In this document: in pieces, positions 1 to 57,878 of the stretch
Layout: each line of letters starts with the position of its first letter
Numbering within the stretch: position 1 is the stretch's first letter
From: an uncultured Spartobacteria bacterium
GTDB taxonomy: Bacteria; Verrucomicrobiota; Verrucomicrobiia; Chthoniobacterales; Chthoniobacteraceae
DNA length: 57,878 nucleotides
Direction of reading: 5' to 3'
NCBI GenBank assembly: GCA_903901425.1
Contig: CAIURC010000051.1
Span: 1-57,878 of the forward strand
Translations under genes and position numbers: made by a program
The notes under the pieces: generated by a model
What the model was told of the DNA's origin: nothing
Database searches by the model: none
What the model saw: the letters and a program-made list of their open reading frames with translations, nothing else

Positions 1-1297
1 CAAGGTCACCCACTGGCAACGCCATCAACTCGGGAAGTGTCCGCCCGTCAAACCGGTAACACAGTGTCCCGGGCTGGTACCGGCCGCCGCGGCATTCCGT
101 GCACGGAGCGTAGTTCCGGTACCGGCTCAGCAGAACGCGGACATGCATTTTGTACGACTTGCTCTCCAGCCAGTTGAAAAAACCCCGGACCCCGTACCAT
201 TCGCCGTCCCTCCAGAGCTCTTCCCCGGACACCCCGGGACGTTCCCCTTCCAAAACCCAGCGCTGGTCCGCCTCCGACAGTTTTTCAAACGGCGTCCGCA
301 CAGAAATCCCCCGTTTCCGGGCAGACCGGATCAGGTCGCGCTGGCATTCCTGACCGTTCTCAGTCTGGAAAGGCTTCACAACCCCGGCTTCCAGACTCAA
401 CCCGCGGTCCGGCACTGCCCGGTTGAGATCGATCTCGATGGTCCGTCCGAATCCGCGGCACTTTGGACACGCGCCGGCCGGGTGGTTGAAGCTGAACAAT
501 CCCGGAGAGGGCGGCACCAAGTCGACGCTGCACCCTGCGCAGTGCCAGCCTGTTGCGAACGCCCAAACCCGCTGCCCCGAACGGAGCCGCATCCGGCCTT
601 TGCCCATCCGCAGCGCCGCTTCGACCGCCTCCATCAGGCGCCCACGGTTCTCCTCACGCACCTCCACCCGGTCCTGAACCACCTCCAACTCGCGGCCCAG
701 ATCCCCCGTCAATTCCTCAGCCCGCACTGCTTTGCCGCCGATCCAGACCCGGAGATACCCCTGCCCAATCAGAAACCCGCGGAACTCCACCGGATCCGCC
801 CCAACCGGGACTGGAACCACAAAGCTCAGAAGCGCGGTCTCGCCCTCGGACACACCCACCCGGCCGTCCAAAAGCGCGGACACAATCCCGCCCGTTGTTT
901 CGGGCCGGACCACCCCCCCGCATTTTGGACACCGCCCCTCCGCCACCCGCGGCAGGAGCAACTTAAGATAGTCAGCAATCTCCGTGATGGTCCCCACCGT
1001 GGACCGGCTGGTTTTGACCGGATTGGCCTGCTCAATGGCAATCGCCGGGGGTATCCCCAGAATCTCGTCCACCTGCGGTTTGTCCATCCGCTCCAGAAAC
1101 TGACGGGTGTACGGCGAAAACGTCTCCACGTACCGCCGCTGGCCCTCGGCGTACACCGTATCGAACGCAAGACTCGATTTGCCGCTCCCGCTCGGTCCGG
1201 TGACCACGATCCATTTCCCCAAAGGCAACCGGAGATCGAACCCGCGCAGGTTGTTCTGGCGCGCACCTCGGATTTCGATGCAGCCCCCCGTGTTCAC
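1..1297 (-). CDS. uvrA: UvrA-type excinuclease ABC subunit A, N-terminal part (cut by window edge)
   Basis: UvrA is the damage-recognition ATPase of nucleotide excision repair. About 432 N-terminal codons of a family usually near 940 residues are present; the rest lies left of the window. Near the start are a P-loop, GPSGSGKSS, then YVETFSPYTRQFLERMDKP and a signature region reading KTSRSTVGTITE. Zinc-binding pairs follow: CPKC in the signature region, then CAGC and CPKC around FSFNHP, and CTEC near the truncated end. The start is taken as GTG at 1297 because GAGG lies 8 bases upstream; an in-frame GTG at 1318 lacks such a site. Canonical UvrA usually reads SHNPRSTVGT where this protein has KTSRSTVGT, so it may be a UvrA paralogue rather than the housekeeping copy. 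It is divergent from the lyase gene at 1539. Confidence 0.88.
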   Translation of the reverse strand, partial: MNTGGCIEIRGARQNNLRGFDLRLPLGKWIVVTGPSGSGKSSLAFDTVYAEGQRRYVETFSPYTRQFLERMDKPQVDEILGIPPAIAIEQANPVKTSRSTVGTITEIADYLKLLLPRVAEGRCPKCGGVVRPETTGGIVSALLDGRVGVSEGETALLSFVVPVPVGADPVEFRGFLIGQGYLRVWIGGKAVRAEELTGDLGRELEVVQDRVEVREENRGRLMEAVEAALRMGKGRMRLRSGQRVWAFATGWHCAGCSVDLVPPSPGLFSFNHPAGACPKCRGFGRTIEIDLNRAVPDRGLSLEAGVVKPFQTENGQECQRDLIRSARKRGISVRTPFEKLSEADQRWVLEGERPGVSGEELWRDGEWYGVRGFFNWLESKSYKMHVRVLLSRYRNYAPCTECRGGRYQPGTLCYRFDGRTLPELMALPVGDL

Positions 1298-1538
1298 TGT
1301 CTGAGCCTCATTTTTCACGTAGCCGCGAACCTCTACCCCGGACCCCGGAATTGCAATCCCGCAACCGACTGCAACGCCCCCCTTCCCGTCGGAAAAAAAG
1401 CCGCGCACACTTTCCCGGCGGATGTCTGCCAAAGACCCTGACCAGTTCCCTAGGCTCACAGCATCTCCGATTCGGAGTGAGGCAGGCATCCCATGTTTTG
1501 AAGTTTCTTCCATGAATGTTCCCATCTAACCTCAGTCT

Positions 1539-3824
1539 ATGGCCCAGCCCCCCCTCCTTGGCGCGACCATTTCCGGACTCGCCTTTCTCGCTCTTCACTC
1601 TTCCGATCTGGCTGGCGCACCCCCTGCCAAATGGAAGGGCTCACCCAACGCCCCATGGTCGGACGCCGCCTCTTGGGAGTCTGGCGTCCCGCTCACCGGG
1701 CAACCCGCTGCTCTTGAGGGAACCGCAGATGCCACGTTCACCGCAGACGCTCCCGGCCTGCTCAGTATCGACATTGGATCCAAACCCGGCTCGCGTTCGA
1801 CGCTCTCGGTTCAGGGCGGACACCTCGCCGCCCTCGAATTCATCCGGGTTGGCGAGTACCCGGGATCGCACGGGCGCCTGCTCCTGGACGGTGGAAGAAT
1901 CACCTCCACCGAACTCGGAATCGGTGGAATGAACGAGGGCGATGCGCCCGGCCGTGGATGTGAGGCGGAACTGGAAGTGCGCGGGGGAGTCCTCGCCACC
2001 CGTTACCTCATGCTGGGCTGGCGCAGAAACTCCACAGCCGTCCTGCGCGTGGTCGGATCGCGCCCCGCAGGAATCTACGTACTCAACACATTCAACTGCG
2101 CGCTTTCCCCAAAAAACACGGAGGGTGGGCCCCAGCTTGAATTCCAGCTCGACGCAAAAGGCGTCACACCCGTCACCCTCCTCTTTCCAGGCGAACCGTT
2201 ACGACTCGCCCGCAAGGGGGAAACCGGGAACTGCTCGCTCAAGGTCAGCCTTCTGGACACTCCGCCCGCGGGCGAAATCACTCTGGTGCGCAGTGCGGCT
2301 GCCACCGCTGGCACGTTTGTCGGACTCCCCGAAGGCGCTGCCGTCCGAGCCAGCAAGGGCGACCTGACTATCGAATGGAAACTTAGCTACCAAGGCGGTT
2401 CCACAAAGACCGATGTGGTACTCCGTGACCCACAGCTCATCTCGGGATCTGGTTCCGGAAAGCCATTCAGCGGCACAGCAAAAGCGAAGCCCCTGCCGCC
2501 CCCCGACATTCAGACCCTGCAGAACCAGTGGCTCCAGTTTTTAAAAGCCTGTCAGGATCCCAACACGCAGGGACCCATGCCCGTTCCCAGCCCAAAAACG
2601 CCACTCGCGTTTCCCGGCGCCGAGGGCTTTGGCGCTTTTGCCAAGGGCGGCCGGGGCGGAAAACTTTTGGTGGTCAGTTCCCTTGCCGATTCGGGCCCGG
2701 GCACGCTCCGGGAAGCGGTTGAAACCAAGGGCCCGCGCACGGTCGTGTTTGGCGTGGGGGGCGTCATCGAACTCCAAAAACCGCTTGTGATCCAGGAACC
2801 CTACCTCACCGTCGCAGGCCAGACGGCGCCCGGTGACGGCATCTGCCTGAAGGGCTCCCGCGACACCCTGACCCTGCGCGACACTCACGACGTGGTGATC
2901 CGCTTCCTCAGAGTCCGGACCGGGTACGGAGGCGATCAGGAATCCCAGAAGGGCGACTGCATCACCTGTTTGGGTTCCAAATCCTTTATACTGGACCACT
3001 GCTCCACTTCATGGGGCACGGACGAAACGCTCTCCTGCTCGGAGGGCTGCGACCTTTACACGGTACAATGGTGCATTCTCGCAGAGGCCCTGAACTTCGC
3101 AGGCCACTCCATGGCGTCCATTGCCGGCGGCGACCGCAGCTCCTGGCACCATAACCTCTTTGCCCATTGCAGGACGCGAAACCCCCGTTTCGCCGCCGGC
3201 AGCCGCTGCGATTTCCGCAACAACCTCATCTACGACTGGGGTGACACCTCCGGCTACGGCGACTTTGGCGCCATCAATTATGCGGGCAACTTCCTCAAGC
3301 CCGGCCCCTCGACCACCCAGAAACCACCCCGGTTCCTCAAACCGGACGGCATGGCGCTGCCCGGCACTCTCTTCTTGGACGGCAACTGGATGGAAGGTTC
3401 ACCCGACCTTGGCAAAGACAACCGCGCCGGCGCCGCCTTCGATCCCATGGCATTCGCACGCGCCGCCCATCCGTATCCGGCCGTGGAAACCCAACCGGCC
3501 AAACTTGCATCCGAACGGGTTCTCGCACTCGCCGGCGCCACGGTCCCCAGACGAGACGCGGTCGACGCCCGGCTGGTGTCCGAGGTCGGCTCGGCAAAAG
3601 GCAGCATCCCCAAGAAGGAGTCGGACGTGGGAGGCATTCCCTCGTATTCCTCCGGCCCGGCTCCAAAAGACAGCGACGGCGACGGAATCCCGGACACGTG
3701 GGAAACCGCCCACAAACTGCGTCCAGACGACCCCAGCGATGCGCTCCGCCTTTCCAGCGAAGGCTACACGGTCCTTGAGTATTACCTCAACGACCTTGCC
3801 CGGACCGCGCTCAAACGGCCCTAG
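1539..3824 (+). CDS. Secreted pectate lyase-like polysaccharide lyase
   Basis: This is a 761-residue exported protein. A hydrophobic N-terminal segment (residues about 8-27) looks like a signal peptide. Residues about 40-150 resemble the glycine-rich beta repeats common in PVC surface proteins. From about residue 356 (FPGAEGFGAFAKGGRGG) to about 650 is a right-handed beta-helix of the pectate lyase superfamily, with VIRFLRVRTG near 452 and the HCSTSWGTDETLS stretch near 490 typical of PL1-like enzymes. The C-terminus (about 708-720, KDSDGDGIPDTWE) is a thrombospondin type 3/dockerin-like calcium loop. Family knowledge suggests cleavage of pectin-like polyuronides, but the substrate cannot be read from sequence. 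The neighbouring isomerase remnant and AraC regulator fit a sugar-use context. There is no convincing ribosome site before the ATG. Confidence 0.85.
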   Translation: MAQPPLLGATISGLAFLALHSSDLAGAPPAKWKGSPNAPWSDAASWESGVPLTGQPAALEGTADATFTADAPGLLSIDIGSKPGSRSTLSVQGGHLAALEFIRVGEYPGSHGRLLLDGGRITSTELGIGGMNEGDAPGRGCEAELEVRGGVLATRYLMLGWRRNSTAVLRVVGSRPAGIYVLNTFNCALSPKNTEGGPQLEFQLDAKGVTPVTLLFPGEPLRLARKGETGNCSLKVSLLDTPPAGEITLVRSAAATAGTFVGLPEGAAVRASKGDLTIEWKLSYQGGSTKTDVVLRDPQLISGSGSGKPFSGTAKAKPLPPPDIQTLQNQWLQFLKACQDPNTQGPMPVPSPKTPLAFPGAEGFGAFAKGGRGGKLLVVSSLADSGPGTLREAVETKGPRTVVFGVGGVIELQKPLVIQEPYLTVAGQTAPGDGICLKGSRDTLTLRDTHDVVIRFLRVRTGYGGDQESQKGDCITCLGSKSFILDHCSTSWGTDETLSCSEGCDLYTVQWCILAEALNFAGHSMASIAGGDRSSWHHNLFAHCRTRNPRFAAGSRCDFRNNLIYDWGDTSGYGDFGAINYAGNFLKPGPSTTQKPPRFLKPDGMALPGTLFLDGNWMEGSPDLGKDNRAGAAFDPMAFARAAHPYPAVETQPAKLASERVLALAGATVPRRDAVDARLVSEVGSAKGSIPKKESDVGGIPSYSSGPAPKDSDGDGIPDTWETAHKLRPDDPSDALRLSSEGYTVLEYYLNDLARTALKRP

Positions 3825-3888
3825 AACTCGCCCGGGCTGGATCCGGAACGCTTTTGCCTCCCCCAACCCCACCACGGAAGAGCGGCTA

Positions 3889-4545
3889 TTAGAACGTATC
3901 GACGGCGCGGTACGCCTCAATCACAGCCCGTTCCCCGTCCATGCCCGGCTTGGAGTTGCCGTGCTCCATTCCGATCACGCCCTTGTACCCCTTTTTGGCA
4001 ATGTGCCCAAACACGTTCCGGTAATTCACCTCGCCCGTGCCGGGTTCCTTCCGGCCGGGATTGTCTCCAGACTGGATGTAGGCGATTTCGTCCCAGCAGG
4101 CGTCAAGGCCCGGAATCAGGTTTCCGCCGCTGATCTGTTGATGGTAGAGGTCAAAGAGAATCTTGCAGGAAGGACTGTTGACGGCTTTGCACAGCGCATA
4201 CGCCTGGTCCGTGGACCGCAGGAAAACGCCCCCGTGGTTGGTCTGCCAGTTCAGCGGTTCCAGCACCATCACCAGTTTGTGTGGTTCCAAGCGGGCACTC
4301 AACCGGCGCAGCAACTCGATCGCGTTTGCCGTCTGGTGGTTTTCAGAAAGACGCGGCCCGCCATACGGGTTCCACTTCGGATCGTCCTTGTGCTGTTGAT
4401 CCACTGAACCGGGCACCACCGTCATCCACCGTGCCCGGACCCGCCGGGCCACGTCCACCGATTCCGCAACCACCTGCTCGATCTCTTTCCAGCCCGCCTC
4501 GTCCTTCCGAACAAAGGTGGGTTTGTCAAAGCTGCCGTACGCCAC
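3889..4545 (-). pseudogene. 5'-truncated hydroxypyruvate isomerase-like TIM-barrel protein
   Basis: The 218-codon frame matches the C-terminal two thirds of the xylose-isomerase-like TIM-barrel (hydroxypyruvate isomerase-type) family. Recognisable segments are RWMTVVPG, VMVLEPLN, CKILFDLYHQQ, GDNPGRKEPGTGEVNYRN and GVIGMEHGNS, which carry the usual acidic and histidine metal ligands. Family members are normally about 300 residues, with an export signal and two or three more barrel strands before the point corresponding to VFVAYGSFDKP. Here a TAA stop lies four codons before the only usable start (GTG 4545), and neither of the other minus-strand frames upstream continues the family sequence. 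A GGAGG lies 17 bases before the GTG, too far to be a normal ribosome site. I read it as a remnant; a divergent short protein is the alternative. Confidence 0.6.
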
Positions 4546-4750
4546 AAAGACCCGATCTTATTCCTCCGGATCCATGCTCTGGGCATCCCCCGAGACATGG
4601 GACTTTTAAGGAATTTCTTCCTCAAAGAACTCCGCCTCTCCGCGGATCTTCAATGGGGTGAGAAGCAACTCCCGCAGGATCCAATCGAGAGGCCCGGGCC
4701 GGATTTGAGTCCTGCTTTCCCACCTCCACACCCCTCACCCCACCCGGCCC
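4546..4750. other. Gap between the isomerase remnant and araC-type gene
   Basis: This is where the missing N-terminal coding part of the isomerase would be expected on the minus strand. I find only a 41-codon minus-strand frame (4606-4731) that matches nothing I recognise, and no clear promoter. The stretch is probably decayed coding sequence plus the promoter region of the plus-strand regulator. Confidence 0.4.
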
Positions 4751-5656
4751 ATGGACCCCACCCATTCTGTCTCCGAATCCCCGGAATCGGCCGATCAACG
4801 ACCGCTAGGGACCCTGATTGAGGCGGTGCGCAGTTCAGCCGCGGATCGGAGGGAATGGCTTTCCGAAGCCCCCGTGGTGGCGGCCCTTGAAGCCCTGGGC
4901 ATCGCGCACACCGGACTCATCTCGGCCCCCGCTCCATACCGGATCCTGCGGTCCACGCTGCCGAACGCCTATTTCATCGCCACGGTGTCCGGGGTTGGAC
5001 GCGTGTTCCTGGAAGGCGAATGGCGGGAATGTCCGCCGGGCCATGCAGTGCTTCTGATGCCCGGAGTGCTCAACGCATTTGAATCGCTTCCGGGCGCCCC
5101 CTGGCAACACTGCTGGGTTCGGATGCGGGCGCACTCCAAGGTTTCCCTTGGGCCGATCGACCGGATGCAAATCGTCAGCCCGTGGAACCCGGCGCCCCTG
5201 CGCCATGCCATTCTCGGCCTCAGAGAGGCAGCTCTCAACCACTCCGCGCCGGCGCTCCTCGAAAAATGGGCGGATCTGGTCCTTCAATCCGTGGTCGCAT
5301 TCTCCCAGAAAACCGATGCCGATCCGAGGCTGGTCCGGCTCTGGGACGCTGTTTCCGAGAATTTGGCCCGGCCATGGACTTTGGAGGAAATGTCCCGGGT
5401 GGCGGCATTGAGCCCGGAACATGTTCGCCGCCTGTCGAAATCGGCGACGGGCCGTTCCCCGCGTTCCCAACTCACAGCGCTGCGGATGCAACGGGCCACG
5501 CAGCTACTCCGGAACCCGGCGCTGAGTCTGGGTCAGATCGCGGAGGCGGTGGGATACGCCAGTCCGTTTGCTTTTTCGACGGCATTCAAAAAGACAGTGG
5601 GTTATTCGCCCTCAACCTACACCGGCCGGAACCCCGTCCAGGGATGCCCGTTCTGA
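4751..5656 (+). CDS. AraC-family transcriptional regulator
   Basis: This 301-residue protein has the two-part AraC layout. Residues about 55-150 form a cupin-like sensor region (YFIATVSGVGRVFLEGEW, then a CPPGHAVLLMPG turn). Residues about 200-290 hold two helix-turn-helix motifs, ending in the family signature with IAEAVGYASPFAFSTAFKK and GYSPSTY. Such proteins bind DNA directly and usually respond to a sugar or related metabolite, often controlling adjacent genes. It lies between the pectate-lyase/isomerase block and the DUF1592/DUF1552 pair, so either could be a target; that is inference. The effector is unknown. Confidence 0.88.
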   Translation: MDPTHSVSESPESADQRPLGTLIEAVRSSAADRREWLSEAPVVAALEALGIAHTGLISAPAPYRILRSTLPNAYFIATVSGVGRVFLEGEWRECPPGHAVLLMPGVLNAFESLPGAPWQHCWVRMRAHSKVSLGPIDRMQIVSPWNPAPLRHAILGLREAALNHSAPALLEKWADLVLQSVVAFSQKTDADPRLVRLWDAVSENLARPWTLEEMSRVAALSPEHVRRLSKSATGRSPRSQLTALRMQRATQLLRNPALSLGQIAEAVGYASPFAFSTAFKKTVGYSPSTYTGRNPVQGCPF

Positions 5657-5715
5657 AAATGCATCTGCTCGTTCCGGGTATGGCTTCTTGCAGGGCAATG
5701 CGGTAGGTTTTGGGA

Positions 5716-8346
5716 ATGGCTTACCGCCCGTCTCCCCAGACCCCGGTGCAATCCCGAATGCTTGTGCCCAAATTGACCGTCTGGCTCACCCTGGTCGTTT
5801 TTCCCGGAATCGCCCCCGGTGCCGGCGTGTCAGCCTCAGCCCCGGCCCAGATTGAATCCTGCCTCGACTGCCATGACTCAGGCACCAAGAAGGGCGGCCT
5901 CGACCTTTCCTCAGTGCCTTTTGACCTCCACTCTGTGGCGCTCCGGGACCGTTGGATCCGGGTCTATGACCGTGTTTTGAAAGGAGAGATGCCGCCCAAA
6001 CGCGAGGATTTGGCCGATCCCGACCGGGCCCTTCTCCTCAACTCCCTCCATGCATCTCTCCTCGAAGCCGACTCCCGGGACGTGACCTTGAACGGACGCG
6101 GCCCCGTTCGGAGGCTGACCCGGAACGAGTTTCAGCAAAATCTCCGGGACCTCTTTCAAATGCCGGACTTGGACATCCGCGACCTGCTGCCAGAAGACCG
6201 GGAGGGACACCGGTTCAACAAAACCTCCGGGATGCTGGAAATGTCGCGGGTACAGTTGAACGCGTATCTGGATGCGGCGGAAGCCGCGCTGCGGGCCGCG
6301 CGAGTCACCGAACCCGCCTCCCCGCCACAGATCAAAAAACGGATCGTGGGAACTGATCTCTTCCCTGGCACGGCCACTTTTGGCAACCGCGAATCGATGT
6401 TTTTTGCCCGAAACAACGTTTGGATCAACTGGGACGTTCCCGGGGACAAATCCAAACCCGTCGACGCCAAATCCAAAGCCAAGGCGGCCAAAGCCCGCAT
6501 GGACGAAGCGGTGCGAAAGGCGGCCACTGACGAGACCGTGGAGCTGGCCCTGTTCAGGTCAGCCAGTTGGCCCTACACAGGGTACCCGAAGGGTTCCACC
6601 GTGCCCGTGTCGGGCCGGTACAGGGTGCGTTTTTCCGCGCGGGCCGTCCTGCAGCAGCCGGGCTATAAGCTGATCCCCGCAACCCAACCGGTGCCGATGA
6701 CGTTCCGGACCCGGAAACCTGCCGGGGCGGACATCATCAACGAGGTCCGGGCCGAGGGCGGGATCTTGGACATTCTGCCGGAACAGAAGGTGTACGAAAC
6801 GGTGCTGCGGATGAAGGCGGGAGAGGCATTTGAATACAGCCTTTTGGGGTTGCCCATGCCGCTGGCCCAAAACCCGAACGGTTCGGCTCCCACCTACCGG
6901 TATCCCCCTTTCCCCGAGGGCGGCCAACCCGGCATTGCCTACCAGTGGGTGGAGTTCGAAGGCCCGTTGCCGCCCGAATCCTGGCCCCCTGCGTCCCACC
7001 GCGTTCTGTTCGACTCGGTCACCACGCCGCCCAGCAATCCGCGGGAGGAGGCCATCCGCCTTCTGCACCGGTTTATTTCCACCGCAGCCCGCGAATCCCT
7101 CCCCGACAGCGCGCTGAAGCCCTTCGAACACTTGGTGCTCAAACGGCTGGAGTCCGGCAGCGCGTTTGAAGACGCCCTTCTTGCAGGCTACCAAGCGTTC
7201 CTCACCTCCCCCCATTTTCTCTATCTCCGGGAGCCGCGCTCCCAATCCGATCAGTTTGCCGTTGCCGGACGACTTTCCCATTTCCTGACCGAAAGCCGGC
7301 CCGACCCCGCTCTCCTGAAAGCGGCTTCCCAAAACCGCCTCAGTTCCCCAGAAACGCTCCGGTCCGAGACGCTCCGCCTCATCCAGAGCCCTGAATTCGA
7401 GCGGTTTGTCCAAAACTTCACGGATTACTGGCTTTCCCTGCGCCATGTGCGCCGCGACGACCCCGATGTCCGGATCTTTCCGGAGTACAGGTTTGACGAG
7501 TATCTGGTGGAAAGTTTGGAGCGGGAATCGCGCGAGTTTTTCACCCTGCTGATCCGGGAAAACTTGCCCGCCGCGTCTTTGGTCCAGTCGGACTTTGTGT
7601 TGGCCAATGACCGTCTGGCCCAGCACTACCATCTGCCCCCTCTGCCGGGCTCGGCTTTGCGGAAAGTCCCGGTACCTGCCGGCTCGCCTTACGGCGGCAT
7701 TCTGACCCAGGGCGCCGTGCTAAAAGTGAGCGCCACCGGTTCGTCCACCTCCCCGGTGATCCGCGGGGCTTGGGTGACCGAACGGCTTCTCGGGCAGCCG
7801 CCGCCACCCCCGCCTCCCAGCGTTCCCGCGGTCGAGCCCGATATCCGCGGGGCAAAAACCATCCGCGACCTGCTCGCGCTGCACACCAAATCCGAGAGCT
7901 GTGCAACCTGCCACGCAAAATTTGATCCCTACGGTGTTGCCTTGGAGAATTTTGACGTCCTCGGAGGTTGGCGCAGCCGGTACCGCGGACTCGAGGAAGG
8001 CGAAGCCGTCTCGGGAGTCGACCGAGCTGGACACGATTTCCGGCACACCCTGTCCGCACCCGTCGACCCCGCAGGCCGGCTCCCAGACGGCCGGACATTT
8101 TCCAACATCCACGATCTCAAAACGCAACTCGCCTCCAATCCGCGCCCTCTCGCCAAAAACCTGCTGCACCAGTTCACCGTCTACGCCACCGGAACCCCGG
8201 TCCGTTTTTCGGACCGGGCGGAAATTGAAGCGCTGCTCGACGCCTGTGCTCCGGGTGGCTACCGGGTGCGGGACCTGCTCCTTGCGTTGGTTTGCAGCCC
8301 AGTGTTTCGGGGTCCCAGCCCGGATGTCATCGCCTCTCACCCATGA
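5716..8346 (+). CDS. DUF1587/DUF1592/DUF1588/DUF1585 cytochrome c-like protein
   Basis: This is a large exported protein of the planctomycete-type cytochrome family. A CxxCH haem-attachment motif (CLDCH, about residue 49) follows a signal-like stretch, and a second CxxCH (CATCH, about residue 729) sits in the DUF1588 segment CATCHAKFDPYGVALENFD. In between are DUF1587 (RRLTRNEFQQNLRDLF), DUF1592 (HFLTESRPDP, FTDYWLSLR) and a proline-rich spacer; DUF1585 is near the end. Two covalent haems are therefore plausible, but the catalytic role of the family is not established. The start is uncertain: ATG 5716 is used here, but ATG 5758 places the hydrophobic segment closer to the N-terminus. The stop overlaps the next start as ATGA, so the two genes are very likely co-translated. 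Confidence 0.87.
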   Translation: MAYRPSPQTPVQSRMLVPKLTVWLTLVVFPGIAPGAGVSASAPAQIESCLDCHDSGTKKGGLDLSSVPFDLHSVALRDRWIRVYDRVLKGEMPPKREDLADPDRALLLNSLHASLLEADSRDVTLNGRGPVRRLTRNEFQQNLRDLFQMPDLDIRDLLPEDREGHRFNKTSGMLEMSRVQLNAYLDAAEAALRAARVTEPASPPQIKKRIVGTDLFPGTATFGNRESMFFARNNVWINWDVPGDKSKPVDAKSKAKAAKARMDEAVRKAATDETVELALFRSASWPYTGYPKGSTVPVSGRYRVRFSARAVLQQPGYKLIPATQPVPMTFRTRKPAGADIINEVRAEGGILDILPEQKVYETVLRMKAGEAFEYSLLGLPMPLAQNPNGSAPTYRYPPFPEGGQPGIAYQWVEFEGPLPPESWPPASHRVLFDSVTTPPSNPREEAIRLLHRFISTAARESLPDSALKPFEHLVLKRLESGSAFEDALLAGYQAFLTSPHFLYLREPRSQSDQFAVAGRLSHFLTESRPDPALLKAASQNRLSSPETLRSETLRLIQSPEFERFVQNFTDYWLSLRHVRRDDPDVRIFPEYRFDEYLVESLERESREFFTLLIRENLPAASLVQSDFVLANDRLAQHYHLPPLPGSALRKVPVPAGSPYGGILTQGAVLKVSATGSSTSPVIRGAWVTERLLGQPPPPPPPSVPAVEPDIRGAKTIRDLLALHTKSESCATCHAKFDPYGVALENFDVLGGWRSRYRGLEEGEAVSGVDRAGHDFRHTLSAPVDPAGRLPDGRTFSNIHDLKTQLASNPRPLAKNLLHQFTVYATGTPVRFSDRAEIEALLDACAPGGYRVRDLLLALVCSPVFRGPSPDVIASHP

Positions 8347-9638
8347 ACGCTCCCTATACTGTCCGACCTCTTTCGCGGCGCCGTTTTCTACGGAGCGCCG
8401 GAGCCTTGGTTGCCCTTCCGCTTCTGGAAGCATTTCGTCCCGCCTTTGCGCGTTCCCCGGAGGAACCGCGCCGGCTGCTGGTGGTTTCCAACAACCTCGG
8501 GTTTCTTCCAAAACCCATTCTCCCCAAAAACACGGGGCAGGGCTACGCACTTCCGCCCACACTGGCTCCTTTGGAAGACATCCGTTCGCGGTTCACATTC
8601 CTGTCCGGCGTTTCCCACCCGGATGTGAACGGAGGACACAGCGCAGAAAACTGTTTTCTGACTGCCGCCCGTGGTCCCACCAAGAGCGGGTTCCGCAACC
8701 AGATCTCCCTGGACCAATTTGCTGCGGAGAAACTGGGTCCCCTCACCCGGTTTTCCTCGCTCAACCTCGGGGTGAACATCGACAAAGCCAACCGGAGCCT
8801 GTCCTGGACACGGGACGGCGTCCTGCTCCCTGCGGAAGACAACGCGCTGTCGCTTTTCCGGCGAATGTTTGTCCAAGGCAACCCGGAGGAGGTTCAGGCG
8901 CAGCTCCGCCGGATCGAGGAACGGGGTTCGGTCCTGGACTCGCTCACGGAGAACACGCGCGAATTCTCCAGCCAACTCGGTGCCGGCGACCGGTCCCGGC
9001 TTGACCAGTACCTGACTTCGGTCCGGGAAGTGGAGCAACGGCTGCAGTCGGCGCGGGAATGGGAACTGCGCCCAAAACCGGTCACCGCGCATCCCGAACC
9101 GGTCGACATCGCCGACAAGAAGCGGATTTTTGAAAAGCTGGATCTGATGCTTGAGATGGCCGAACTGGCTTTTGAATCGGATTCCACGCGGATCGTGACC
9201 CTGATGGTGGACGCGTTTGCGACGCCCGCCTTCCAGATTGACGCCAGCAAGGCCACCACCGAGGGCTACCACGGGCTCAGCCACCATGGTCAGGCCGAGG
9301 AAAAAGTCCGGCAACTGGCCGAAGCCGACCGTCAACAGATGGTGCTCTTCCGAAAGCGGGTCCTGAGTCTGGCGGCGAAATCCGAGTCTGGAGTCCCGCT
9401 TCTGGACCGCACGCTTTTCCTCTTTGGCACCAACATGGGCGACGCCAACACCCACGACAACACCAACCTGCCCGTCCTACTTGCCGGAGGCGGTCTTAAA
9501 CACGGAGCCCATCACGCGTTCAAGCACGACAACAACCTGCCTCTTTCCAATCTCTTTGTAACGCTGCTCCAGCGCCTCGGAGTGCCCGCTGAATCGTTCG
9601 GTTCCAGCACCGGCTCCCTCAACCATCTCCTAGTGTAA
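8343..9638 (+). CDS. DUF1552 Tat-exported protein
   Basis: This 431-residue DUF1552 protein begins with a strong twin-arginine signal (SRRRFLRSAG, residues 11-20, then a hydrophobic run). That settles the start at ATG 8343 even though the frame is open further upstream. Family-type segments include FLSGVSHPDVNGGHS, SLDQFAAEKLG, SDSTRIVTLMVDAF, GYHGLSHHGQ, and near the end FLFGTNMGDANTHDNTNLPVLLAGG. Related domains belong to the alkaline-phosphatase/sulfatase-like fold group, but the activity of DUF1552 is unknown. It overlaps the preceding DUF1592 gene by 4 bases. This pairing recurs in Planctomycetes and Verrucomicrobia, which suggests a joint periplasmic role. Tat export implies folding, perhaps with a cofactor, in the cytoplasm. 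Confidence 0.9.
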   Translation: MNAPYTVRPLSRRRFLRSAGALVALPLLEAFRPAFARSPEEPRRLLVVSNNLGFLPKPILPKNTGQGYALPPTLAPLEDIRSRFTFLSGVSHPDVNGGHSAENCFLTAARGPTKSGFRNQISLDQFAAEKLGPLTRFSSLNLGVNIDKANRSLSWTRDGVLLPAEDNALSLFRRMFVQGNPEEVQAQLRRIEERGSVLDSLTENTREFSSQLGAGDRSRLDQYLTSVREVEQRLQSAREWELRPKPVTAHPEPVDIADKKRIFEKLDLMLEMAELAFESDSTRIVTLMVDAFATPAFQIDASKATTEGYHGLSHHGQAEEKVRQLAEADRQQMVLFRKRVLSLAAKSESGVPLLDRTLFLFGTNMGDANTHDNTNLPVLLAGGGLKHGAHHAFKHDNNLPLSNLFVTLLQRLGVPAESFGSSTGSLNHLLV

Positions 9639-9652
9639 ACCGTTGCGGAGAT

Positions 9653-10039
9653 TCACTCCGGATCGCACTGGCCCGCTCCTGACCCGCTGCTGCCACACCC
9701 CAGCAATGGACTGAGCGCCTGCACCCACTCCCCGACAGGCTTCCCGTCACAGATGTGCTCGTTCCAGATCCGGTCAAACCGCTCCGGTGTGACAGCCCCG
9801 TACCAAACGCCATCCGGATACACCACCAGCCACGGTCCTCCCGTGCAGACTCGGAAACAGGCCGCCTTGGTCCGCATCACGTCCATCCGGCTCAACCGAA
9901 CCCGCTCCTTCACATGTTCCCACAGTTTTTCCCCTTCCGCCCCGGAACAACATTCCGGCCCGATGCACAGGAAAAGGTGCCGGCGGGCCTTGGACACCCC
10001 CGCTTTTTCCAATCCTTGAAGAATCCGACCGGTAATCAT
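9653..10039 (-). CDS. Thioredoxin-like [2Fe-2S] ferredoxin
   Basis: This small protein (128 residues from ATG 10039; the frame extends to TTG 10081) matches the thioredoxin-fold [2Fe-2S] ferredoxin group. Likely cluster ligands are C25 and C30 (LCIGPECC) and C61 and C65 (CFRVC), followed by the typical GGPWLVVYPDGVWYG segment. Such proteins act as soluble electron carriers; the partner is not evident here. It is convergent with the DUF1552 gene (14 bases apart) and divergent from argG. ATG 10039 is preferred because AGGTGA lies about 11 bases upstream. Confidence 0.82.
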   Translation of the reverse strand: MITGRILQGLEKAGVSKARRHLFLCIGPECCSGAEGEKLWEHVKERVRLSRMDVMRTKAACFRVCTGGPWLVVYPDGVWYGAVTPERFDRIWNEHICDGKPVGEWVQALSPLLGCGSSGSGAGQCDPE

Positions 10040-10164
10040 CCAAAAATAGTCACCTGAGCGCCTTCGGGACGCAACCGGCAAAATGGCGGCACCACTGACG
10101 CCGAAAAATTCCCAAAATCCGTGTTCCCACCCTCTGGATCCGCGGCGTAGAGTCCGGGTTTTCT

Positions 10165-11454
10165 ATGAAGATCGTTGTCGCGTATTCTGGAGGATTGGAC
10201 ACGTCCGTCCTGCTCACCTGGCTCAAGGACACTTACAAGGCCGAAATCATCGCCTTCTGCGCCGATGTAGGCCAGGAGGAGGAACTCGATGGCCTCGAGG
10301 CCAAGGCGCTCCGGACCGGGGCGTCCAAGTGTTTCATCGACGATCTGCGGGAGGAATTCGCCTCCGACTTCATCTTCCCGATGATCCAGGCCGGAGCCAT
10401 TTACGAAGGCCAATACTTTCTCGGAACCAGCATTGCGCGGCCGCTCATCGCCAAACGCATGGTTGAGATCGCCCGGGCGGAAAAAGCCGATGCCGTGGCC
10501 CATGGCGCCACAGGGAAAGGCAATGACCAGGTCCGCTTCGAACTCACCGCCGCTGCGCTGGCCCCAGAACTGGAGGTGATTGCCCCCTGGCGTCAGGAAC
10601 GGTTCCGTGACCAGTTCCCGGGCCGGGCTGAGATGATCCAGTACGCCGAGGCCAATCAGATCCCGGTGCTTGCCACGGCCAAAAAGTCCTACTCGATGGA
10701 CCGGAACCTCCTCCACATCAGCTTCGAGAGCGGCATTCTGGAGGACCCATGGTACGATGCCAGCGCGGAGTCGGCCCGTGAAATGTACGTCCTGAGCGTC
10801 TCGCCGGAAGAAGCCCCCGACAAGGCTGAGTATGTGGAACTGGCCTTTGAAAAAGGCATCTGCACCGCTCTGGGTGGCGCTTCGATTGAACCCCTCCTGC
10901 ATGAATTGGGCCTCGGAAACGGGGTGCAGTTCGATTCCGAGGGCCGGGCACAGTTGTCGCCGCTTGGCATCATGCGCGTCTTGAACAAACTGGGCGGCCG
11001 CCACGGGGTGGGCCGAGTGGACATGGTGGAAAACCGGTTTGTCGGGATGAAATCCCGCGGCGTGTACGAGACCCCAGGGGGCGCGATCCTGCATTTTGCG
11101 CACCGGCAGATGGAGTCGCTGACGATGGACCGCGAGGTCATGCACCTGCGCGATTCGCTGATCCCGAAATACGCTTCACTCGTTTACAACGGTTTCTGGT
11201 TCGCACCGGAACGGCTTGCCCTCCAGAGCTTGGTGACGGAATCCCAGCAGAACGTCACCGGTGTTGTTCGGGTGAAACTTTACAAAGGCAACGTGATTGC
11301 CGCAGGCCGCAAGAGCCCGCTCAGTCTGTACAATCCGGACATCGCCACGATGGAAGCAGACCCCACCAAGGCCTACAACCAGAGCGACGCCACCGGGTTC
11401 ATCGCCCTCAACGCTCTGCGTCTGAAGGTCGCTTCCCGCGTCCACGGGAACTAA
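10165..11454 (+). CDS. argG: Argininosuccinate synthase
   Basis: ArgG catalyses the ATP-dependent joining of citrulline and aspartate, the penultimate step of arginine synthesis. The 429-residue protein begins with the N-type ATP pyrophosphatase loop [15 protein letters not shown] (residues 6-20) and contains [27 protein letters not shown] and [10 protein letters not shown], all characteristic of the family. Length is close to the family norm. It stands alone (no argH alongside) and is followed by a strong intrinsic terminator at 11478-11508, so it is probably transcribed singly. Confidence 0.97.
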
Positions 11455-11477
11455 GTCCCAGAACGGCACCGGATTCC

Positions 11478-11508
11478 AAGCCGCTCCCAGCAAGGGAGCG
11501 GCTTTTTC
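11478..11508 (+). terminator. Intrinsic terminator after argG
   Basis: A perfect 10-bp stem, AGCCGCTCCC / GGGAGCGGCT, with a 5-base loop (AGCAA) runs straight into a T tract. It begins 25 bases after the argG stop codon. Confidence 0.88.
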
Positions 11509-11599
11509 CTTGGGTTGCAGTGAAGTTCCCCAACGCGCGGTCTTCACCCGTTGCGGACCCGGAACCGGCCAGAAGCAGCCGCAAAAAACGGTCCGTTTC

Positions 11600-11929
11600 T
11601 CAGTACCGCGGCACCGCGGAATCCACCCTCAGGGACCACGCATCAATCCCGCCTTCCAGGTTCCAGACGTGTCCGAATCCTTTCCCGATCAGAAACGCGG
11701 CGGCCCGGGCGGATCTGCCACCGTGATGGCACTGGATCACAAGTTCCTGATTCGGATCCAGCAACTGCTCGAGAGCGGCCTCTGGCCAGCGTGAAAGCGG
11801 GATCCACTCGGCCCCTTCGATCCTGCAGAGATCCCACTCATCCGCCTCGCGGACATCGATCAGACGCGGAGGCGTTGCCGACTTGAGCCATCCGCTGAGT
11901 TCTTCCACGGTGATTTCAGGAATTCTCAT
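11600..11929 (-). CDS. Single-domain rhodanese-like protein
   Basis: This is a 109-residue rhodanese domain (GTG 11938 is an alternative start adding three residues). The active-site loop is CHHGGRSARA with the catalytic cysteine at residue 67; it is preceded by RLIDVREADEWD and followed by GFGHVWNLEGGIDAW, both classic for the fold. Stand-alone rhodaneses carry persulfide sulfur, but the acceptor is unknown. The start lies 16 bases after the stop codon of the L,D-transpeptidase gene on the same strand, so the two are probably one transcript without an obvious functional link. Confidence 0.87.
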   Translation of the reverse strand: MRIPEITVEELSGWLKSATPPRLIDVREADEWDLCRIEGAEWIPLSRWPEAALEQLLDPNQELVIQCHHGGRSARAAAFLIGKGFGHVWNLEGGIDAWSLRVDSAVPRY

Positions 11930-11945
11930 GTCCAGCACTGGAGGT

Positions 11946-12560
11946 TCAGGGGGTGATCACCACGGGGGTACCCACCTGCACGTTGTCAAAAAACTTTTCC
12001 GCCATGAACCCCGGCATCCGGATGCAGCCATGGGACGCAGGGTACCCGGGCAAATACCCCTCGTGCATTCCGACTCCGCCCGTGATTTTCATAAAACACG
12101 GCATTTTGGAACCGTCAAAAATGGCGCCCGGCGGCTTGGGATCCTTTTTGACATCGATGTCGCGCATGAGGACATTGCCCTCCTTGTCCACGTAATCGCC
12201 GTACAGAGAGGATTTGTGGTCCCGGTCCTTGAGTTGGATTTTGAAACTGCCCGTGGGCGAACTGAACCCCTCGCGACCGCTGGACAACACCGAAACCCCG
12301 ACCAGATCCTGGCCTTTGAAAAAGTAGGCTTTCTGCTCGGTCAGACTGATCCGGATGGACGCGGGGCCGTCTCCGGCAGAATCATCCCAGTATGAAACGT
12401 CATCGTGGGGCGCGCGTTTATGTTCCTTGGGCCGGCTCTTGTAGCCGCCGAGGTAGACCGTCTCGCCGGAGTACCTGGGGTCCCGGCTCAGGCATCCTCC
12501 CAGCATCCAAGCCGCCAGCAAGACCAGCGCCGCAGGTTTTCTGAAAATCGTGGATTTCAA
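11946..12560 (-). CDS. L,D-transpeptidase (YkuD) lipoprotein
   Basis: This 204-residue protein has a lipoprotein signal with lipobox LGGC (Cys 23), so it should be membrane-anchored outside the cytoplasm. The YkuD catalytic motif appears near the C-terminus as PGYPASHGCIRMP, with the nucleophile at Cys 179. Enzymes of this family make 3-3 peptidoglycan cross-links or attach proteins to peptidoglycan. The SPTGSFKI segment near the middle is also typical. The only start that gives the lipoprotein signal is TTG 12560. It sits upstream of the rhodanese gene on the same strand and is divergent from the photolyase-like gene. Confidence 0.9.
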   Translation of the reverse strand: MKSTIFRKPAALVLLAAWMLGGCLSRDPRYSGETVYLGGYKSRPKEHKRAPHDDVSYWDDSAGDGPASIRISLTEQKAYFFKGQDLVGVSVLSSGREGFSSPTGSFKIQLKDRDHKSSLYGDYVDKEGNVLMRDIDVKKDPKPPGAIFDGSKMPCFMKITGGVGMHEGYLPGYPASHGCIRMPGFMAEKFFDNVQVGTPVVITP

Positions 12561-12639
12561 GCCCGGCCAGATAGCCTCGCATCCGATGAAACGTCAAGGC
12601 CTTCCCTGAGACTCCCATCCAAGCTTCACCCGTTGACCC

Positions 12640-14169
12640 ATGAAAATTCTCCGACTCCTCCTTGGTGACCAACTCCACCCGCTGCATCCCTGGTTTGCCG
12701 AGGTTTCCCGGGAAACAGTTTACGTCCTGATGGAGGTCCGACAGGAGACCGACTACGTGCTTCACCATGCCCAAAAAATCCTCGGGATCTTTGCCGCGAT
12801 GCGGGATTTCGCGGGGCACCTGGAACGGAACGGTCACACGGTGGTCTATCTCTCGATTGATGACCCCAAAAACTTGCACTCCATTCCCGCAAACCTCCAT
12901 CGGCTGATTTCAGAACTGGATGCGGAACGGTTTGAGTACCAGGAACCCGACGAATGGCGGCTCGACGACCAACTCCGGTCTTTTGCCGCCTCCCTCGAAA
13001 TCCCCTCCCAGTGCGCCGAATCCGCTCATTTTCTGACCTCCAGAACGGATGCAGCCACGTTTTTCGGCGAACGCCGCCAGTGGCGCATGGAACTGTTTTA
13101 CCGCTGGATGCGGACACGACACCAGATCCTGCTCGATAAGGACGGCGAACCTGCGGGCGGCCAGTGGAATTTTGACCCCGAAAACCGCAAGCCGTGGAAA
13201 GGGGAACCTCCGCCTCCCGCTGACTGGCGCAAACCCCATGATCATTCCCTCCTCTGGGAAACCATTCAAGAGTCCGGGGTCCGCAGTTTTGGGAACCCAC
13301 GTGCATCCGATTTCCGGTGGCCGCTAAACCGCTCCGAGGCTCTTGCAGACCTTGAATCGTTCGTCCGTGCGGCACTGCCCAACTTTGGGGACTTCCAGGA
13401 TGCACTCAGCACCGGCCAATGGCGGCTTTTCCACTCCCTGCTGTCGTTTGCGCTGAACACGAAAATGCTTTCCCCCATGGAGGTTGTCCGCCGCACGGAG
13501 CAGGCTTACCTGGAGGGCCGGGTGCCACTCGCTGCCGCAGAAGGATTCATCCGCCAGATCTTGGGATGGCGCGAGTATGTTCGCGGCGTTTACTGGCGAT
13601 TCATGCCGGGGTATGCCGAGCGCAACTTTTTCGAGCACACCGCGCAACTGCCAGGATGGTTCTGGACCGGGAAAACCCGGATGCGGTGTGTTTCTCTGGC
13701 GATCTCCCAGTCCTTGGAAGAAGCCTATGCCCACCATATCCAGCGGCTCATGGTGATCGGCAACTTCTCCCTACTCGCCGGACTCGACCCCGCCCAAGTG
13801 CACCAGTGGTATCTTGGCGTCTACATCGACGCGTTTGAATGGGTCGAACTTCCCAACACGGTTGGCATGAGCCAGTTTGCCGATGGCGGACTGCTCGCCT
13901 CCAAACCCTATGTCTCCAGCGCTGCCTATCTGGACCGGATGGGCGATGCCTGCGCCTCCTGCGCCTACAAGAAGAAGGAACGCACCGGCCCCAACGCATG
14001 CCCGTTCAACTCCCTTTACTGGGATTTCTTTGACCGCCACGCCACCAAACTCCGCAAGAACGTGCGATTGGCCATGGTCTACCGCCAACTCGAAAAAATG
14101 ACTCCCACCCAACTCACGCAACTCCGGTCCGAGGCGGCCCGAATCCGGTCCGATCTGGACCGGTGCTGA
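12640..14169 (+). CDS. Cryptochrome/photolyase family protein with [4Fe-4S] cluster
   Basis: This 509-residue member of the bacterial iron-sulfur cryptochrome/photolyase clade (COG3046 type) probably repairs UV (6-4) photoproducts or senses light using FAD. The N-terminal domain starts LRLLLGDQLHPLHPWF. The C-terminal FAD domain includes FIRQILGWREYVRG, the RLMVIGNFSLL helix, and DAFEWVELPNTVGMSQFADGG. Four cysteines fit the cluster ligands of the family: C350, C438, C441 (CASC) and C454. The length matches the clade. The 3' end is followed directly by a 9-bp tandem repeat array. Confidence 0.92.
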   Translation: MKILRLLLGDQLHPLHPWFAEVSRETVYVLMEVRQETDYVLHHAQKILGIFAAMRDFAGHLERNGHTVVYLSIDDPKNLHSIPANLHRLISELDAERFEYQEPDEWRLDDQLRSFAASLEIPSQCAESAHFLTSRTDAATFFGERRQWRMELFYRWMRTRHQILLDKDGEPAGGQWNFDPENRKPWKGEPPPPADWRKPHDHSLLWETIQESGVRSFGNPRASDFRWPLNRSEALADLESFVRAALPNFGDFQDALSTGQWRLFHSLLSFALNTKMLSPMEVVRRTEQAYLEGRVPLAAAEGFIRQILGWREYVRGVYWRFMPGYAERNFFEHTAQLPGWFWTGKTRMRCVSLAISQSLEEAYAHHIQRLMVIGNFSLLAGLDPAQVHQWYLGVYIDAFEWVELPNTVGMSQFADGGLLASKPYVSSAAYLDRMGDACASCAYKKKERTGPNACPFNSLYWDFFDRHATKLRKNVRLAMVYRQLEKMTPTQLTQLRSEAARIRSDLDRC

Positions 14170-14181
14170 CCCTTGGCCGAC

Positions 14182-14262
14182 GTCCATCAGGTCCATCAGG
14201 TCCATCAGGTCCATCAGGTCCATCAGGTCCATCAGGTCCATCAGGTCCATCAGGTCCAATAG
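14182..14262. repeat. GTCCATCAG 9-bp tandem repeat
   Basis: Eight perfect copies of GTCCATCAG (14182-14253) are followed by one degenerate copy (GTCCAATAG). The array starts 13 bases after the photolyase-like stop codon and ends just before the 3' end of the convergent HNH gene. Both strands stay open across it only because the unit length is a multiple of three. Shorter copies of the same unit occur at 51743-51769. Confidence 0.95.
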
Positions 14263-14279
14263 AGATCGCCCCGCTCCCG

Positions 14280-14885
14280 CTATCCGCCCTGCTCGACATT
14301 CCAATGGGCCAAATCGACAAAGTGCCGCCAGCTCTCGTGCAACTGCGACTCGAAGGTGATGTGGACAAACGGCCGCCACTTGGGGCGTACCGGCTTGCGG
14401 ACCAACTGCATCCGGGCCTCATGGGGCAACCGATTCGCCTTGCGCGTGTTGCACGGGATACATGAACAAACAATGTTCTCCCAAGTCGTCGCCCCGCCGC
14501 GGTCCCGGGGAATCACATGATCCAAGTTCAGATCGCGCCGGTCAAAAATCCGACCACAGTACTGGCAGGTATTTCTGTCCCTCTGGAAAACGTTGTGCCG
14601 GGTGAATTTCACCTCCTTCCGCGGGACCCGATCGAAAAAATGGAGGAGGATCACTCTGGGAACCCTGATGCGGAAAGAAACGCCGGAAACCATTTCCTGA
14701 CCGGGTTCCCGTTCCGAGAACCCGCGCCAACTCTCGAAATTGTGGGTCAAAAAATTCCGGCCTTCGTGGGAATACACTACCTCTGCCTGCCCTGCACAGA
14801 GAAGGGTGAAGGCGCGCCTCACCGAACAGACGTTCACCGCCTGCCAAAGCCGGTTTAAAACAAGCACCTGTTGATCCAGCATCAT
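14280..14885 (-). CDS. HNH endonuclease-like protein
   Basis: This 201-residue protein has a C-terminal HNH nuclease fold. A CQYC pair is followed by DLNLDHVIPRDRGG (the HNH His-Asp core) and a CIPC pair with NTRKANRLPHEA, giving the zinc-stabilised beta-beta-alpha-metal motif. The N-terminal half starts VLVLNRLWQAVNVCSVRRAF and is shared by stand-alone bacterial HNH proteins of this kind. Function is unknown; nucleic-acid cleavage is inferred from the fold. The start at ATG 14885 has GGGAG 6 bases upstream. It is not next to a methyltransferase or phage genes, so there is no sign of a restriction system. Confidence 0.86.
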   Translation of the reverse strand: MMLDQQVLVLNRLWQAVNVCSVRRAFTLLCAGQAEVVYSHEGRNFLTHNFESWRGFSEREPGQEMVSGVSFRIRVPRVILLHFFDRVPRKEVKFTRHNVFQRDRNTCQYCGRIFDRRDLNLDHVIPRDRGGATTWENIVCSCIPCNTRKANRLPHEARMQLVRKPVRPKWRPFVHITFESQLHESWRHFVDLAHWNVEQGG

Positions 14886-15120
14886 GCGTTGCTCCCAACA
14901 CTGCCCTCGCTGACCCCCGCGATGATCTCCAGTTCAACAACCGGTTCGCATTTTGTGCCCCAAAGCGGCACCTGCGGGAGGCGGAACACCGCCAGTTTCA
15001 GGAAAACCCAGCAACCCCTGCGTGTTCCACCTTTGTCCCCTCTCCTCTAGCACTGCCCCGGGGGGCAGTCAACAGGTGCGCCCAAGGTGGCCGCAACCGG
15101 GTTCCCGCTTTGAAATGGCG

Positions 15121-15149
15121 TTGAATTTGGTGCCCACTCGGGATAAATT
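15121..15149 (+). promoter_or_regulatory. Candidate sigma70-type promoter for the 1217-residue surface protein
   Basis: TTGAAT (15121-15126) and TAAATT (15144-15149) are separated by 17 bases, about 15 bases before the GTG start. Each hexamer matches the consensus at 4 of 6 positions. The stretch is AT-rich against a GC-rich background. An AAGG immediately before the start could serve as ribosome site. Confidence 0.3.
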
Positions 15150-15164
15150 ATACATTAAGGCCGC

Positions 15165-18100
15165 GTGTTTCATTCCCCACTCATCCCTGTTCCCCGCCTC
15201 GTTCTGAAATTTCTGGGGCTTCTGGTGGGGATCTTTCCCCTCCTTGCCTTGGCCAATCCGCCTCAGGCTGCGCCGCAATCCCTTGTCGGCCCCTCTAATG
15301 CGCCGCTGGCTGTCCTGTTGACGGCCGCTCAGGCCGATGGAATCCTCCTCACGTTCAGCGTGGAAACTGCTCCCTCCCACGGCACCCTCTCGGGAACAGC
15401 GCCGGATCTGGTGTATACCCCCAACCCGGGATTCCATGGATCGGACGCGTTCCGCTTCACTGTGTCGGACAGCACCGGCTCCTCGGATCCTGCAGTTGTA
15501 TCGTTGGCCGTCGGGCAGGACTTTTCCGGCGGCACACTGGCTTCGGACACCGTCCTTGGGCCGGGCTCCGCGCCGTACGCGATCTCCGAGGATTTGGTTG
15601 TCCCAGAACACGTGACGCTCACCTGCCTTGAGGGAACCGTGTTCGAGCTTCAGGCCGGCCGACAGATCCGGGTCCGAGGAAGTCTGCGTGTGGATGGAAC
15701 TGCGGAGCGGCAGGTGTACTTTGGTGGGGCAGCAGGGGTGGCATGGGGTGCCATCAGCTTTGAGGAACCCTCCGCAACATCGGCGCTCCGGCATTTGATC
15801 ATCCGAAACGCCACCCGAGGCGTTTCCCCGCTCGAGTCGCCGGAGCGGTATCCCGCGGCCCTTTCGGCGTTTAAAGCGACGATCCTAATTGAAAACATGG
15901 ACTTGGACCTCTGTCAGGCACCGGTTTCGAGTCGGGATGGCAGTTTGACCCTCCGCTCCAGCCGGATCCGTTGCTCACTAGGCACCGACTTTGTCAGTGT
16001 AAAAGAGGGCACGGCCGTGGTGGAAAACTGCACCCTCAACGGCAGCGGGAAATCCGATTCAGACGGGGTCGATTTCAACGGGGTGGTTGCGGGAGCCATC
16101 CTCAACAACCGGTTCAGTGATTTCAAAGGCAACAACAGCGATGCCATTGACATCGGCGAGGCCAGCCGCGAGATCCGGATTGAAGGAAACCGGATTTTTT
16201 TCAGCGAAGACAAGGGTGTTTCCATCGGACAGGGATCCACGGTGACTCTCCGTCAGAACCTGTTTGCCGGTTGCTGGATGGGCGTCGGGATCAAGGACAC
16301 CGGTTCCTTTGGAACATTCGACCAAAACACATTTGCGTCCTGCGGCGTCGGGATTGCGATTTATGAAAAGAACGCCGGAATGGGCGCCGGCGGGGCGGAA
16401 ATCAGCCACTGCGTTTTTGGGGGATCGGGAGTTGCGCCCGTGACCCGGGACAATGTTGGAGGGTTCTCGGCTTCCTACTGCCTGAGCGATACCTTGGCGG
16501 TTCCAGGCAGCCACAACATCGTTGCTCCGGTGCCTTTTACCGCGCCTCAGCGTCTGGACTTCTCCCTGCCAGCGTCGTCTGCGGCTCACAATGCGGGCAG
16601 CCCGTCCCACCCCTTGGATCCGGACAATTCCGTTGCCGATCTTGGGGCGAGACTCGTTTTCGATCCCCTCGACTACCCACTGGCCGTTCCTGTCTCCATC
16701 AGCGAAGTCTCTCCCAACTCGCAAAATGGTGACTGGATAGAACTCCACAACCGTTCGCTTTCAACAGTGAACGTCTCAGGATGGTTTCTCAGTGACGACA
16801 AGGATTTGCCGCAGAAATATGTGATTCCGGCCGGAACCACTTTGGAACCGGATTCCTACCGGGTATTCAACGCATCCCAGACCTTCGGGAACGCTTTTGG
16901 CCTCAACCCGAACGGCGAATCCGTCTATCTCACCACCCCCACCGGCGCCCGGTTCAAGGCCAGCTACGGTCCAACTCCGTTCGCCAAATCGCAGGGCATC
17001 CGGTACGCGGTCCCTGTGCTGGAAACCGATTTTGTGATTCAAAACCGAGCCACGCCCGGTGCCGCCAACGCAGGACCAAGCCTGCCCGACGTTGTTTTTG
17101 CCGAAGTCCTTCCCCGCTCAAAAGAATCCGGACTCCGCGATGAGTTCATTGAACTCTGGAACCGCAGCACTCTGCCTGTGGCTCTGGCAGACACGGCCCT
17201 TCGGAAGGGTTGGAGAATCACGGGCGGTATCACCCATGCGTTTCCATCCTCGCCTGCGGTCACCGTGGCCGCTGGCGAACGGATCGTTCTGGCCAAAGAC
17301 CCCGTCGCATTCCGGGCCAGTTTTGGAACACGATTGCCCGCCGGAACCCGGGTGTTCGCATGGACCCAAGGCAGCCTCAGCAATTCCGGAGACGCGCTGG
17401 TTCTGGAAAAACCGGTCTCGTCCACCGCATACACCCGGGTGGATTCCGTCACATTCTCCAACCGTTTCCCGGAACCGGTCACATCGGCCACGGATTCGCT
17501 GGTCCGCACCGTGGCTCCAAAATTCGTAAATTGGTCGGCAGAAACCGCGTCACCTGGCAGCCTGAAACTGGTCTCTCTCACGCTTGCGCCGATCCCCGTC
17601 ACGGAGGGCAAACTGTCGCCTTTTCCCATCCCCACCGGCCTTCGTCCGTTCGGCGAGAAAGTGGCGCTGCGCGCCATCCCAGCCGCAGGCCATATTTTTT
17701 CCCACTGGCAAACCGCCGGCGAACCGCTTTTCCAGAACCCGCTCCTCCTGTCTCTGACCGAATCCCTGGATCTCTCGGCCCGGATCATTCCATATCCCTT
17801 TACGTCCGGCACGTTCTTTGGCGCGCTTTCCGGATCGGGAACCACTGGGACTTGGAGAATCTCGCTGGCGGCATCTGGCGCACTGTCCGGGCAGATTGTT
17901 CTCAACGGCCGGAGCCTCTCCTTCAAGGGCGCTTTGGACGCCCGCGGCGACTGCACGCTGAACCTTCCCCGCAACGCCGGCCAGATCGTTCTCCACCAAG
18001 ATCTCGGAACCGGACTTCTCGGAGGGTCAATCACCCAAGGCGCACTCTCAGCGAGCTTCAACGCCCAGAAACTTCCCACATTCACCAACGCGGCCCCGTG

Positions 18101-18818
18101 CTCACTTGCGGGTTTGCACAACGTCATTCTTCGCCCCGAGGAAATCCCCCCCGATCCCGCCCCCCCATTTCCGTCCGGTTATCTGAGTATCGGAGTCTCA
18201 AGGCTGGGTACCTGCAAGGTCGTGGGTGGACTCGGGGACGGCACCGGCGTGAGTTTTTCAGTCCCGCTGGGTCCCGGAAACACACTGGCGACTGGAGTCC
18301 TGCTCCCGAGGCGGGGTGGAACCCTCAACGGGGCGCTCCAGTTTGAACCGACCATGCCTGAAACCATTTCAGGAACCCTCCGTTGGCAGCGCTCCCCCGA
18401 CCTAAACCCTGCTCTCCCTTGGGCCGAAGGGTTTACCTCGGTACTGACCGCCACAGGGTGCCGCTGGACTCCTCCCGCCGCTGGCACACGGATTATTCCC
18501 GGCATCCAGTCTTCCATGGGCGGAGCCTCAATCCGTTTCTCAACCCCGGAAAGCACTTGGACTTCCATGCTGACCTTTTCCACCCGGCATGCCGCATCGG
18601 AAAGTCCGGTCACGGATCTCAAACCCGCAGTCTCGGCATCTGCGGCTACGGGTGCATTTTCAGGAACCCTCCATCCGCCCGGAACGAGCGCAACCACCCG
18701 GTTTTTATTCCGGGGAGTTTTTCTCCCAGTCCAAGGGATTGGGGAGGGCTGGGTTCTGAATAAACTGGTGCCAACCGCACCTTTGAAGGTGGAACTCATC
18801 CCCGCAACCGTCCCGTGA
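15165..18818 (+). CDS. Large secreted multidomain protein with beta-helix and lamin-tail domains
   Basis: This is a 1217-residue exported protein. A signal peptide covers residues about 8-30 (a hydrophobic run ending in ALAN). Residues about 42-120 form a bacterial Ig/cadherin-like domain (FSVETAPSHGTLSG, YTPNPGFHGSDAFRFTVSD). Residues about 130-440 look like a right-handed parallel beta-helix with repeating NN/DG turns. Two lamin-tail domains follow, at about 511-640 (ISEVSPNSQNGDWIELHN) and 644-780 (FAEVLPRSKESGLRDEFIELW). The last 350 residues contain repeated beta units of the type ending GTLRWQRS and SGTLHPPG seen in verrucomicrobial surface proteins. No enzyme active site is evident; adhesion or surface-layer use is a guess. 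The start GTG 15165 has AAGG four bases upstream. Confidence 0.82.
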   Translation: MFHSPLIPVPRLVLKFLGLLVGIFPLLALANPPQAAPQSLVGPSNAPLAVLLTAAQADGILLTFSVETAPSHGTLSGTAPDLVYTPNPGFHGSDAFRFTVSDSTGSSDPAVVSLAVGQDFSGGTLASDTVLGPGSAPYAISEDLVVPEHVTLTCLEGTVFELQAGRQIRVRGSLRVDGTAERQVYFGGAAGVAWGAISFEEPSATSALRHLIIRNATRGVSPLESPERYPAALSAFKATILIENMDLDLCQAPVSSRDGSLTLRSSRIRCSLGTDFVSVKEGTAVVENCTLNGSGKSDSDGVDFNGVVAGAILNNRFSDFKGNNSDAIDIGEASREIRIEGNRIFFSEDKGVSIGQGSTVTLRQNLFAGCWMGVGIKDTGSFGTFDQNTFASCGVGIAIYEKNAGMGAGGAEISHCVFGGSGVAPVTRDNVGGFSASYCLSDTLAVPGSHNIVAPVPFTAPQRLDFSLPASSAAHNAGSPSHPLDPDNSVADLGARLVFDPLDYPLAVPVSISEVSPNSQNGDWIELHNRSLSTVNVSGWFLSDDKDLPQKYVIPAGTTLEPDSYRVFNASQTFGNAFGLNPNGESVYLTTPTGARFKASYGPTPFAKSQGIRYAVPVLETDFVIQNRATPGAANAGPSLPDVVFAEVLPRSKESGLRDEFIELWNRSTLPVALADTALRKGWRITGGITHAFPSSPAVTVAAGERIVLAKDPVAFRASFGTRLPAGTRVFAWTQGSLSNSGDALVLEKPVSSTAYTRVDSVTFSNRFPEPVTSATDSLVRTVAPKFVNWSAETASPGSLKLVSLTLAPIPVTEGKLSPFPIPTGLRPFGEKVALRAIPAAGHIFSHWQTAGEPLFQNPLLLSLTESLDLSARIIPYPFTSGTFFGALSGSGTTGTWRISLAASGALSGQIVLNGRSLSFKGALDARGDCTLNLPRNAGQIVLHQDLGTGLLGGSITQGALSASFNAQKLPTFTNAAPCSLAGLHNVILRPEEIPPDPAPPFPSGYLSIGVSRLGTCKVVGGLGDGTGVSFSVPLGPGNTLATGVLLPRRGGTLNGALQFEPTMPETISGTLRWQRSPDLNPALPWAEGFTSVLTATGCRWTPPAAGTRIIPGIQSSMGGASIRFSTPESTWTSMLTFSTRHAASESPVTDLKPAVSASAATGAFSGTLHPPGTSATTRFLFRGVFLPVQGIGEGWVLNKLVPTAPLKVELIPATVP

Positions 18819-18978
18819 CGCCGCACCCGCATTCGATCGACTGGATTCGTTGAGTCGGCCAAACATCGGAGGCGTGCTGCAGGCAAGGAATCCAGGCGGG
18901 AAAGACGCCTGCTTGCTCCCTCACAAATAGCGTTGCCCACAGATACCGTTTGGATTTATCAAACTGGCTTTGATTTCG

Positions 18979-21384
18979 ATGCCAGTCACCACTCATAGCC
19001 TCCGTTTCGTCCGCCTCTGGCTGGCCCCCGGAATCCTCAGCCTTTCTGCTGCGGCGTTGAAAGCGGAATCCGAACCCCGGAAGCCCGCCCCCTACCGCGC
19101 TTCGTCGCCCAAACTCCGCGGTTTTTTTTCTGCAACAGAGTCCAAACCCTCGGCGAAACCGGAGATCCAGAGGGTTCCGCCCAAGGCGCCGGGACAGTTC
19201 AACCCGGATCCAGGGGGTGGAGCCGGCCCGATTGCCGGAGCTGCGCCCGTTCTTCCAGAACTCCTTTTTCCGGATCAACCTGAACTCCCTCCGGCTTACG
19301 GAACAGAGCCTCTGCCCGAGCATTTTAAACTGCCGCGTCTGGCAGTGCGCAGCCGGGTGGCTCTAGAACCCCACAGCGCCGTACAAAAGAAATGGGAGTA
19401 CCGCGAGTATCCAAACGCCGGGGAAGACTACGGTTTACCGCCAAACACGGAGGCGATCACCAACCGCTGGGCCATCACGGTTCCACGCTGGACGCGGCAC
19501 CACGATCCCTCTACGGAAACGCCTTACCAGTACGACACTCCCCTGCTTTGGCATCCTTATCGCCAGAGCAAGCTGAAGGGCGACGTTCCAATCCTGGGCG
19601 AAACGATTTTCGCCAACGTCACGGCCAAGAACTTTTCGCTGTTTGAAGCTCGCAAACTCCCCGTTCCCAGCGGCGTCAGCGCAGCAACCCCCAACAGCTC
19701 CGAATTTTTCGGGCGCAGCAGTCAGACGCTGATCTCGAACGACACCTCGATTGGCCTCGATTTGTTCGAGGGCGAAACCAGCTTCAAGCCGGTTCACTGG
19801 CTTTTCCGGGTCCTCGGCGTCTACAACCGCAACTGGATCCGGGTGAAGGAAAACAACCTGATTGATCCTGATCCGCGCGGCACGGAGTTCCGGGACCGGG
19901 GTTCGAACCCCAACACCTCCAGACTCCAAGCCATCGGTTCTAACGATGGGGACGTCAACCCCGTGTCTGGAAAACCCTCGAACTTCTCCAGCACTGTCAA
20001 TCCCGGGGACGCGTTCAACTATATCGCCGGACAGTTGAAACCGGTGGGTGAAGCCAACGAACTCAACAAGGTCAACCCCAACACGAACGAAGGACGCAGA
20101 GGACCAAGACCCAAGGACCGTGACAAGGATTTCGAGGGCACCCGATACACCGAGCGGACCCGCGACTTTTTCGGCCTCCAAGAGGCGTTTGGCGAAATCC
20201 ACATCAGCGATCTCTCCGACAACTACGACTTTGTCTCCTCCCGCTGGGGCATCCAACCGTTCGTCAGCGATTTCCGGGGATTCATTTTTTCCGACACCAA
20301 CCTCGGTGCCCGCATCTTTGGGAACTGGGACAACAACCGGATCCAGTACAATCTGGCGTACTTCAATCAGCGGGAAAAAGACACCTACTCCGACCTTAAC
20401 ACCTTCGACTCGCGTCACCAGCAGGTCATCATCGCCAACCTGTACCGGCAGGACTTCATCTGGAAGGGATACACCACCCAACTGAGCTTCCATGCCAACC
20501 TTGATGACGGTGGCACGTTCTACGACAAAAACGGGTTCCTCACCCGGCCTGCACCTCTGGGAACCGTTCCCGACGATGGAAACTTCCTCGGCAATGACGG
20601 CGCACTCCGCGGCCATGATGTCCGGGCGTTTTACCTCGGTTGGGCCGGAGATGGCCACATTGGGCGCCTCAACATCACCCACGCTTTCTACCAAGTCTTC
20701 GGCGAAGACGAGTTCAACGGCCTGGCAGGACGACGGACTGATATCAACGCCCAAATGGCCGCTTTGGAGCTCAGTTACGACCGGGACTGGATCCGGTTCA
20801 AAGCGTCAGGCTTTTACGCCAGCGGCGATAGCAACCCCACCGACCGCACCGCCACCGGTTTCGACACCATTCTCGACAACCCTTTCTTTATCGGTGGCCC
20901 GTTCAGCTGGTACGTTCACCAAAGCCCCAACCTTGCCGGGACCGCTGTCAACCTCAAGCAACGGGACTCCTTGGTGCCCAACCTCCGCACCAGCAAAACA
21001 TTGGGTCAGTCCAATTTCGTCAACCCGGGTGTCGTGATTGCGGGGCTGGGTTCCGACATGGACGTCACCCCCAAACTCAAGGCGTTTGCCAACGCAAACT
21101 ACATCTGGTTTGCAGAAACCGAGCCCATCAACCTTGCTCTACAAACCAACAAGGCCAGCCGCGACCTCGGCCTCGACCTGAGTCTGGGATTCAAGTACCG
21201 GCCGCTCCTCACCGAAAACATCATCTTCTCCGCAGGCATGGGCTTCTTCGTCCCTGGGGATGGCTACAAGGACATCTACCGGCGCAACACCGAACAGGTG
21301 CCCGGCTACGGCCCGTCGGATCAGGAAGGCCACGTGGATCACTTCCTCTACAACGGGTTTTTCACCCTCACGCTCATCTACTGA
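18979..21384 (+). CDS. Putative outer-membrane beta-barrel protein of unknown family
   Basis: I do not recognise a named family. The protein (about 801 residues from ATG 18979; TTG 18970 is also in frame) has an N-terminal signal-like segment, then a proline-rich low-complexity region (residues about 35-115). The long remainder alternates aromatic and polar residues as in transmembrane beta-strands, for example ARIFGNWDNNRIQYNLAYFN and LELSYDRDWIRFKASGFYAS. It ends in FFTLTLIY, a terminal aromatic residue typical of outer-membrane proteins recognised by the BAM machinery. It follows the 1217-residue surface protein by 160 bases on the same strand and may be co-expressed with it. A porin or exporter role is inference only. 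Confidence 0.75.
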   Translation: MPVTTHSLRFVRLWLAPGILSLSAAALKAESEPRKPAPYRASSPKLRGFFSATESKPSAKPEIQRVPPKAPGQFNPDPGGGAGPIAGAAPVLPELLFPDQPELPPAYGTEPLPEHFKLPRLAVRSRVALEPHSAVQKKWEYREYPNAGEDYGLPPNTEAITNRWAITVPRWTRHHDPSTETPYQYDTPLLWHPYRQSKLKGDVPILGETIFANVTAKNFSLFEARKLPVPSGVSAATPNSSEFFGRSSQTLISNDTSIGLDLFEGETSFKPVHWLFRVLGVYNRNWIRVKENNLIDPDPRGTEFRDRGSNPNTSRLQAIGSNDGDVNPVSGKPSNFSSTVNPGDAFNYIAGQLKPVGEANELNKVNPNTNEGRRGPRPKDRDKDFEGTRYTERTRDFFGLQEAFGEIHISDLSDNYDFVSSRWGIQPFVSDFRGFIFSDTNLGARIFGNWDNNRIQYNLAYFNQREKDTYSDLNTFDSRHQQVIIANLYRQDFIWKGYTTQLSFHANLDDGGTFYDKNGFLTRPAPLGTVPDDGNFLGNDGALRGHDVRAFYLGWAGDGHIGRLNITHAFYQVFGEDEFNGLAGRRTDINAQMAALELSYDRDWIRFKASGFYASGDSNPTDRTATGFDTILDNPFFIGGPFSWYVHQSPNLAGTAVNLKQRDSLVPNLRTSKTLGQSNFVNPGVVIAGLGSDMDVTPKLKAFANANYIWFAETEPINLALQTNKASRDLGLDLSLGFKYRPLLTENIIFSAGMGFFVPGDGYKDIYRRNTEQVPGYGPSDQEGHVDHFLYNGFFTLTLIY

Positions 21385-21482
21385 CCCCTGCCCCCCGCGG
21401 CCCTAGGATCCCCACGGGGCGGCTCCCTCACAGGCTGCACCCAGAGCCCACCCCAAGCCCCCTCCCGGAACACCCCCGCGGC

Positions 21483-22421
21483 TTACTTGGCAAAAAACGG
21501 ATTCGCTTCCAACTCCTCGCCTACCGTGGTCATGGGCCCGTGCCCAGGGCAGATGACGGTCTCTGCCGGGAGCGTCAATACTTTCTCCCGGTTGTTCCGG
21601 AGGGCGTCCGGGTAGGAAACACCTCCCCCCCCCATCGAGCCTGCAAACAGGGAGTCCCCCACCACCGCCACAGGCACCTCCAGACCGCTGACCACGTAGG
21701 TCAGCCCCCCCACCGAATGCCCCGTCGTCAGACGCGCCTCCACCGAGAGGCGCCCAATCTGGAACACGGCGCCGTCTCTCAGCAACTGGGCCCCCTCCAC
21801 GGGCTCCAAGGCACTCGCGTAGGCTGGCACCCCCGTCTTCTCCCACAGACGGTCCAGGTCAAAAATATGGTCCCCGTGCGCGTGCGTCAGCGCAATCGCC
21901 GTAACCCGCAGCCCAGCCCTCCGCACAAACTCCAGAGCCGGCGCGCAGTCCGATCCGGTGTCAAACACCGCCGCCTCCCGGCTCACCGGATCCCAGACCA
22001 CGTAGGAATTCACCGTCATGTCCTCAAAAGGCGTGTTGAACTGGGCCAAACCCTGCACCCGGACAGGTGCCGGGAAATACTGCCGCCGTGCCGCACGCAC
22101 CAGCGCCTCCACACCCAACCCCAACACGGACGCAATCTTGCGGACCGCCACCTCATTGAACTGCCCCTCCCTCAACCGCCGAACCTCCAGGGCCGCAATG
22201 CCCGTCCGCTCCGCCACAGCATCGTCGCCCAGACGCAACCCCCGCATCGCCTTGGAAAGGATGTCGCTGAACCCGTCCTCCAAGGGAATCGGTGGAACAG
22301 AAGAAACCGGGGCCACGGGATCGCTGGGATTTCCGCCTGAGACAAAACCCGCCGCGCCGTTTTCGGCAGATGCATCCCTGTTCCCGGCAGAAACGCCGCC
22401 GCTCGATTGCAACTCATTCAT
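21483..22421 (-). CDS. HTH domain fused to metallo-beta-lactamase-fold hydrolase
   Basis: This protein of about 312 residues has two parts. Residues about 45-110 resemble an XRE-type helix-turn-helix (FSDILSKAMRGLRLGDDAVAE to VRKIASVLGLGVEAL). Residues about 115-312 form a metallo-beta-lactamase fold with the metal motif THAHGDHIFDLD, then TTGHSVGG, VVGDSLFAGS and CPGHGPMTT, closest in layout to glyoxalase II-like thiolester hydrolases. The start is placed at ATG 22421, with AGGAG 9 bases upstream; ATG 22430 is in frame but sits directly on that ribosome site. Substrate and DNA target are unknown. The gene is convergent with the barrel gene. Confidence 0.84.
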   Translation of the reverse strand: MNELQSSGGVSAGNRDASAENGAAGFVSGGNPSDPVAPVSSVPPIPLEDGFSDILSKAMRGLRLGDDAVAERTGIAALEVRRLREGQFNEVAVRKIASVLGLGVEALVRAARRQYFPAPVRVQGLAQFNTPFEDMTVNSYVVWDPVSREAAVFDTGSDCAPALEFVRRAGLRVTAIALTHAHGDHIFDLDRLWEKTGVPAYASALEPVEGAQLLRDGAVFQIGRLSVEARLTTGHSVGGLTYVVSGLEVPVAVVGDSLFAGSMGGGGVSYPDALRNNREKVLTLPAETVICPGHGPMTTVGEELEANPFFAK

Positions 22422-22470
22422 GGGTTCCATCTCCTAGGTTCAGTTGGGGGATCCTTCCAGCAGTTCTTTT

Positions 22471-22505
22471 AGACCGCTTTTTTAAACCGCTTTTTTAAAC
22501 CGCTC
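22471..22505. repeat. 13-bp direct repeats of the AAACCGCTTTTTT type
   Basis: Three near-identical units lie end to end: AGACCGCTTTTTT (22471), AAACCGCTTTTTT (22484) and AAACCGCTCTTTT (22497). They fall between the HTH-hydrolase start and the end of the MFS gene. A related GAAACCGCTTT occurs at 24928. Confidence 0.75.
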
Positions 22506-22643
22506 TTTTTGGTTGGGTTTTTTGGCCGGGTTCTCGGTGGAATTTGCCTCAGCGCGGTGTCCGGTTTTCCAGTCCGGTTTTCCGGAATGGCTCGCCCTGT
22601 CCGCAGATTCCGTCCTCACAGAAAGAAATACGCAAGCGGGGCT

Positions 22644-23879
22644 TCAGGTGGACGCGTCCGGTTCCCCGGCATCGGCCTGCGCGCCCGGCCCGGTCCTCAC
22701 CCCCCACACCAGAATCAGGGCGGCCACCAGGAGCGCCGCACCCACCCAGAACGCCGTACGCGCGTAGGGGACCCCCGCCCGGCCCATGTCCAAGGGCAGA
22801 AGCCAGAACGCAAGAACCGGCCCCACAAAACGCCCGAGGCTTCCCGCCGACTGCATCAGGCCCAAAACTCGCCCCTGAGCCCTCGCCGAAGTGCAGCGCG
22901 AAACCAGCCCGTTGAGCATCGGCGTCGTAAACCCGTTGCCCAACGCAATTCCTGCACACACCCCCATCAGAGCCGCCAGCGAACCCGCCAGAGGCATCAG
23001 AAACAGGCTGAGAGCCAGCACCGCAGCCCCCACCATCGCCAGTTGTTTTTCCCGGGGTTTTTTCATCAAGCGCCGGACCAACCCTCCCTGGACCACCATC
23101 CCCAACACCCCCACATAGGCCAGCAGATTGGCCGTCTCCGCACCCCCAAACCGGAACTGGTGCTCACAGAACAGCGCAAACAGCCCCGTCATCATCGAAA
23201 AACCGGCAATGGAAGCGAAATACGCCCCCAGGATCCGCCCCACCAACGGCCCCTTCCCACCTTCGAAAACCTCCATCAATCCCGCCCGCTCATCAGGCCG
23301 GATCCGGTTCTCTTTGCGGAGGGTTTCCGGGAGGAAAACGGCCACCAAAACCAGGTTGAGAAGCGCCAGACCGGCCGCGAAATAAAACGGTGCCGACAAA
23401 CCGAACCTGCCTCCGATCCACCCGCCCAACGCGGGCCCAAAGATGAACCCCAAACCAAATGCCACCCCGATCAGAGCCATCGATTTTGCACGCTTTTCGG
23501 GAGGGGTCACATCGGCAATGCAGGCCTGCGCCGTGGAAATGTTGCCACCACTGGCGCCATCGATCACCCGGCCCAGAAACAGCATCGCAAGGTTCTGGGC
23601 AGCTCCCAGCACCACAAATCCAACGGCCGTCCCCAGAATGCTGAAAACCAACACCGGCTTCCTTCCCACCTTGTCTGAAAGCTTGCCGAAAATTGGGGAA
23701 AACACCAACTGCAGAAGCGAGTAGATCCCAACCAGAAACCCCAACTGCCACGGAGTCGCCCCAAACCGACCGCCTTCCGCGTACACCGGCAGAACCGGGA
23801 TCATGATGCCAAACCCCACCATGTCGATGAAGATGGTCAGGAAAATCAAACCAAGCGGGGATTTATCAGTGCGCGCCAT
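22644..23879 (-). CDS. MFS transporter, drug:H+ antiporter type
   Basis: This 411-residue integral membrane protein has about 12 hydrophobic segments. The major-facilitator motif A is present between helices 2 and 3 as GKLSDKVGRKPVL, and GRVIDGASGGN follows in helix 4. The N-terminus (LGLIFLTIFIDMVGFGIMIP) strongly resembles the TetA/DHA1 efflux branch, so proton-driven export of a small molecule is likely; the substrate is unknown. The start is ATG 23879 (MARTDKSP), with a purine-rich GGCGGA just upstream. A longer in-frame start would add a charged, non-homologous stretch. Confidence 0.9.
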   Translation of the reverse strand: MARTDKSPLGLIFLTIFIDMVGFGIMIPVLPVYAEGGRFGATPWQLGFLVGIYSLLQLVFSPIFGKLSDKVGRKPVLVFSILGTAVGFVVLGAAQNLAMLFLGRVIDGASGGNISTAQACIADVTPPEKRAKSMALIGVAFGLGFIFGPALGGWIGGRFGLSAPFYFAAGLALLNLVLVAVFLPETLRKENRIRPDERAGLMEVFEGGKGPLVGRILGAYFASIAGFSMMTGLFALFCEHQFRFGGAETANLLAYVGVLGMVVQGGLVRRLMKKPREKQLAMVGAAVLALSLFLMPLAGSLAALMGVCAGIALGNGFTTPMLNGLVSRCTSARAQGRVLGLMQSAGSLGRFVGPVLAFWLLPLDMGRAGVPYARTAFWVGAALLVAALILVWGVRTGPGAQADAGEPDAST

Positions 23880-23976
23880 TCCGCCCCCCAGACAAAACTC
23901 CCGGTTCCTCCGGCGCAAGACTCTTTGCAGGCCGACTTGATCCCCCCCCCGCCGCCAACCCCGCTTTCAGCAGGAA

Positions 23977-24372
23977 TCACGTGCCGCAATCCGAATCCGT
24001 CCCGGACACCGACTCCATCTTTCGGGACAGATAGCCAAGAACCAAACCCGCCACCCCGAGGTCATCCAACCAGCCCACCACGGGAACCAAATCCGGAATC
24101 GCATCCACCGGGGTCATCAAATAGAGGAGCGCCCCGGCGATGAGCACTTTCTCCTTGTTTGAGGTGCCTTGCCCGGTCAGCGCACGCCACAACTGGCCGG
24201 ACTTCTCAAGAATCCCGGCATTCCGGATCCGACGCCGCCATCCGGGAAGTCCACGGACAATGGCTGCCTGAGCCTCCGGCGTCAGGGCTTTCCGGCACCA
24301 CTTTGAGCTCAGAAAATCGCTGATTTTCATCTCCGATGCCGCATCCTGCCATTCGCCGGGTGAAATGTCCAT
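23977..24372 (-). CDS. YkvA/DUF1232 family small membrane protein
   Basis: This 131-residue protein has the DUF1232 signature LLYLMTPVDAIPDLVPVVGW followed by LDDLGVAGLVLGYL (residues about 80-115), which includes one hydrophobic segment. The biochemical function of the family is unknown. It is divergent from the phosphoesterase gene at 24394 with only 21 bases between the two start codons, so their promoters must overlap or lie inside each other's coding region. Confidence 0.85.
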   Translation of the reverse strand: MDISPGEWQDAASEMKISDFLSSKWCRKALTPEAQAAIVRGLPGWRRRIRNAGILEKSGQLWRALTGQGTSNKEKVLIAGALLYLMTPVDAIPDLVPVVGWLDDLGVAGLVLGYLSRKMESVSGTDSDCGT

Positions 24373-24393
24373 GACCGCCCGGTTTCATTCCTC

Positions 24394-24855
24394 ATGCCCC
24401 TCACTCACCGCAACAGCCTCCGGGTCGCTGTCCTCGCAGACACCCATGACCGGATTCCGCCCCGACTCCTCGAGCTTCTGGCATCCGCCGACGAAATCTG
24501 GCATCTGGGCGACATCTGTTCCCCCGGTGTCCTTGACATTCTCCGCCCGGTTGCTTCCCGGCTCCGGTGGGTCCGGGGCAACTGCGACCCGTTTTCAGAC
24601 TGGCCGGAATCCCTGGACCTGGAACTTTTCAACCTCCGGATCCGGTTGGTGCATGCGCCCCCCAGAAGGGCAGAAGGCTGCGACCTGCTGCTCCATGGGC
24701 ACACCCATGTTCCGAGGGACGAGGTCCTCAGTGGCGTCCGGTTTCTAAACCCAGGCTGCATCACCAGACCCAACCAGGGGGCACCCCGCAGTTTTGCATG
24801 GCTGGAGTTGTCCGGGAACCAAGGCCTGACCTGGACTCTCGTCCGGTTGGATTGA
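24394..24855 (+). CDS. YfcE/MJ0936-type metallophosphoesterase
   Basis: This 153-residue single-domain calcineurin-like phosphoesterase has the metal-binding sequence set in order: DTHD (residues about 16-19), HLGDIC (about 37-42), GNCD (about 62-65), and LLHGHTHVPRDE (about 98-109). Length and motif spacing match small YfcE-like phosphodiesterases that cleave simple phosphodiesters in vitro; the physiological substrate is unknown. It is divergent from the DUF1232 gene. Confidence 0.88.
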   Translation: MPLTHRNSLRVAVLADTHDRIPPRLLELLASADEIWHLGDICSPGVLDILRPVASRLRWVRGNCDPFSDWPESLDLELFNLRIRLVHAPPRRAEGCDLLLHGHTHVPRDEVLSGVRFLNPGCITRPNQGAPRSFAWLELSGNQGLTWTLVRLD

Positions 24856-24903
24856 CTGCCCCCCCCTTTTGTCCATCAAGCAGAAACCGCGCACGGCCCT
24901 AGG

Positions 24904-24937
24904 GAAACCAGATTTGAAACCAGATTTGAAACCGCTT
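24904..24937. repeat. Short direct repeats (GAAACCAGATTT x2)
   Basis: GAAACCAGATTT occurs twice in tandem (24904 and 24916), followed by GAAACCGCTT (24928). The array lies between the convergent phosphoesterase and kinase genes. The rest of the 24856-25030 gap shows nothing I can name. Confidence 0.7.
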
Positions 24938-25030
24938 TGAGCCCGGCGCCAGCACAAACCGGCTGCCCAGCTGCGGAATGGCAAACCTCCCGGACCTTTC
25001 CTTCCGCAGGCGTTCCTTCACACGAGCCTC

Positions 25031-26923
25031 TCATGGCTGGCTGACCCGCACAAACCGCACCAGAGCCTCTTGAATCCCCCGTGTCCGGAAACCCACCCGG
25101 CCCTGGAGATTGCCGGCCTCCCTGCGCTCATCACAGAGGGTTCCGTTGATCTTCAAACTGACTCCCCCCTGTTTCAGAACCAGCGAAAGCATGGCCCACC
25201 CCGCACCAACCGGAACCTTCTTGGTCTCGTCGGAAAGGGGCAGGTTCCTTATCACGCCGTTTGTGCAGCGCCAGAATTTGATCTCCCCGTCCAAACCCAC
25301 GTTATACAAACAGTAGTTCTCGGGATCCCGGAACGCAAAAAACACACCCACCCCCCCCCTTCGGATCAGGATTTCCGATTCAAAAGCGTACTCGGACCAA
25401 TCCGCGCCATCCCGAGTCAAGAGCGCCTCCACGGAGCGCAGCACAACACCTTCCTGACCCCGCAGGGCACCCGGCGCGTTCCCCCACTGGAACATGCCGT
25501 CCCGGAACGTGTCCTCGAACAACACCCGGCCCTTGGCAGGTCCAAACAGGGTCTCCACCGGAACTATTCTGACGGGATCCGCGACCCTGCTCTGGACCGG
25601 TTCCCGGGGTTTTGGGGGCGGCGGATCGTACTCCTTGGGTGGATTGGGTTTGAAAAACAAAATGCCGCCCAAAGTCAGCACCAAAACCACCAGTCCGCCA
25701 AAGTACAACAGTCCCTGCACGGAACGGGACCGGTCCTCCTCCTCCTGGAGTTTTCCCTGGAGGCTGCTGTGGATCTGGGCGGCGGCGCTGCCTTCCTCCA
25801 GACGCATCCGGGCCACCCGGATGTCCACCAGCAATTCCAGATAGTCGCCCTGCCGGAGCTCGGGGTCTTTCTGGAGCATGCGCGCGATCATGCGCGCGGT
25901 GAGCAGGGATACGCCATGGTTGCGCGTCAGCACGCTCGGGGCCGGGGCCGACACATGGGCCTGCATGATCTCCAGCACGCTCTCACAGTCGAAAACTGGG
26001 GCATCCGCCAAGAGGTGATAAATCGTCGCGCCCAGGCTGTAAATGTCGCTGCGGACATCCTCCCCCCGCCTGAGCACTTTTTCAGGGGCGACATAAAAAG
26101 GCGTGCCCAGCAGGTCCTCCTCGCCATTCATCTGCGCCGCGTCCAGCACGGGTTTTGCCAAACCAAAATCCACGACTTTCACCGTCTTTTCATCCCCCAG
26201 CATGAGGTTGGCCGGCTTCACATCCCGGTGCAGAAGTCCGCGCTGGTAAGCAGCCTGCAACCCCAATGCCGCCTGTTCGGCAAACCCGAGAACCTCGGCC
26301 TCGCTCAGACGGAGCGGCCCCTCCAAAAACTTGGCTACGGTGCCCAGACGAATCAGTTCCATCGCCACATAGTAGAGCCCGTTGTGCATCCCGGCTGAAA
26401 ACACCTTGACCACGTTGGGGTGAGTCACCAGCGCCGTCATCTGCGCTTCCTGCTCAAGCCGCTCCAAGTACCCAGGCAACCGCTTGCAGTCCGCCGAGAG
26501 CACCTTGACAGCCACCTCCCGGCTCAGGCTGAGGTCGAATGCGAGGTAAACCGCCCCCATCCCCCCGACGGCAAGACGTTCCCGCATCTCAAAATGATGA
26601 AACTCCCGCATGACCTCAAACTCCGATCCACAGATCGGACACCCGCTCCAAACCAGAGGCATACACAACGAGACATCCAGCAACGCCAGACACGACGGGC
26701 AGCGGTCCACCACGACCCCTTGCTGCTTGGACTCGCTCAATGCATCCCCGTACTCCCGCTCCGAAGCACTTCCCTTGAGGATCAAGGTCGACTGGAACCG
26801 CTCCCGCCGGTCGACGGATCCCCCCCGCCGGCTTCCCCCTAAACCGGGGGACTCGCTACCATCAGGGCGCTCCATTCCCACATCCCTACCCGAGAACCGC
26901 CTCCGTGTAAAACCCGTGTTCAT
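25031..26923 (-). CDS. Membrane Ser/Thr protein kinase with zinc ribbon and lectin-like C-terminus
   Basis: This is a 630-residue Hanks-type kinase. The N-terminal cytoplasmic part carries a two-CxxC zinc ribbon (C75, C78, C95, C98). The kinase domain spans about 110-370: glycine loop AVGGMGAVYLAF (118-129), Lys 140, HRDVKPANLML with Asp 234 and Asn 239, DFGLAKP (252), GTPFYVAPE. One transmembrane helix lies at about 404-425, then a proline-rich linker, and residues about 465-625 form a jelly-roll domain resembling DUF1080/LamG-type sugar-binding folds. Such kinases sense an extracellular cue and phosphorylate cytoplasmic proteins; the ligand is inferred to be a glycan. Start ATG 26923 has GGTGA 7 bases upstream. 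It is divergent from the SGNH hydrolase. Confidence 0.88.
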   Translation of the reverse strand: MNTGFTRRRFSGRDVGMERPDGSESPGLGGSRRGGSVDRRERFQSTLILKGSASEREYGDALSESKQQGVVVDRCPSCLALLDVSLCMPLVWSGCPICGSEFEVMREFHHFEMRERLAVGGMGAVYLAFDLSLSREVAVKVLSADCKRLPGYLERLEQEAQMTALVTHPNVVKVFSAGMHNGLYYVAMELIRLGTVAKFLEGPLRLSEAEVLGFAEQAALGLQAAYQRGLLHRDVKPANLMLGDEKTVKVVDFGLAKPVLDAAQMNGEEDLLGTPFYVAPEKVLRRGEDVRSDIYSLGATIYHLLADAPVFDCESVLEIMQAHVSAPAPSVLTRNHGVSLLTARMIARMLQKDPELRQGDYLELLVDIRVARMRLEEGSAAAQIHSSLQGKLQEEEDRSRSVQGLLYFGGLVVLVLTLGGILFFKPNPPKEYDPPPPKPREPVQSRVADPVRIVPVETLFGPAKGRVLFEDTFRDGMFQWGNAPGALRGQEGVVLRSVEALLTRDGADWSEYAFESEILIRRGGVGVFFAFRDPENYCLYNVGLDGEIKFWRCTNGVIRNLPLSDETKKVPVGAGWAMLSLVLKQGGVSLKINGTLCDERREAGNLQGRVGFRTRGIQEALVRFVRVSQP

Positions 26924-26996
26924 CACAAAATCACCGGATCACAAACCCGCCTTCCCCGTTTGCCAGCGCTCTGGCCGGGATGTAATTTCAGCAGCC

Positions 26997-27971
26997 ATGC
27001 GCTCCAAACGCCTCGCAAAACGCATTGCCCTCTGTCTCCTCCTCCAAGCCACCCCCTGCACACCTCTGTGCCCTCCCAGACAGTGTCAGGCCGCTGACCC
27101 ATCCCCCTCCGCCGATCTCCTCAAAAACTGCAAAACCGCAGTCTTCCTCGGGGACAGCATCACATTCTCCGGACAATACGTGCAGTACGTTGAAACTGCC
27201 CTGCGACTCTCCCTCCCTGACCGGCCCGACCTCCAAATCCTCAACTTGGGCCTCTCCAGCGAAACGGTTTCAGGCCTTTCCGAGGACGGCCATGCCGGCG
27301 GAAAATTCCCCCGCCCCAACCTCCATGAACGCCTCGCACGGGTCCTGAAAAAAACCAAACCCGACCTCATTTTTGCCTGCTACGGCATGAATGACGGGAT
27401 CTACCTGCCCTTGGAGGAATCCCGTTTTGGCGCATTCAAGGAGGGAATCCGCAAACTCCACCGGGAGGCCGAGGCTGCAGGCGCAAAAATTGTCCACCTC
27501 ACGCCCCCCAGTTTTGATCCCGGTCCAGGCGAAAAACCCGGGGCCTTCAACTACAACGCAACTCTGGACGCCTACAGCACCTGGCTCATTGAGCAGCGCT
27601 CAGAAGGATGGAACGTCATTGACCTTCACTTTCCCATGAACCGCGAGATCCAGATCCGCCGGGAAGCCGACCCGGAATTCCGTTTCGCCCGGGATCGGAT
27701 TCACCCCAATTCCGAAGGCCACTGGGTCATGGCCCGTGAAATCCTGCGTGCGCTGGCACTCCCCACCGAGGACTTCACCCAAAACCCCGCCCACACCCAA
27801 CTCCTTGGCCTCGTCAGAACCCGGAGCGATCTCTTCAAACTGGCTTGGCTCTCAGAAACCGGGCACCAGCGCCCAGGCGTGCCGAATGGCCTCCCGCTCC
27901 CTGACGCCAATGCCGAGGCCGCAAAAATCGCCGAACAAATCCAGTCCTTGATCCGAACCCAGGCAAAATGA
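26997..27971 (+). CDS. Exported SGNH/GDSL-type hydrolase
   Basis: This 324-residue protein starts at ATG 26997, which gives a clear signal peptide (basic MRSKRLAKR, then a hydrophobic run and a processing region near residues 30-36); the frame is open further upstream but that part lies opposite the kinase gene. The SGNH catalytic blocks are present: FLGDSITFSG (Ser of block I), LNLGLSSETVSG, YGMNDGIY (block III Asn) and DRIHPNSEGH (block V Asp/His). Enzymes of this fold are esterases or deacylases, often on carbohydrates. The last codons overlap the rsmH-type gene start as ATGA, so the two are translationally coupled. Confidence 0.9.
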   Translation: MRSKRLAKRIALCLLLQATPCTPLCPPRQCQAADPSPSADLLKNCKTAVFLGDSITFSGQYVQYVETALRLSLPDRPDLQILNLGLSSETVSGLSEDGHAGGKFPRPNLHERLARVLKKTKPDLIFACYGMNDGIYLPLEESRFGAFKEGIRKLHREAEAAGAKIVHLTPPSFDPGPGEKPGAFNYNATLDAYSTWLIEQRSEGWNVIDLHFPMNREIQIRREADPEFRFARDRIHPNSEGHWVMAREILRALALPTEDFTQNPAHTQLLGLVRTRSDLFKLAWLSETGHQRPGVPNGLPLPDANAEAAKIAEQIQSLIRTQAK

Positions 27972-28987
27972 CCGAACCCGAACGCCCAAAACGCCGGATT
28001 CGCTATCAGGGCACGCACCCGAGACGCTTCAAGGAGAAATACAAGGAACTCGATCCGGCACGATACCCCGAAGAATTCGCCAAAATCTGCGCCAGCGGAA
28101 AAACACCCGCCGGCACTCACCGCCCCATTCTGCTTGAGGAGATTTTGTCTGTCCTCCGGCCTGCACCCGGCCAAACTGCCGTGGACTGCACCCTGGGATA
28201 TGGCGGACACTCGCTCCACCTCTGGAGCGCAGTACAACCGGGCGGCCGCCTGGTTGCCCTCGACGTCGACCCCCTCGAACTGCCCAAAACAGAGGCCCGG
28301 CTCAGGCAAAACCCGTTTCCACCCGAATCGCTGGTAATCCGACGGATCAACTTTGCCGCGTGTGCCAACGTGCTCCAAGAACTCGGACTGCCGGGCGCAG
28401 ATGCACTGCTGGCTGACTTGGGGGTTTCCTCGATGCAAATCGACAACCCGGACCGTGGTTTCACGTTTAAAACCGATGGCCCTTTGGACCTCCGGATGAA
28501 CCCACAGAAGGGCGCACCTGCCAGCGAATGGCTCCGCGCGGCTTCCAAGGAAGAGCTTGAACGGATCCTCAGCGAAAATGCCGATGAACCCCTCGCAAAC
28601 TGCCTTGCTGCAACTCTGGCCTCGTGCCGCGCCCCCATCCAATCCACCCTTGCGCTCCGCAAGCTCATCCGGTCCATTCCAGCGGCAACCGACGACACCG
28701 TCCGACGCACATTTCAAGCGCTCAGGATCGTGGTCAATGACGAGTTTGCAGCGCTTGAAACGTTCCTGAACCGGCTCCCCTTCTGCCTTAAACCCGGAGG
28801 CAGGGCCGCCATCCTCACCTTCCACTCCGGAGAAGACCGCCGGGTCAAACAGGCTTTCCGTACCGGACTCCAAACAGGAACCTACTCGGCAACGAACGAG
28901 GAAGTGATCAGATCTTCCCCTCGAGAAATGCACGACAACCCCAGATCAACCAGCGCAAAGCTGCGCTGGGCTGAAAAGGCACCCTAG
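27968..28987 (+). CDS. rsmH: 16S rRNA (cytosine-N4) methyltransferase, RsmH type
   Basis: This 339-residue protein belongs to the RsmH/MraW family, which methylates the base of C1402 in 16S rRNA. The SAM-binding signature VDCTLGYGGHS is near residue 74, then ADLGVSSMQIDNPDRGF, DGPLDLRMNP, and the C-terminal FQALRIVVNDEF and LTFHSGEDRRVK. A 50-residue N-terminal extension (starting RRIRYQGTHPRRFKEKYKEL) precedes the usual HRPILLEEIL start of the family. It is not in a division/cell-wall cluster (no mraZ, ftsL or mur genes adjacent) and overlaps an SGNH hydrolase by 4 bases. It could be a paralogue alongside a standard copy elsewhere. Confidence 0.88.
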   Translation: MTEPERPKRRIRYQGTHPRRFKEKYKELDPARYPEEFAKICASGKTPAGTHRPILLEEILSVLRPAPGQTAVDCTLGYGGHSLHLWSAVQPGGRLVALDVDPLELPKTEARLRQNPFPPESLVIRRINFAACANVLQELGLPGADALLADLGVSSMQIDNPDRGFTFKTDGPLDLRMNPQKGAPASEWLRAASKEELERILSENADEPLANCLAATLASCRAPIQSTLALRKLIRSIPAATDDTVRRTFQALRIVVNDEFAALETFLNRLPFCLKPGGRAAILTFHSGEDRRVKQAFRTGLQTGTYSATNEEVIRSSPREMHDNPRSTSAKLRWAEKAP

Positions 28988-29078
28988 CACCGGGCAGCAC
29001 CGAAACGCGGAAAAGCCACCTTCTCACACAGGAGATCCACTCCCGCGCCGCCTGCACTCCATCCGCGAGTGGCGTAGA

Positions 29079-29492
29079 CTAAATGCCGCGGCGACGCCTC
29101 TTCACATGCAACTGGGCCAGCGACTTGGCAAGCGCTGCCTGCACAGCGGCTTCCTCCTCAGCCCCCAGGTCGCGGCCGGCCAGCGCCTCCTGCGCCCTCT
29201 TGACAGCTGCCTCTGCCGCAGCCTCGTCAATCGCCTTTTCCTCAATTGCCATGTCGGTCAACACATTCACACGTTCCTGAGTGATTTCAACGAACCCCTC
29301 TCCAACGGCCATGTGAAGCATCTTCCCGGACTTCGTCACCACCAGTTCCCCTGGCTTGATCGCGGTGACGAATGGAATGTGCATCGGGAGCACCCCCATC
29401 TCGCCCTCCACCGCAGGAATCACCACCGACTCCACCTCGTCGCTGTAAGCGCGGGCCTCGGGAGTGACAATCTCAAGTCGCATCGTAGCCAT
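29079..29492 (-). CDS. atpC: ATP synthase F1 epsilon subunit
   Basis: This 137-residue subunit forms part of the central stalk of F1 and can restrain ATP hydrolysis. The N-terminal beta-sandwich starts LEIVTPEARAYSDEVESVV and contains GEMGVLPMHIPFVTAI; the C-terminal helical hairpin is alanine- and charge-rich. ATG 29483 is an alternative start three codons in. It is the last gene of the operon, 69 bases after atpD. I see no T-rich terminator hairpin between it and the convergent rsmH gene. Confidence 0.94.
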   Translation of the reverse strand: MATMRLEIVTPEARAYSDEVESVVIPAVEGEMGVLPMHIPFVTAIKPGELVVTKSGKMLHMAVGEGFVEITQERVNVLTDMAIEEKAIDEAAAEAAVKRAQEALAGRDLGAEEEAAVQAALAKSLAQLHVKRRRRGI

Positions 29493-29561
29493 TTTGTTTT
29501 CTGGAAGTTTGAAACCGCCTGGCCAGAGGATTCCCTAGAACATCCCCAGCCCCGCGTTCCA

Positions 29562-31887
<2,326 letters not shown>

Positions 31888-31895
31888 GGCCTTGT

Positions 31896-33422
31896 TTAGC
31901 GGTAGCCCTGCTTGAACTCGGTCACCGCAGCTTTCAGCAAAGCAGTGATCTCATCATTGAAAGCGCCCTTCTCACGGATCTGGGACAGCACGCTCTCCTT
32001 GCGAGTCACCATGAAATCCTGAAGCTTGTCTTGGAAATCTTTCACCTTGGAAACCGGCACATCATCCACGAACCCATTCTGCATCGACCAGAGGGTCGCC
32101 GCCTGCAATTCAACCGCAAGAGGCTTGTACTGGGTCTGTTTGAAGAGCTCCACAATCCGCGCACCGCGATCCAGCATCGCCTTGGTCTTCGGATCCAGAT
32201 CGCTTCCGAACTGAGCGAACGCCGCCAGTTCGCGGAACTGGGCAAGGTCCCCCTTGATCTTGCCCGCCACCTGCTTCATTGCCTTGATCTGAGCCGCACT
32301 CCCCACACGGCTCACCGACAGACCCACGGAGACCGCAGGACGCACACCCTGGTAGAACAGATCGGTCTCAAGATAAATCTGGCCGTCCGTGATGGAAATC
32401 ACGTTCGTCGGGATGTATGCGGAAACGTCGCCAGCCTGAGTTTCAATGATCGGAAGAGCCGTCAGTGACCCATTTCCGTTCTCCTCGTTCACACGGGCAC
32501 TGCGCTCCAGCAAACGAGAGTGGAGGTAAAACACATCCCCAGGGTAGGCCTCACGACCAGAAGGCCGCTTCAGCAGCAGGGACACCTGGCGGTAGGCCAC
32601 GGCGTGCTTGGAGAGATCGTCGTAAACGATCAAAGCGTCCATCCCGTTGTCCATGAACCATTCCCCCATCGCACAGCCTGCGAACGGTGCAAAGTACTGG
32701 CACGTGGCCGGTTCGGAAGCCGTTGCGCTCACCACAATCGTGTAGGGCATCGCACCTGCCTCCTCCAAAACCGCCAAGGACCGGGCGATGTTGGCGTTCT
32801 TCTGACCCACGGCAACATAGATGCAGTACAGGGGACGGAAACCCGGTTTGCCTTCCCCAGCCTTGTTGATCCGGGCCTGATTGATGATGGTGTCGATCGC
32901 AATCGTGGTTTTGCCCGTGGCGCGGTCCCCGATGATGAGTTCCCGCTGGCCGCGCCCAATCGGAATCATCGCGTCAATCGCCATGATCCCGGTCTGGACG
33001 GGCTGACTCACTGATTTCCGCTTGATGATGCCCGGCGCAATCTTTTCAAGGGGATACGTCTCGGTTGCCTGAACAGGCCCCTTGCCGTCAATCGGAGCCC
33101 CAAGCGTGTCAACCACCCGGCCCAGCAACGCTTTGCCCACAGGAACCGAGAGCAGTTTGCCCGTGGTCTTGACTTCCATCCCCTCCACCACCGCCGCGTC
33201 TGATCCAATCAGGATCGCGCCCACCACGGACTCCTCCAAGTTCAATGCAATCCCGAAGACGCCGCCCGGGAATTCCACCATTTCGTTCAACATCACATCA
33301 CTCAAACCCTCGATCTTCGCCACGCCATCGCCCACCTCCCGCACAACACCCACATTGGATTTGGTCGCCTTGGTTACAAGGCCGCTGATCTGACTTTCAA
33401 GCTCCTGCAGAATCGTACTCAT
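31896..33422 (-). CDS. atpA: ATP synthase F1 alpha subunit
   Basis: The non-catalytic alpha subunit, 508 residues. The P-loop is [14 protein letters not shown] (about 170-183), with [12 protein letters not shown] preceding Mg-ATP binding residues. The C-terminal signature region [17 protein letters not shown] contains the arginine finger that completes the catalytic site on beta. The N-terminus (residues about 1-25), which binds the delta subunit, is present even though delta itself is short here. Confidence 0.98.
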
Positions 33423-33488
33423 GGAATTTTAAAAATGCTTTCTGATGTTCACTCAAATTTGTTCCCACTTCACCGAACCGGCCCGCAT

Positions 33489-33890
33489 TTACCGCCCGGC
33501 AAGTGCAGCCTCCAGCGACTCCAGTCGGCCGCGGACTGAATTCTCCCACACAGTGCTCCCGACACGGATCCGGACGCCGGAAATCAGGGAGGGATCCACC
33601 GCAAACTCGGCAGTCAGGTCGGCACCAAACCGGAGACGCAGTTCCTGCTCGATGGCCGTTGCCGACTTTTTGTCGAACTTGACAGCAGTCTGCACGACCG
33701 CGTGGGTCTTCTCCACCTCCAGACGGATCAACCGCTGGTAGTTCTTCAGAACGGCAAGATAGTTCCGCGGCTTGGAGTTGGAAACCAACTCCACCACTTT
33801 CCGTACCCGGTCTGGATTCACCCTGCCCCCCACCAAACTCGCCCGAAGAAGCGACTTGGAGAGCTTGGCTGTATCTTTGCTAATCTTCAT
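33489..33890 (-). CDS. atpH: ATP synthase F1 delta subunit, short form
   Basis: This 133-residue protein in the atpH position keeps the C-terminal half of the delta/OSCP family: an SGVRIRVGS beta segment followed by SVRGRLESLEAAL. Typical bacterial delta subunits have about 175-185 residues. Judged by alignment with the E. coli protein from memory, about 45 residues are missing from the N-terminal helical bundle that holds the top of alpha. Only 18 bases lie between this start and the atpF stop, so no longer frame fits. Delta normally joins the peripheral stalk (b subunits) to the F1 crown. Confidence 0.88.
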   Translation of the reverse strand: MKISKDTAKLSKSLLRASLVGGRVNPDRVRKVVELVSNSKPRNYLAVLKNYQRLIRLEVEKTHAVVQTAVKFDKKSATAIEQELRLRFGADLTAEFAVDPSLISGVRIRVGSTVWENSVRGRLESLEAALAGR

Positions 33891-33908
33891 GAAAAGACGT
33901 CAATCGCG

Positions 33909-34451
33909 TTAGGCAGCGATTTCCCGGGAAGCCTCTTCGCTCAAGCGCTTGTGATCGTCCGCGGTAAGAACCTTGCCCGAAACCTTGGCCGTGGTCGAAA
34001 CCACCAACCGCGCAACCTCGCGACGCAACTCAGAAAGCAGTTGATCCCGCTCCAGGCGACTCGCCTCGCGGGCCTTGAGCACAATCTGCTCCGCATCGGC
34101 AATGGCCTGCTGCTCTTGGCGATCCCTGAAGTTTTTGGCTGCAGAACGGGCTTCGTCGACCATCCGCTGCGCCTCAGAACTGGCTTTTGCCAGAATTTCG
34201 TCCGAGGTTTTTTTAGCCTCCTCCAGCTGCTGCTGGGTCTTGGCGGCATTCTCGATGCTCTGCGCAATCTTCGCGCGACGTTCTTCCAGGACGGCGAGGA
34301 TCGGCTGATAGGCAAACTTGTGGAGCAGGAATGCGACAAGACTGAAGCTGATGCACTGAGAAAGGAACAGCCACCAGTTCAGACCAAACGTTTCCACGAT
34401 CTGCTGCACAGGACTGCCTTGGGCTGCCGCAAGATTAACAAGAGAATTCAT
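33909..34451 (-). CDS. atpF: ATP synthase F0 b subunit
   Basis: The peripheral stalk subunit, 180 residues from ATG 34451 (an upstream TTG in frame is less likely). One N-terminal membrane helix (about residues 24-46, LNWWLFLSQCISFSLVAFLL) is followed by a long charged, alanine-rich helix with heptad character through to the end, which dimerises and reaches the delta subunit. It lies between atpE and atpH. Only one b-type gene is present, so the stalk is probably a homodimer. Confidence 0.94.
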   Translation of the reverse strand: MNSLVNLAAAQGSPVQQIVETFGLNWWLFLSQCISFSLVAFLLHKFAYQPILAVLEERRAKIAQSIENAAKTQQQLEEAKKTSDEILAKASSEAQRMVDEARSAAKNFRDRQEQQAIADAEQIVLKAREASRLERDQLLSELRREVARLVVSTTAKVSGKVLTADDHKRLSEEASREIAA

Positions 34452-34525
34452 CGGATGGGACTCAACCAAATAATTTGAAACGAACGGTGTGCGGAACCTT
34501 CAGGGTCCCGCACACCGGATGAACG

Positions 34526-34774
34526 TTACTGGCCCTTCGCGAGGAAGATTGCGAAGAACACAATCCCTTCGGCGAACGCCGTGCTCAGAATCGACTGAAT
34601 CAGAATCGGCGTCGCAGCCCCTGGATTGCGGCCGACTGCCTCAGAGGCCTTCATGCCAATGATGCTCACGCCGATCGCAGCGCCCAGAGCGGCCAAGCCG
34701 ATGTGGATGTTTCCGGAGATACCTGCCTTGACTGCCTCGCCTGCGGCCTGGGCAAGCATGGGTACGATGTTCAT
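34526..34774 (-). CDS. atpE: ATP synthase F0 c subunit
   Basis: The 82-residue proteolipid that forms the membrane rotor ring: two hydrophobic helices joined by a polar loop (SEAVGRNPGAA). The ion-binding carboxylate is the glutamate in STAFAEGIVFF on helix 2. The residue after it is Gly rather than the Ser/Thr of Na+-type rings, and helix 1 lacks the Na+-binding glutamine, which suggests proton coupling (inference). The start is ATG 34774, the conventional N-terminus; the open frame extends further but without homology. Confidence 0.95.
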   Translation of the reverse strand: MNIVPMLAQAAGEAVKAGISGNIHIGLAALGAAIGVSIIGMKASEAVGRNPGAATPILIQSILSTAFAEGIVFFAIFLAKGQ

Positions 34775-34853
34775 GATGTGTGTTGTTTTCTTGGTTGATC
34801 CGATTGCCCCCGCAGTCTTTGCCACGGTCAGACAGCCGAAATTCTTAAATCAG

Positions 34854-35774
34854 TTAGTGATGCTCTCCGTGCTCAGCGTCGTGGGTGCAGATCAGAAGCG
34901 TGAACACCGCCGTCAGCAACATGAAGACCAAAGCCTGCACAACACCGACCAGCAGTTCCATGAAGTAGAAAGGAATCGGGGTCAGCCATGCCAGCACGGG
35001 CACGATGCTCGACATCGCCTCAAGCACGTTCTCTCCAGCAAAAATGTTTCCGTACAACCTGAAGCTCAGGGAAACCGGGCGGAACAGGATCGAAACAACC
35101 TCCAAGAGACCCACGCAGAAGAACACGACCACCATCAAAACCTTCACCGCACCCGTCGTACCGCCCTTCGGACCAAAGATGTGAAGAACAAATCCCTTGA
35201 GCCCGTTCTCCTTCAATGCCCAGTAAGTCCAGCACCCGAAAAAGATCATCGACATCGCGGCCGTCATGTTCAGATCGGCATTCACACCACGCAACAAAGG
35301 GCGGGACACGTGCTCAAGGTTGCTGGAGCCCTCAGCCGCCATCCCCCACCCAATCGTCCCCACACCGGGGATCAATCCAAACCAGTTTGCGCTGAGGATG
35401 AAAAGGAACACCGTCGCAAAAAACCAGAAAGTCTTCTTCACCAACTGAGCTCCAATGATCCCCTCAAGAAACTCATACAGGGAACCCACCAGCCACTCCC
35501 AGAAATTCTGCAACCCAGTGGGCACCTCTTGGATCCGACGGGTGGCCGCCCTTGCAAAGAAAATGACCAGAAGGGCCACCACCCAGGTCACCAGCATGGA
35601 ATTGCTGACCGGCAAGGGCCCCAGATTGAACAACACAGGAGCATCCTGCGACAACCCGTGCTCAGCGTGCTCCGAAGCCCGCGCCACCGCTCCGAGCCCA
35701 AAAAACAAGCCGCCCCCCGTCAAAAAACGGCTGACAGCGGAAGTGCGAGATAGAATGGGGAGCAAAGGGCTCAT
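34854..35774 (-). CDS. atpB: ATP synthase F0 a subunit
   Basis: The static proton-channel subunit, 306 residues from ATG 35774 (ATG 35813 in frame would add 13). It has five to six membrane helices, with the essential arginine in SLSFRLYGNIFAGENVL and an NWFGLIPG turn. It opens the operon atpB-E-F-H-A-G-D-C on the minus strand; there is no atpI in front. The 143-base gap upstream, after obg, contains the inverted repeat at 35905-35924. Confidence 0.95.
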   Translation of the reverse strand: MSPLLPILSRTSAVSRFLTGGGLFFGLGAVARASEHAEHGLSQDAPVLFNLGPLPVSNSMLVTWVVALLVIFFARAATRRIQEVPTGLQNFWEWLVGSLYEFLEGIIGAQLVKKTFWFFATVFLFILSANWFGLIPGVGTIGWGMAAEGSSNLEHVSRPLLRGVNADLNMTAAMSMIFFGCWTYWALKENGLKGFVLHIFGPKGGTTGAVKVLMVVVFFCVGLLEVVSILFRPVSLSFRLYGNIFAGENVLEAMSSIVPVLAWLTPIPFYFMELLVGVVQALVFMLLTAVFTLLICTHDAEHGEHH

Positions 35775-35904
35775 TTCCTGAAATTTTTCGGACTGATTTT
35801 TAGCCAACCTCATGAAACCGCCAGGGGAAAGGCCCCATCGGGATACGGCCTTCAGAGAGTGGAGCGGAGAGCAAAACCGGATTCGGCCTGCCGCGCAAGC
35901 CTAG

Positions 35905-35924
35905 TTTGTGAAATTTTTCACAAA
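35905..35924. promoter_or_regulatory. CRP-like inverted repeat between obg and atpB
   Basis: A perfect palindrome TTTGTGAAA-TT-TTTCACAAA contains TGTGA (35907-35911), six bases, and TCACA (35918-35922). This matches the TGTGA-N6-TCACA consensus of CRP-family regulators exactly. It covers the obg stop codon and lies about 130 bases upstream of the atpB start. It is strongly AT-rich in a GC-rich region. No T-run follows on either strand, so a terminator reading is weaker. Confidence 0.5.
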
Positions 35925-37072
35925 GTCCCCCCGCCGCCGGTGCCGCTCCCGAGCGCCGCCACCCATTCCCCCAGACGCTGCTTCAACTCCAAAACCCCAA
36001 TCCCCTGCTCCGCACTCATCTCCAAAACTTCCAAGCGCGGATACCGAACACGGAAGATCCGCAGGTTCTCCGCCGCGCCCTCCATGTCCATTTTGTTGGC
36101 AACCACCAACCACGGCCGCTCACTCAGGCGCGGGTCGTAGAGATCCAGTTCTTTCCGCAGCTTTTGGAGATCCTCCAAGGGCTCACGCCCCTCGCTGCCC
36201 GCCATGTCCAGCACGAAAACCAGGAGTTTGCAGCGCACAATGTGCCTGAGAAACTCGTGCCCCAGACCCACGTTCCGATGCGCCCCCTCGATCAACCCTG
36301 GAATGTCCGCCACCGTGACCCTCTGGAAACCCGCAAGTTCCACCACCCCAATATGCGGTGTCAGTGTCGTGAACGGGTATGGCGCGACCTTTGGGTGCGC
36401 CGCCGAAATTTTTGAAAGCACGGTGGACTTGCCCGCATTCGGGTAACCGACCAACCCGGCATCCGCAATGGTGCGGAGTTCAAGGTAAAACACTCCCTCT
36501 TCCCCCGGCTCACCCTCCGTGTACTGGGTGGGAACTTGGTTGCGGGAACTCTTGAAATGAACGTTCCCGATCCCGCCTTTCCCTCCCTTGCAGAGCACAA
36601 ACTCCTGACCCGGTTCAGTCAAATCCGCGACCACCTCCAACTCGGCAAGATCCGGGGCTGCAGCACCCTCGTTCTCTGGCTCATCCGAATCCTGAGGGGC
36701 CTTGGAGAGGTCCACAAAAGAGGACTCCGACCCATAGGCAACCGACGGTTCGAGCCCCTCCTCTGGGCACTCCTCAGGCACCCTGTAAATAATCGTTCCA
36801 ACGGGAACGGCAACCACCTTGTCGGCCCCCGACTTGCCGGAACACTGTTTGCCCATCCCGTGCTCCCCGTTGCGGGCTTTCAGAATCGGCTCATAGAAAA
36901 AGGGGGTGAGGTTGTCGACATGGGTTTCAGCCCTGAAAACAATGCTGCCTCCACGGCCACCGTCCCCGCCGTCCGGCCCGCCCCTCGGCACAAATGACTC
37001 CCGCCTGAAACTGACGCATCCGCGCCCTCCGTCACCCGCCTTGGCGCGGATCTTGATGTGGTCTACAAACAT
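35918..37072 (-). CDS. obg: GTPase Obg/CgtA
   Basis: Obg binds the 50S ribosomal subunit during late assembly and links ribosome maturation to GTP levels. The 384-residue protein has the glycine-rich Obg fold (residues about 2-160, e.g. FRRESFVPRGGPDGGDGGRG) with an acidic insertion (QDSDEPENEGAAAP). The G domain follows, with GYPNAGKSTVLSKISAA, DIPGLIEGAHRNVGLGHEFL and the NKMD specificity motif. There is no C-terminal OCT domain. GGAG lies 5 bases before ATG 37072. Its stop is 143 bases from atpB and its start is one base after the glgA stop, so glgA-obg is an operon that may read on into atp. Confidence 0.95.
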   Translation of the reverse strand: MFVDHIKIRAKAGDGGRGCVSFRRESFVPRGGPDGGDGGRGGSIVFRAETHVDNLTPFFYEPILKARNGEHGMGKQCSGKSGADKVVAVPVGTIIYRVPEECPEEGLEPSVAYGSESSFVDLSKAPQDSDEPENEGAAAPDLAELEVVADLTEPGQEFVLCKGGKGGIGNVHFKSSRNQVPTQYTEGEPGEEGVFYLELRTIADAGLVGYPNAGKSTVLSKISAAHPKVAPYPFTTLTPHIGVVELAGFQRVTVADIPGLIEGAHRNVGLGHEFLRHIVRCKLLVFVLDMAGSEGREPLEDLQKLRKELDLYDPRLSERPWLVVANKMDMEGAAENLRIFRVRYPRLEVLEMSAEQGIGVLELKQRLGEWVAALGSGTGGGGTL

Positions 37073-37073
37073 T

Positions 37074-38291
37074 TTAACTCCTTATAAGGGACCGGTACAG
37101 GTCCTCGGTTTGCCGCGCAATTGCCGCCCACGAAAAATGCTCCTGGGCGCGTTTTCGACCCGCGCGCCCCATCTGGGTGCGCAATTCCGGATCCTGCATG
37201 AGTTGGTTGATCCGGGAAGCGAGATCCGCAGAAAAACGTGCCGGATCAATCGGCTCAAACGGGCTCGCCTTCATCTGCTCAACGGGAACCAGAAACCCGG
37301 TTTCACCGTCCCTGACAACCTCCTTGATCCCGCCCACGGCGCTGGCCACCACAGCGGTTTCACAGGCCATGGCCTCAAGGTTGATAATCCCGAAAGGCTC
37401 GTAAATTGATGGACAACAGAACACCGCAGCGTGCGTGTACAGCTCGTACACGGTGGACTTGTCCACCATCTGGTCAATCCAAATGACGCCGGGCCGCGCC
37501 GCCTGAGCGGCCTCCACCGCCGCGCGCATTTCCGCCGCGATCTCCGGAGTGTCGGGCGCGCCAGCACAAAGCACCACTTGGAATCCCGGGTCAAAATGCC
37601 GGATCGCGTTGACCAGATGAATGATCCCCTTCTGACGGGTGATCCGCCCCACAAACAAAACGTATGGAACCGCAGGGTCGATGCCGTGCCGGACTAACGC
37701 CGCCGTGGTCTGGGCCGGGCGATACTCCTCCAAGTCGATCCCGTTGTAGATCACATGAACCCGCGCGGGATCCACGTTGAAGAGGCGCAGAATGTCCTCC
37801 CGGGTTTCGGCCGAAACCGCAATCACCGCATCCGCCATTTCGATCGCTGTCTTCTCCACCCAGCAGGAAAAATCGTATCCACCGCCCAACTGCTCCCGTT
37901 TCCACGGCCTGAGCGGCTCCAAGGAGTGCACCGTCAGCACCATGGGAATCCCGTAATTAAGTTTGGCAAGGATTCCGCCCATGTGGGCGTACCAGGTGTG
38001 CAAATGCACCACGTCGGCCTCGATTCCAGCCGAATTCCAGTCTACACCCCGCTGAACAGCCCCGAAAACGGAATGCAACGCCTTGGGCGCTCCGTAGGCA
38101 GAAGTGTCCAATCCGAATCCAGTGGCCTTGAGGTGCTCCGAGGATGCGCGCTCTTCACGGATCTCGCGCCCGTAACAGCGGACCTCCACATCCATCCGCT
38201 TCGCCAACTCCCGGCTCAGGTAATCCACATGCACACCGGCCCCGCCGTAGATCATCGGAGGATACTCGTTGGTGAGGAATAGTGCTTTCAT
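37074..38291 (-). CDS. glgA: Glycogen synthase, GT4 family
   Basis: This 405-residue glycosyltransferase of family 4 is of the actinobacterial/archaeal-type glycogen synthase group. The N-terminus FLTNEYPPMIYGGAGVHVDY is diagnostic; HTWYAHMGG and the nucleotide-sugar region VLFVGRITRQKGI follow, and the retaining-GT4 EX7E motif is present as EPFGIINLEAM. It probably extends alpha-1,4-glucan from ADP- or UDP-glucose; a maltose-1-phosphate synthase role, as in some actinobacterial relatives, is possible. It lies immediately upstream of obg with a one-base gap. Confidence 0.9.
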   Translation of the reverse strand: MKALFLTNEYPPMIYGGAGVHVDYLSRELAKRMDVEVRCYGREIREERASSEHLKATGFGLDTSAYGAPKALHSVFGAVQRGVDWNSAGIEADVVHLHTWYAHMGGILAKLNYGIPMVLTVHSLEPLRPWKREQLGGGYDFSCWVEKTAIEMADAVIAVSAETREDILRLFNVDPARVHVIYNGIDLEEYRPAQTTAALVRHGIDPAVPYVLFVGRITRQKGIIHLVNAIRHFDPGFQVVLCAGAPDTPEIAAEMRAAVEAAQAARPGVIWIDQMVDKSTVYELYTHAAVFCCPSIYEPFGIINLEAMACETAVVASAVGGIKEVVRDGETGFLVPVEQMKASPFEPIDPARFSADLASRINQLMQDPELRTQMGRAGRKRAQEHFSWAAIARQTEDLYRSLIRS

Positions 38292-38363
38292 GAATTTTGG
38301 GGAAACCGGAGTTTACGCCCCGCTGGAGGGCAACAGGGGGAAAAGAGGAGGATCGGGGACTCT

Positions 38364-40499
38364 TTAAAAGAACACCGGAATGATGAGGATGGCCACGATA
38401 TTTACCACCTTGATCATTGGGTTGATCGCCGGACCCGAGGTGTCCTTGTAGGGATCACCCACGGTGTCGCCCGTCACAGCCGCCTGGTGCGCCGGGGACC
38501 CCTTGCCTCCGCAATGCCCTTCCTCAATGTACTTTTTTGCGTTGTCCCAGGCCCCGCCGCTGGAAGTCATCGAGATCGCCACAAACAAACCTGTCACAAT
38601 CGTGCCCACCAGAACACCGCCCAGAACCACGCGCCCCAACCCTGGAAGCGCAGCCACCGCCACCACCGCAAGCACCGGAAGCAGCGCCGGCAGGATCATT
38701 TCACGCAATGCCGCCTTCGTGACAATGTCCACGCACACTCCGTAATCCGGCTTGGATTCACCCCGCAGGATGCCGGGCCGCTCTGCCAGCTGTCTGCGCA
38801 CCTCGTTGACCACCGCGCCGGCCGCCTTCCCCACAGCGTCCATGCTGAATGCCGCAAACAGGAAAGGAAGCAAACCACCCAGAAAAAGGCCGATCAGAAC
38901 CGCAGGATCGCTCAATGAAAAACTCAGGTCCCTGGCAATCTGTTCTGCCTGAGCAGCCAGCGCCGAAGCGTCGGCCTCAAGGTGGGAGAGACGCCACTTC
39001 TCAAGCAGGTGATCCTTCAACTCCGCTGCGTAGGATCCGAACAACACCAGAGCAGCCAAACCCGCTGAGGCAACCGCATACCCCTTGGTGACCGCCTTCA
39101 TCGTGTTGCCCACGGCATCCAGATCGTCCGTGATTGCCCGAACCTCCGCGGGCAGACCACTCATAACCGCGATGCCGCCCGCGTTGTCTGTGATCGGCCC
39201 GAACGCATCCAGAGACACAATGATCCCGGCCAGTGAAAGCATGCTCATGACAGCCACCGCCACACCGTACAGGCCGGCAAAATGGAAACTCAGCCAGATC
39301 GACGCCCCAATCAAAAGCACGGGAAGTGCGGTGGCATGCTGGCCCATGGCGAGCCCGGCAATGATGTTGGTGGCATGCCCAGTCTGCGAGGCCTGGGCAA
39401 TCTTGCGGACCGGGGCATGGGCCGTGGAGGTGTAATAGTTGGTGATCAAAACCACCGCACCGGTCAGCACCAAACCAATCAACGCCGAACCGTACAAACC
39501 CGCAGCCGTCACCTCCCGTCCCGCAGCAACCAGCGGCTCCGGAAAAAGTTTTTGGACCAAAAAGTAGAACCCCACGGCTGACAACCCGCCACTGACCCCC
39601 ACTCCGGCCATCAGCGCGGTAGCCGGACGCGCCGGACTCCAGTTGACAAACAGCACTCCCACAATTGAGCTGACCAGGGAAACGGCCCCGAGCAGAAACG
39701 GGAAAACCAACGCCGCCTCAGACCCTTTCAGGGTGAGTGCCCCCACGAGCACCGCGCCAATCAGACTGACGGCGTATGTCTCAAAAACATCGGCAGCCAT
39801 CCCCGCACAGTCGCCCACGTTGTCCCCCACGTTGTCGGCGATTGTCGCCGGGTTGCGCGGATCATCCTCATCCAAGTTGCTCTCAATTTTGCCCACCAAA
39901 TCCGCGCCGACGTCCGCCGCCTTGGTGTAAATGCCGCCTCCCAGCCGCGCAAAAACACTGATCAACGAGGCCCCCAGCGCCACACCCACCAGACTGCTCA
40001 CCTGGCGTCCCGGTGCAAAATGCGCCACCAGAAGGAAAAAGGACGCCACTGCCAGAAGCGCCAATCCAACCACCAGCAACCCCGTGACCGCCCCCCCATT
40101 GAAGGCGGCCTGCATCGCCTTGTGCCGGCTCACTGTCGCCCCCTGCGCCGTGCGGACATTCGCCAGAACCGCAATCCGCATCCCACAAAAACCGGCGGCC
40201 ATGGAACACACCGCCCCGAGAAGGAACCCGGCAGCAGTCACCCAGTCCTTCGCAAAGCCGACCAGCAGAAACAAACCCCCTGCAATCCGGGTCACGGAAA
40301 GGATCTGCCGGTTCAGGTAGGCTCTGGCTCCCTCCTCGATCGCCCCGGCAATCTCACGCATCCGCTCGTTGCCGGCGGAAGCGCCCACCACGGACCGAAT
40401 CAGCCCAATCGCGAAAACCAGTCCAATGACCGCAACCAGAATCGAAACGGCGATTCCCTCAGTTTGAAGCGACAACACGGCAATGGAGTTCAAAGACAT
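38364..40499 (-). CDS. hppA: K+-independent proton-pumping membrane pyrophosphatase
   Basis: This 711-residue integral membrane protein with about 16 helices hydrolyses pyrophosphate to pump protons. Catalytic and Mg-binding segments are present: [52 protein letters not shown] and [14 protein letters not shown]. The residue deciding potassium dependence is Lys in [12 protein letters not shown], the K+-independent type (Ala in K+-dependent enzymes). The start is ATG 40499; the frame extends upstream without homology. It follows the M28 peptidase gene on the same strand after 116 bases. Confidence 0.95.
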
Positions 40500-40615
40500 G
40501 GCAAGTGGGAAAAAACAAGGCGCGGAGTCTAAGCGTTTTCGAATGGCAGGCAACTGTGAACCGAGACTCCCAGCCGCACCCGGCCCGCCCCGAGCCAGCC
40601 CCCGTCCGGCAGGCC

Positions 40616-43573
40616 TTATTTCCGCGCCTCCGGCACCACGCTGAACTCCATCCTCTGCCCACCCCGTTCAACCGTCACCTTCACCGCCACCCCGATCTTC
40701 ACCGCATCCAGTGCGTATGTGTAATCGTAAATGTTGGTGATTTTCTGACCACCGAACTCCACGATCACGTCTCCACCCGCCAAACCAGACTTCTCAGCCG
40801 GACTTCCCCCGCGGACGCCGCTGATCTTCACCCCTTTCACCTCGGTGGCGTAGTCCGGAATCGTGCCCAGATACGCACGCAGCGTTTCCCGGGATCCCCC
40901 AGCTTTGTCACTCCGCTCGACCCTCGCAAAATCCGGGCGTTCGGCTGCTGAAACCAAGTCGAGCACCAACCCCTCAGCGAACTGCGCAATCCGAGCGGCT
41001 CCATCGTAATTGAGTTTCTCTGCCGTATCTGTTGGCCGATGGTAGTCCTCGTGGGCGCCTGTGAAAAAGTTCAACACGGGGATTTTCCGCGGATAAAAAC
41101 TGGTGGTGTCCGTGGGGAGATAGGGGTCGTCCTGCAACACCAGGCTGAATCCCGCCGCAACGTTCCTCTTTTCTACCAAGCGCTTCCAAACCTTGGAAGA
41201 GCCGACCCCCTGGAGGGTCAACCGGTCCTCCCGCAGCCTGCCCACCATGTCAAAGTTCAGGTAGGCAGCCACGCGGGAAAGATCCACCGACGGTTTCTCG
41301 ACAAAACCCGCCGAACCCACCAACCCCATCTCCTCTCCCGACCAGAGCCCAAAGATCACGCCCCGCCTGAAAACCCCGGGCTGCTCGGCCCGTTTCTTGG
41401 CCAGAGCAGCAGCCAGTTCCAGAACCACAGCCACACCGCTTGCATTGTCGTCCGCCCCGGGATGCACCTTCCCCTCCTCACCTGCCCGCGCCATCGAACT
41501 GCTCCCGTTCCCAAGCCCCAAATGATCGTAATGCGCTCCCACCAGAACATACTCCGAAACGCCCCCCGGACCTGGCTCAATCCGGCCCAGAACGTTCCGG
41601 TCCTGCCCCTTGAGGTGCTCCACTCCGATCCCCACCTTCACACGCACCTTCGGGATGGAAAAACTGCTCTCCGCATGCGGGTTCTCTTGGTCCAAACCCG
41701 TCTGGATCGCACGCAGATCTTTTCCTGCAGCCTTGAACAGCGCCTCAGCCAGCTTCCCGCTGACGCTCTGGGCAAGAATGCCCGACCCGGCCAGACTGCC
41801 GTCCCCGCTCATCCCCACCAAGTCCCCAGCCTGCGGCGAGTTCGGCCCGGAAACAAAAAGCACGGCTGAAGCACCCCGCTCCCGAGCCATCATCGCCTTG
41901 TAGCGCAGTCCCGAGTACCGGTTGAGCTGAGCTCGACGCTGCGGATCTACGCCCTCCGGAACGTATCGGAACAAAAGCACGATTTTCCCCTGCACATCCA
42001 ACCCGTCATACGAGTTGTACCGCTGCCCGTTCCCTTCCGGCACCGAGAGGCCGTACCCGGCAAACACCACCTCCCCCTCCACCTCCCCAGAATCGCTGAA
42101 TGGAAGGGGTTGAAAATCGCGCCCCACCACCCATGGCCCACCCTCCAGACCTTCCGACCCAAGATGGTTCTTTCCCTCCACCAGCCGAACCCCCGCATCG
42201 AACGAAAAAGGGAAGAAGAAACCTGCATCCAACGCGCCCACCTGATTCCGCGCAAAATAATCGGCGATGGCCGCAGATGCATCCAGCGCCCCTTGCGTTC
42301 CTGTCCCCCGCCCACTCCGGGCGGGATCCGCCAGCCAGCTCACCTCGGACCGGATATCCTCCGCAAGGATCGAAGCCGACACACCCTCAAAACCCGGCTC
42401 CTTTAAAACAGAAACCTCAGGCTCCGGAGCCTTGCCCGGAACCTGTCCGCCCCCCAGGCCCGGACTCTGGCGCACCGGAGATGCCTCCAGGGCTTTGAGC
42501 GCCTCCTCGTGATTCCAATCCGCAAGGAAGATTTGCGAGCGCCCGTCTCCGGTTCGGTTTGAAGTCCAACTCAACCGGCGGCCGTCCGGCGAAAAAACGG
42601 GCAGCCCGTCAAATCCGGCAGTGTGCGTGACCCGCACCGGCTCCCGGGTTCCTTCCGCATCCACCAAAAACAGCTCAAAATTTTCAAACCCCAGTTTATT
42701 GCTGGTGAAAACGATGTACCTGCCGCTGGGATGCGGGAAAGGCGCCCAGGACATGCAGCCAAAATCGGTCAATCGACGAGGCACAGACTCCTCCACGCCC
42801 ATGGAATAGAGGTCCGCATTCATCCCGAGCGCATCAAACCGCCGCCAGACGATCCGTTTGCCATCTGGAAAAAAGAACGGGCCACCGTCGTACCCGGGCG
42901 CATGGGTCAACCGCCGCAGCCCGCTGCCATCGGACTGCATCAGGTAGATCTCGCCGAAATAGGCGGGATCCTTTTCGAACCGTGCCCTGTCCTCCGCTGA
43001 AAGTCTTTCAGTGGGATAGGCGGAACGCAGCGAACAGAAGACAATCTGGCGGCCGTCGGGAGAAAACGAGGCCTCGGCGTCGTAACCGGGCGAGTCCGTA
43101 AGGCGGGTCAACTGGGTCCCATCCTGCTGGCAACTAAACAGTTCCATGGACGGATCGTAATCCCAAGCGTACCGCCTCACTTTGCCAGAAGCCCGGAACT
43201 CAAGTTCCTCGCGCTGCTTGTCCAACGATGCCGGGTCCAGATGCGTTGAAGAATACAGCACCTGGCCGGTGCCTGCCTGGAAATAGGCGCAGGTGGACTT
43301 CCCGGTCCCGGGGGTGACCCTGGCCGTCTCACCCGAAACCAGATCCAGCAAGTAGATCTGGTAGAACGGGTTTCCCTCCTCCCGTTCACTCTGGAAAACC
43401 ATCCGGCCACCGTCGGGATGGAAGTACCCCTCCCCGCTCCGTCTGCCCTCAAAAATCAACTGGCGCGGCTTGGAAAGAAACCGGGCCTCCTCGCGGACAG
43501 GGTCGGGTTCTGCGGCCAACGCCGAACCAAGGAACAACACAGTCAGGAATGGCAGGGAACCGGGGTAGTTCAT
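40616..43573 (-). CDS. Exported TolB-like beta-propeller/M28 peptidase/PDZ protein
   Basis: This 985-residue protein starts with a signal peptide (residues 1-21). Residues about 35-370 are a WD40/TolB-like propeller with repeats such as [12 protein letters not shown] and [12 protein letters not shown]. Residues about 400-620 contain a protease-associated-type domain ([27 protein letters not shown]). Residues about 660-880 are an M28 zinc aminopeptidase: [41 protein letters not shown], and a late His in [12 protein letters not shown]. The C-terminal ~95 residues are a PDZ domain ([19 protein letters not shown]). It is likely periplasmic or secreted and releases amino acids or short peptides. 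Confidence 0.9.
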
Positions 43574-43622
43574 GGCACCCTAACCTAGCGACCAGCACGC
43601 GGACTGTCACCTGAAGAGAACC

Positions 43623-43637
43623 CCCCAATTTTTGGGG
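43623..43637 (-). other. Hairpin after the pseudopilin gene
   Basis: CCCCAA-TTT-TTGGGG forms a 6-bp stem with a 3-base loop 15 bases past the pseudopilin stop. There is no T tract on the downstream side, so it is at best a weak terminator or RNA-end stabiliser. Confidence 0.3.
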
Positions 43638-43652
43638 AAGCCCGGGTCGCAA

Positions 43653-44327
43653 TCACCAGTTCTTGACCCACCGCGCGGCATCCTTCAAACCCAACCCGGT
43701 GGCGTCTGCCTGGGAAGAGGAACAGTTTCCCGTGGACCACAGGTCGAAGCTCGTGTTGAAACCGCGCACCTTTGCAGGTCGATCTGGCTGCGGCTTGCCG
43801 CCCTGCTTGGCCAGCATCACTGCCTGAACGTAGTCCTCCTCATCGCGGGCACGCGCCGTGGAGTATCCGTAGGAGTTCCCCCACGGATCCTGAAGAAACC
43901 GAACCGAACCCTGCGCCATGTCGATCCGCCCGTTCACCCTGGTCCCGCTGAGCATTTCCTGCCTGAACTCAAAATACCGTGTGGTGTCCTTGTCCGGAAC
44001 CGAGTTCATGTCGAGGTCTCCACTCAGCGAACTGTACAGAATCTGGCAGGCCCGCGCGTAGTTGCCGGGCATCCCCTCCGTCCTCGGATCCAGCACATCC
44101 GTCTCGGCCTCGGTGCGCGGATAGCCGCCATTGTCCGCCTTGTAGGCCTCGCAAGCCGCGCTGAGTGCGGAAATCTGGCCCTGTGCCTGAGTCTTGGCCG
44201 CCTTGTACTGGACCGACGAACTGATGCCGATCACCAACCCGGTCAAGATCACCATGACGGCCATCACCGTCAGCATTTCCACCAGCGTGAAACCGTCCCG
44301 CAGTGCATTCAGAGATTTTTGTTTCAT
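43653..44327 (-). CDS. Type II secretion/type IV pilus pseudopilin
   Basis: This 224-residue prepilin-like protein starts at ATG 44327. The type III signal peptide is short and basic, with the cleavage site after Gly 12 (LRDG / FTLVEM); mature residues begin with Phe, and the conserved Glu is at mature position 5, followed by a hydrophobic helix. The globular part has DPWGNSYGYS, as in GspG-like major pseudopilins. It lies downstream of pilC and probably is the fibre subunit moved by the two GspE-like ATPases and PilC of this cluster. Confidence 0.88.
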   Translation of the reverse strand: MKQKSLNALRDGFTLVEMLTVMAVMVILTGLVIGISSSVQYKAAKTQAQGQISALSAACEAYKADNGGYPRTEAETDVLDPRTEGMPGNYARACQILYSSLSGDLDMNSVPDKDTTRYFEFRQEMLSGTRVNGRIDMAQGSVRFLQDPWGNSYGYSTARARDEEDYVQAVMLAKQGGKPQPDRPAKVRGFNTSFDLWSTGNCSSSQADATGLGLKDAARWVKNW

Positions 44328-44475
44328 GCGATTTATAGAACTGCAGCTTCCGTGATCCAAGCGCTGGACAGATTGGCTGGCACCTTCGAGCCGGAAAGTT
44401 TTCCCCAAGGAACCGACGAAGAAAATCCGGTGGCCCCTCCAGGAAACACTCCGCACCGATCTTGAAAGCGCCTTC

Positions 44476-45768
44476 TTAACCGGCCCCCTGCATCCCTTGG
44501 ATGATGCTGATCAGCGGCATGAAGAGCGCAATCACAATGGTCCCGACGATCACCGCCAGAAGCACGATCATGATCGGCTCCAAAAGCGACGTCAGCCCCT
44601 CGACCGCGTTGTCCACCTCGTCATCGTAAACCTCAGCGATCTTGAGCAGCATTTCGGGCAACTGGCCCGTTTCCTCGCCCACGTCCACCATTGAGATCAC
44701 CATCGGCGGAAACACCCCGCTTGCTTCCAGCGGTTGCACAATCGACTCCCCCTCCTTTACCGCATCATGAACCTTGGTCACTGCAGCCGCCACCACAGCA
44801 TTCCCGGCAGTTTCCCGGGTGATGTTGAGCGCCTGCAAGATCGGCACACCGCTGGTCACCAGCGTGCCCAAGGTGCGGCTGAACCTGGAAATTGAGCTTT
44901 TCTTAGACAGATCACCAAACAACGGAAGCCGAAGGGCGACCCTGTCCAAGAGTTGGCGTCCCGCCGGGTTCCCCGCCAACACCCGGAATCCCACCACTGC
45001 CCCCGCAACGCCGCCCGCGAGGAAATACCACTGGCTCTTAATGAAAGCCGAGGCCCCGATCACAATCTGCGTAATCGCCGGCAGAGGCTTGTTCCCAAGC
45101 ATGTCTTTAAAGATCTGCTCGAACTTCGGCACGATGAATGCCAGCAGGAACAGCATGATCAGCACCGCAATCAAAAGCACGATCACGGGGTAGGCCATCG
45201 CCGACACCACCTTGTTCTTGATCTTCTGCGCCTTTTCCTGGAACTCGGCCAGACGCTGAAGCACCAACTCCAGAACGCCCCCCACCTCCCCGGCCTTCAC
45301 CATGTTGATGTAAAGTTTGTTGAAGATCCGGGGATGTTGCGCCATCGACTCGGAAAACGTGCTGCCACCCTGCACCGCATCCGCAAGCGAATTGATGGTC
45401 CGGTTTAAAACCGGGTCTTTCTCCTGCTTGGCCAGAACCGTCAACCCCCGCAACAGCGGCAACCCGGCATCAATCAGAGTCGCAAGCTGCCTGGTGAAGA
45501 TCATCAGCGTCTTGCTGGGCACCGTCTTCTTCTGGAACAGCCCGCCCGACTTGCTCTTTGCGCGCGGCGCTGCAGCCGCCTTGATCGCCTTCTGGGTTTT
45601 CTTGGTCTGCTTGACCGCTGCCCCACCCTTCCCTTCCTCCAAAACGCTGGTCGGAAAAAACCCGGACTGCCGCAACTGCGCCACCACGTCATTCGCAGAA
45701 TTTGCTTCAATCACTCCTTCAGACTGCTGTCCTCGGGAATCAAGAGCGATGTACTCAAATCTCGGCAT
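44476..45768 (-). CDS. pilC: Type IV pilus/type II secretion inner-membrane platform protein
   Basis: PilC/GspF is the inner-membrane platform that couples the assembly ATPase to pilin insertion. The 430-residue protein has two GspF-type repeats, each with a cytoplasmic helical bundle (FTRQLATLIDAGLPLLRGL and FSRTLGTLVTSGVPILQALN) and hydrophobic helices, ending with a C-terminal membrane helix. A 60-residue N-terminal extension has a lysine-rich linker (AVKQTKKTQKAIKAAA). A 192-base gap separates it from the upstream GspE gene, so it may have its own promoter, though none is clear. Confidence 0.93.
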   Translation of the reverse strand: MPRFEYIALDSRGQQSEGVIEANSANDVVAQLRQSGFFPTSVLEEGKGGAAVKQTKKTQKAIKAAAAPRAKSKSGGLFQKKTVPSKTLMIFTRQLATLIDAGLPLLRGLTVLAKQEKDPVLNRTINSLADAVQGGSTFSESMAQHPRIFNKLYINMVKAGEVGGVLELVLQRLAEFQEKAQKIKNKVVSAMAYPVIVLLIAVLIMLFLLAFIVPKFEQIFKDMLGNKPLPAITQIVIGASAFIKSQWYFLAGGVAGAVVGFRVLAGNPAGRQLLDRVALRLPLFGDLSKKSSISRFSRTLGTLVTSGVPILQALNITRETAGNAVVAAAVTKVHDAVKEGESIVQPLEASGVFPPMVISMVDVGEETGQLPEMLLKIAEVYDDEVDNAVEGLTSLLEPIMIVLLAVIVGTIVIALFMPLISIIQGMQGAG

Positions 45769-45960
45769 AGTTTTGGGAAACCTTGGGGGGGAATAAGTGG
45801 CTGGGGGGGCCGGAGCGTCCCCACCATAGTGATGCAGCTGCGGCTACGATGTCGACTGCTTTCAGAATAGCGCCCGGGAAAAACTTAGGCGGAAAAATCG
45901 CCGAAAATCCGGGCCTCCGCTCCCACAGAGCAGCCGGCCCAATCCGCCGCGCGCCACGGC

Positions 45961-47646
45961 CTAGGTGTATTTGAGCACCTCCTCGATGGTGGTTTCGCCC
46001 TCGTAGATGCTCCGCAAACCGTCCTCCCGCAGGGTGGTCATGCCCAACTCGATGGCTTTCTGCTTCAGCACCACCCCGGGCGCGCGCTCGTTGATCATCT
46101 CACGGATCGGATCGCTGATGTGCAGCAGTTCGTAGATCCCTTTGCGCCCTTTGTACCCGGTAAAGTTGCAGACCTCGCAGCCACGCCCGAAATAGAAGTT
46201 TTTGTCCCCGATCTCGTGTGGCGAGATCCCCAACTGACCTAGAACGGTCTCGGAGGGTTCATAAGGGGTCCGGCAGTTCTGGCAGATTTTTCGGATCAAC
46301 CGCTGTCCAAGAACGCCCTCCAGAGCGGCTGAGATCAAAAAGGGTTCAACCCCCATGTCCATCAAACGGGTCACAGCCCCCGGTGCGTCATTGGTGTGAA
46401 GCGTGGTGAACACCAAATGCCCCGTCAATGCCGCCTGAATCGCAATCTGCGCCGTCTCGATGTCGCGCGTCTCACCCACCATGATCCGGTCCGGATCCTG
46501 CCGGAGAAAGGCCCGAAGCACCCGCGCAAAGTTCAGACCGATCGAGTCGTTCACGGGCACCTGAATGATCCCCTCAATGTCGTACTCCACCGGATCCTCG
46601 GCGGTCAGAACCTTCGAGTCCACCGTGTTGATCTCGTTCAATGCCGCATACAGGGTCGTCGTCTTCCCGGACCCTGTCGGCCCGGTGACAATGAAAATGC
46701 CGTTCGGCTTCTGGATCGTCTCCAAAATGTAGTTGTAGATCTGGGGCGGCATCCCGAGGATTTTCAAGTCTAGGTTCACCGCGCTCCGGTCCAGCACCCG
46801 CATCACGACGCTTTCCCCGAACTGGGTGGGCAATGTGGACACCCGAAGGTCCACCGGCTTCCCGTTGATCACTTTCTGAATCCGGCCGTCCTGCGGCAGA
46901 CGCCTTTCAGCAATGTTCAGGTTCGCCATCACCTTCACCCGCGAGATCACCGGAAGCGCAAGATGCCGCGGCGGAGGCGACATTTCGTAAAGCGCCCCAT
47001 CCACCCGGTACCGGATCTTAAATTCCTGTTCAAAGGGCTCGAGGTGCACGTCCGAGGCTCGGTCCTGAATGGCCTGGTGCAAAATCAGGTCCACGTACCG
47101 GATGATCGGAGTTGCGTTGGCCTCCGCCTCCAGACTGGCCACGTCCAGCGGACCGTCAGGACTGGTGATCTCAATCTCGCTCCCCAACTGCGCGAGAACC
47201 TCGTCCAAACCGCCCTCCTGCCCCCCGTAATGCTTCCGCAACAACTCTTCGATCTGGCGCTCCGGCGCAACAAACACCTGGATCTCTTTCCCAAGCGCAA
47301 ACCGCAAATCCTCGGAGGTCTGCAGGTTTAATGGGTCAGCCAGCGCCACCTGCAACGTCGAACCAGACTGGCCGATGGGGAATGCACGGTGCAGCAAAGC
47401 AAGACCGCCCGGAATCGAACGGACCAAGTCCGGCGCCGGTTCCAAACTCGAAAGGTCCACCGCATCCGCGCCAATCGAGTCGGCGAGCACCTGGTAAAAC
47501 TGGTCCTCGGTCACAATCCCATGGTCCACGAGCGTTTCGCAGGCCGATTTTCCGGTGTCTCCAGAAATCGCGAGCAGGTCATCCCCCTGCTCCTGGTCGA
47601 TCAACCCCTGTTCCTGAAAAATGTCGAAGACTTGCTTGGCGTTCAT
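45961..47646 (-). CDS. GspE/PilB assembly ATPase (copy 1)
   Basis: This 561-residue secretion/pilus ATPase has an N-terminal MshEN-like domain (residues about 1-150), then Walker [16 protein letters not shown], Asp box LTAEDPVEYDIEG, Walker B DRIMVGETRDIETA, His box TGHLVFTTLHTND and a CxxC zinc pair set (CQNC, CEVC). These features place it with assembly ATPases rather than PilT. ATG 47646 is chosen; the TTG 15 bases upstream overlaps the pilT stop. It is 11 bases downstream of pilT. Confidence 0.93.
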   Translation of the reverse strand: MNAKQVFDIFQEQGLIDQEQGDDLLAISGDTGKSACETLVDHGIVTEDQFYQVLADSIGADAVDLSSLEPAPDLVRSIPGGLALLHRAFPIGQSGSTLQVALADPLNLQTSEDLRFALGKEIQVFVAPERQIEELLRKHYGGQEGGLDEVLAQLGSEIEITSPDGPLDVASLEAEANATPIIRYVDLILHQAIQDRASDVHLEPFEQEFKIRYRVDGALYEMSPPPRHLALPVISRVKVMANLNIAERRLPQDGRIQKVINGKPVDLRVSTLPTQFGESVVMRVLDRSAVNLDLKILGMPPQIYNYILETIQKPNGIFIVTGPTGSGKTTTLYAALNEINTVDSKVLTAEDPVEYDIEGIIQVPVNDSIGLNFARVLRAFLRQDPDRIMVGETRDIETAQIAIQAALTGHLVFTTLHTNDAPGAVTRLMDMGVEPFLISAALEGVLGQRLIRKICQNCRTPYEPSETVLGQLGISPHEIGDKNFYFGRGCEVCNFTGYKGRKGIYELLHISDPIREMINERAPGVVLKQKAIELGMTTLREDGLRSIYEGETTIEEVLKYT

Positions 47647-47657
47647 GGGTGGAAAAT

Positions 47658-48734
47658 TCAACGCGCCGGACGCGGCTTCTGGCCCCCGATCATCTGGATC
47701 GCTGCCTGAGGGTCCTGGGCCTTGGTCAACACCTCCTGATAGCTGATCAACCCCCTGAGATAAAGGTCCACCAGCGATGCCTCCAGAGTCACCATCCCGT
47801 ACTTGGCCCCGGTGAGAATGTCGTTTGAAATCCGGAAACTCTTGTTGTCACGGATCAGGGCCGCGATCGAAGGCGTGTTCACCATGATCTCGAACGCCGC
47901 CACGCGGCCACGGCCGTCCAGACGCGGCAGCAACAACTGGGAAATCACCGCCTTCAGGTTGCTCGCAAGCTGCGTCCGAATCATCCCCTGTTGATCCGCC
48001 GGAAACGCGTCAATGATCCGGTCCACTGTCCGCGCAGCGCCCGTGGTGTGCAGCGTCGAGAATACGAGGTGCCCCGTCTCGGCAGCGGTCACGGCCGTTT
48101 CCATCGTCTCAAGGTCGCGCATTTCGCCCACCAGAATGACATCGGGATCCTGACGCAACGCCCGGCGGAGGCCCTCGGCAAAACCGGTCACGTCCGAGCC
48201 CACTTCCCGCTGGTTGACGATCCCCACCTTGTGGTTGTGGTAGTACTCGATCGGATCCTCCACCGTCATGATGTGACTCGGCATCGTGGAATTGATCACG
48301 TCCAGCATCGACGCCAGCGTGGTGCTCTTCCCGGACCCGGTCGGGCCCGTCACCAAAACAAGACCACGCGGCAGGCTCAACAGTTCCCGGACAGCCGGCG
48401 GGAACCCAATTTCCTCCAGACTCAGCAACCGGGCAGGAACCAACCGGAGCACAACCCCCAGACTTCCCTTCTGCCGGAAAACGCTGGCGCGGAACCGCGA
48501 CTCGCGGAAACTGAAACCGAAGTCGACGCTGCCGGTCTCGTTGACTCGCTGAATGGAATCCTCGCCCGTGATGGACCGGGCCAGTGCCTCGGTGTCCTCG
48601 GGGCCAAGCACCGGCAACTTCAATTTCACCACCTCACCCCGGATTCTGAATGCCGGGGGCGCACCCACGCTCAGGTGCATGTCGGAGGCACCCTCCTCAA
48701 TCACCAGACGCAGCAGGTCTTCCATGGGCGTCAT
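47658..48734 (-). CDS. pilT: Type IV pilus retraction ATPase
   Basis: PilT depolymerises type IV pili and drives twitching and DNA uptake. The 358-residue protein has the compact PilT layout: N-terminal PAS-like domain ([20 protein letters not shown]), Walker [16 protein letters not shown], Asp box [13 protein letters not shown], Walker [14 protein letters not shown] and the AIRNLIRE-like segment seen here as [11 protein letters not shown]. It lacks the zinc cysteines of PilB. It lies between the two GspE/PilB genes and is immediately upstream of copy 1. Confidence 0.93.
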
Positions 48735-48795
48735 AGGAAATCCCCCCGTGTCGCCACACCCGTTCCCCGCGAACCTTCTGGCTGTTTCATGTCCT

Positions 48796-50466
48796 CTAGT
48801 GGGCGTCGCCCATCGATACGCTGATCACCTCTTCGGCCGTCGTCATCCCCGAAAGCACCTTCCGGATCCCGTCCTCGCGCAGCGTGCGCATCCCCATCTC
48901 CCGGGCACGCTTCCGCAGTTCCACCGTGGAAGCCTTGTTGTTGATCATGTGCCGGACCTCGTCGTCGATGGTGAAAATCTCGAAGATCCCCATCCGCCCC
49001 TTGTATCCGAGGTTCTTACAATGGCTGCATCCGGCACCCCGCATCACGTTGGCTCCTGCGAGTTGCGATGCATCCAACCCAAGGGAGATCATGTCCGCCT
49101 CGCTCAACTCGGCAGGTTCCTTGCACTTCGGGCACAGCTTGCGGACCAAGCGCTGAGCCACAATGGCCCGGACCGCCGACGAAACCAGAAAGGGCTGGAC
49201 CCCGATGTCCACCAGACGGGCAACCGCGCTGGGTGCGTCGTTGGTGTGCAGCGTCGAAAACACCAAGTGACCCGTCAGCGCCGCGTTGATGGCAATATTG
49301 GCAGTTTCAACGTCCCGGATTTCCCCAATCATGATGATGTTGGGCGCCTGCCGCAGGATGGAGCGGAGGGCCGCAGGGAACGTCATTCCGATCTCGGTGT
49401 TCACCTGGACCTGGTTGATCCCCGACATCTGGTACTCCACCGGGTCCTCCACCGTGATCAGCTTCTTGTCCGGCCTGTTGATGAAATTCAGACACCCGTA
49501 CAGGGTGGTGGTCTTCCCAGAACCCGTGGGACCGGTCACGAGCATGATGCCGTCCGGAAGCTTGAGCAAATGCTCAAACATCTCCTGGTCATCCGAGAGG
49601 AAGCCCAATTCTGGCAACCCGAGCGAAAGCGAGGTCTTGTCCAGGATCCGCATGACCACCGACTCGCCATGGCTGGTGGGCACGGTGGAGACACGCAGGT
49701 CGATCTGTTTGCCCTGCGCCATCCTCACCTGAATCCGCCCGTCCTGCGGCAACCGCTTCTCCGCAATCGACATAGTCCCGCTCATGATCTTCAGACGCGA
49801 AATAATCGCACTCTGGAGCTTCTTGGGCGGGTTGTTCATCTCGTGCAGCACCCCGTCAATCCGGAACCGGATCCGGAACCGTTTTTCAAGTGGCTCAAGG
49901 TGAATGTCGCTCGCCCGAAGGTTGTACGCCTCCAAAAGCATCATGGTCACCATCTTGATGATGGGAGCGTCTCCCTCCTGGTCCTCGCCCCCCCCAAGCA
50001 CACCGTCTGCCGCCAAGGCGTCCGCAACCGAATCCGACGCCCCGTAGTACCGTTCGATGGAAGACCGGATGGCATTGGGAGTTGCACAGACAAACTCTGT
50101 CTCCCGCTTCAGCAGGTGATGGAGAGCGTCAAACGTGTCGAAGTTGAGCGGATCATCCACCGCTAACACCAGCGCCCCGCCGTTCATCCCCACGGGCACC
50201 ACCTTGAACCTCCGGGCCACGTCCCGCGTGATCTGGGATACCAGTTCCTCATTGAGGTCCATGGATCCGAGGTCCACGAAATCCATCGCCGCGTGCGACG
50301 CCAGAGAACGCGCCACATCCTCCTCCGTGAGCAGCCCTTGGGAAATCAGGACTTCGACCACGGTCTGTTCCCCGGTCCGCTCCGAACGCGCCTGTTCCAG
50401 CTGCTTCGGGGTCACAAGGGAACTCTCGGTCAGAATTTGCAGGACGTATTCTTCGTTTGCAGCCAC
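48796..50466 (-). CDS. GspE/PilB assembly ATPase (copy 2)
   Basis: This 556-residue assembly ATPase has an MshEN-like N-terminal domain ([20 protein letters not shown] onward), Walker [16 protein letters not shown], Asp box [12 protein letters not shown], Walker [15 protein letters not shown], His box [13 protein letters not shown] and the CPKC/CSHC zinc set. GTG 50466 is chosen because NEEYVLQIL matches the usual family N-terminus; the region upstream to TTG 50526 carries a TTTGAGGAGGG direct repeat and looks non-coding. It is the first gene of the five-gene cluster and resembles copy 1 throughout the motor domain. Confidence 0.92.
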
Positions 50467-50738
50467 GTCGGGGTTCTTGGGGTTGGTTTTGAGGAGGGTT
50501 TGAGGAGGGCAAATCCACAGGATCAAGTCTGCCCGGCCCAGCCAGGGAGTTCACCAGTGAGCTTCGCACGCCCTGGCACCCCGGCGGTTCCGAACGCCTC
50601 CTGCGCAACTTCTCCCCTAATTAATTGAGCCCATTGCAGGTTGTCAAAAACCATCCACCCCGCAAAACCACATTCTCAGCCAGTTCACCCCAAGAACCAA
50701 TCTTGCATTGACACCACTCCCCTGTCACACAAAAGGGC

Positions 50739-51269
50739 GTGGACACATGGAAACTTGAACGCCTTCAGGGCGCCATCCGCGAAATCCCCGACTTCCCCAA
50801 ACCCGGCATCCGTTTCAAGGACCTCACCCCGGTGCTCGGCCACGGCGAACTCTTCCGGGACGCCGTCCAGTGTTTCCTAGAGGCCGCCGCTCCGCTCCAA
50901 CCCGAAATTGTCGCCGGCATCGACGCCCGCGGCTTCCTGTTTGGCTCGATTGTCGCTTACGAACTCGGCGTCGGATTCGTGCCCGTTCGGAAAAAGGGCA
51001 AACTTCCGTTCCGCTGCAGGTCCGCTTCCTACCAACTGGAGTACGGCGAGGCCACCGTTGAAATCCATGAAGACGCTTTCAAGCCAGGGCAACGGGTCAT
51101 TCTGATCGACGACCTCCTCGCCACCGGCGGCACTGCGGCGGCCGCCGGCCGTCTCATTACAGAACTCGGCGCAAACCTCCTCGAGGTTCAGTTCCTCATC
51201 GAGTTAACCCAACTCGGAGGCGCCACGCATCTGGCTGGAATCCCGCACCGGTCCTTCCTCCAGTTCTGA
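50739..51269 (+). CDS. apt: Adenine phosphoribosyltransferase
   Basis: Apt salvages adenine by transferring it to PRPP to make AMP. The 176-residue protein has the family N-terminus (IREIPDFPKPGIRFKDLTPV), AGIDARGFLFGSIVAYELG, VPVRKKGKLP and the PRPP-binding loop VILIDDLLATGGTAAAAGRL. Length is standard. Translation starts at GTG 50739; AAAAGGG lies just upstream. The 272-base gap before it is shared with the divergent GspE gene and contains a TTGACA (50708) with no matching -10 element. Confidence 0.95.
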   Translation: MDTWKLERLQGAIREIPDFPKPGIRFKDLTPVLGHGELFRDAVQCFLEAAAPLQPEIVAGIDARGFLFGSIVAYELGVGFVPVRKKGKLPFRCRSASYQLEYGEATVEIHEDAFKPGQRVILIDDLLATGGTAAAAGRLITELGANLLEVQFLIELTQLGGATHLAGIPHRSFLQF

Positions 51270-51297
51270 CCCGCCCCCCCCCTGAAACCGCCCCCCC

Positions 51298-51741
51298 GTG
51301 GACCAGAACCCATCAGCGCAGGGTCCGGAAAAAAGCGGCAACCCGCCTCGCGTTCTGATCCTTGAGGACGAAGAAATGCTGCGGGAACTCATCCGGATCG
51401 CCTTGGAAATGCTTGGCTGCGAGGTTGCGGAGGCCGCAGATGGCAGAACCGCCCTGCAGAGCCACCGACTTGCATCCGACGCCGGAACCCCGTTTTCGCT
51501 CCTGATCAGTGACCTGTCCCTTCCTGGGGACCTTTCGGCCGTGGAAACGCTCCGTCAGATGCTCGAAAAAACTCCCGGGCTCCGAGCGCTCCTCTGCACG
51601 GGAAACACAGAGTCGGACGTCTTCCGGAACTTTCGGAACCATGGGTTCTGTGGGCGGATCCCGAAACCGTTTGAGGTTGCGGACTTATTCCAGACCATCC
51701 AGAGCCACCTACCAGAAACGCCGCGCCGGAGCCCGCACTAG
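51298..51741 (+). CDS. Stand-alone response-regulator receiver protein
   Basis: This 147-residue protein consists of one CheY-like receiver domain. The acidic pocket is E23-D24, the phospho-acceptor is Asp 72 in LLISDLSLPGD, the switch Thr is T101, and Lys 123 lies in IPKPFEVADL. There is no output domain and no histidine kinase next to it. The LSLPGDLS loop resembles receivers attached to hybrid kinases, so it may act in a phosphorelay. It follows apt by 28 bases on the same strand. Confidence 0.87.
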   Translation: MDQNPSAQGPEKSGNPPRVLILEDEEMLRELIRIALEMLGCEVAEAADGRTALQSHRLASDAGTPFSLLISDLSLPGDLSAVETLRQMLEKTPGLRALLCTGNTESDVFRNFRNHGFCGRIPKPFEVADLFQTIQSHLPETPRRSPH

Positions 51742-51742
51742 C

Positions 51743-51769
51743 GCCCATCAGGTCCATCAGGTCCATCAG
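51743..51769. repeat. GTCCATCAG tandem repeat, second locus
   Basis: One variant (GCCCATCAG) and two perfect GTCCATCAG units begin two bases after the receiver gene stop codon. The unit is identical to that of the array at 14182. Confidence 0.85.
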
Positions 51770-51852
51770 GTCCCCCCAGGCCCACACAGCACGCTCAGTC
51801 GCTGTACTTTTCTCCCACCCCTTTTCTCCCACCTGCCATCCGCCGCCGCGGA

Positions 51853-51926
51853 TGGCTACCCGACAAGGATTCGAACCTTGACTAAGGGCTCCAAAGACCC
51901 CTGTGCTACCTTTACACCATCGGGTA
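51853..51926 (-). tRNA. tRNA-Gln (anticodon UUG)
   Basis: The minus strand folds into a full cloverleaf of 74 bases including an encoded CCA end. The acceptor stem TACCCGA/TCGGGTA is perfect and starts with the U1-A72 pair typical of tRNA-Gln. The anticodon loop CTTTGGA presents UUG at positions 34-36 on a stem with two G-U pairs; the T arm is CAAGG-TTCGAAT-CCTTG. It decodes CAA. Confidence 0.92.
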
Positions 51927-51937
51927 AACGCATACGC

Positions 51938-51959
51938 AAAAAAGCAGCTCGGCCGCTGC
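51938..51959 (-). terminator. Terminator-like hairpin between gpmI and tRNA-Gln
   Basis: On the minus strand GCAGC-GGCCGA-GCTGC is followed directly by TTTTTT. It lies about 57 bases after the gpmI stop and only 12 bases before the tRNA 5' end. Confidence 0.5.
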
Positions 51960-52015
51960 GTTGCAACCATTCCGTTTCACCGACCGCAGAAACTGCAGTC
52001 GGAACGCACCAAAAA

Positions 52016-53560
52016 TCAGCGCGCAGCCCGCTTAGACACCAAAGTCCGGCCCGTCATCTCGGCTGGCTTCGCCACACCGAGCAACGCCAGGAGCGTCGGC
52101 GCCACATCGGCCAGAATGCCGTCCCGGCATTCCATCTCGGCCGCGTCTGCCCCGACATAGATCAGGTGCACCAAATTGGTCGTGTGCGCCGTATGCGGCG
52201 AGCCGTCCGGATTGCGCATCTGCTCGCAGTTGCCGTGGTCGGCCGTGATCAGCAGTCGCCCCCCCAGCTCCAACGTTTTGGTCACCACCTGCTCCACGCA
52301 GCCGTCAATCGTCTCCACCGCACGGATCCCGGCCTCCACCACCCCCGTGTGTCCCACCATGTCCGGATTCGCAAAGTTCAGGATCACCAGGTCGTTATCT
52401 CCCAGCTTCTCAAGCACCGTTCGGGTCACCTCAGGCGCACTCATCTGCGGCTTCAAATCGTATGTCGCCACGTCCTTCGGCGACGGCACAATCGCCCGGT
52501 CTTCCCCCGGGTACTGCGTTTCCACGCCGCCATTGAAGAAATACGTCACATGCGGGTACTTCTCCGTCTCCGCAATCCGCAACTGCTTCAAACCGGCCTT
52601 GGAAACCACCTCCCCGAGGATGTTCGCCAGCGACTGCGGCTCAAACACCACCGGACACCCGTATGTCCGGTCGTACTCGGTCAGCGTCACATAGTGCACC
52701 TTTGGCGTAACCTCCCGGGCAAATCCGTCAAACCCCGGATACAGGAACGCTTCCGACAATTGCCGCGCACGGTCCGCACGGAAATTGAAAAAGAATAGCA
52801 CGTCGCCGTCCCGGATTCGCTGCTGGTCGGGCAGATCAAAAATCAACGGCTTCAAAAACTCGTCCGTTTCCCCTTTCCCATGCCGGACCGCCGCGGCCTC
52901 GGAGGGCGCATCCCCTGAAAACTCGCCGCGCCCCAGCACAATGGCGTCCCAAGCCAGTTTGTTGCGCTCCCAGCGCTTGTCGCGGTCCATGGCGAAATAC
53001 CGCCCCACCAGCGTCACAATCCGGGCCCGGTGCGACTGAAGCCCCTGCTCCACGCTCCGCAGAAACTCAACACTTCCCGTCGGAGAGGTGTCGCGACCGT
53101 CGCTGATGGCATGCACCAAAATCTCGTCCACCCCGGCCCGGTTGGCCGCCGCAGCCAGGGCCACCAGATGTTCCTGGTGGCTGTGCACACCGCCGTCCGA
53201 AACCAACCCAAGGAAATGCAGCCGCTTGCCCTTCGCTTTCGCAAACGCCTCGGACAGAACAGGGTTGCTGTCCAACTCGCCGTCTAGGATCGCTTTGTTG
53301 ATCCGGGTCAGGTCTTGGTACACAATCCGCCCCGCACCCAGATTGAGGTGACCCACTTCCGAGTTGCCCATCTGGCCTTCCGGCAACCCCACATCCATCC
53401 CGCTCGCACTCAGACGGGACTGCGGGTACCGCTGGTAAAGCGCATCATGAAACGGCGTCCGCGCCAGCAACGTGGCGTCCCCATTGGCTTCGGCGTTTTG
53501 ACGGCCTCCCGGGTTCACACCCCACCCGTCACGGATAATCAGCACAAGCGGCTTTGGCAT
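52016..53560 (-). CDS. gpmI: 2,3-bisphosphoglycerate-independent phosphoglycerate mutase
   Basis: GpmI interconverts 3- and 2-phosphoglycerate in glycolysis using two Mn ions. The 514-residue protein begins LVLIIRDGWGVNPGG and has the catalytic serine in GQMGNSEVGHLNLGAGR (Ser 67). HAISDGRDTSP, FNFRADRARQL, NFANPDMVGHTG and TADHGNCEQM supply the other metal and substrate residues. ATG 53560 is chosen; the frame continues ten codons upstream without homology. It is followed by a terminator-like hairpin and tRNA-Gln. Confidence 0.96.
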   Translation of the reverse strand: MPKPLVLIIRDGWGVNPGGRQNAEANGDATLLARTPFHDALYQRYPQSRLSASGMDVGLPEGQMGNSEVGHLNLGAGRIVYQDLTRINKAILDGELDSNPVLSEAFAKAKGKRLHFLGLVSDGGVHSHQEHLVALAAAANRAGVDEILVHAISDGRDTSPTGSVEFLRSVEQGLQSHRARIVTLVGRYFAMDRDKRWERNKLAWDAIVLGRGEFSGDAPSEAAAVRHGKGETDEFLKPLIFDLPDQQRIRDGDVLFFFNFRADRARQLSEAFLYPGFDGFAREVTPKVHYVTLTEYDRTYGCPVVFEPQSLANILGEVVSKAGLKQLRIAETEKYPHVTYFFNGGVETQYPGEDRAIVPSPKDVATYDLKPQMSAPEVTRTVLEKLGDNDLVILNFANPDMVGHTGVVEAGIRAVETIDGCVEQVVTKTLELGGRLLITADHGNCEQMRNPDGSPHTAHTTNLVHLIYVGADAAEMECRDGILADVAPTLLALLGVAKPAEMTGRTLVSKRAAR

Positions 53561-53642
53561 AAGCCCCAAATCCAAGCACCTCGTCCGCACCGCCGCCAGT
53601 CCGTTTTGATCGGCACCGGCCCGACATGGGTCCTTTACCGGT

Positions 53643-55250
53643 TCAACGCCGCGCCGTCACCCGGTCCCAAACCGCCCTGCGCAGCACATCCCCGGCCATG
53701 CCCCCCGCCACTGGCGCCCGACGCCATTCTGCTTCCGGCCGCGCAGAAAGCGCCACCGCACGGCCACGCCGGTCAATTTCGTAGTCCACTGCCGCCACCG
53801 CCTCCTCCAACTCGGAAAACCGCGCCCGGTTCTTTCCATCAAACGCCGCCTCCCAGACCTTTCCGCGCCCAAACCGCCTAAGAACCAGCACCTCGACCAC
53901 ACGGCCTGGGGCCCGCTCAAAGTGAAGGCCCAGCCCGTACCGCCCTAGGGAAAACCAGGCGTTGCCGGAAATCGCCCGAACATCCTCGTGCACCTCCAGC
54001 GTCAGCGGGTCAAATGCCGCGGCGCGCTCCTGGATCTCCGGCAAAGTCACCGACACCGCCTCCAGATCAAAGCCCGGATGATCAAACAGAATTTTCTGCC
54101 AGATCCGTCCGGCCTCCTCGGCATCTTGCCCCTGCAAGTCGAGATAACGCGGCATCCCGAAAAGCGATGGCAGGGTGCAGAGGCTCAGGTTCGACACATC
54201 CACAAAATCGAGGATCAGACAGTCCTTTTTCCCCTCAAAAAGCCGGGTCCCGCGTCCGACGCACTGGGCGTACAGGCCTTCCGAGCGGGTTGGACGCGCC
54301 ATCGCCACGCAGGAAACGCCCGGATCATCAAATCCCTCCGTCAATACCGCCACGTTCGTCAACGCCTGAAGTCGGCCCGCCCTGAACTCCGCAAGCACTC
54401 GGGCCCGGTCCTCCATTGCCATCTCCCCGTACACCATTCCCGCCGGCACCCCCAGCCGGTTCAATGCAAAACTCAGATGCCGCGCATGCTGCACCGTCAC
54501 GCAAAACACCAGCGTCCTCCGGTCCCGCGCCAGTTCCTGGATCGACCGCGCCACCAACGCGTTCCGGTCCTCAATGTCCACCGCCTCGGCAAGTTCCTCC
54601 TCCCGGAAATCCTGGCCGCCGGCCGGGAGGCGAGAAAGGTCCGCCGTGGTCGCGATCCGGTAGCCGCGCAACGGGGCCAGATAGCCTTCCCCAATCATCG
54701 CAGGCAGGCTCTTGGAATACACAATCTTCTCGAAAACCGAGTCGAGCCCTTTGCCGTCCCCGCGCGCCGTGGTTGCCGTGAACCCCAGCAGCGTCCCGGT
54801 CCAGTCTGGATCAAACGCACCCAACTGACGCAACACCCGCAAATTGTCCTCCGCGGCAGCGTGATGACATTCGTCGTACAAGATCAAGCCGATGTCCCGC
54901 CCACGGATCACGCGGGCCAGGCGTTCCTCGTGCAGGGACCGGATCGAACAGACCAATACTCCCGCCTCTGCACTCGCGCGGTCCGACCCGCGTTCAAGCG
55001 CCACCACGCGCCGACCGCCCAACGCGCGCTCCAGTTTTTCCCGGGCCTGACCCAGCAACTCCTCGCGATGAGCAAGCACGAGCACCTCCCGGCGCGCCAG
55101 ACGGGCCAGTTCGGAGAAGATCACCGTCTTGCCTGCGCCTGTGGGAAGGCACACCACCATCCGGCGCACCCCGCTCCGGCGCGCGGCCAGCACCGCCTCA
55201 ACCGCTTCCCGCTGGTAAGGGCGCAGGACGGGCCCCGCCCCGCCTGTCAC
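53643..55250 (-). CDS. Superfamily 2 DEAD/DEAH-box helicase
   Basis: This 535-residue SF2 helicase has Q-like RPYQREAVEAVLAA at the N-terminus, Walker A LPTGAGKTV (residues 35-43), motif II as DECHHA, motif III as GFTATT, motif V/VI as VLTEGFDDPG and AQCVGRGTRLF. This layout matches the RadD/Ssl2-like group of DNA-repair helicases, although RadD-type zinc cysteines are not obvious. The roughly 150-residue C-terminal extension is unassigned. The GTG start overlaps the stop of the upstream DUF1080-like gene (GTGA). Confidence 0.87.
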   Translation of the reverse strand: MTGGAGPVLRPYQREAVEAVLAARRSGVRRMVVCLPTGAGKTVIFSELARLARREVLVLAHREELLGQAREKLERALGGRRVVALERGSDRASAEAGVLVCSIRSLHEERLARVIRGRDIGLILYDECHHAAAEDNLRVLRQLGAFDPDWTGTLLGFTATTARGDGKGLDSVFEKIVYSKSLPAMIGEGYLAPLRGYRIATTADLSRLPAGGQDFREEELAEAVDIEDRNALVARSIQELARDRRTLVFCVTVQHARHLSFALNRLGVPAGMVYGEMAMEDRARVLAEFRAGRLQALTNVAVLTEGFDDPGVSCVAMARPTRSEGLYAQCVGRGTRLFEGKKDCLILDFVDVSNLSLCTLPSLFGMPRYLDLQGQDAEEAGRIWQKILFDHPGFDLEAVSVTLPEIQERAAAFDPLTLEVHEDVRAISGNAWFSLGRYGLGLHFERAPGRVVEVLVLRRFGRGKVWEAAFDGKNRARFSELEEAVAAVDYEIDRRGRAVALSARPEAEWRRAPVAGGMAGDVLRRAVWDRVTARR

Positions 55251-56005
55251 TTGGCCCGCTCGGCGTTCCAGACCTTGATCTCCTCGAACCAGCCGCTTTT
55301 GCCGGCCACACCCAACTCAATCTTCGACTTGGTCGGATGCCCGATCCCCTCCGACTTCAGATACGCCGCCACCTTCCCGTCAATCGATACCCGCATCTCC
55401 TCACCCACTGTTTCCACAGTAAACAGATAGGTTTTCCCGGGCTCCAGCTTGGCCGGATACGTAATGCTGTGCGCTCCAATGATCCGGTTGATCTCCTCCT
55501 TGTTCGCCACTGGATCCTTGCGCAACTCCACCACCCGGCTGTTCTGGGTCCCCTCGCGCTCGTCCAAAATTGTCACCCCGTTGAGCTTCGCCTGGGCCCG
55601 CGCGATGTGCCCGTAGTGCGATCCCGTGTATTTGCGGTCGTCAAACTCCACGTCAATCATGGTCGCCCCGTCGAACCGGATCTTCGCTTCCACCACACTG
55701 TCTTTGGTCGGCAACTCGAGGCCGTACACCGCCGCGTGCGCCTTCACCTCCGGTTTGCCATCGGCGGCCGGGATGTTTTGATCCCGGGTCTGAGTCCCCT
55801 TCAATGCACCGTTTTCGAACGTGAATGTGTCCACCACCCGGTGCCAGCGCTTGTCCCGTTCCGTCCCCTTGAAGTCATCAGAAAAAAGAAGCTCCTTTTT
55901 CACCGCAATCGGTTTCTCGGGCAACGGTGGTTGTTTGGCCGGGTCCAAGGCCTGCGCGGAAACGGCAATGCAACCTGAAACAAAAAGAAACGCGGGGAAT
56001 TTCAT
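55247..56005 (-). CDS. DUF1080/3-keto-disaccharide hydrolase-like secreted protein
   Basis: This 252-residue protein starts at ATG 56005 with a signal peptide (FPAFLFVSGCIAVSAQALD). The mature part is a concanavalin-like jelly roll, with LLFSDDFKGTERDKRWHRV, VVEAKIRFDGATMIDVEFDD and KIELGVAGKSGWFEEIKVW, all typical of DUF1080-type proteins frequent in Planctomycetes and Verrucomicrobia. Some members cleave 3-keto-glycosides; others only bind glycans, and I cannot tell which applies here. It is translationally coupled to the helicase, probably by chance of packing. Confidence 0.8.
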   Translation of the reverse strand: MKFPAFLFVSGCIAVSAQALDPAKQPPLPEKPIAVKKELLFSDDFKGTERDKRWHRVVDTFTFENGALKGTQTRDQNIPAADGKPEVKAHAAVYGLELPTKDSVVEAKIRFDGATMIDVEFDDRKYTGSHYGHIARAQAKLNGVTILDEREGTQNSRVVELRKDPVANKEEINRIIGAHSITYPAKLEPGKTYLFTVETVGEEMRVSIDGKVAAYLKSEGIGHPTKSKIELGVAGKSGWFEEIKVWNAERAK

Positions 56006-56093
56006 GGGAGTTTTTTGAGGGGATTCAGGGGATTTTGAGCGGCTCCGATTCCCGGACCGCTTCCAGCATCCTGACACTTGGATCCCTTCCGGG

Positions 56094-56447
56094 CTACTCG
56101 AAATACGTGTCCTCGTGAGCGTACGGCGGCGCGCAACAGCACAGAAAACGGAGATCTGTTTCCCCAAAGATCGTGTGCCACGCTCCCGGCGGGATCAGGA
56201 TGGCGTCCCCTGGCCCGACCCGGCGCTCGACACCGTCCACCTCCATCCTGCCGCTCCCCTCAAGGATGAAGTAGATCTCCTCCGCGACCTGGTGGTAATG
56301 CCGTTGGGTGGAAGCGCCTGCAGCCACGCGTGCCTCGGCAAGGCTCTGGTTCTGAACCGGCGCGTTGGTCCGGTCCAAGATGCTGCAAATGGTCGATCCG
56401 TCCTTGGTGGTAAACGGCACCTGTTGCCCGAGGTTTTGTACAATCAT
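56094..56447 (-). CDS. Small cupin-domain protein
   Basis: This 117-residue single cupin has motif 1 HYHQVAEEIYFILEGSGRMEVDG with two histidines and a glutamate, and motif 2 PGDAILIPPGAWHTI, giving a His-His-Glu-His metal site. Such proteins include sugar isomerases, dioxygenases and binding proteins; no closer assignment is possible. The ATG 56447 start is at the conventional N-terminus; the frame is open for 16 more codons. Confidence 0.83.
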   Translation of the reverse strand: MIVQNLGQQVPFTTKDGSTICSILDRTNAPVQNQSLAEARVAAGASTQRHYHQVAEEIYFILEGSGRMEVDGVERRVGPGDAILIPPGAWHTIFGETDLRFLCCCAPPYAHEDTYFE

Positions 56448-56521
56448 GGCCTGGAGTCTGTAGCCGGAAACCGGCCCTACCACAACAGAACCCAACTTCT
56501 CTCCACATCGACCCTCCGCCG

Positions 56522-56545
56522 CCCATCCAGTCCATCCAGTCCCAG
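56522..56545. repeat. TCCATCCAG short tandem repeat
   Basis: CCCATCCAG, TCCATCCAG and TCCCAG lie end to end before the 56597 gene, followed by CCCCTG repeats at 56566-56583. The unit resembles but is not identical to GTCCATCAG. Confidence 0.6.
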
Positions 56546-56596
56546 TCCCTGCTGGGCAGCTTGCCCCTGCCCCTGCCCCTGCTCATACTCCCCGGG

Positions 56597-57499
56597 ATGC
56601 CCCACTTCCTCCGCGGTTTTCTCCTGGCCCCAGTCCTGGTGTGGCTCCCCCTGCGGTTCCTCTGCGCCGCCGATCCGCAGCCTCCGGCCGCGGTCCTCTA
56701 TGGGCGCAACCAGTACGTCGAGTACCGTGTCGGCACCCTGCCCGTGGTTCTCTCCGCGCCGCACGGTGGCCGCGAAAAACCCGAGGAACTCCCCGACCGC
56801 ACCCGGGGCACGTTCAGCTTCGATACCAACACCCAAGAACTCGCCCGCGCCATTGACCAAGCGTTCTTCGAACGCACCGGCCAGCGCCCTCATGTCATCC
56901 TCTGCAGGGTCCACCGCAAGAAAGTCGACTGCAACCGCGAGATCGGTGAGGGCGCCGCCGACCACCCGCTCACCCAACAACTCTGGCACGAGTTCCAAAA
57001 CTTCATCGTGGACGCACAAAAGGCTGTCCTCGCAAAGGACGGACACGGGTTTTACATCGATCTCCACGGACACGGCCACTCCCTGCAACGACTGGAGTTG
57101 GGTTACGCCCATTCCGCCCGCGAACTGGCACTGCCCGCCACACAAATCGCCTCCCCGGACTTCATCCAAAAGGGAAGTCTGCAGCTGTTTGCGCTCAAGA
57201 ATCCCCGCGAATACCCAGCACTGCTCAGCGGCCCCATGAGCTTCGGCGGGCTCATGGAAAAGGCCGGCTACCCGTCCACCCCAAGCCCCAGTGCGCCTGT
57301 GCCCACCGAACCCTATTTCAACGGCGGCTACAACCTCCGCACCCACACCGCCCAAGGCACGGGGTTCGCCGGACTCCAGATCGAGACCCATTCCAAGGGC
57401 GTCCGCGACACCGAATCCAGCCGGCGCACATTCGCTGCCGCGCTGGCCGAACAACTCGCCACCTACTTGGAAACACACGCCGGACTGAAGATCCGCTAA
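56597..57499 (+). CDS. N-formylglutamate amidohydrolase-like exported protein
   Basis: This 300-residue protein has a signal-like N-terminus (FLRGFLLAPVLVWLPLRF, residues 4-21). The core matches the N-formylglutamate amidohydrolase (zinc peptidase-like) fold: VLSAPHGGREKPEELPDR, RVHRKKVDCNREIGEG, and YIDLHGHGHSLQRLELGY, with GLQIETHSKGVRD near the C-terminus supplying Glu. Export makes a histidine-degradation role unlikely; a periplasmic amidase or peptidase-like activity is inferred. TTG 56561 is in frame upstream but lies in a CCCCTG repeat. Confidence 0.8.
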   Translation: MPHFLRGFLLAPVLVWLPLRFLCAADPQPPAAVLYGRNQYVEYRVGTLPVVLSAPHGGREKPEELPDRTRGTFSFDTNTQELARAIDQAFFERTGQRPHVILCRVHRKKVDCNREIGEGAADHPLTQQLWHEFQNFIVDAQKAVLAKDGHGFYIDLHGHGHSLQRLELGYAHSARELALPATQIASPDFIQKGSLQLFALKNPREYPALLSGPMSFGGLMEKAGYPSTPSPSAPVPTEPYFNGGYNLRTHTAQGTGFAGLQIETHSKGVRDTESSRRTFAAALAEQLATYLETHAGLKIR

Positions 57500-57529
57500 C
57501 GAATCCGCCCCCCGGTGTCCCACACGGAC

Positions 57530-57878
57530 CTACCTGTCCCCCACCGTAAACACGGCCCGCGCCTGAAACACCGGCGCAGAACGCGTCTCCACCACACGGC
57601 CAGCCTCGTTCCTCACTTCCACCTGCAACCCCTTCGTCCCATTCCTCGCCAGTTGCCCAAGGTCCGACCCCGCCAAACTCTTGAACGTCTCTGACCCTGA
57701 AAAACTCAAGTTCTCCGCGTCGCTGAACTGCACGGGACTCGCCACCGCCAGAATAATCTCCGTCCCAAACGGTTCCTTCATCCGGAATTTGAACCCGTCC
57801 TGCGGACCGGGCAACGTCACCGTCTCGCCGCCCCGGATGAAGTTCTCCTTCCGACCCGCGTTCGGAAAAATCTGGGTC
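57530..57878 (-). CDS. DUF4384-like protein, C-terminal fragment (cut by window edge)
   Basis: The last 116 codons are visible. The pattern TQIFPNAGRKENFIRGGETV, then PGPQDGFKFRMKEPFGTE and ILAVASPVQF matches DUF4384, a beta-sandwich domain often found at the end of secreted or caspase-like proteins. The N-terminal part, and therefore the protein type, lies to the right of the window. Confidence 0.72.
   Translation of the reverse strand, partial: TQIFPNAGRKENFIRGGETVTLPGPQDGFKFRMKEPFGTEIILAVASPVQFSDAENLSFSGSETFKSLAGSDLGQLARNGTKGLQVEVRNEAGRVVETRSAPVFQARAVFTVGDR

Follow-up and report, generated by a model that had tools for sequence, protein, structure and literature searches.

Tandem GTCCAT arrays in a Spartobacteria genome as likely members of a dispersed repeat family associated with TIGR04258 four-helix-bundle genes

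Why the same nonamer stands in tandem directly behind two genes 37 kb apart is the question raised by contig CAIURC010000051.1 of an uncultured Spartobacteria bacterium (assembly GCA_903901425.1, hereafter the home assembly). All 57,878 nucleotides of this stretch were analyzed and are referred to as the window. Slippage is the usual explanation for short tandem repeats between bacterial genes. A sequence-only reading had proposed a genome-wide dispersed element or a role at transcript ends. The arrays and their neighbors are the following:

12640-14169, + strand: photolyase-related gene (PF04244), with its stop 12 bp ahead of the main array
14182-14262, + strand: main array of eight exact GTCCATCAG units and one degenerate unit, flanked by the 3' ends of two convergent genes
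14280-14885, - strand: HNH endonuclease-domain gene beyond the main array, convergent with the photolyase-related one
51298-51741, + strand: response-regulator receiver gene (PF00072), with its 3' end 1 bp ahead of the second array
51743-51778, + strand: second, short array of GCCCATCAG (at 51743), two exact GTCCATCAG units (51752-51769) and a degenerate GTCCCCCCA
51853-51926, - strand: tRNA-Gln gene beyond the second array
56522-56547, + strand: third, degenerate array, CCCATCCA GTCCATCCA GTCCCAGTC, with a GTCCAT core, the spacer CCA and one exact GTCCATCCA

The sequence-only reading counted nine tandem units after the photolyase-like gene and three after the receiver gene. Both arrays are present with a slightly different composition, the first having eight exact units (14182-14253) and a degenerate ninth (GTCCAATAG, 14254-14262) and the second two exact units plus GCCCATCAG. 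Its placement of the arrays within 15 bases of a stop codon agreed with the gaps of 12 bp (ORF end at 14169) and 1 bp (ORF end at 51741), and the related array that it reported at 56,522 was recovered with the GTCCAT core and CCA spacer. Recurrence of the 9-mer was correct for both window loci, but the part that recurs genome-wide is GTCCAT and not the full 9-mer. Exact GTCCATCAG occurred 10 times in the window compared to 0.51 expected and at most three times in any of 100 shuffles. The one Rfam match within the window was a tRNA, and the window arrays sit after protein genes. A hairpin terminator was not retained for either array, as folding at 14182 was no better than in shuffles (z 0.21) and the 51743 array gave a weak structure (z -1.89; 7 of 200 shuffles were equally good). 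Adjacent period-13 tandem repeats at 22467-22583 of the window (TTTTAAACCGCTT and others) are unrelated to GTCCAT.

The repeat unit consists of a constant GTCCAT core and a spacer of three, sometimes four, bases that varies between arrays. The home assembly (5.10 Mb, 224 contigs) contained 176 + 128 matches to GTCCATN{0,30}GTCCAT and 5 + 2 matches to the reversed pattern, and the three-unit pattern GTCCATNNN was found 102 + 63 times (165 in all) compared to 0 + 0 for its reverse. Home spacers were CAG, ACA, TGA, CCC, CCA, GAG, TAG, CAA and GTG, and two arrays with four-base spacers have a period of 10. Among 163 arrays from home and foreign loci, adjacent spacers agreed at 895 of 1440 bases (62%) compared to 26% between arrays; since the arrays were picked by exact core, core identity inside arrays is given by construction, which does not apply to recurrence over genomes. 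Two related genomes were compared at an orthologous site, where G111 has 12 units with the spacer GAA and G063 has eight with the spacer AAA; their flanks can be closely aligned, both arrays have the same core and an apparent decayed inverted arm lies upstream. This one case suggests that spacer and unit number change throughout an array without any change in the core. A 13-unit, period-10 home array (GTCCATTGAA; locus L304, C1:3-128, outside the window) lies at a contig end, so home arrays may break the assembly and be undercounted. A GTCCCTTAA array at home C17:34471-34503, also outside the window, gave two overlapping three-unit matches of another core, and no gene with this core was seen in the home genome.

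Bacterial sequences contained at least 112 stretches matching a four-unit GTCCAT pattern. Those listed included Hydrogenedentota, Lentisphaerae, Sumerlaeota/BRC1, Chlorobi, Cloacimonadota, Chlamydiae, Phycisphaerae, Acidobacteriales, Desulfomicrobium and others, and some matches (Streptomyces, Paenibacillus and similar) look like coding coincidences. Fifty of the 66 distinct genomes among the four-unit matches listed were tested; three-unit GTCCAT had at least 10 matches in 39 of them, and the reversed pattern had none in all 50. When the loci of eight genomes were compared with themselves, several contained multi-copy repeats longer than the arrays.

Opposed arrays no more than 150 bp apart formed 37 pairs, with the ATGGAC side first in 33 and the opposite order in 4 (p 1e-6), a count that covers the four-unit-pattern loci and the home loci minus 11 judged to be coding coincidences (Paenibacillus, Brevibacterium, two Paraburkholderia, a delta proteobacterium, two Streptomyces, Actinomadura, Oxalobacteraceae, Geomonas and Anaerolineales). 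The median center of the inverted pairs was 27 bases. Folding relative to shuffles gave z values of -11.9, -9.3 and -6.5 for three foreign pairs and -1.2 and -2.6 for two home pairs, and facing spacers, in a set that counts two home loci twice, matched at 92 of 225 bases (41%) compared to 27% with shuffled partners, a level reached in 0 of 2000 shuffles. The 11 coding coincidences are also absent from both spacer comparisons.

A passage in a lake study reports deletions located at tandem repeats between genes, apparently those of Planctomycetes, and names slippage (PMC9426551). Ordinary microsatellite slippage with no special driver is consistent with the likeness of spacers within an array and with the differing unit number at the orthologous site. 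Slippage would not, however, pick the same six bases in many phyla, with the reversed pattern at zero in 50 genomes, nor would it order opposed arrays 33 to 4 or mark one gene family, as described below. A simple microsatellite would show no fixed sequence common to unlinked arrays, and GTCCAT recurs over contigs and phyla. As a complete explanation, slippage alone is very improbable and was rejected; inside an array, however, unit number probably does change in a slippage-like way. The earlier preference for a genome-wide dispersed element over random slippage was borne out by the three-unit counts in the home assembly and by the relatives in many phyla.

Open reading frames that match TIGR04258 (four helix bundle suffix) and TIGR02436 (four helix bundle protein) contain or adjoin some of the arrays. 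A single TIGR04258 match was found in the home assembly:

Contig C12, 35458-35601, outside the window: TIGR04258 (suffix) match

The home protein scored above both cut-offs, with 66.4 bits for TIGR04258 (cut-off 40) and 28.3 for TIGR02436 (cut-off 24), and reached 26.4 with Pfam PF05635, under the cut-off of 33.8. GTCCAT arrays of 5 and 4 units lie upstream of the home gene, and arrays of 8 and 3 units lie in the linker between domain and suffix. The window arrays are likely to be dispersed members of a family that belongs to this gene, in a relationship that resembles REP and RAYT with a four-helix protein in the place of the transposase. Domain matches in the home protein were confined to the four-helix models (TIGR04258, TIGR02436 and PF05635) and a weak collagen-like one, and no catalytic or Y1/HUH domain was found. 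The linker array (L143) encodes repeated Asn-Gly-Leu, and the weak collagen-like score comes from array-coded residues. The likely start codon of the four-helix frame (L144) falls in ATGGAC, the reverse core, and arrays may for this reason supply start codons.

A structure model was examined for a homologue, L098, and not for the home protein. The model was built on a five-row alignment and had a mean pLDDT of 66.5, with parts of the helical core above 90. Helices were predicted at 98-117, 123-143, 150-177, 231-273 and 276-293, the linker near 218-233 was uncertain, and the suffix is read as a predicted long last helix with a basic end. The top solved structures were 2gsc and 2rld of the S23 family, with probabilities of 0.97-1.00, though all E-values were 0.02 or higher. 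A search of solved structures by sequence gave nothing of note, and a PADLOC search for defense systems with three proteins gave no match. Searches of the open PMC literature listed no paper that names TIGR04258 or TIGR02436, and none was seen to connect these genes with repeats. The four-unit GTCCAT pattern was present in 38 stretches of a viral collection; a TIGR04258 relative was not confirmed in that collection, and a phage origin was not retained.

Period-9 tandem arrays were frequent at TIGR04258 genes, where they lay on either side of the gene or inside it, in the linker that joins the four-helix domain to the suffix. A de novo 6-mer scan with no preset motif found a spacing of 9 with a count of at least three in 37 of 105 gene loci of the home phylum and in 0 of 2100 shuffles, where some genes were entered twice, a few of the arrays are coding repeats at the gene end, and 5 of 110 loci were left out as they had no domain-suffix pair. 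With 156 distinct proteins from many phyla, the spacing was 9 in 89 gene regions and 10 in 12; spacings of 18 and 27 are harmonics, and every other spacing was found in at most four gene regions. Only two of 48 control regions had such a spacing, and both were the window's own arrays. In the core labeling given below, 74 of the 156 genes had no array, which counts against a cognate-gene reading.

The commonest form of the core at TIGR04258 copies was GTCC plus two bases. Under a labeling rule that preferred a GTCC-type core if it had at least 60% of the top count, the 156 genes were labeled GTCCAT (23), GTCCAC (7), GTCCGA (5), GATCCG or CCGATC (5), GTCCTA (4), GTCCCA (4), GTCCTT (4), TCCCAT (3), others (27) and none (74). 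Fifty-three genes had a GTCC core, and 31 of these had arrays on both sides. The reverse core was outermost on the left and the forward core outermost on the right in 24 of the 31 two-sided loci; the home gene, with the usual orientation broken upstream, is among the seven that deviate. The dispersed inverted pairs have the geometry of the gene locus, with a short center of about 27 bases replacing the gene.

Across phyla, the core largely tracks the protein tree more than the host. The FastTree tree of the 156 proteins was built from domain and suffix columns with arrays and linker left out, and 31 of 187 loci had been removed beforehand because their proteins were identical or incomplete. 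On this tree the eight larger core groups needed 15 changes compared to a shuffled mean of 30.6, and none of 200 shuffles was as low. The GTCCTT group (Chlamydiota, Hydrogenedentota and one home-phylum genome) and the TCCCAT group needed one change each (support 96; unlabeled rows may fall inside), and the GTCCAT label, which spans eight phyla by record title, needed 6 changes compared to 17.7 when shuffled. The GTCCTA and GTCCCA labels were not clustered on the protein tree. Copies within a single genome, G332, carry differing cores (CGATCC, TATAGG, GTCCAC, GTCCAT, GTCCTT and GTCAAT).

Gene presence and array abundance were compared in two genome sets, with shared descent uncorrected in both. 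In a phylum sample of 288 genomes, TIGR04258 was present in 20 of 21 genomes with three-unit GTCCAT compared to 133 of 267 others, the exception being G005, which has arrays and lacks TIGR04258. In the 50-genome set the gene was present in 31 of 39 genomes with at least 10 matches compared to 3 of 11 with fewer. A GTCCAT-marked TIGR04258 copy was found in 25 of the 31 array-rich genomes that have the gene. Without four bait genomes (G306, G321, G330 and G332), in which the supporting array was the bait itself or lay beside it, the count was 21 of 27 compared to 2.6 expected if arrays were placed at random. These counts cover the copies fetched and not every copy (5 of 8 in G312; 2 of 3 in G290 and G299). 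A contrast of 0 of 67 is partly circular, since genomes without three-unit arrays can hardly have any at the gene, and was not relied on. Five more genomes of the phylum sample had at least 10 matches; G000 has a marked copy, and G111, G118, G205 and G287 (13-21 matches) had no GTCCAT among the fetched copies.

Four cores beyond GTCCAT were surveyed in 38 genomes. GTCCCT (39 matches, in G136), TCCCAT (23, in G197), GTCCAC (13, in G157) and GATCCG (90, in G263) each occurred with a gene of the same core. G083, G263 and G221 had repeat families without a matching gene among the genes seen, and in G047, G053, G145 and G245 the arrays were confined to the gene. All ten TIGR04258-free genomes searched with five cores gave zero.

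Another factor may make or spread the arrays, with TIGR04258 genes being a favored landing place or a passenger. Eight of the 39 array-rich genomes had no TIGR04258 match, and six of the 31 with the gene, Oligosphaera ethanolica among them, had no GTCCAT-marked copy among those fetched; both figures speak against a cognate gene and for such a passenger. A passenger would, however, take the core of its host genome, whereas TIGR04258 copies have each their own core and the cores track the protein tree over phyla. We consider a passenger role improbable.

The positions of the arrays relative to genes bear on whether they are working sites, that is, whether the core, located at gene ends or within transcripts, is a binding site of the four-helix protein for termination, mRNA stability or chromosome structure, with selection multiplying the sites and recombination and slippage dispersing them. 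Twelve of 13 single intergenic home arrays (at least three units and a readable upstream neighbor) followed a gene 3' end at 1-158 bp with GTCCAT on the sense strand (p 0.003), a figure based on fetched home loci, which are a subset of the genome's arrays, and on home-made gene calls. Constancy of the core at the orthologous site, where spacer and copy number changed, also favors working sites. The bias was modest over all loci, in which the upstream neighbor presented its 3' end in 34 and its 5' end in 16 and the downstream neighbor its 3' end in 32 and its 5' end in 23. The role at transcript ends that had been suggested thus describes the home genome well and holds more weakly across all loci. 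Arrays that number up to hundreds and have spacers of their own resemble an element more than a regulon, and the shared geometry of inverted pairs and gene loci, the several families per genome and the arrays inside open reading frames (62 of 165 inside an ORF of at least 360 bases) also argue against working sites, which we regard as an unlikely explanation overall.

The proposed TIGR04258 repeat system has its closest parallel of behavior in the REP/REPIN-RAYT systems. Passages in two papers describe RAYT genes with inverted REPs on both sides, REPs that change with the gene and a REP number that tracks gene presence (PMC2817692, PMC3116915). Dispersed short repeats, a gene between inverted repeats and hairpin-capable inverted pairs are common to both systems, as far as passages in these papers and a third describe them (PMC2817692, PMC3116915, PMC3733652). 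GTCC-type repeats likewise change with the TIGR04258 family, and repeat number goes with gene presence. In contrast, RAYT is an HUH transposase of the IS200/IS605 type and the TIGR04258 protein is a four-helix bundle in which no catalytic domain was found; a REP is a single palindrome with a GTAG or CGTC tag and the present repeat consists of tandem units of 6 + 3 bases whose core is of the GTCC type. The marks are the same, the protein is unrelated and the repeat is different, so the TIGR04258 system appears to work like REP/RAYT without being a member.

The arrays could alternatively be odd REPs driven by a Y1 (RAYT) transposase, as Y1 transposases were detected in 46 of 52 genomes. They were, however, also detected in 8 of 10 array-free controls and were absent from 4 of 42 array genomes (G176, G304, G305 and G331), and period-9 arrays were near none of 20 Y1 loci fetched, out of many, from array-rich genomes. 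A Y1 driver was not supported at the 20 loci tested and has very little probability in our estimate.

By protein, the nearest relative of the TIGR04258 system is the intervening sequence (IVS) of 23S rRNA. Both involve a four-helix protein from one Pfam family; the order reverse array, gene, forward array is frequent at TIGR04258 genes, and a stem closed around the gene would be a further likeness. The Avd proteins of diversity-generating retroelements, which have a related four-helix fold, are nucleic acid binders that assist a copying enzyme. A passage in a study of IVS elements describes stems with a four-helix reading frame (S23p/IVP) in the loop, located in 23S rRNA, and tandem heptamers of variable number just ahead of the reading frame in Coxiella (PMC4990558). 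Unlike the IVS, which according to the same passage sits in 23S rRNA and is excised from the RNA by RNase III (PMC4990558), the arrays are found genome-wide, have a nonamer unit and accompany a protein with the TIGR04258 suffix.

If the window arrays do belong to the home TIGR04258 gene, the following course of events is proposed. The TIGR04258 protein would recognize its own core, probably in the form of an RNA or single-stranded DNA hairpin, and would promote the copying of an array or hairpin module to new sites. Host enzymes would help in this step; they are invoked because no catalytic domain was found in the protein. Local growth and shrinkage of arrays by slippage or recombination would give one spacer throughout an array and leave the core fixed. 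Solo arrays, including those of the window, would be half or decayed elements that survived just after genes. A bolder and tentative extension, which we hold to be possible rather than probable, is a new self-spreading class in which nuclease-less four-helix-bundle proteins with about ten specificities of the GTCC-plus-two-base type drive the spread and upkeep of their own tandem-nonamer hairpins via host enzymes, with the 23S rRNA IVS being cousins that follow the same strategy. Repeats found over many phyla can be assigned to one gene family, and the match between protein and motif is legible in the sequence. If the explanation is true, TIGR04258-type four-helix proteins, so far named by structure alone, would acquire a function, one gene locus would predict the repeat family of a genome, and the question of how bacterial genomes fill up with short repeats would have another answer besides RAYTs and unrelated to them.

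Several individual loci had unusual arrangements. The 3' ends of four TIGR04258 genes (L175, L177, L179 and L181, in G021, G027, G063 and G220) have long arrays of a different kind, with GATAGGGGT or GACAGGGGT units, at the end of the reading frame. One gene of a GMC4 bacterium (L280) lies amid eight arrays of two cores, ATAGGAC and GTCCAAT, and is perhaps a nested or switching case. The single contig of Oligosphaera ethanolica (G083) contained 419 three-unit matches of GTCCAC, 149 of GTCCAT and 353 of GATCCG; one of its three TIGR04258 genes bears GTCCAC, and none bears GTCCAT or GATCCG. In the same organism, 51 GTCCACACT units in two blocks directly follow a TIGR04258 gene (L305).
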